Positions 1 to 12,967 of a stretch of DNA of 12,967 nt are shown here, one piece after another. Source of the DNA: an uncultured Lachnospiraceae bacterium (GTDB lineage: Bacteria; Bacillota; Clostridia; Lachnospirales; Lachnospiraceae). Each line of letters begins with the position of its first letter. Within the stretch, counting starts at the first letter, position 1. Position numbers and translations under genes: made by a program. The stretch spans positions 1 through 12,967 of the forward strand of contig CAJOQO010000137.1 in assembly GCA_905236545.1 (NCBI GenBank), given 5' to 3'. The notes under the pieces were generated by a model. That model did no database searches, was not told where the DNA came from, and saw nothing but the letters and a program-made list of their open reading frames with translations.

Positions 1-2042
1 TCCAGGACGGAATCTTTAACGAGGGAGCCTCCGGGATCCAGGACGGGATCTTTAACGAGGGAGCTTCCGGGATACAGGACGGGATCCTCAACGAAGACGC
101 CTCCAGTGTTCCGGAAGATAAGCCTGCCCTGATCGGAGAGACCGCCCCGCTGATGGCAGCAATTGAAGATGAAATTGTAGAGGACAACGAAGCTGTGCCG
201 GGAGTGGAGCAGACGAACCCCGAGACGGCTGAAGGCGGACAGCCGGTTGGCGACGATCCGTCGGGAATCTTTCAGACGGAAGCTCCACCGTCGGAAGCTC
301 CACTGACGGAAACGCCGCAGACGGAAACTCCGCTGACGGAAACGCCGCAGACGGGTGCCCCGCAGACGGAAACTCCACCGACAGAAACGCCGCAGACAAG
401 TGTCCCGCAGACGGACGCGCCGCCGGTCCAGGATCCTTCGGCCGGTATCCCGGCTGAGTCGGAAGCGGCAGGGGACGGGATTCCCGCGCAGGAAGACGTC
501 TGGGAGGAGGAGTATGTTGAGGAACCGGGCGCTCCGTATGTTTCCGAAGGAGAAAACGAAGAGGAACTGGAGACAAACTTCCTCGGTGAGGTTTACGTGG
601 ATGATGGGACGGAGGAGGTTACGGATATCATCTCCATGGTGAACACCTTCCTGTCGGAAGTCAACGCGGTCAGCCTTGCCGTGGAGGGGGGATGGGATGC
701 CATTCCCTCGCAGATCAACGCGATCAACGCCGGGCTGGAGACGTTCCGGAAATCCTTCGGCGAATCGCATGAATATGATAAGAATGACCTTTTCGGCGAG
801 ACGGTTACCGTAACAAACTATACGGTGAGCCAGGAAGTCAGAAGCAGGGTCGGGGACGCGACGGCATCCGTACTGCAGGCTGCTTATGACAGACTGTGCG
901 TTTATCATTTCATCTACACGATGATGAGCCTGAACGCGGATAAATCGAACTCATCCGGCCTTGATCTGGAATGGGCGAAGGCAAATGAAGCTGCTCTGAG
1001 AGCGGCTGTGAACGAATATGCCAGCCTGCCGGAAAGCGTCTGGGTTTACAATCCTGCGACAGGAGCAAGGGAATTCTCCAGCCAGTTTGCCATTCTGAAC
1101 GATGGATTCTTCTCCGGCGAGTCTCTGGGAACCTTCCTGAGCAATCAGGTGCAGTCGTTGAATACCGAGCATGTAATGGAGGATCCTCCGGATATTCCGG
1201 CGACCGTGTCCACGGAAGGCGAGATGTGGGACAATTACGACGACGATTACGATGATTACGATGGCCCTGAATACACCGCGGAAGAGCTCGCTGAGGCGAT
1301 TCGGGATCAGGAAAAGAACATCAAGGAAACCGAGCTTCAGATCAGGGAGGCGGAGCTGGGCATCCAGGAATACAAAAAGGTTCTGGATGGAAAGATCGTC
1401 TACGCGACGATGGACGGCATCGTAAAGAATGCAGGAACCAAGGATCACGCCACCGGCAATTCCTTTATCACGATCACGGGAAAGGAAGGCCTGTATGTGA
1501 AGGGTACGATCAATGAGCTTTCCCTGGGTACGGTGAAAGTCGGAGATACGATTACCGGAACCTCCTATGAGACAGGAAGCTCATTCACCGCGGAGATCGT
1601 AGAGATTTCAGACTATCCCGAAACTTCCACGAACTCCTACTACGGATACGGGGATGAGAATACAAACTCTTCCTATTATCCTTTCCTGGCTTATATCCAG
1701 GACGCGGAAGGGCTGGAAGTGGATTCCTATGTGGATCTCTCGCTTTCCGGATCGTCCTCCGCCGCATCCGCGGATTCTCTTTCCAGCGGAGGACTGAGCC
1801 TGGATGAGTATTATATCAGGAAGGACGGAGACGGAAGAAGCTACTGTTATGTGCGAGGCAAGGACGGGCTGCTTGAGAGGAGATACCTGGAGCTGGGCGC
1901 AAACAACTGGGGTGTGATTAATATCAAGTCCGGGCTCCGGCAGGATGATTATATTGCGTTCCCCTACGGGGAAGGAGTGGAAGAAGGCGCGCAGACGGTG
2001 GAGGTTGATTTCCTCTCTGCGGTTGACGGAGGCATGTATTAA
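1..2042 (+). CDS. MacA/HlyD-type efflux adaptor, 5'-truncated by the window, with large hairpin insertion
   Basis: The reading frame is open from the left edge (first full codon at base 3), so the gene starts outside the window. An internal ATG at 153 has no ribosome binding site and lies inside the continuous frame. The C-terminal half looks like a membrane-fusion adaptor of an ABC exporter. From about 1275 to 1390 a charged coiled-coil helix (TAEELAEAIRDQEKNIKETE) descends into the lipoyl-like half-motif KIVYATMDGIVKNAG. A beta-barrel region (about 1440-1750) and a membrane-proximal beta domain to the end follow. What precedes the descending helix is unusual: 12-residue repeats, a Thr/Pro repeat tract, an acidic stretch, an apparently folded region of about 200 residues (roughly 570-1190) and an Asp/Tyr-rich linker (about 1230-1265). 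The ascending hairpin helix and first lipoyl half must be upstream. The permease gene follows after 55 bases. Family assignment is fairly sure; the role of the insertion and the substrate are unknown. Confidence 0.8.
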   Translation, partial: QDGIFNEGASGIQDGIFNEGASGIQDGILNEDASSVPEDKPALIGETAPLMAAIEDEIVEDNEAVPGVEQTNPETAEGGQPVGDDPSGIFQTEAPPSEAPLTETPQTETPLTETPQTGAPQTETPPTETPQTSVPQTDAPPVQDPSAGIPAESEAAGDGIPAQEDVWEEEYVEEPGAPYVSEGENEEELETNFLGEVYVDDGTEEVTDIISMVNTFLSEVNAVSLAVEGGWDAIPSQINAINAGLETFRKSFGESHEYDKNDLFGETVTVTNYTVSQEVRSRVGDATASVLQAAYDRLCVYHFIYTMMSLNADKSNSSGLDLEWAKANEAALRAAVNEYASLPESVWVYNPATGAREFSSQFAILNDGFFSGESLGTFLSNQVQSLNTEHVMEDPPDIPATVSTEGEMWDNYDDDYDDYDGPEYTAEELAEAIRDQEKNIKETELQIREAELGIQEYKKVLDGKIVYATMDGIVKNAGTKDHATGNSFITITGKEGLYVKGTINELSLGTVKVGDTITGTSYETGSSFTAEIVEISDYPETSTNSYYGYGDENTNSSYYPFLAYIQDAEGLEVDSYVDLSLSGSSSAASADSLSSGGLSLDEYYIRKDGDGRSYCYVRGKDGLLERRYLELGANNWGVINIKSGLRQDDYIAFPYGEGVEEGAQTVEVDFLSAVDGGMY
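3..110 (+). repeat. 36-bp in-frame tandem repeat, about 3 visible copies
   Basis: Three consecutive 36-base units (3-38, 39-74, 75-110) encode a 12-residue unit, QDGIFNEGASGI. The first two copies are nearly identical at the DNA level and the third has diverged toward its end (QDGILNEDASSV). The array runs off the left edge, so the copy number is unknown. It lies within the hairpin insertion of the efflux adaptor. Confidence 0.85.
273..422 (+). repeat. 15-bp tandem repeat encoding a Thr/Pro-rich tract, 10 units
   Basis: Ten consecutive 15-base units, each coding for five residues ending in proline (QTEAP, PSEAP, LTETP, QTETP, LTETP, QTGAP, QTETP, PTETP, QTSVP, QTDAP), stay in frame in the efflux adaptor. 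Such a tract is expected to be extended and unfolded, like a stalk or linker outside the membrane. Near-identical units make length change by replication slippage likely. Confidence 0.9.
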
Positions 2043-2097
2043 GGCTCCGCAGATCCTTTCTGAAAAATGAACTCAAAGATGAGAGGCACAGTGGCAT

Positions 2098-3354
2098 ATG
2101 ATTGAGAACATACGTCTGGCATTTCAGGGAATCTGGTCACATAAGATGCGTTCTTTTCTGACGATGCTGGGAATCATTATCGGAATCGCTTCGATCATCG
2201 CGATCGTTTCCACGATACAGGGTACGAACAATGCCCTGAGAGATCAGCTGGTCGGATCAGGAAACAATACGGTCAACGTCAATCTGAGCCAGGGCGGTGA
2301 GATCTATCAGATCTATGATTCGTCCTCGATCCCGACAGGTATTCCTGTGATCTCGGATGATACGAGGCAGAGGATCCTTGCGCTGGATAACGTCGAGAAG
2401 ATGACCAGCTACACGACCCGGTTTGTTTCGGACGGCGTTTACTACCGGGATAAGTCCCTGAGTGAATTCAATATTTATGGCATCGATACGGACTACTTTG
2501 ATACGCTGGGATATTCGATCAAGACAGGCCGGGAATTCCTTCCGGAAGACTATGAAGACTTTCATCGTGTGATCGTCGTGGATCAGAAGGCGTCGGAGAA
2601 TCTTTTCCAGGGCGCCAGCCCGCTGGGACGTACGGTGGAGATCAACTCGCAGCCCTTCACGGTTGTGGGGGTCGTCTACAAGACCTCGACCTATGAGCCG
2701 AAGATCAATGATCTTGATGACTACTATACCAACAGTGACGGGTCGAACGGCATCTTTTTCATGCCGAAGTCGACCTGGCCGATCGTATTTCAGTACGATG
2801 AGCCGGAGAACGTAGTGATCAAAGCCACCAGCACGGACGAGATGACGAAAGCCGGCCAGCGAACGGCCAATATTCTCAATGAAGGGATTACAAACAAAAC
2901 CTCCACGGTTACCTACAGTGCCGAGGATCTTCTCGGCATCGTCAAGCAGCAGCAGGAGCTGGCGAACGCGTCCAACCTGCAGCTGGTCTGGATCGCGGGG
3001 ATCTCTCTTCTGGTCGGCGGTATCGGTGTCATGAATATCATGCTGGTATCCGTGACAGAGCGTACCAATGAGATCGGCCTGAAAAAGGCGATTGGCGCCA
3101 GAAAAGGAGCGATCCTGTGGCAGTTCCTTACAGAGGCGGCGGTTCTCACCAGCCTTGGGGGAACGCTCGGCGTGGCGGCGGGAATCGCCATGAGCCAGCT
3201 GATCCACCGGTTTACGGGGATCCTTGTAGGCATCAACTGGCCGGCGGCCCTGATCGCCGTGCTTTTCTCGATGGCGATCGGAATTGTATTCGGGCTGCTT
3301 CCCTCTGTGCAGGCTTCCAACCTGGATCCGATCGAAGCACTGCGAAGAGAGTAA
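2098..3354 (+). CDS. MacB/FtsX-type ABC transporter permease
   Basis: This is the membrane subunit of an ABC exporter of the MacB/FtsX type, 418 residues, a usual length for a permease without a fused ATPase. The N-terminus carries one membrane helix (about residues 20-40, TMLGIIIGIASIIAIVS). A large extracellular domain of about 250 residues (MacB periplasmic-core-like) follows. Three helices at about 296-318, 341-364 and 381-403 form the FtsX domain. The loop after the second helix carries the family motif TERTNEIGLKKAIGARK, and the C-terminus ends in the usual NLDPIEALRRE. A GAGAGG at 2081-2086 stands 11 bases before the ATG. The adaptor gene lies 55 bases upstream, so the two are very likely one operon. 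No ATPase gene lies between or after them; it is presumably upstream of the window. No terminator is visible before the rpsB promoter. Confidence 0.92.
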   Translation: MIENIRLAFQGIWSHKMRSFLTMLGIIIGIASIIAIVSTIQGTNNALRDQLVGSGNNTVNVNLSQGGEIYQIYDSSSIPTGIPVISDDTRQRILALDNVEKMTSYTTRFVSDGVYYRDKSLSEFNIYGIDTDYFDTLGYSIKTGREFLPEDYEDFHRVIVVDQKASENLFQGASPLGRTVEINSQPFTVVGVVYKTSTYEPKINDLDDYYTNSDGSNGIFFMPKSTWPIVFQYDEPENVVIKATSTDEMTKAGQRTANILNEGITNKTSTVTYSAEDLLGIVKQQQELANASNLQLVWIAGISLLVGGIGVMNIMLVSVTERTNEIGLKKAIGARKGAILWQFLTEAAVLTSLGGTLGVAAGIAMSQLIHRFTGILVGINWPAALIAVLFSMAIGIVFGLLPSVQASNLDPIEALRRE

Positions 3355-3373
3355 GAGGAAGAATAATCCATGC

Positions 3374-3402
3374 TTGAAACACACAGAAGTGCGTGATATA
3401 CT
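3374..3402 (+). promoter_or_regulatory. Sigma-A promoter of rpsB-tsf
   Basis: A TTGAAA -35 box (3374-3379) and a TATACT -10 box (3397-3402) are separated by exactly 17 bases. The start of transcription would be near 3409, giving an rpsB leader of about 98 bases. The boxes are one mismatch each from consensus, as expected for a highly expressed translation operon. Confidence 0.8.
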
Positions 3403-3423
3403 GTGAAAGTTGCTGAATAAACA

Positions 3424-3478
3424 CGCATGCGGATACTGCGGGCGGTGCCGGAAGGCTCCCGCGGAGAGGAAGCATGCG
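3424..3478 (+). promoter_or_regulatory. Structured 5' leader of rpsB
   Basis: The leader can fold into a closed element just before the ribosome binding site. CGCATGC (3424-3430) pairs with GCATGCG (3472-3478). Inside it GCGGG (3438-3442) pairs with CCCGC (3458-3462), topped by GCC-GGAA-GGC (3447-3456) with a GNRA-type loop. S2 autoregulates rpsB-tsf through the leader in E. coli; whether this clostridial leader does the same is inference. Confidence 0.45.
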
Positions 3479-3506
3479 GAAGTACAAAACCAGAAGGAGA
3501 ACTGAG

Positions 3507-4277
3507 ATGAGTGTACTTTCCATGAAACAGCTGCTGGAAGCAGGTGTCCACTTCGGACATCAGACCAGGAGATGGAACCCGAAGATGGCTCCGTATATCT
3601 ACACGGAGCGCAACGGAATCTATATCATCGACCTGCAGAAGACGGTCGGGATGATCGATGACGCGTACAACGTAATCGGTGACATCGCTGCGAACGGCGG
3701 CTCCATCCTGTTTGTCGGCACCAAGAAGCAGGCACAGGATTCCATCCGTCAGGAAGCGGAGCGCTGCGGCATGTACTATGTCAATGAAAGATGGCTCGGC
3801 GGTATGCTGACCAACTTCAAGACGATCCAGAGCCGCATCAAGAGACTGAAGGACATCAAGAAGATGCAGGCGGACGGAACCTTCACGGTACTGCCGAAGA
3901 AGGAAGTCATCAAGCTCGAAAAGGAACTTGAAAAGCTGGAGAAGAACCTCGGCGGCATCGAGGAGATGAAGAAGCTTCCGGATGCGATTTTCATCGTGGA
4001 TCTGAAGAAGGAGCACATCTGTGTGCAGGAAGCGCATGCGCTGGGCATTCCGCTGATCGGTATCGCTGATACCAACTGTGATCCGGAAGATCTGGACTAT
4101 GTGATCCCGGGCAATGACGACGCGATTCGTGCCGTAAGACTGATTGTCTCCAAGATGGCTGATGCTGTCATCGAGGCAAGGCAGGGCACCGAGGGTGCGG
4201 CCCCGATCGAGAATCAGGTCTTCACAGGAGAAGGTATTGACTACGCAGGCGAGGCGCAGGAGACTCCCGCTGAGTAA
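3507..4277 (+). CDS. rpsB: 30S ribosomal protein S2
   Basis: Ribosomal protein S2 of the small subunit, 256 residues. It opens with the conserved [20 protein letters not shown] and continues through [31 protein letters not shown], the coiled-coil segment rich in Lys and Glu, and [30 protein letters not shown] S2 core sequence. The start chosen is the ATG at 3507 (MSVLSMKQ), because AAGGAG at 3494-3499 lies 7 bases before it and bacterial S2 proteins begin this way. An in-frame ATG at 3474 would add 11 basic residues without a good ribosome binding site. tsf follows after 43 bases, the classic gene pair. Expression should come from the promoter at 3374-3402, possibly with control at the folded leader. 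Identification is secure. Confidence 0.98.
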
Positions 4278-4320
4278 TCCCGCGGACGCATAAGAACCGC
4301 ATAAGAATAAGGAGAAGAAT

Positions 4321-5259
4321 ATGGCTATCACAGCTTCACTGGTTAAGGAACTGAGAGAGATGACCGGATCCGGCATGATGGACTGCAAGAAGGCCCTGAC
4401 TGCGGTGGAAGGCGACATTGAGAAGGCAATCGACTGGCTGAGAGAAAAAGGCCTTGCGACCGCGCAGAAGAAGGCGGGCCGTATCGCGGCAGAGGGAATC
4501 TCCTTCCCGCTGGTTACCCCGGATGGAAAGAAGGCGGTTGTCGTAGAAGTCAATTCCGAGACCGATTTCGTTGCCAAGAATGAGAAGTTCCAGGCTTATG
4601 TCAGCGAAGTGGCAGCGCAGGCTCTTGAGACTGCCGCCGCTACTCTTGAAGCGTTTCTTGCCGAGCCGTCAAAAGCGGATCCGTCCAAGACGGTTGCCGA
4701 CGCAAACGCCGCTCAGATCTCCGTGATCGGAGAGAACCTGAAGATCCGCCGTTTCCAGCAGATGATCGAAGAAGAAGGCCTGATTGTAGCCTACACTCAT
4801 ATGGGCGGAAAGATCGTTACACTGATCGACATCAAAACGGATGTCGTTAACGACGCGATCCGTGAGATGGGCAAGAACATCGCGATGCAGGTTGCTGCCC
4901 TGAATCCGAAGTATGTCGATGAGTCTGAGGTACCGCAGGACTTCAAGGATAAAGAGATCGAGATCCTGTCCAAACAGATCGCCGAGGATCCGAAGATGGC
5001 AGGAAAGCCGGAGAAGGTAATCGCCGGCGCGGTTCAGGGAAGACTGAAGAAGGAACTCAAGGACATCTGCCTGATGGATCAGATCTATGTCAAGGCCGAG
5101 GATGGAAAGCAGTCTGTTGCCCAGTATGTGCAGGAGGTTGCGAAGGCTGAGAATGCGAACATCAGGATCAACGGATTCATCCGCTTCGAGACCGGAGAAG
5201 GCCTTGAGAAGAAGCAGGAAGACTTCGCGGCTGAGGTTGCGGCACAGATGGGACTGTAA
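4321..5259 (+). CDS. tsf: Translation elongation factor Ts
   Basis: EF-Ts, the guanine-nucleotide exchange factor that recharges EF-Tu, 312 residues and full length. The N-terminal UBA-like module is clear (ITASLVKELREMTGSGMMDC, then KKAL and DIEKAIDWLREKGLA). The TDFVAKN motif starts at residue 81 and contains the Asp-Phe pair that, in the known EF-Tu complex, inserts into EF-Tu. Two core subdomains follow, ending in a helical C-terminal module. AAGGAG at 4309-4314 stands 6 bases before the ATG. It is co-transcribed with rpsB and the unit ends at the strong hairpin at 5309-5346. Confidence 0.98.
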   Translation: MAITASLVKELREMTGSGMMDCKKALTAVEGDIEKAIDWLREKGLATAQKKAGRIAAEGISFPLVTPDGKKAVVVEVNSETDFVAKNEKFQAYVSEVAAQALETAAATLEAFLAEPSKADPSKTVADANAAQISVIGENLKIRRFQQMIEEEGLIVAYTHMGGKIVTLIDIKTDVVNDAIREMGKNIAMQVAALNPKYVDESEVPQDFKDKEIEILSKQIAEDPKMAGKPEKVIAGAVQGRLKKELKDICLMDQIYVKAEDGKQSVAQYVQEVAKAENANIRINGFIRFETGEGLEKKQEDFAAEVAAQMGL

Positions 5260-5308
5260 TAAAAGAACGGATTCGACTGTAATCAGGAGAATTGATCCGG
5301 ATCAGAAG

Positions 5309-5346
5309 AAAGCGGTGCGTCATTTGATGACGCACCGCTTTGTTTT
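5309..5346 (+). terminator. Bidirectional intrinsic terminator after tsf
   Basis: A perfect stem of about 15 base pairs (5309-5323 with 5327-5341, core AAAGCGGTGCGTCA) and a three-base loop is followed by TGTTTT on the plus strand. The A-rich 5' flank gives a T-rich tail on the minus strand too, so it can also end the convergent small gene that stops at 5363. Confidence 0.9.
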
Positions 5347-5362
5347 GATCTCTTCAGAAACC

Positions 5363-5665
5363 CTAATTCAGGAAGCCACTTTCTGCCCATCCCCAGACGC
5401 CATTGTAACAGACATAGGTGTAGGAGCAGGGAATCCCCTGCAGGCCGGTTCCGGAGACTGTTTCGCCATAAGTAAATACCTGATAGCCGGAATACAGACG
5501 CGCAAGCTCGTGATACTGATCCCATTGAGGAGACGGTCTCAGCGCGAGACAGGCTCCGTTGCAGTTTCCAACAGACATATAATAACCCTTTTCGCTGATT
5601 CCGCCGTTCGTGTTATGGAGCTCCTGTGCGTTCATAATCTGTTTGTTCTTAATTGTATCTGCCAT
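5363..5665 (-). CDS. Small secreted protein: double-glycine leader fused to an SH3b-like domain
   Basis: A 100-residue protein. The ATG at 5665 is chosen because AAAGGAG (5674-5680) lies 8 bases upstream; a TTG seven codons earlier would place the ribosome binding site inside the gene. Residues 1-22 end in MNAQELHNTNGG, which fits the double-glycine leader pattern cut by C39-peptidase ABC exporters: hydrophobic at -12, Glu-Leu at -8/-7, Gly-Gly at -2/-1. Residues 23-100 resemble a bacterial SH3 domain: CLALRPSPQW matches the usual start (LNVRSGPS-like), SGYQVFTYGE the middle strand, and CYNGVWGWAESGFLN the closing GW-x-x-S-x-L signature. Four cysteines (35, 39, 80, 86) could form two disulfides after export. 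The mature part would be about 78 residues. No exporter, immunity or modification gene is adjacent. The leader and gene are convincing; the SH3b call is from pattern and the function is unknown. Confidence 0.75.
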   Translation of the reverse strand: MADTIKNKQIMNAQELHNTNGGISEKGYYMSVGNCNGACLALRPSPQWDQYHELARLYSGYQVFTYGETVSGTGLQGIPCSYTYVCYNGVWGWAESGFLN

Positions 5666-5680
5666 GGAAGGTTCTCCTTT

Positions 5681-6011
5681 TTTCAACAGAACGGATCATT
5701 TTGTATCGCTGGATTCATCTGCTTCACCGGCTGATTATTCTCCGGTCTGTCTGTTCATACGATCCATTTCGAGGGCGGGCCAAAGAAAACAGGGCATCAT
5801 TTCCATGGCAACAGAGGAAGAAAATATGATAGACTAAGGAAACACGGATTCTGTCAGGAGCCTCCGGCGGATCGCAGTGCGGCGCAAAGGCAGGCTTTTG
5901 GCGGACAGGAAAAGAAGAGGAATGGGACATGCACCTGCACGATTGCAGAGGCAGCTGCCGGCCTGCGGGGCGGGGCCGTGAACGGCGGCGGGAAAAGGGA
6001 CTCAAAAGAAC
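5681..6011. other. Intergenic region between divergent genes
   Basis: About 330 bases between the small double-glycine gene (-) and the isomerase gene (+), where promoters of both must lie. A TATGAT at 5825-5830 could be a -10 box for the plus strand but has no good -35 box. No convincing promoter was found for the minus strand. Open frames here lack ribosome binding sites or protein-like composition. The right-hand half (about 5855-6000) is GC-rich and purine-rich without a clear stem-loop. Confidence 0.4.
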
Positions 6012-6025
6012 AGGAGGATGGAATC

Positions 6026-7279
6026 ATGAGTGAGAATCAGATGAAATACAGGCTGGATACAGATGAGAACAGGGCGTTCCTGAGATCGATGACGGAGGAT
6101 CTTCTGCGCTTTGGGCATGGGTTCCCCTCTCCGGGCGGCTCTTCCTACTATCTGCGCTCCGACGGGAGTCCCTGGAAGGAGCATGTACGTGAGACCTATG
6201 TCACATCCAGAATGGTTCACGTGTACACACTGGGGCATTTTCTGGGGCATGAAGGGAGCGATGCGCTGATCGACGCCGGCCTGAAAGGTCTGAGCGGAGA
6301 ACTGCATGATGATAAAAATGACGGATGGTACCCGGGGATTGATCCGGCAGGGAACCCGCAGAGCGGGAAGGTATGCTATGCGCACGCGTTTGTCATTCTG
6401 GCCGCATCTTCCGCCTGCCTTGCGGGGAGGAAAGGAGCTGAGCGGCTGCTGGAGAAGGCCCTGGAGGTGTATGACCGGTTCTTCTGGAATGAAGAGGAAG
6501 GAATGGCTGCGGATACCTGGGATACCGCGTTTTCCGTCCTGGATGATTACCGCGGGCTGAACGCCAACATGCACTCCGTGGAAGCGCTTCTTGCCGCGGC
6601 AGATGTCCTGGAAGAAGAGAAATACCGGAAACGCGCCGGACGTATCATAGACCGCGTGATCGGGTGGGCCGGAAAAAATGCATGGAGAATCCCGGAACAC
6701 TATACCAGAGAGTGGAAACCTGACCTTGCCTGCAACAAGGACAGGCCGGATGATCCGTTTAAGCCTTATGGAGCAACCCCCGGCCATGGAATCGAATGGT
6801 CAAGGCTGATCACGCAGTGGGCTGAGTCTTCCTTCCCGGAGGACGGGGAAGAGAAGAGGAGATACATCGAAGCTGCACGGAAGCTGTATGAACGGGCGGT
6901 GGACGATGGATGGAACGCTGACGGGGCACCCGGCCTGGTGTATACGACAGACTGGGACGGAAAACCGGTTGTACACGACCGCATGCACTGGACGCTGGCG
7001 GAGGCGATTAATACATCCGCCGTTCTGTATCGTGTCACGGGAGCTTCGAGATACTCCGATGATTACGCGATGTTTCTGAAGTATCTGGATGAAAAGGTTC
7101 TGGACAGGGAAAACGGCTCCTGGTTCCACCAGCTGGACCGGAACAATCAGCTTCTGGAAACCGTGTGGCCGGGGAAGCCGGATCTCTACCATGCGCTTCA
7201 GGCCACGCTGATTCCTTATCACAGCCCGGGGGTATCAATTGCCAGGGATCTGCAGAACCTTCATGGGGGCGGACATTGA
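6026..7279 (+). CDS. AGE-family aldose-ketose isomerase/epimerase, YihS-like
   Basis: A 417-residue cytoplasmic (alpha/alpha)6-barrel enzyme of the N-acylglucosamine 2-epimerase superfamily. These enzymes open a sugar ring and shift the carbonyl between C1 and C2 or invert C2. Marks of the YihS/mannose-isomerase branch are ETYVTSRMVHVY (Arg62, His65), NMHSVEALLAAAD (His183), the signature PYGATPGHGIEWSRL (His254), HDRMHWTLAEAI (His321) and DLYHALQATLIPY (His389). The spacing of His183, His254 and His389 matches the catalytic-site histidines known in YihS (offset of about six residues). The start at 6026 follows AGGAGG (6012-6017) by 8 bases; an upstream in-frame ATG at 5978 has no such site. 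No sugar transporter, kinase or sulfoquinovose gene is adjacent, so the substrate (mannose, glucose, sulfoquinovose or other) is open. The stop lies one base from the end of the convergent hydrogenase gene. Confidence 0.85.
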   Translation: MSENQMKYRLDTDENRAFLRSMTEDLLRFGHGFPSPGGSSYYLRSDGSPWKEHVRETYVTSRMVHVYTLGHFLGHEGSDALIDAGLKGLSGELHDDKNDGWYPGIDPAGNPQSGKVCYAHAFVILAASSACLAGRKGAERLLEKALEVYDRFFWNEEEGMAADTWDTAFSVLDDYRGLNANMHSVEALLAAADVLEEEKYRKRAGRIIDRVIGWAGKNAWRIPEHYTREWKPDLACNKDRPDDPFKPYGATPGHGIEWSRLITQWAESSFPEDGEEKRRYIEAARKLYERAVDDGWNADGAPGLVYTTDWDGKPVVHDRMHWTLAEAINTSAVLYRVTGASRYSDDYAMFLKYLDEKVLDRENGSWFHQLDRNNQLLETVWPGKPDLYHALQATLIPYHSPGVSIARDLQNLHGGGH

Positions 7280-7280
7280 A

Positions 7281-8756
7281 TCATTCCAGATGCCCGTCCC
7301 GGAACATCGAGAACCGGTCCATAGGATAATTTTTCAGGTTCTCCAGTATTCTGCGCTGGTCGGCAGCCTTCAGAAGGCTGCCGCGCGCTTTTTCTACCAA
7401 CGGCTCTGACTGATGCCTGGATGGTCCGCCGACGCATCCGCCGGGGCAGATCATTCCTTCGATGAAGTCTTCCTTCAGATGCCCGCTTTTCAGGAGAAGG
7501 AGCGCCTTTCTGCATTCATCTCCTCCCGCGCATCGAAGCAATGAGAGACCCGATGTGTCTTCCCCCATTTCCCGCATCGCTTCGAGCACCGCGTCAGCGA
7601 CACCGCCGGAGGAAGCAAAATTCTTTCCGTACAGAGATGCCTCCTGATAATCTTCCGGGACGGGCGTGATCTCGATCTGTTTCGAATCGAGAAGCGCGAC
7701 CATCTCGCCGTAGGTCATGGCGTAGTCCGCGTTGTCTTTGATGTTTTCGTTCAGGGTTTCCCCTTTCTTGGCGATGCATGGCCCGATAAACACGGTTACA
7801 CAGTCCGGATCCAGAGATTTCAGGTACCGGGAGACGGCAACCATCGGAGAAACGGTAGACGATTTATTCTCTTCGTACTGCCGGGGAAAATGATGATGCA
7901 TCATCGAGATGAACGCGGGGCAGCAGGAGGTTGTCATCTTCCGGCCTTTTTTCCTTGCTTCGATCCATTCCTTTGCCTCCCAGGCGGCGGTCATGTCTCC
8001 GCCGAGCCCCACCTCGACCATATCTGCAAAACCGACCTTCTTAAGCGCCTGCCTGATGGATGCCATGCCGATCTCTTCTCCGAACTGGCCTTCCGTAGCG
8101 GGTGCGCACATGGCGATCACACGCCGGCCTTCCCTGATTGCATGGATGATATCGACCACATAGATCTTGGAACCGATCGCGCCAAAGGGGCATGCGTGGA
8201 TACAGTGGCCGCAGTGGATGCATTTATCCTCATTGATTACGCACAGGCCATTTTCGTCATAGGAGATGGCGCCTGCAGGACAGGATCTCTGGCATGGCCT
8301 CTTGCTGTGTATAATGGCGCTGAAAGGACAGGCCCTGGCGCACTGTCCGCACGATTTGCACTTGTTCGGGTCGATCTTCATCTTGGTATCGCCGGGAGAG
8401 ATGGCGTCGAAGCGGCAGGCGTTCAGGCATGCTTTTCCGAGGCAGAAACGACAGCTGTCCGTTACCATGTGATCCTGGATCGGGCAGTCGTCACAGGCTG
8501 CCGGAATCACGGCGACGACATTTTTGGTCGGCTTGTTGAGATCCGGGTTCATCCCCATCGCGAGCCGCATTCTTCCGCGTATGATCTCGCGTTCCTTATA
8601 GATACAGCACCGGTAGGTCGGTTTCGGGCCCGGGCTCATCTGATAGACGACGCGCTCGCGCTCCTCGTGTGTGAGAAGATCGTCCCAGGCCATGCGGCAG
8701 ACTTCCCGGATGACATGATGCTTCAGTTCGACAAGGCCTTTATCATTGGTAATCAT
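7281..8756 (-). CDS. [FeFe] hydrogenase, monomeric group B type
   Basis: A 491-residue iron hydrogenase that interconverts protons and H2 with ferredoxin-type electron transfer. Residues 88-114 hold a cysteine-rich segment (CDDC, then CRFCLGKACLNAC). Two 4Fe-4S ferredoxin motifs follow, CKSCGQCARACP (133-144) and CIHCGHCIHACP (179-190), with an extra pair CQRSCP (155-160). The catalytic H-cluster motifs are L1 TTSCCPAF (275-282), L2 FIGPCIAKKGE (323-333) and L3 MICPGGCVGGP (435-445). L2 with GPC instead of MPC and L3 with CPGGC differ from the textbook group A forms and fit the group B hydrogenases common in Clostridia. The enzyme needs the HydEFG maturases, which are not in this window. GGGAG (8767-8771) lies 10 bases before the ATG. 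The promoter and a folded leader lie upstream. It appears to be a single-gene unit. Identification is strong; whether it evolves or consumes H2 in the cell is unknown. Confidence 0.95.
   Translation of the reverse strand: MITNDKGLVELKHHVIREVCRMAWDDLLTHEERERVVYQMSPGPKPTYRCCIYKEREIIRGRMRLAMGMNPDLNKPTKNVVAVIPAACDDCPIQDHMVTDSCRFCLGKACLNACRFDAISPGDTKMKIDPNKCKSCGQCARACPFSAIIHSKRPCQRSCPAGAISYDENGLCVINEDKCIHCGHCIHACPFGAIGSKIYVVDIIHAIREGRRVIAMCAPATEGQFGEEIGMASIRQALKKVGFADMVEVGLGGDMTAAWEAKEWIEARKKGRKMTTSCCPAFISMMHHHFPRQYEENKSSTVSPMVAVSRYLKSLDPDCVTVFIGPCIAKKGETLNENIKDNADYAMTYGEMVALLDSKQIEITPVPEDYQEASLYGKNFASSGGVADAVLEAMREMGEDTSGLSLLRCAGGDECRKALLLLKSGHLKEDFIEGMICPGGCVGGPSRHQSEPLVEKARGSLLKAADQRRILENLKNYPMDRFSMFRDGHLE
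7361..7393 (+). terminator. Possible plus-strand terminator inside the opposing hydrogenase gene
   Basis: A perfect inverted repeat, CGGCAGCCTTC (7361-7371) and GAAGGCTGCCG (7373-7383), gives a stem of about 10 base pairs with a three-base loop. It is followed after five bases by TTTTT (7389-7393) on the plus strand. It lies 82 bases after the isomerase stop and within the last codons of the hydrogenase read on the other strand. The five-base gap before the T run makes it less than ideal. Confidence 0.45.
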
Positions 8757-8820
8757 AAGCAGTCATCTCCCTGGCTGAACCCGGTTTCGGGGTTTTGCTC
8801 CTTGTATCATTATGTAATTG

Positions 8821-8880
8821 CAGCGCCGGCACCCTGTCCCTCCACCGAAAGCCTGCCTTGAGGCCAGGCTTTTGGCGCTG
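8821..8880 (-). promoter_or_regulatory. Structured 5' leader of the hydrogenase mRNA
   Basis: Read on the minus strand, the predicted transcript begins with CAGCGCC (8880-8874), which pairs perfectly with GGCGCTG (8827-8821). Enclosed is a second hairpin, AAAGCCTG (8872-8865) with CAGGCTTT (8855-8848), extended by GG/CC around a TCAA loop with one bulged base. A 20-base purine-rich strand (CGGTGGAGGGACAGGGTGCC) separates the hairpin from the closing arm. It matches no riboswitch class that I recognise. Confidence 0.5.
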
Positions 8881-8885
8881 TATTC

Positions 8886-8894
8886 ATTATATCA
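8886..8894 (-). promoter_or_regulatory. Extended -10 promoter of the hydrogenase gene
   Basis: On the minus strand TGATATAAT is a perfect extended -10 element (TATAAT at 8891-8886, TG at 8894-8893). The -35 region is poor, as is common with extended -10 promoters. The start of transcription would be near 8880-8879, so the mRNA would begin at the base of the folded leader and carry an untranslated region of about 124 bases. Confidence 0.7.
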
Positions 8895-8990
8895 CAAGTG
8901 AAAAACGGGGAGATACGGGATTCCGCGTAAAAGTTAACAATTTCTCATCATAATTTAAGAAAACTGCAAGGATTTGACATTGAATCGAAC

Positions 8991-9019
8991 GTGACAGAAC
9001 GGGCCTGATGCGGTATAGT
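8991..9019 (+). promoter_or_regulatory. Promoter of the secreted Big2 protein gene
   Basis: GTGACA (8991-8996) and TATAGT (9014-9019) are 17 bases apart, each one mismatch from the sigma-A consensus. Transcription would begin near 9026, with a 53-base leader ending in AAGGAAGG (9062-9069) 9 bases before the ATG. A perfect TTGACA at 8974-8979 has no -10 box at normal distance. The promoter points away from the hydrogenase promoter, about 100 bases away. Confidence 0.7.
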
Positions 9020-9078
9020 TTAGGTGGAAAGGCACCGATGTGCATTCAGGATAGATGATGGAAGGAAGGTAATATATT

Positions 9079-10395
9079 ATGAAAAGGCTGTGGAGAAGAA
9101 TTCTGCTTCTTTCGGTGATGTTTGTTCTGGCGATGTCTGCCCATGCGCTTGCTTCGACCACATATTCTGCCAAGACGGTGGAAATCGGAAGCGGAACCAA
9201 GTCCTCATGGACGAATCAGTTTACTCTTTCGTCCCAGACCAACATCTCGGTCGGGATCAACATGTATAACAACTATACGCCGAATTTTAATACGCTTGCC
9301 TATCAGATCAACAGCAGGATGACCTATGTGCTGCAGAACGTCAATACGGGAAAGCAGTATTACCTGACCGATAAGACGATGGGTTCTGTGAACTATGAGG
9401 TTCATACGACAGTTCCTGCCGGAACGTATACTTTCGGTGCCACCTATTCCGGAATCTACAGGTTTATGCTGTATTACAAAGTAACCGGGGAAAGCGGCAT
9501 CAATATTCCGGATAAATATGAGATCGCCGTCGGATCGCGGGAGATGATCGCCATTACGCAGTCGAACAGCTACGGCGGTTATATCAGGATCGACCGTACC
9601 AACAGCTCGGACGGAAGTATTGCGTATGTGGAACAGTTCGACAACGATGTCACACCCAGCACGATTACGGTTTACGGAGCAAAGAAGGGAACCTGCACCA
9701 TCACGGTTTACGGTGTGGACGGCACCTCTGACTCGATGCAGGTGAAGGTTGTGGCCAAAGGGTCGACGACCCGTCCGACGCTGCTCTACAACGAGCTGGA
9801 TATGGCCGGCGGAGAATCCGTGATCAACGAAGTTGTGAACGGTGACAAAAACGCCTCTGTAACGTGGGCTTCCAACAAGACGTCAGTCGCGAAGGTCAGC
9901 AGCAGCGGGAAGATCACAGCAGTCGGATCCGGATCGGCAACGATCACGGCCACGACGGCAAAGGGCGGAGTAACCTATACGCTGGCCTGTGAAGTGGATG
10001 TCAAGCAGACGAATCCGGAGTTTATCGGTTATATCACCAGCCTGAATCCGACGAAGAAGACGGTGACCGTGAGTATCAGGAATACCAGCGGCGCAAAGAT
10101 GACCGTGTACAGTGCAGACGCAAGGCTGCTCACCTATCCGGACGATATGGCGATCCGTCAGCTGAAGCTGAAGACTGGTACAAAAGCTACGATCAAGAAC
10201 AATAAGACGAAGAAGCTGACCTTTACCATTATGGGCTCCAGGGTTGACGGAACGAAGGGTGATTTCTGGGTGCGCTTCAAGTTCAAGCTGGATGGCAAGA
10301 CCTACTTCGCCCGCGTGCTTGCAGAGAAGACAGAAGCGCAGTATATTCCGAAGAATAAACTGACGACCGGCAACTGGCTGGATGCCATGGATTGA
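9079..10395 (+). CDS. Secreted protein with bacterial Ig-like (Big2) domain
   Basis: A 438-residue exported protein. The N-terminus is a clear Sec signal peptide: a basic start MKRLWRR, a hydrophobic core LLLSVMFVLAMSA, and cleavage likely after ALA at about residue 25. A beta-rich domain of about 120 residues with many Tyr, Asn and Thr follows. Then come two Ig-like stretches: a divergent one ending in GTCTITVYGVDGTSDSMQVK, and a typical Big2 unit (ASVTWASNKTSVAKVSSSGK, ITAVGSGSATITATT). The last 125 residues form a further beta-rich domain (EFIGYITSLNPTKKTVTVSI onward) that I do not recognise. No LPxTG motif, membrane anchor or choline-binding repeats are present, so the protein is probably released or held non-covalently. 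It is transcribed from its own promoter. The export and Big2 calls are good; the function is unknown and no enzymatic motif was seen. Confidence 0.85.
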   Translation: MKRLWRRILLLSVMFVLAMSAHALASTTYSAKTVEIGSGTKSSWTNQFTLSSQTNISVGINMYNNYTPNFNTLAYQINSRMTYVLQNVNTGKQYYLTDKTMGSVNYEVHTTVPAGTYTFGATYSGIYRFMLYYKVTGESGINIPDKYEIAVGSREMIAITQSNSYGGYIRIDRTNSSDGSIAYVEQFDNDVTPSTITVYGAKKGTCTITVYGVDGTSDSMQVKVVAKGSTTRPTLLYNELDMAGGESVINEVVNGDKNASVTWASNKTSVAKVSSSGKITAVGSGSATITATTAKGGVTYTLACEVDVKQTNPEFIGYITSLNPTKKTVTVSIRNTSGAKMTVYSADARLLTYPDDMAIRQLKLKTGTKATIKNNKTKKLTFTIMGSRVDGTKGDFWVRFKFKLDGKTYFARVLAEKTEAQYIPKNKLTTGNWLDAMD

Positions 10396-10400
10396 AGCAG

Positions 10401-10428
10401 TTGATTCCGGAGTCCAGACTGGTATAAT
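10401..10428 (+). promoter_or_regulatory. Strong promoter P1 upstream of glgA
   Basis: TTGATT (10401-10406) and a perfect TATAAT (10423-10428) are 16 bases apart, and a TG at 10420-10421 makes it an extended -10. It begins six bases after the stop of the Big2 gene. Transcription would start near 10435, 17 bases before the long hairpin. Confidence 0.7.
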
Positions 10429-10451
10429 AGAGGAGAAAAGATTGATACGAT

Positions 10452-10486
10452 CAGCCAGGCCGTGCATCTTTTGCACGGCCTGGCTG
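10452..10486 (+). other. Perfect 15-bp stem-loop between two glgA promoters
   Basis: CAGCCAGGCCGTGCA (10452-10466) pairs perfectly with 10472-10486 around the five-base loop TCTTT. There is no T run on either side, so it is not a standard intrinsic terminator. It could still act as an attenuator, a mRNA stabiliser, or the end of the preceding transcript. Confidence 0.75.
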
Positions 10487-10499
10487 TGAGTGGTATTAT
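10471..10499 (+). promoter_or_regulatory. Possible second glgA promoter P2
   Basis: TTGCAC (10471-10476) lies 17 bases before TATTAT (10494-10499), which has TG at 10491-10492 and so forms an extended -10. The -35 box sits in the 3' arm of the hairpin. Transcription would start near 10506, giving a short leader of about 27 bases. Confidence 0.45.
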
Positions 10500-10532
10500 G
10501 ACTTCTATGTTCAGTTTCAGTGAGGTGTTTTC

Positions 10533-11978
10533 ATGAAGAAGATTTTGTTTGCCGCTTCTGAGGCTGTGCCTTTTATCAAGACCGGTGGACTGGCGGATGT
10601 GGTGGGCTCTTTGCCTGCCTGCTTTGATAAGGAGCAGATTGACGCCAGGGTGATTCTCCCGAAGTATATGTGCATGCGTCAGGAGTGGAAAGATCAGATG
10701 ACATATCTGACACATTTCTATATGGATCTTTCATGGAGGAGCCAGTATGTAGGTGTTTTGCAGATGGTTGTCGGCTCGGTGACATTCTACTTCATCGACA
10801 ATGAGTATTACTTTTCGGGTGCAAAGCCTTACGGGAATATCTATCAGGATGTAGAGAAGTATGCCTTTTTCTCCAAGGCTGTTCTCAGCGCGCTTCCTCT
10901 GATTGATTTTCGCCCGGATATCATTCACTGTCATGACTGGCAGACGGCTCTCATCCCGGTTTACCTGAAGGGACAGTTCAGTGAAGGTGAGTTTTTCCGC
11001 GGGATCAGGACTGTGCTGTCGATCCATAACCTGAGATTCCAGGGGATCTGGGATGTAAAGACGGTTCAGGACATCACAGGCCTTGACAGATCTTTCTTTA
11101 CCCCGGATAAGCTGGAGGCATATGGTGACGCCAACTATCTGAAGGGCGGCATCGTTTATGCGGACCGCATTACAACAGTTTCCGAGACCTATGCGAATGA
11201 GATCCAGACTCCGTTTTACGGCGAACGGCTGGATGGCCTCATGCGGGCCCGGAACAACGTCCTGTCCGGGATTGTAAACGGGATTGATTATTCGGAATAT
11301 GATCCGCAGACAGACTCTTTTGTGGAATTTAACTATGATGTCAAGACATTCCGGAAAGAGAAGGGAAAGAACAAGAAAGCGCTTCAGAAGGAACTCGGAC
11401 TGGATCAGGATGAGAGAAAGTTCCTCATCGGAATCGTATCGCGACTGACCGATCAGAAAGGATTTGATCTGATTGCGTATATGATGGATGAGATCTGCCA
11501 GCAGGATCTTCAGCTGGTGATCCTTGGAACGGGAGAGGAACGCTATGAGAATATGTTCCGGCACTTTGCCTGGAAGTATCAGGGGAAGGTTGCCGCGAAC
11601 ATCTATTATTCAGAAGCGATGAGCCATAAGATCTACGCGTCCTGTGACGCGTTTCTGATGCCGTCGCTCTTTGAACCGTGCGGACTGTCGCAGCTGATGA
11701 GCCTGAGGTACGGTGCAGTGCCGATCGTACGTGAGACAGGCGGCCTGAAGGATACGGTGATTCCGTACAATGAATATGATTCGACCGGCACCGGGTTTTC
11801 CTTCGCCAATTATAACGCGCATGAGATGCTTCATACGATTCAGTACGCGATGGATGTGTTCTACAACCGGAAGAGAGAGTGGAACAGGCTGGTTGACCGC
11901 GGGATGATGATGGATTATTCCTGGGACGCAAGCGCGAAGAAATATCAGAAACTCTACGACGAGATGTTGTCTGAGTAA
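10533..11978 (+). CDS. glgA: Glycogen synthase (ADP-glucose type)
   Basis: A GT5-family glycosyltransferase that adds glucose from ADP-glucose to the end of an alpha-1,4-glucan, 481 residues and full length for bacterial GlgA. The N-terminal domain has the nucleotide-sugar motif KTGGLADVVGSLP (Lys16), then CHDWQTALIPVYLK and SIHNLRFQG. The hinge region has SGIVNGIDYSEYDP. The C-terminal domain has IGIVSRLTDQKGFDLI and the catalytic motif PSLFEPCGLSQLMSLRYGAV, with Glu381 in the place of the essential E. coli Glu377, then RETGGLKDTV. GAGGTG at 10522-10527 lies 5 bases before the ATG. No other glg gene is adjacent, so it seems to be transcribed alone from P1 and/or P2. Its last 25 bases overlap the convergent PHP phosphatase gene. 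Confidence 0.96.
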   Translation: MKKILFAASEAVPFIKTGGLADVVGSLPACFDKEQIDARVILPKYMCMRQEWKDQMTYLTHFYMDLSWRSQYVGVLQMVVGSVTFYFIDNEYYFSGAKPYGNIYQDVEKYAFFSKAVLSALPLIDFRPDIIHCHDWQTALIPVYLKGQFSEGEFFRGIRTVLSIHNLRFQGIWDVKTVQDITGLDRSFFTPDKLEAYGDANYLKGGIVYADRITTVSETYANEIQTPFYGERLDGLMRARNNVLSGIVNGIDYSEYDPQTDSFVEFNYDVKTFRKEKGKNKKALQKELGLDQDERKFLIGIVSRLTDQKGFDLIAYMMDEICQQDLQLVILGTGEERYENMFRHFAWKYQGKVAANIYYSEAMSHKIYASCDAFLMPSLFEPCGLSQLMSLRYGAVPIVRETGGLKDTVIPYNEYDSTGTGFSFANYNAHEMLHTIQYAMDVFYNRKREWNRLVDRGMMMDYSWDASAKKYQKLYDEMLSE

Positions 11979-12805
11979 TATTCTTCCAGAGGCAGTTCGG
12001 TTCCGACCCTTCTGTGGAAGACCGTATAGGAACGGAACCCAAGAGCAAGGAGCATCTCCTGTGTCTGGTGAAACCCTGTTCCGATGTGCTGCGGAGCATG
12101 GGCGTCAGAGCCGATGGTGATGCGTTCCCCTCCGAGTTCCCGGTAGCGTTTCAGGATCGCGGGAGAGGGGTTGGTCTGGCCGAGTCCGTATTTATAACCG
12201 GCAGTGTTGACTTCCAGACATTTCCCCTGATCGATCACATGCTTCAGAAGAGCGTCGATCAGGTCTGCATGTTTTTTCAGGGAGTCATAGACCAGAGAAC
12301 CCCGCTCCGGAATGTAACGGATGACATAGTCAAGGTGGGCAAGCGTATCCCACTGGGTCATCAGACAGATATTTTCATAGTAGACTTCGTAATAGCGGCG
12401 GATGAATTCATCCGCTGTTTTTCCTTCCCATACCTGGGGAAAGTAGGGATCCCTTCCGTCCACAACGTGGCATGAAGCCGGGATAAAGTCCAGAGGATAC
12501 CGCCTGGCAAGCTGATCGAAGACAGACGGAAGATGCGGCTGCATGCCGAACTCCAGACCAAACCCGATCTCGATTTCATAGAGCTCCCTCAGCCGGGAGA
12601 TCTCTTTCAGTACCATCTCCGGATCAGCTGCAAAAACATCCGGATCATCGCCCAGAAGCGGTTCGTGGAGATCCAGGTCCATATGGTCAGTAAAGCAGAT
12701 ACCGGAAAAACCGAGCTGTACTGCCTTCCTGACCATCAGCTCCATGGGGGCATCGGAATCGGGGGAGAAGGATGAGTGCATATGACAGTCATATCGGATC
12801 GACAT
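11954..12805 (-). CDS. PHP-domain phosphatase, histidinol-phosphatase (HisJ/HisK) family
   Basis: A 283-residue metal-dependent phosphoesterase of the PHP superfamily. Metal-ligand motifs in order are YDCHMHSSFSPDS (His8, His10, Asp16), FTDHMD (His41), GFGLEFG (Glu85), IPASCHVVDG (His113), TLAHLDYV (His157) and IGSDAHAP (Asp234, His236). This is the order and spacing of the histidinol-phosphatase family that hydrolyses histidinol phosphate in histidine synthesis. No other his gene is nearby, and PHP family members also act on other phosphate esters, so the substrate is not settled. GGAGGT (12812-12817) lies 6 bases before the ATG. The C-terminal eight codons and stop overlap the 3' end of glgA on the other strand. 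Confidence 0.88.
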   Translation of the reverse strand: MSIRYDCHMHSSFSPDSDAPMELMVRKAVQLGFSGICFTDHMDLDLHEPLLGDDPDVFAADPEMVLKEISRLRELYEIEIGFGLEFGMQPHLPSVFDQLARRYPLDFIPASCHVVDGRDPYFPQVWEGKTADEFIRRYYEVYYENICLMTQWDTLAHLDYVIRYIPERGSLVYDSLKKHADLIDALLKHVIDQGKCLEVNTAGYKYGLGQTNPSPAILKRYRELGGERITIGSDAHAPQHIGTGFHQTQEMLLALGFRSYTVFHRRVGTELPLEEYYSDNISS

Positions 12806-12843
12806 GTGAAAACCTCCGCGTTAAGATGACGGTTCTATCCGAT

Positions 12844-12872
12844 ACCATATTCCTGCCTGCTGTTTTTTGCAA
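12844..12872 (-). promoter_or_regulatory. Candidate promoter of the PHP phosphatase gene
   Basis: On the minus strand TTGCAA (12872-12867) and TATGGT (12849-12844) are 17 bases apart. Each matches four of six consensus bases. Transcription would start near 12837, about 32 bases before the ATG. Spacing and position are good but the boxes are only moderate. The rest of the sequence to the window edge shows no feature that I can support. Confidence 0.45.
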
Positions 12873-12967
12873 GGCATTTTGGCCTGCGGATGGCTTCCCC
12901 ATCGCAAACCTGTAGCCCACTCCGGCTGAGCTCTTTGCCGACTGCGATCGGGCGTCCGGGGTATTCA

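Follow-up and report, generated by a model that had tools for sequence, protein, structure and literature searches.

The window, that is, the whole stretch of 12,967 nucleotides analysed here (uncultured Lachnospiraceae bacterium, assembly GCA_905236545.1, contig CAJOQO010000137.1), carries on its minus strand a gene that converges with tsf and encodes a 100-residue protein with a double-glycine leader and an SH3b-type cargo. The following features were recognised at this locus:

5363..5665, minus strand: gene of the 100-residue double-glycine-leader SH3b protein, stop codon included, with relatives found by phmmer and profile searches
5665-5663 and 5365-5363, minus strand: its ATG start codon and its stop codon, respectively
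5600..5665, minus strand: leader, residues 1-22, with Met at -12, Glu at -8, Leu at -7 and Gly-Gly; predicted C39 cleavage after Gly22
5366..5599, minus strand: cargo, residues 23-100, an SH3b-type barrel according to the AF2 model, fold matches and Pfam SH3_3 on relatives
5674..5678, minus strand: Shine-Dalgarno AGGAG, read from the sequence
5757..5782, minus strand: predicted ECF-sigma promoter TGGCCC-N15-CGTAT, with CGTAT 96 bp from the ATG
5309..5341, plus strand: hairpin terminator between the convergent tsf and the 100-residue gene (1 found, 0.9 expected in shuffles)

The first 22 residues, MADTIKNKQIMNAQELHNTNGG, include the C39 consensus residues Met11, Glu15, Leu16 and Gly21-Gly22, so that all the leader positions named in a preliminary description of this DNA are present, and the four cysteines it had counted lie at 35, 39, 80 and 86. 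Since relatives were found by both phmmer and profile searches, the frame is more than a chance opening. The stretch ahead of it reads AAAAGGAG, and a generic sigma-70 promoter scan found nothing. The terminator is assigned to tsf because its T run lies on the plus strand. The position of the SH3b gene beside tsf is lineage-specific, since no such gene occurs in the flanks, of about 1.5 kb or less, covered at 14 other tsf loci of the same genus (4 of the 19 genomes gave no tsf match). Elsewhere in the window, positions 1-415 hold tandem repeats with 36-bp and 45/15-bp units that code for a Pro/Thr-rich repetitive stretch, and the gene bearing them (3-2042) resembles an efflux adaptor, a name given by eye.

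The preliminary description regarded the 78 residues behind the leader as an SH3b-like domain, and the structural evidence agrees with it. In the AF2 model of the window protein, strands follow one another in SH3 order between residues 28 and 95, and an SH3b barrel accounts with good confidence for most of residues 23-100; the pLDDT is below 50 at residues 1-15 and 17-24, and a helix at 13-16 lies inside the leader. The Foldseek matches obtained with this model support SH3b, and a sequence-only PDB search found nothing. It counts against this reading that the best Foldseek E-value is only 0.018 and that the window protein itself had no Pfam match at E<=10, PF08239 and the Nif11 leader domain included; 15 of 120 aligned family members matched PF08239 (bacterial SH3) at E<=0.01. 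A second type of double-glycine SH3 protein passed the PF08239 cut-off of 27 in three of four proteins tested (29.5, 35.0 and 36.4), the fourth, L137, scoring 19.5, below it.

With the window protein as query, phmmer found 6 relatives at 59-96% identity, and a profile built from 37 sequences found 324 at E<=1e-3; this profile includes the leader and so favours leader-bearing matches, and the conservation figures below rest on the best 120 of the 324. The alignment has 120 rows, the window protein plus 119 of these best 120 relatives, P0055 being left out as a multi-SH3 protein without a leader. Positions -2/-1 are GG in 114/120 rows and AG in the other 6, with Gly22 invariant; thus the conservation of Gly-Gly in homologs, on which the preliminary description had made its reading depend, is borne out. 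Position -12 is I, L, M or V in 119/120, position -8 is Glu or Asp in 112/120 and position -7 is Leu in 109/120. One copy of the gene in another genome of the genus (L123, in G001) has lost the GG. As for the cysteines, C35 and C80 occur together in 24/120 members, C80 without C35 in 6 and C35 without C80 in 1, a pattern only suggestive of a C35-C80 disulfide in the window protein.

Members of this family, hereafter GG-SH3b, were present in 13 of 19 genomes of the same genus, with at least three copies in the window's own genome. Among 391 genomes sampled from the class, the own genome alone matched. Of 397 sampled from the taxonomic family, 13 had matches at E<=1e-5, several of which match only the SH3 part of frames of at least 300 codons. 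GG-SH3b is apparently an undescribed family of Lachnospiraceae and related Clostridia. Many of its record names start with RUG, which we take to denote rumen; its Lachnospiraceae hosts are uncultured. Most copies are dispersed single genes. Double-glycine peptides with other short cargo were also observed, one under the type A promoter described below (L213:1200-1382, minus strand) and one beside a GG-SH3b gene (L126:10653-10808, minus strand).

A secreted antagonist, whose SH3b domain would bind the walls of competitors and block their growth as a non-lytic bacteriocin, could account for several of these features. Its leader is of the bacteriocin type, as indicated by a weak TIGR03949 match of the window protein (14.2 bits on the leader part only, against a curated cut-off of 21.5) and by matches of aligned members to PF10439 (32/120) and L_biotic_typeA (9/120) at E<=0.01, and genomes hold several diverged copies. 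Nevertheless, no catalytic or membrane-active segment was recognised, and at most of the loci examined a copy stands as a single gene apart from the others, although that in L042 stands in a peptide-type cluster. Because most copies are so dispersed, we rate antagonism lower and consider it unlikely; the composition of the regulon, treated below, also speaks against it. The reading that we prefer is a domain exported by way of its double-glycine leader and kept at the producer's own envelope.

Export would require a C39-domain transporter. The window has no match to an NHLM transporter, as expected from the earlier remark that none is nearby, and the search of the rest of the genome (2.41 Mb, 72.5% complete) yielded two C39 transporters, on contigs C195 and C8. 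The C195 transporter passes the NCBIfam cut-off for NHLM ABC1 and adjoins an ABC2 scoring just under its own. The preliminary reading, a double-glycine export of an SH3b domain by a transporter encoded elsewhere, is thus supported by leader, fold and genomic C39 transporters. Across the genus, above-cut-off NHLM ABC1 was found in 15 of 19 genomes, including all 13 with GG-SH3b; the family accordingly occurs in 13/15 genomes with this ABC1 vs 0/4 without it (Fisher test 0.004, uncorrected for genome relatedness). The four lacking it (G003, G004, G006 and G017) gave no GG-SH3b match in the profile search; with another profile, G006 did match, though only from model position 21 onwards and within a frame of 353 codons. 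The NHLM transporter occurs without GG-SH3b in G012 and G013. Of the genomes outside the genus, G153 and G298 encode a C39 transporter, and G028, 93% complete, carries two GG-SH3b genes with no C39 match.

Physical linkage is rare, an NHLM transporter standing beside a GG-SH3b gene in 3 of 48 neighbourhoods examined, many of which are short contigs. In L042, 80 bases separate ABC2 from the start codon of the GG-SH3b gene; in L044, the gene lies on the same strand as the NHLM ABC2, with a fused small-protein/sigma remnant between them; in L080, it is convergent with ABC2-ABC1-HlyD genes. L082 was rejected as an NHLM neighbourhood, its match being an ABC exporter without a C39 match. The L042 locus (L042:1-11450, SVKM01000069.1) is a dense cluster with NHLM ABC2, GG-SH3b and an ECF sigma gene; it also contains four precursors with related Nif11-like leaders, one of them with a sub-cut-off Nif11 match, a radical SAM/SPASM protein (2816-4207) and STAS-, PP2C- and HATPase-like genes, named by eye, that resemble a partner-switching module.

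These data bear on whether the protein leaves the cell at all. It could be a cytoplasmic SH3-like protein whose N-terminus merely resembles a leader, given that export is predicted from sequence, that the L123 copy lacks the GG and that G028 has the family without a C39 match. Set against this are GG or AG in every one of the 120 aligned members, a hydrophobic -12 position in all but one, the abutment of a poorly predicted leader on a well-predicted domain and the association with the NHLM PCAT, and we regard a cytoplasmic protein as very improbable compared with an exported one.

A further line of evidence comes from the upstream regions. These were collected for 34 family genes, 30 of this genus plus L042, L044, L043 and L129, and when aligned on CGTAT they reveal a second block at fixed spacing. 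The type A promoter, TTAGCCCT followed by 14 bases and CGTAT, is present in 19/34 upstreams, and type B, GTGGAT followed by 14-15 bases and CGTAT, in 6/34. After removal of one of each near-identical pair (4) and of two truncated upstreams, 21 of 28 carry the promoter (16 type A, 5 type B), a count that is not independent since the motif was discovered in the very upstreams then counted; in 1000 draws of random stretches from the same loci, the mean was 0.64 promoters and the highest count 4. The type A pattern occurs in 0/34 upstreams when reversed and in 0/34 on the opposite strand. The window site is TGGCCCGCCCTCGAAATGGATCGTAT (5782-5757, minus strand), whose -35 element (TTGGCCCG) deviates from the consensus. 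With its fixed -35/-10 spacing, and being common to the sigma factor's own operon, the bipartite motif is predicted to be an ECF-sigma-like promoter. Fourteen further family genes outside the 34, mostly from G153 and G028 together with L047, L123 (the copy without GG) and L137, the last two belonging to this genus, gave one weak match; hence the promoter characterises this genus together with L042 and L044, and not the whole family. When NHLM loci other than L042, L044 and L080 were scanned, type A scores reached at most 8.7, where the matrix members score 19.4-33.5, and type B sites were absent, so the transporter itself is seemingly outside the regulon.

A candidate for the factor that reads this promoter was found in L042, where an ECF sigma with Pfam Sigma70_r2 and r4 above cut-off lies downstream of a small protein gene, both behind the same promoter as the GG-SH3b genes. 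A sigma profile search of the genus separated two groups by score and gene arrangement: sigma A in G000, G001, G002, G008, G009, G011, G014 and G015, and sigma B in G001, G005, G010, G011, G012 and G018. The copy of the own genome, G000:C249, is a sigma A, and its operon carries the same promoter. The type A promoter occurs in 6/6 genomes with sigma A only and type B in 3/3 sigma-B-only genomes with an assessable family gene (Fisher test 0.012, genome relatedness uncorrected); in G001 and G011, which have both sigmas, the sigma A operon stands behind type A, and type B lies ahead of a small gene that diverges from sigma B. Because the sigma operons were not used for building the promoter matrix and lay outside the motif-discovery set, the promoter at the small protein-sigma operons is independent support. 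Sigma (E<=1e-30) was found in 12 of 19 genomes, GG-SH3b in 13 and both in 11 (Fisher test 0.0095, with no correction for genome relatedness). The exceptions, in genomes 72-77% complete, are G016 (type A promoter, no sigma match), G007 (family present, weak sigma match, promoter not assessable) and G012 (sigma present, family absent). In L161, L162 and L175 (G018, G005 and G012, respectively), a sigma gene begins no more than about 110 bases after NHLM ABC2.

The 19 genomes of the genus were also searched with the promoter alone (TTAGCC-N16/17-CGTAT). This gave 31 sites vs 34 in the backwards control, and as the total does not exceed the control, the enrichment lies in the position of the sites and not in their number. 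Thirty of the sites were read, and that in G009:C41 was placed upstream of the sigma operon by coordinates. Twenty-one precede genes of three kinds: double-glycine-leader genes (11, comprising 8 GG-SH3b, 2 of the second GG-SH3 type and the other peptide in L213), small protein-sigma operons (6) and Sec-type proteins (4, with signal peptides judged by eye). Seven of the remaining 10 are inside frames of at least 316 codons and look accidental. A looser search of the own genome gave 5 sites vs 15 in the control: one each at a paralogue, in the window and at a Sec-type protein (C217), and two within genes. The same promoter stands before secreted proteins of two Sec-type kinds (L214, L219, L227 and L228), and a Pfam scan of L214 and L228 gave no match. 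Judging from these sites, the window gene seems to belong to a sigma-controlled double-glycine exportome, which probably acts at the envelope. A regulon that joins Sec-type proteins to an ECF sigma suggests envelope upkeep, and this weighs against the antagonist considered above. The promoter common to the GG-SH3b genes and the sigma operon would also suit a signal, with the exported domain or a fragment of it conveying cell density and acting back on the sigma factor, and a role in cell-to-cell communication is, among others, known for double-glycine peptides in the available text of PMC7018657; yet a folded domain of 78 residues is large for a peptide signal, and we hold this to be highly unlikely.

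The small protein encoded before sigma A adds a possible link to export. It has 70 residues in the own genome, where its gene overlaps the sigma start by 13 bases, and its profile has 345 relatives. One such gene is the following:

L193:1759-1968, minus strand: small protein of the pseudo-leader family, with the PCAT leader core and AA in place of GG

The core reads L(-12)xxxE(-8)L(-7)xxV(-4)xAA, in exactly the spacing of the C39 consensus. Among the best 120 of the 345 relatives, L[ST] at -12/-11 together with Ala-Ala at -2/-1 is found in 120/120, E or D at -8 in 118/120, Leu at -7 in 111/120 and Val at -4 in 110/120. In L044 (2037-2417), a single frame joins the small protein to a C-terminal sigma region 4, as though the intervening part had been deleted. 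We infer that the 70-residue protein may serve as an anti-sigma, as a C39-domain decoy, or in both ways. A tentative and rather doubtful extension is that the export state controls the regulon, the protein being an uncleavable pseudo-leader, or an anti-sigma, that senses whether a PCAT is present or free. If true, the sigma would switch on double-glycine cargo only when export is possible, a PCAT counterpart of FlgM-type control, in which a sigma factor is coupled to secretion. The pseudo-leader protein beside the sigma makes this link between export and transcription testable.

From the computed leader, fold, family, shared promoter and co-variation with sigma, we hypothesize the following course of events, which as a whole we judge to be probable. 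An ECF-type promoter of its own would drive the window gene, the ECF sigma on C249 being the most likely factor to read it; the promoter and the sigma co-variation are the reason to think that this sigma binds ahead of, and switches on, the scattered double-glycine genes. The 22-residue leader would be recognised by the C39 peptidase domain of the NHLM-type PCAT on C195, possibly that on C8, and the precursor cut after Gly22 and exported as a lone SH3b domain of 78 residues. We infer this choice of transporter and the cleavage from the leader and the transporter co-occurrence. The mature domain would most likely remain on the envelope of the cell that makes it, as a surface protein that binds the wall, a location and a binding proposed from the fold alone. 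Together with other double-glycine proteins and a few Sec-type proteins, it would form the sigma-controlled exportome.

In endolysins and autolysins, SH3b domains form part of larger proteins, for which Sec is the usual export route. The window protein resembles these PF08239 wall-binding domains in fold and differs from them as a lone domain with a double-glycine leader; it shares its leader with class IIb/IIc double-glycine bacteriocins (TIGR03949, PF10439), from which its modelled, folded beta barrel sets it apart. The open-licence literature, as far as its text was available, holds no recognisable description of a double-glycine SH3b protein or of an ECF-controlled double-glycine regulon. 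As its key residues fit published recognition rules, the leader itself is ordinary, and the apparent novelty lies in the cargo. In PCAT1, the substrate leader forms a helix from -10 to -4 with contacts at -7 and -12, and the natural substrate CtA joins a 24-residue leader to a 66-residue cargo (PMC6959990); CtA is thus a double-glycine PCAT substrate like the window protein, although its cargo is not described as SH3b in the available text of that paper. LahT150, a C39 protease of Lachnospiraceae, is described as recognising L-12, E-8, L-7 and GG, GA or GS and as tolerating varied cargo (PMC6363468). The LahA precursors follow the same recognition rule as the window protein and differ from it, according to the same source, in their Nif11-type leaders, lanthipeptide cores and clustered genes; the 22-residue window leader has no Nif11 leader domain and so falls outside the Nif11/NHLP precursors.

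A close likeness, by description, is to MAM of Faecalibacterium duncaniae, a PCAT-linked double-glycine protein at the envelope that is larger than a bacteriocin and whose leader has Ile or Val at -12, Glu at -8 and Val at -4 (PMC12184118). Both are double-glycine-leader proteins of gut Clostridia tied to a PCAT. MAM is portrayed there as one abundant protein whose model is a hexamer within a lattice, whereas the window family has an SH3b cargo, several scattered copies and an ECF-type promoter. The export route is known from MAM, CtA and LahA; what seems to be new is the lone SH3b cargo, together with the sigma-controlled set. PCATs are known mainly for exporting short bacteriocins and signals; here their cargo seems to be folded wall-type domains of a multi-copy family with one co-regulating ECF sigma, and the promoter, being recognisable in the sequence, offers a direct route to double-glycine cargo missed by bacteriocin searches.
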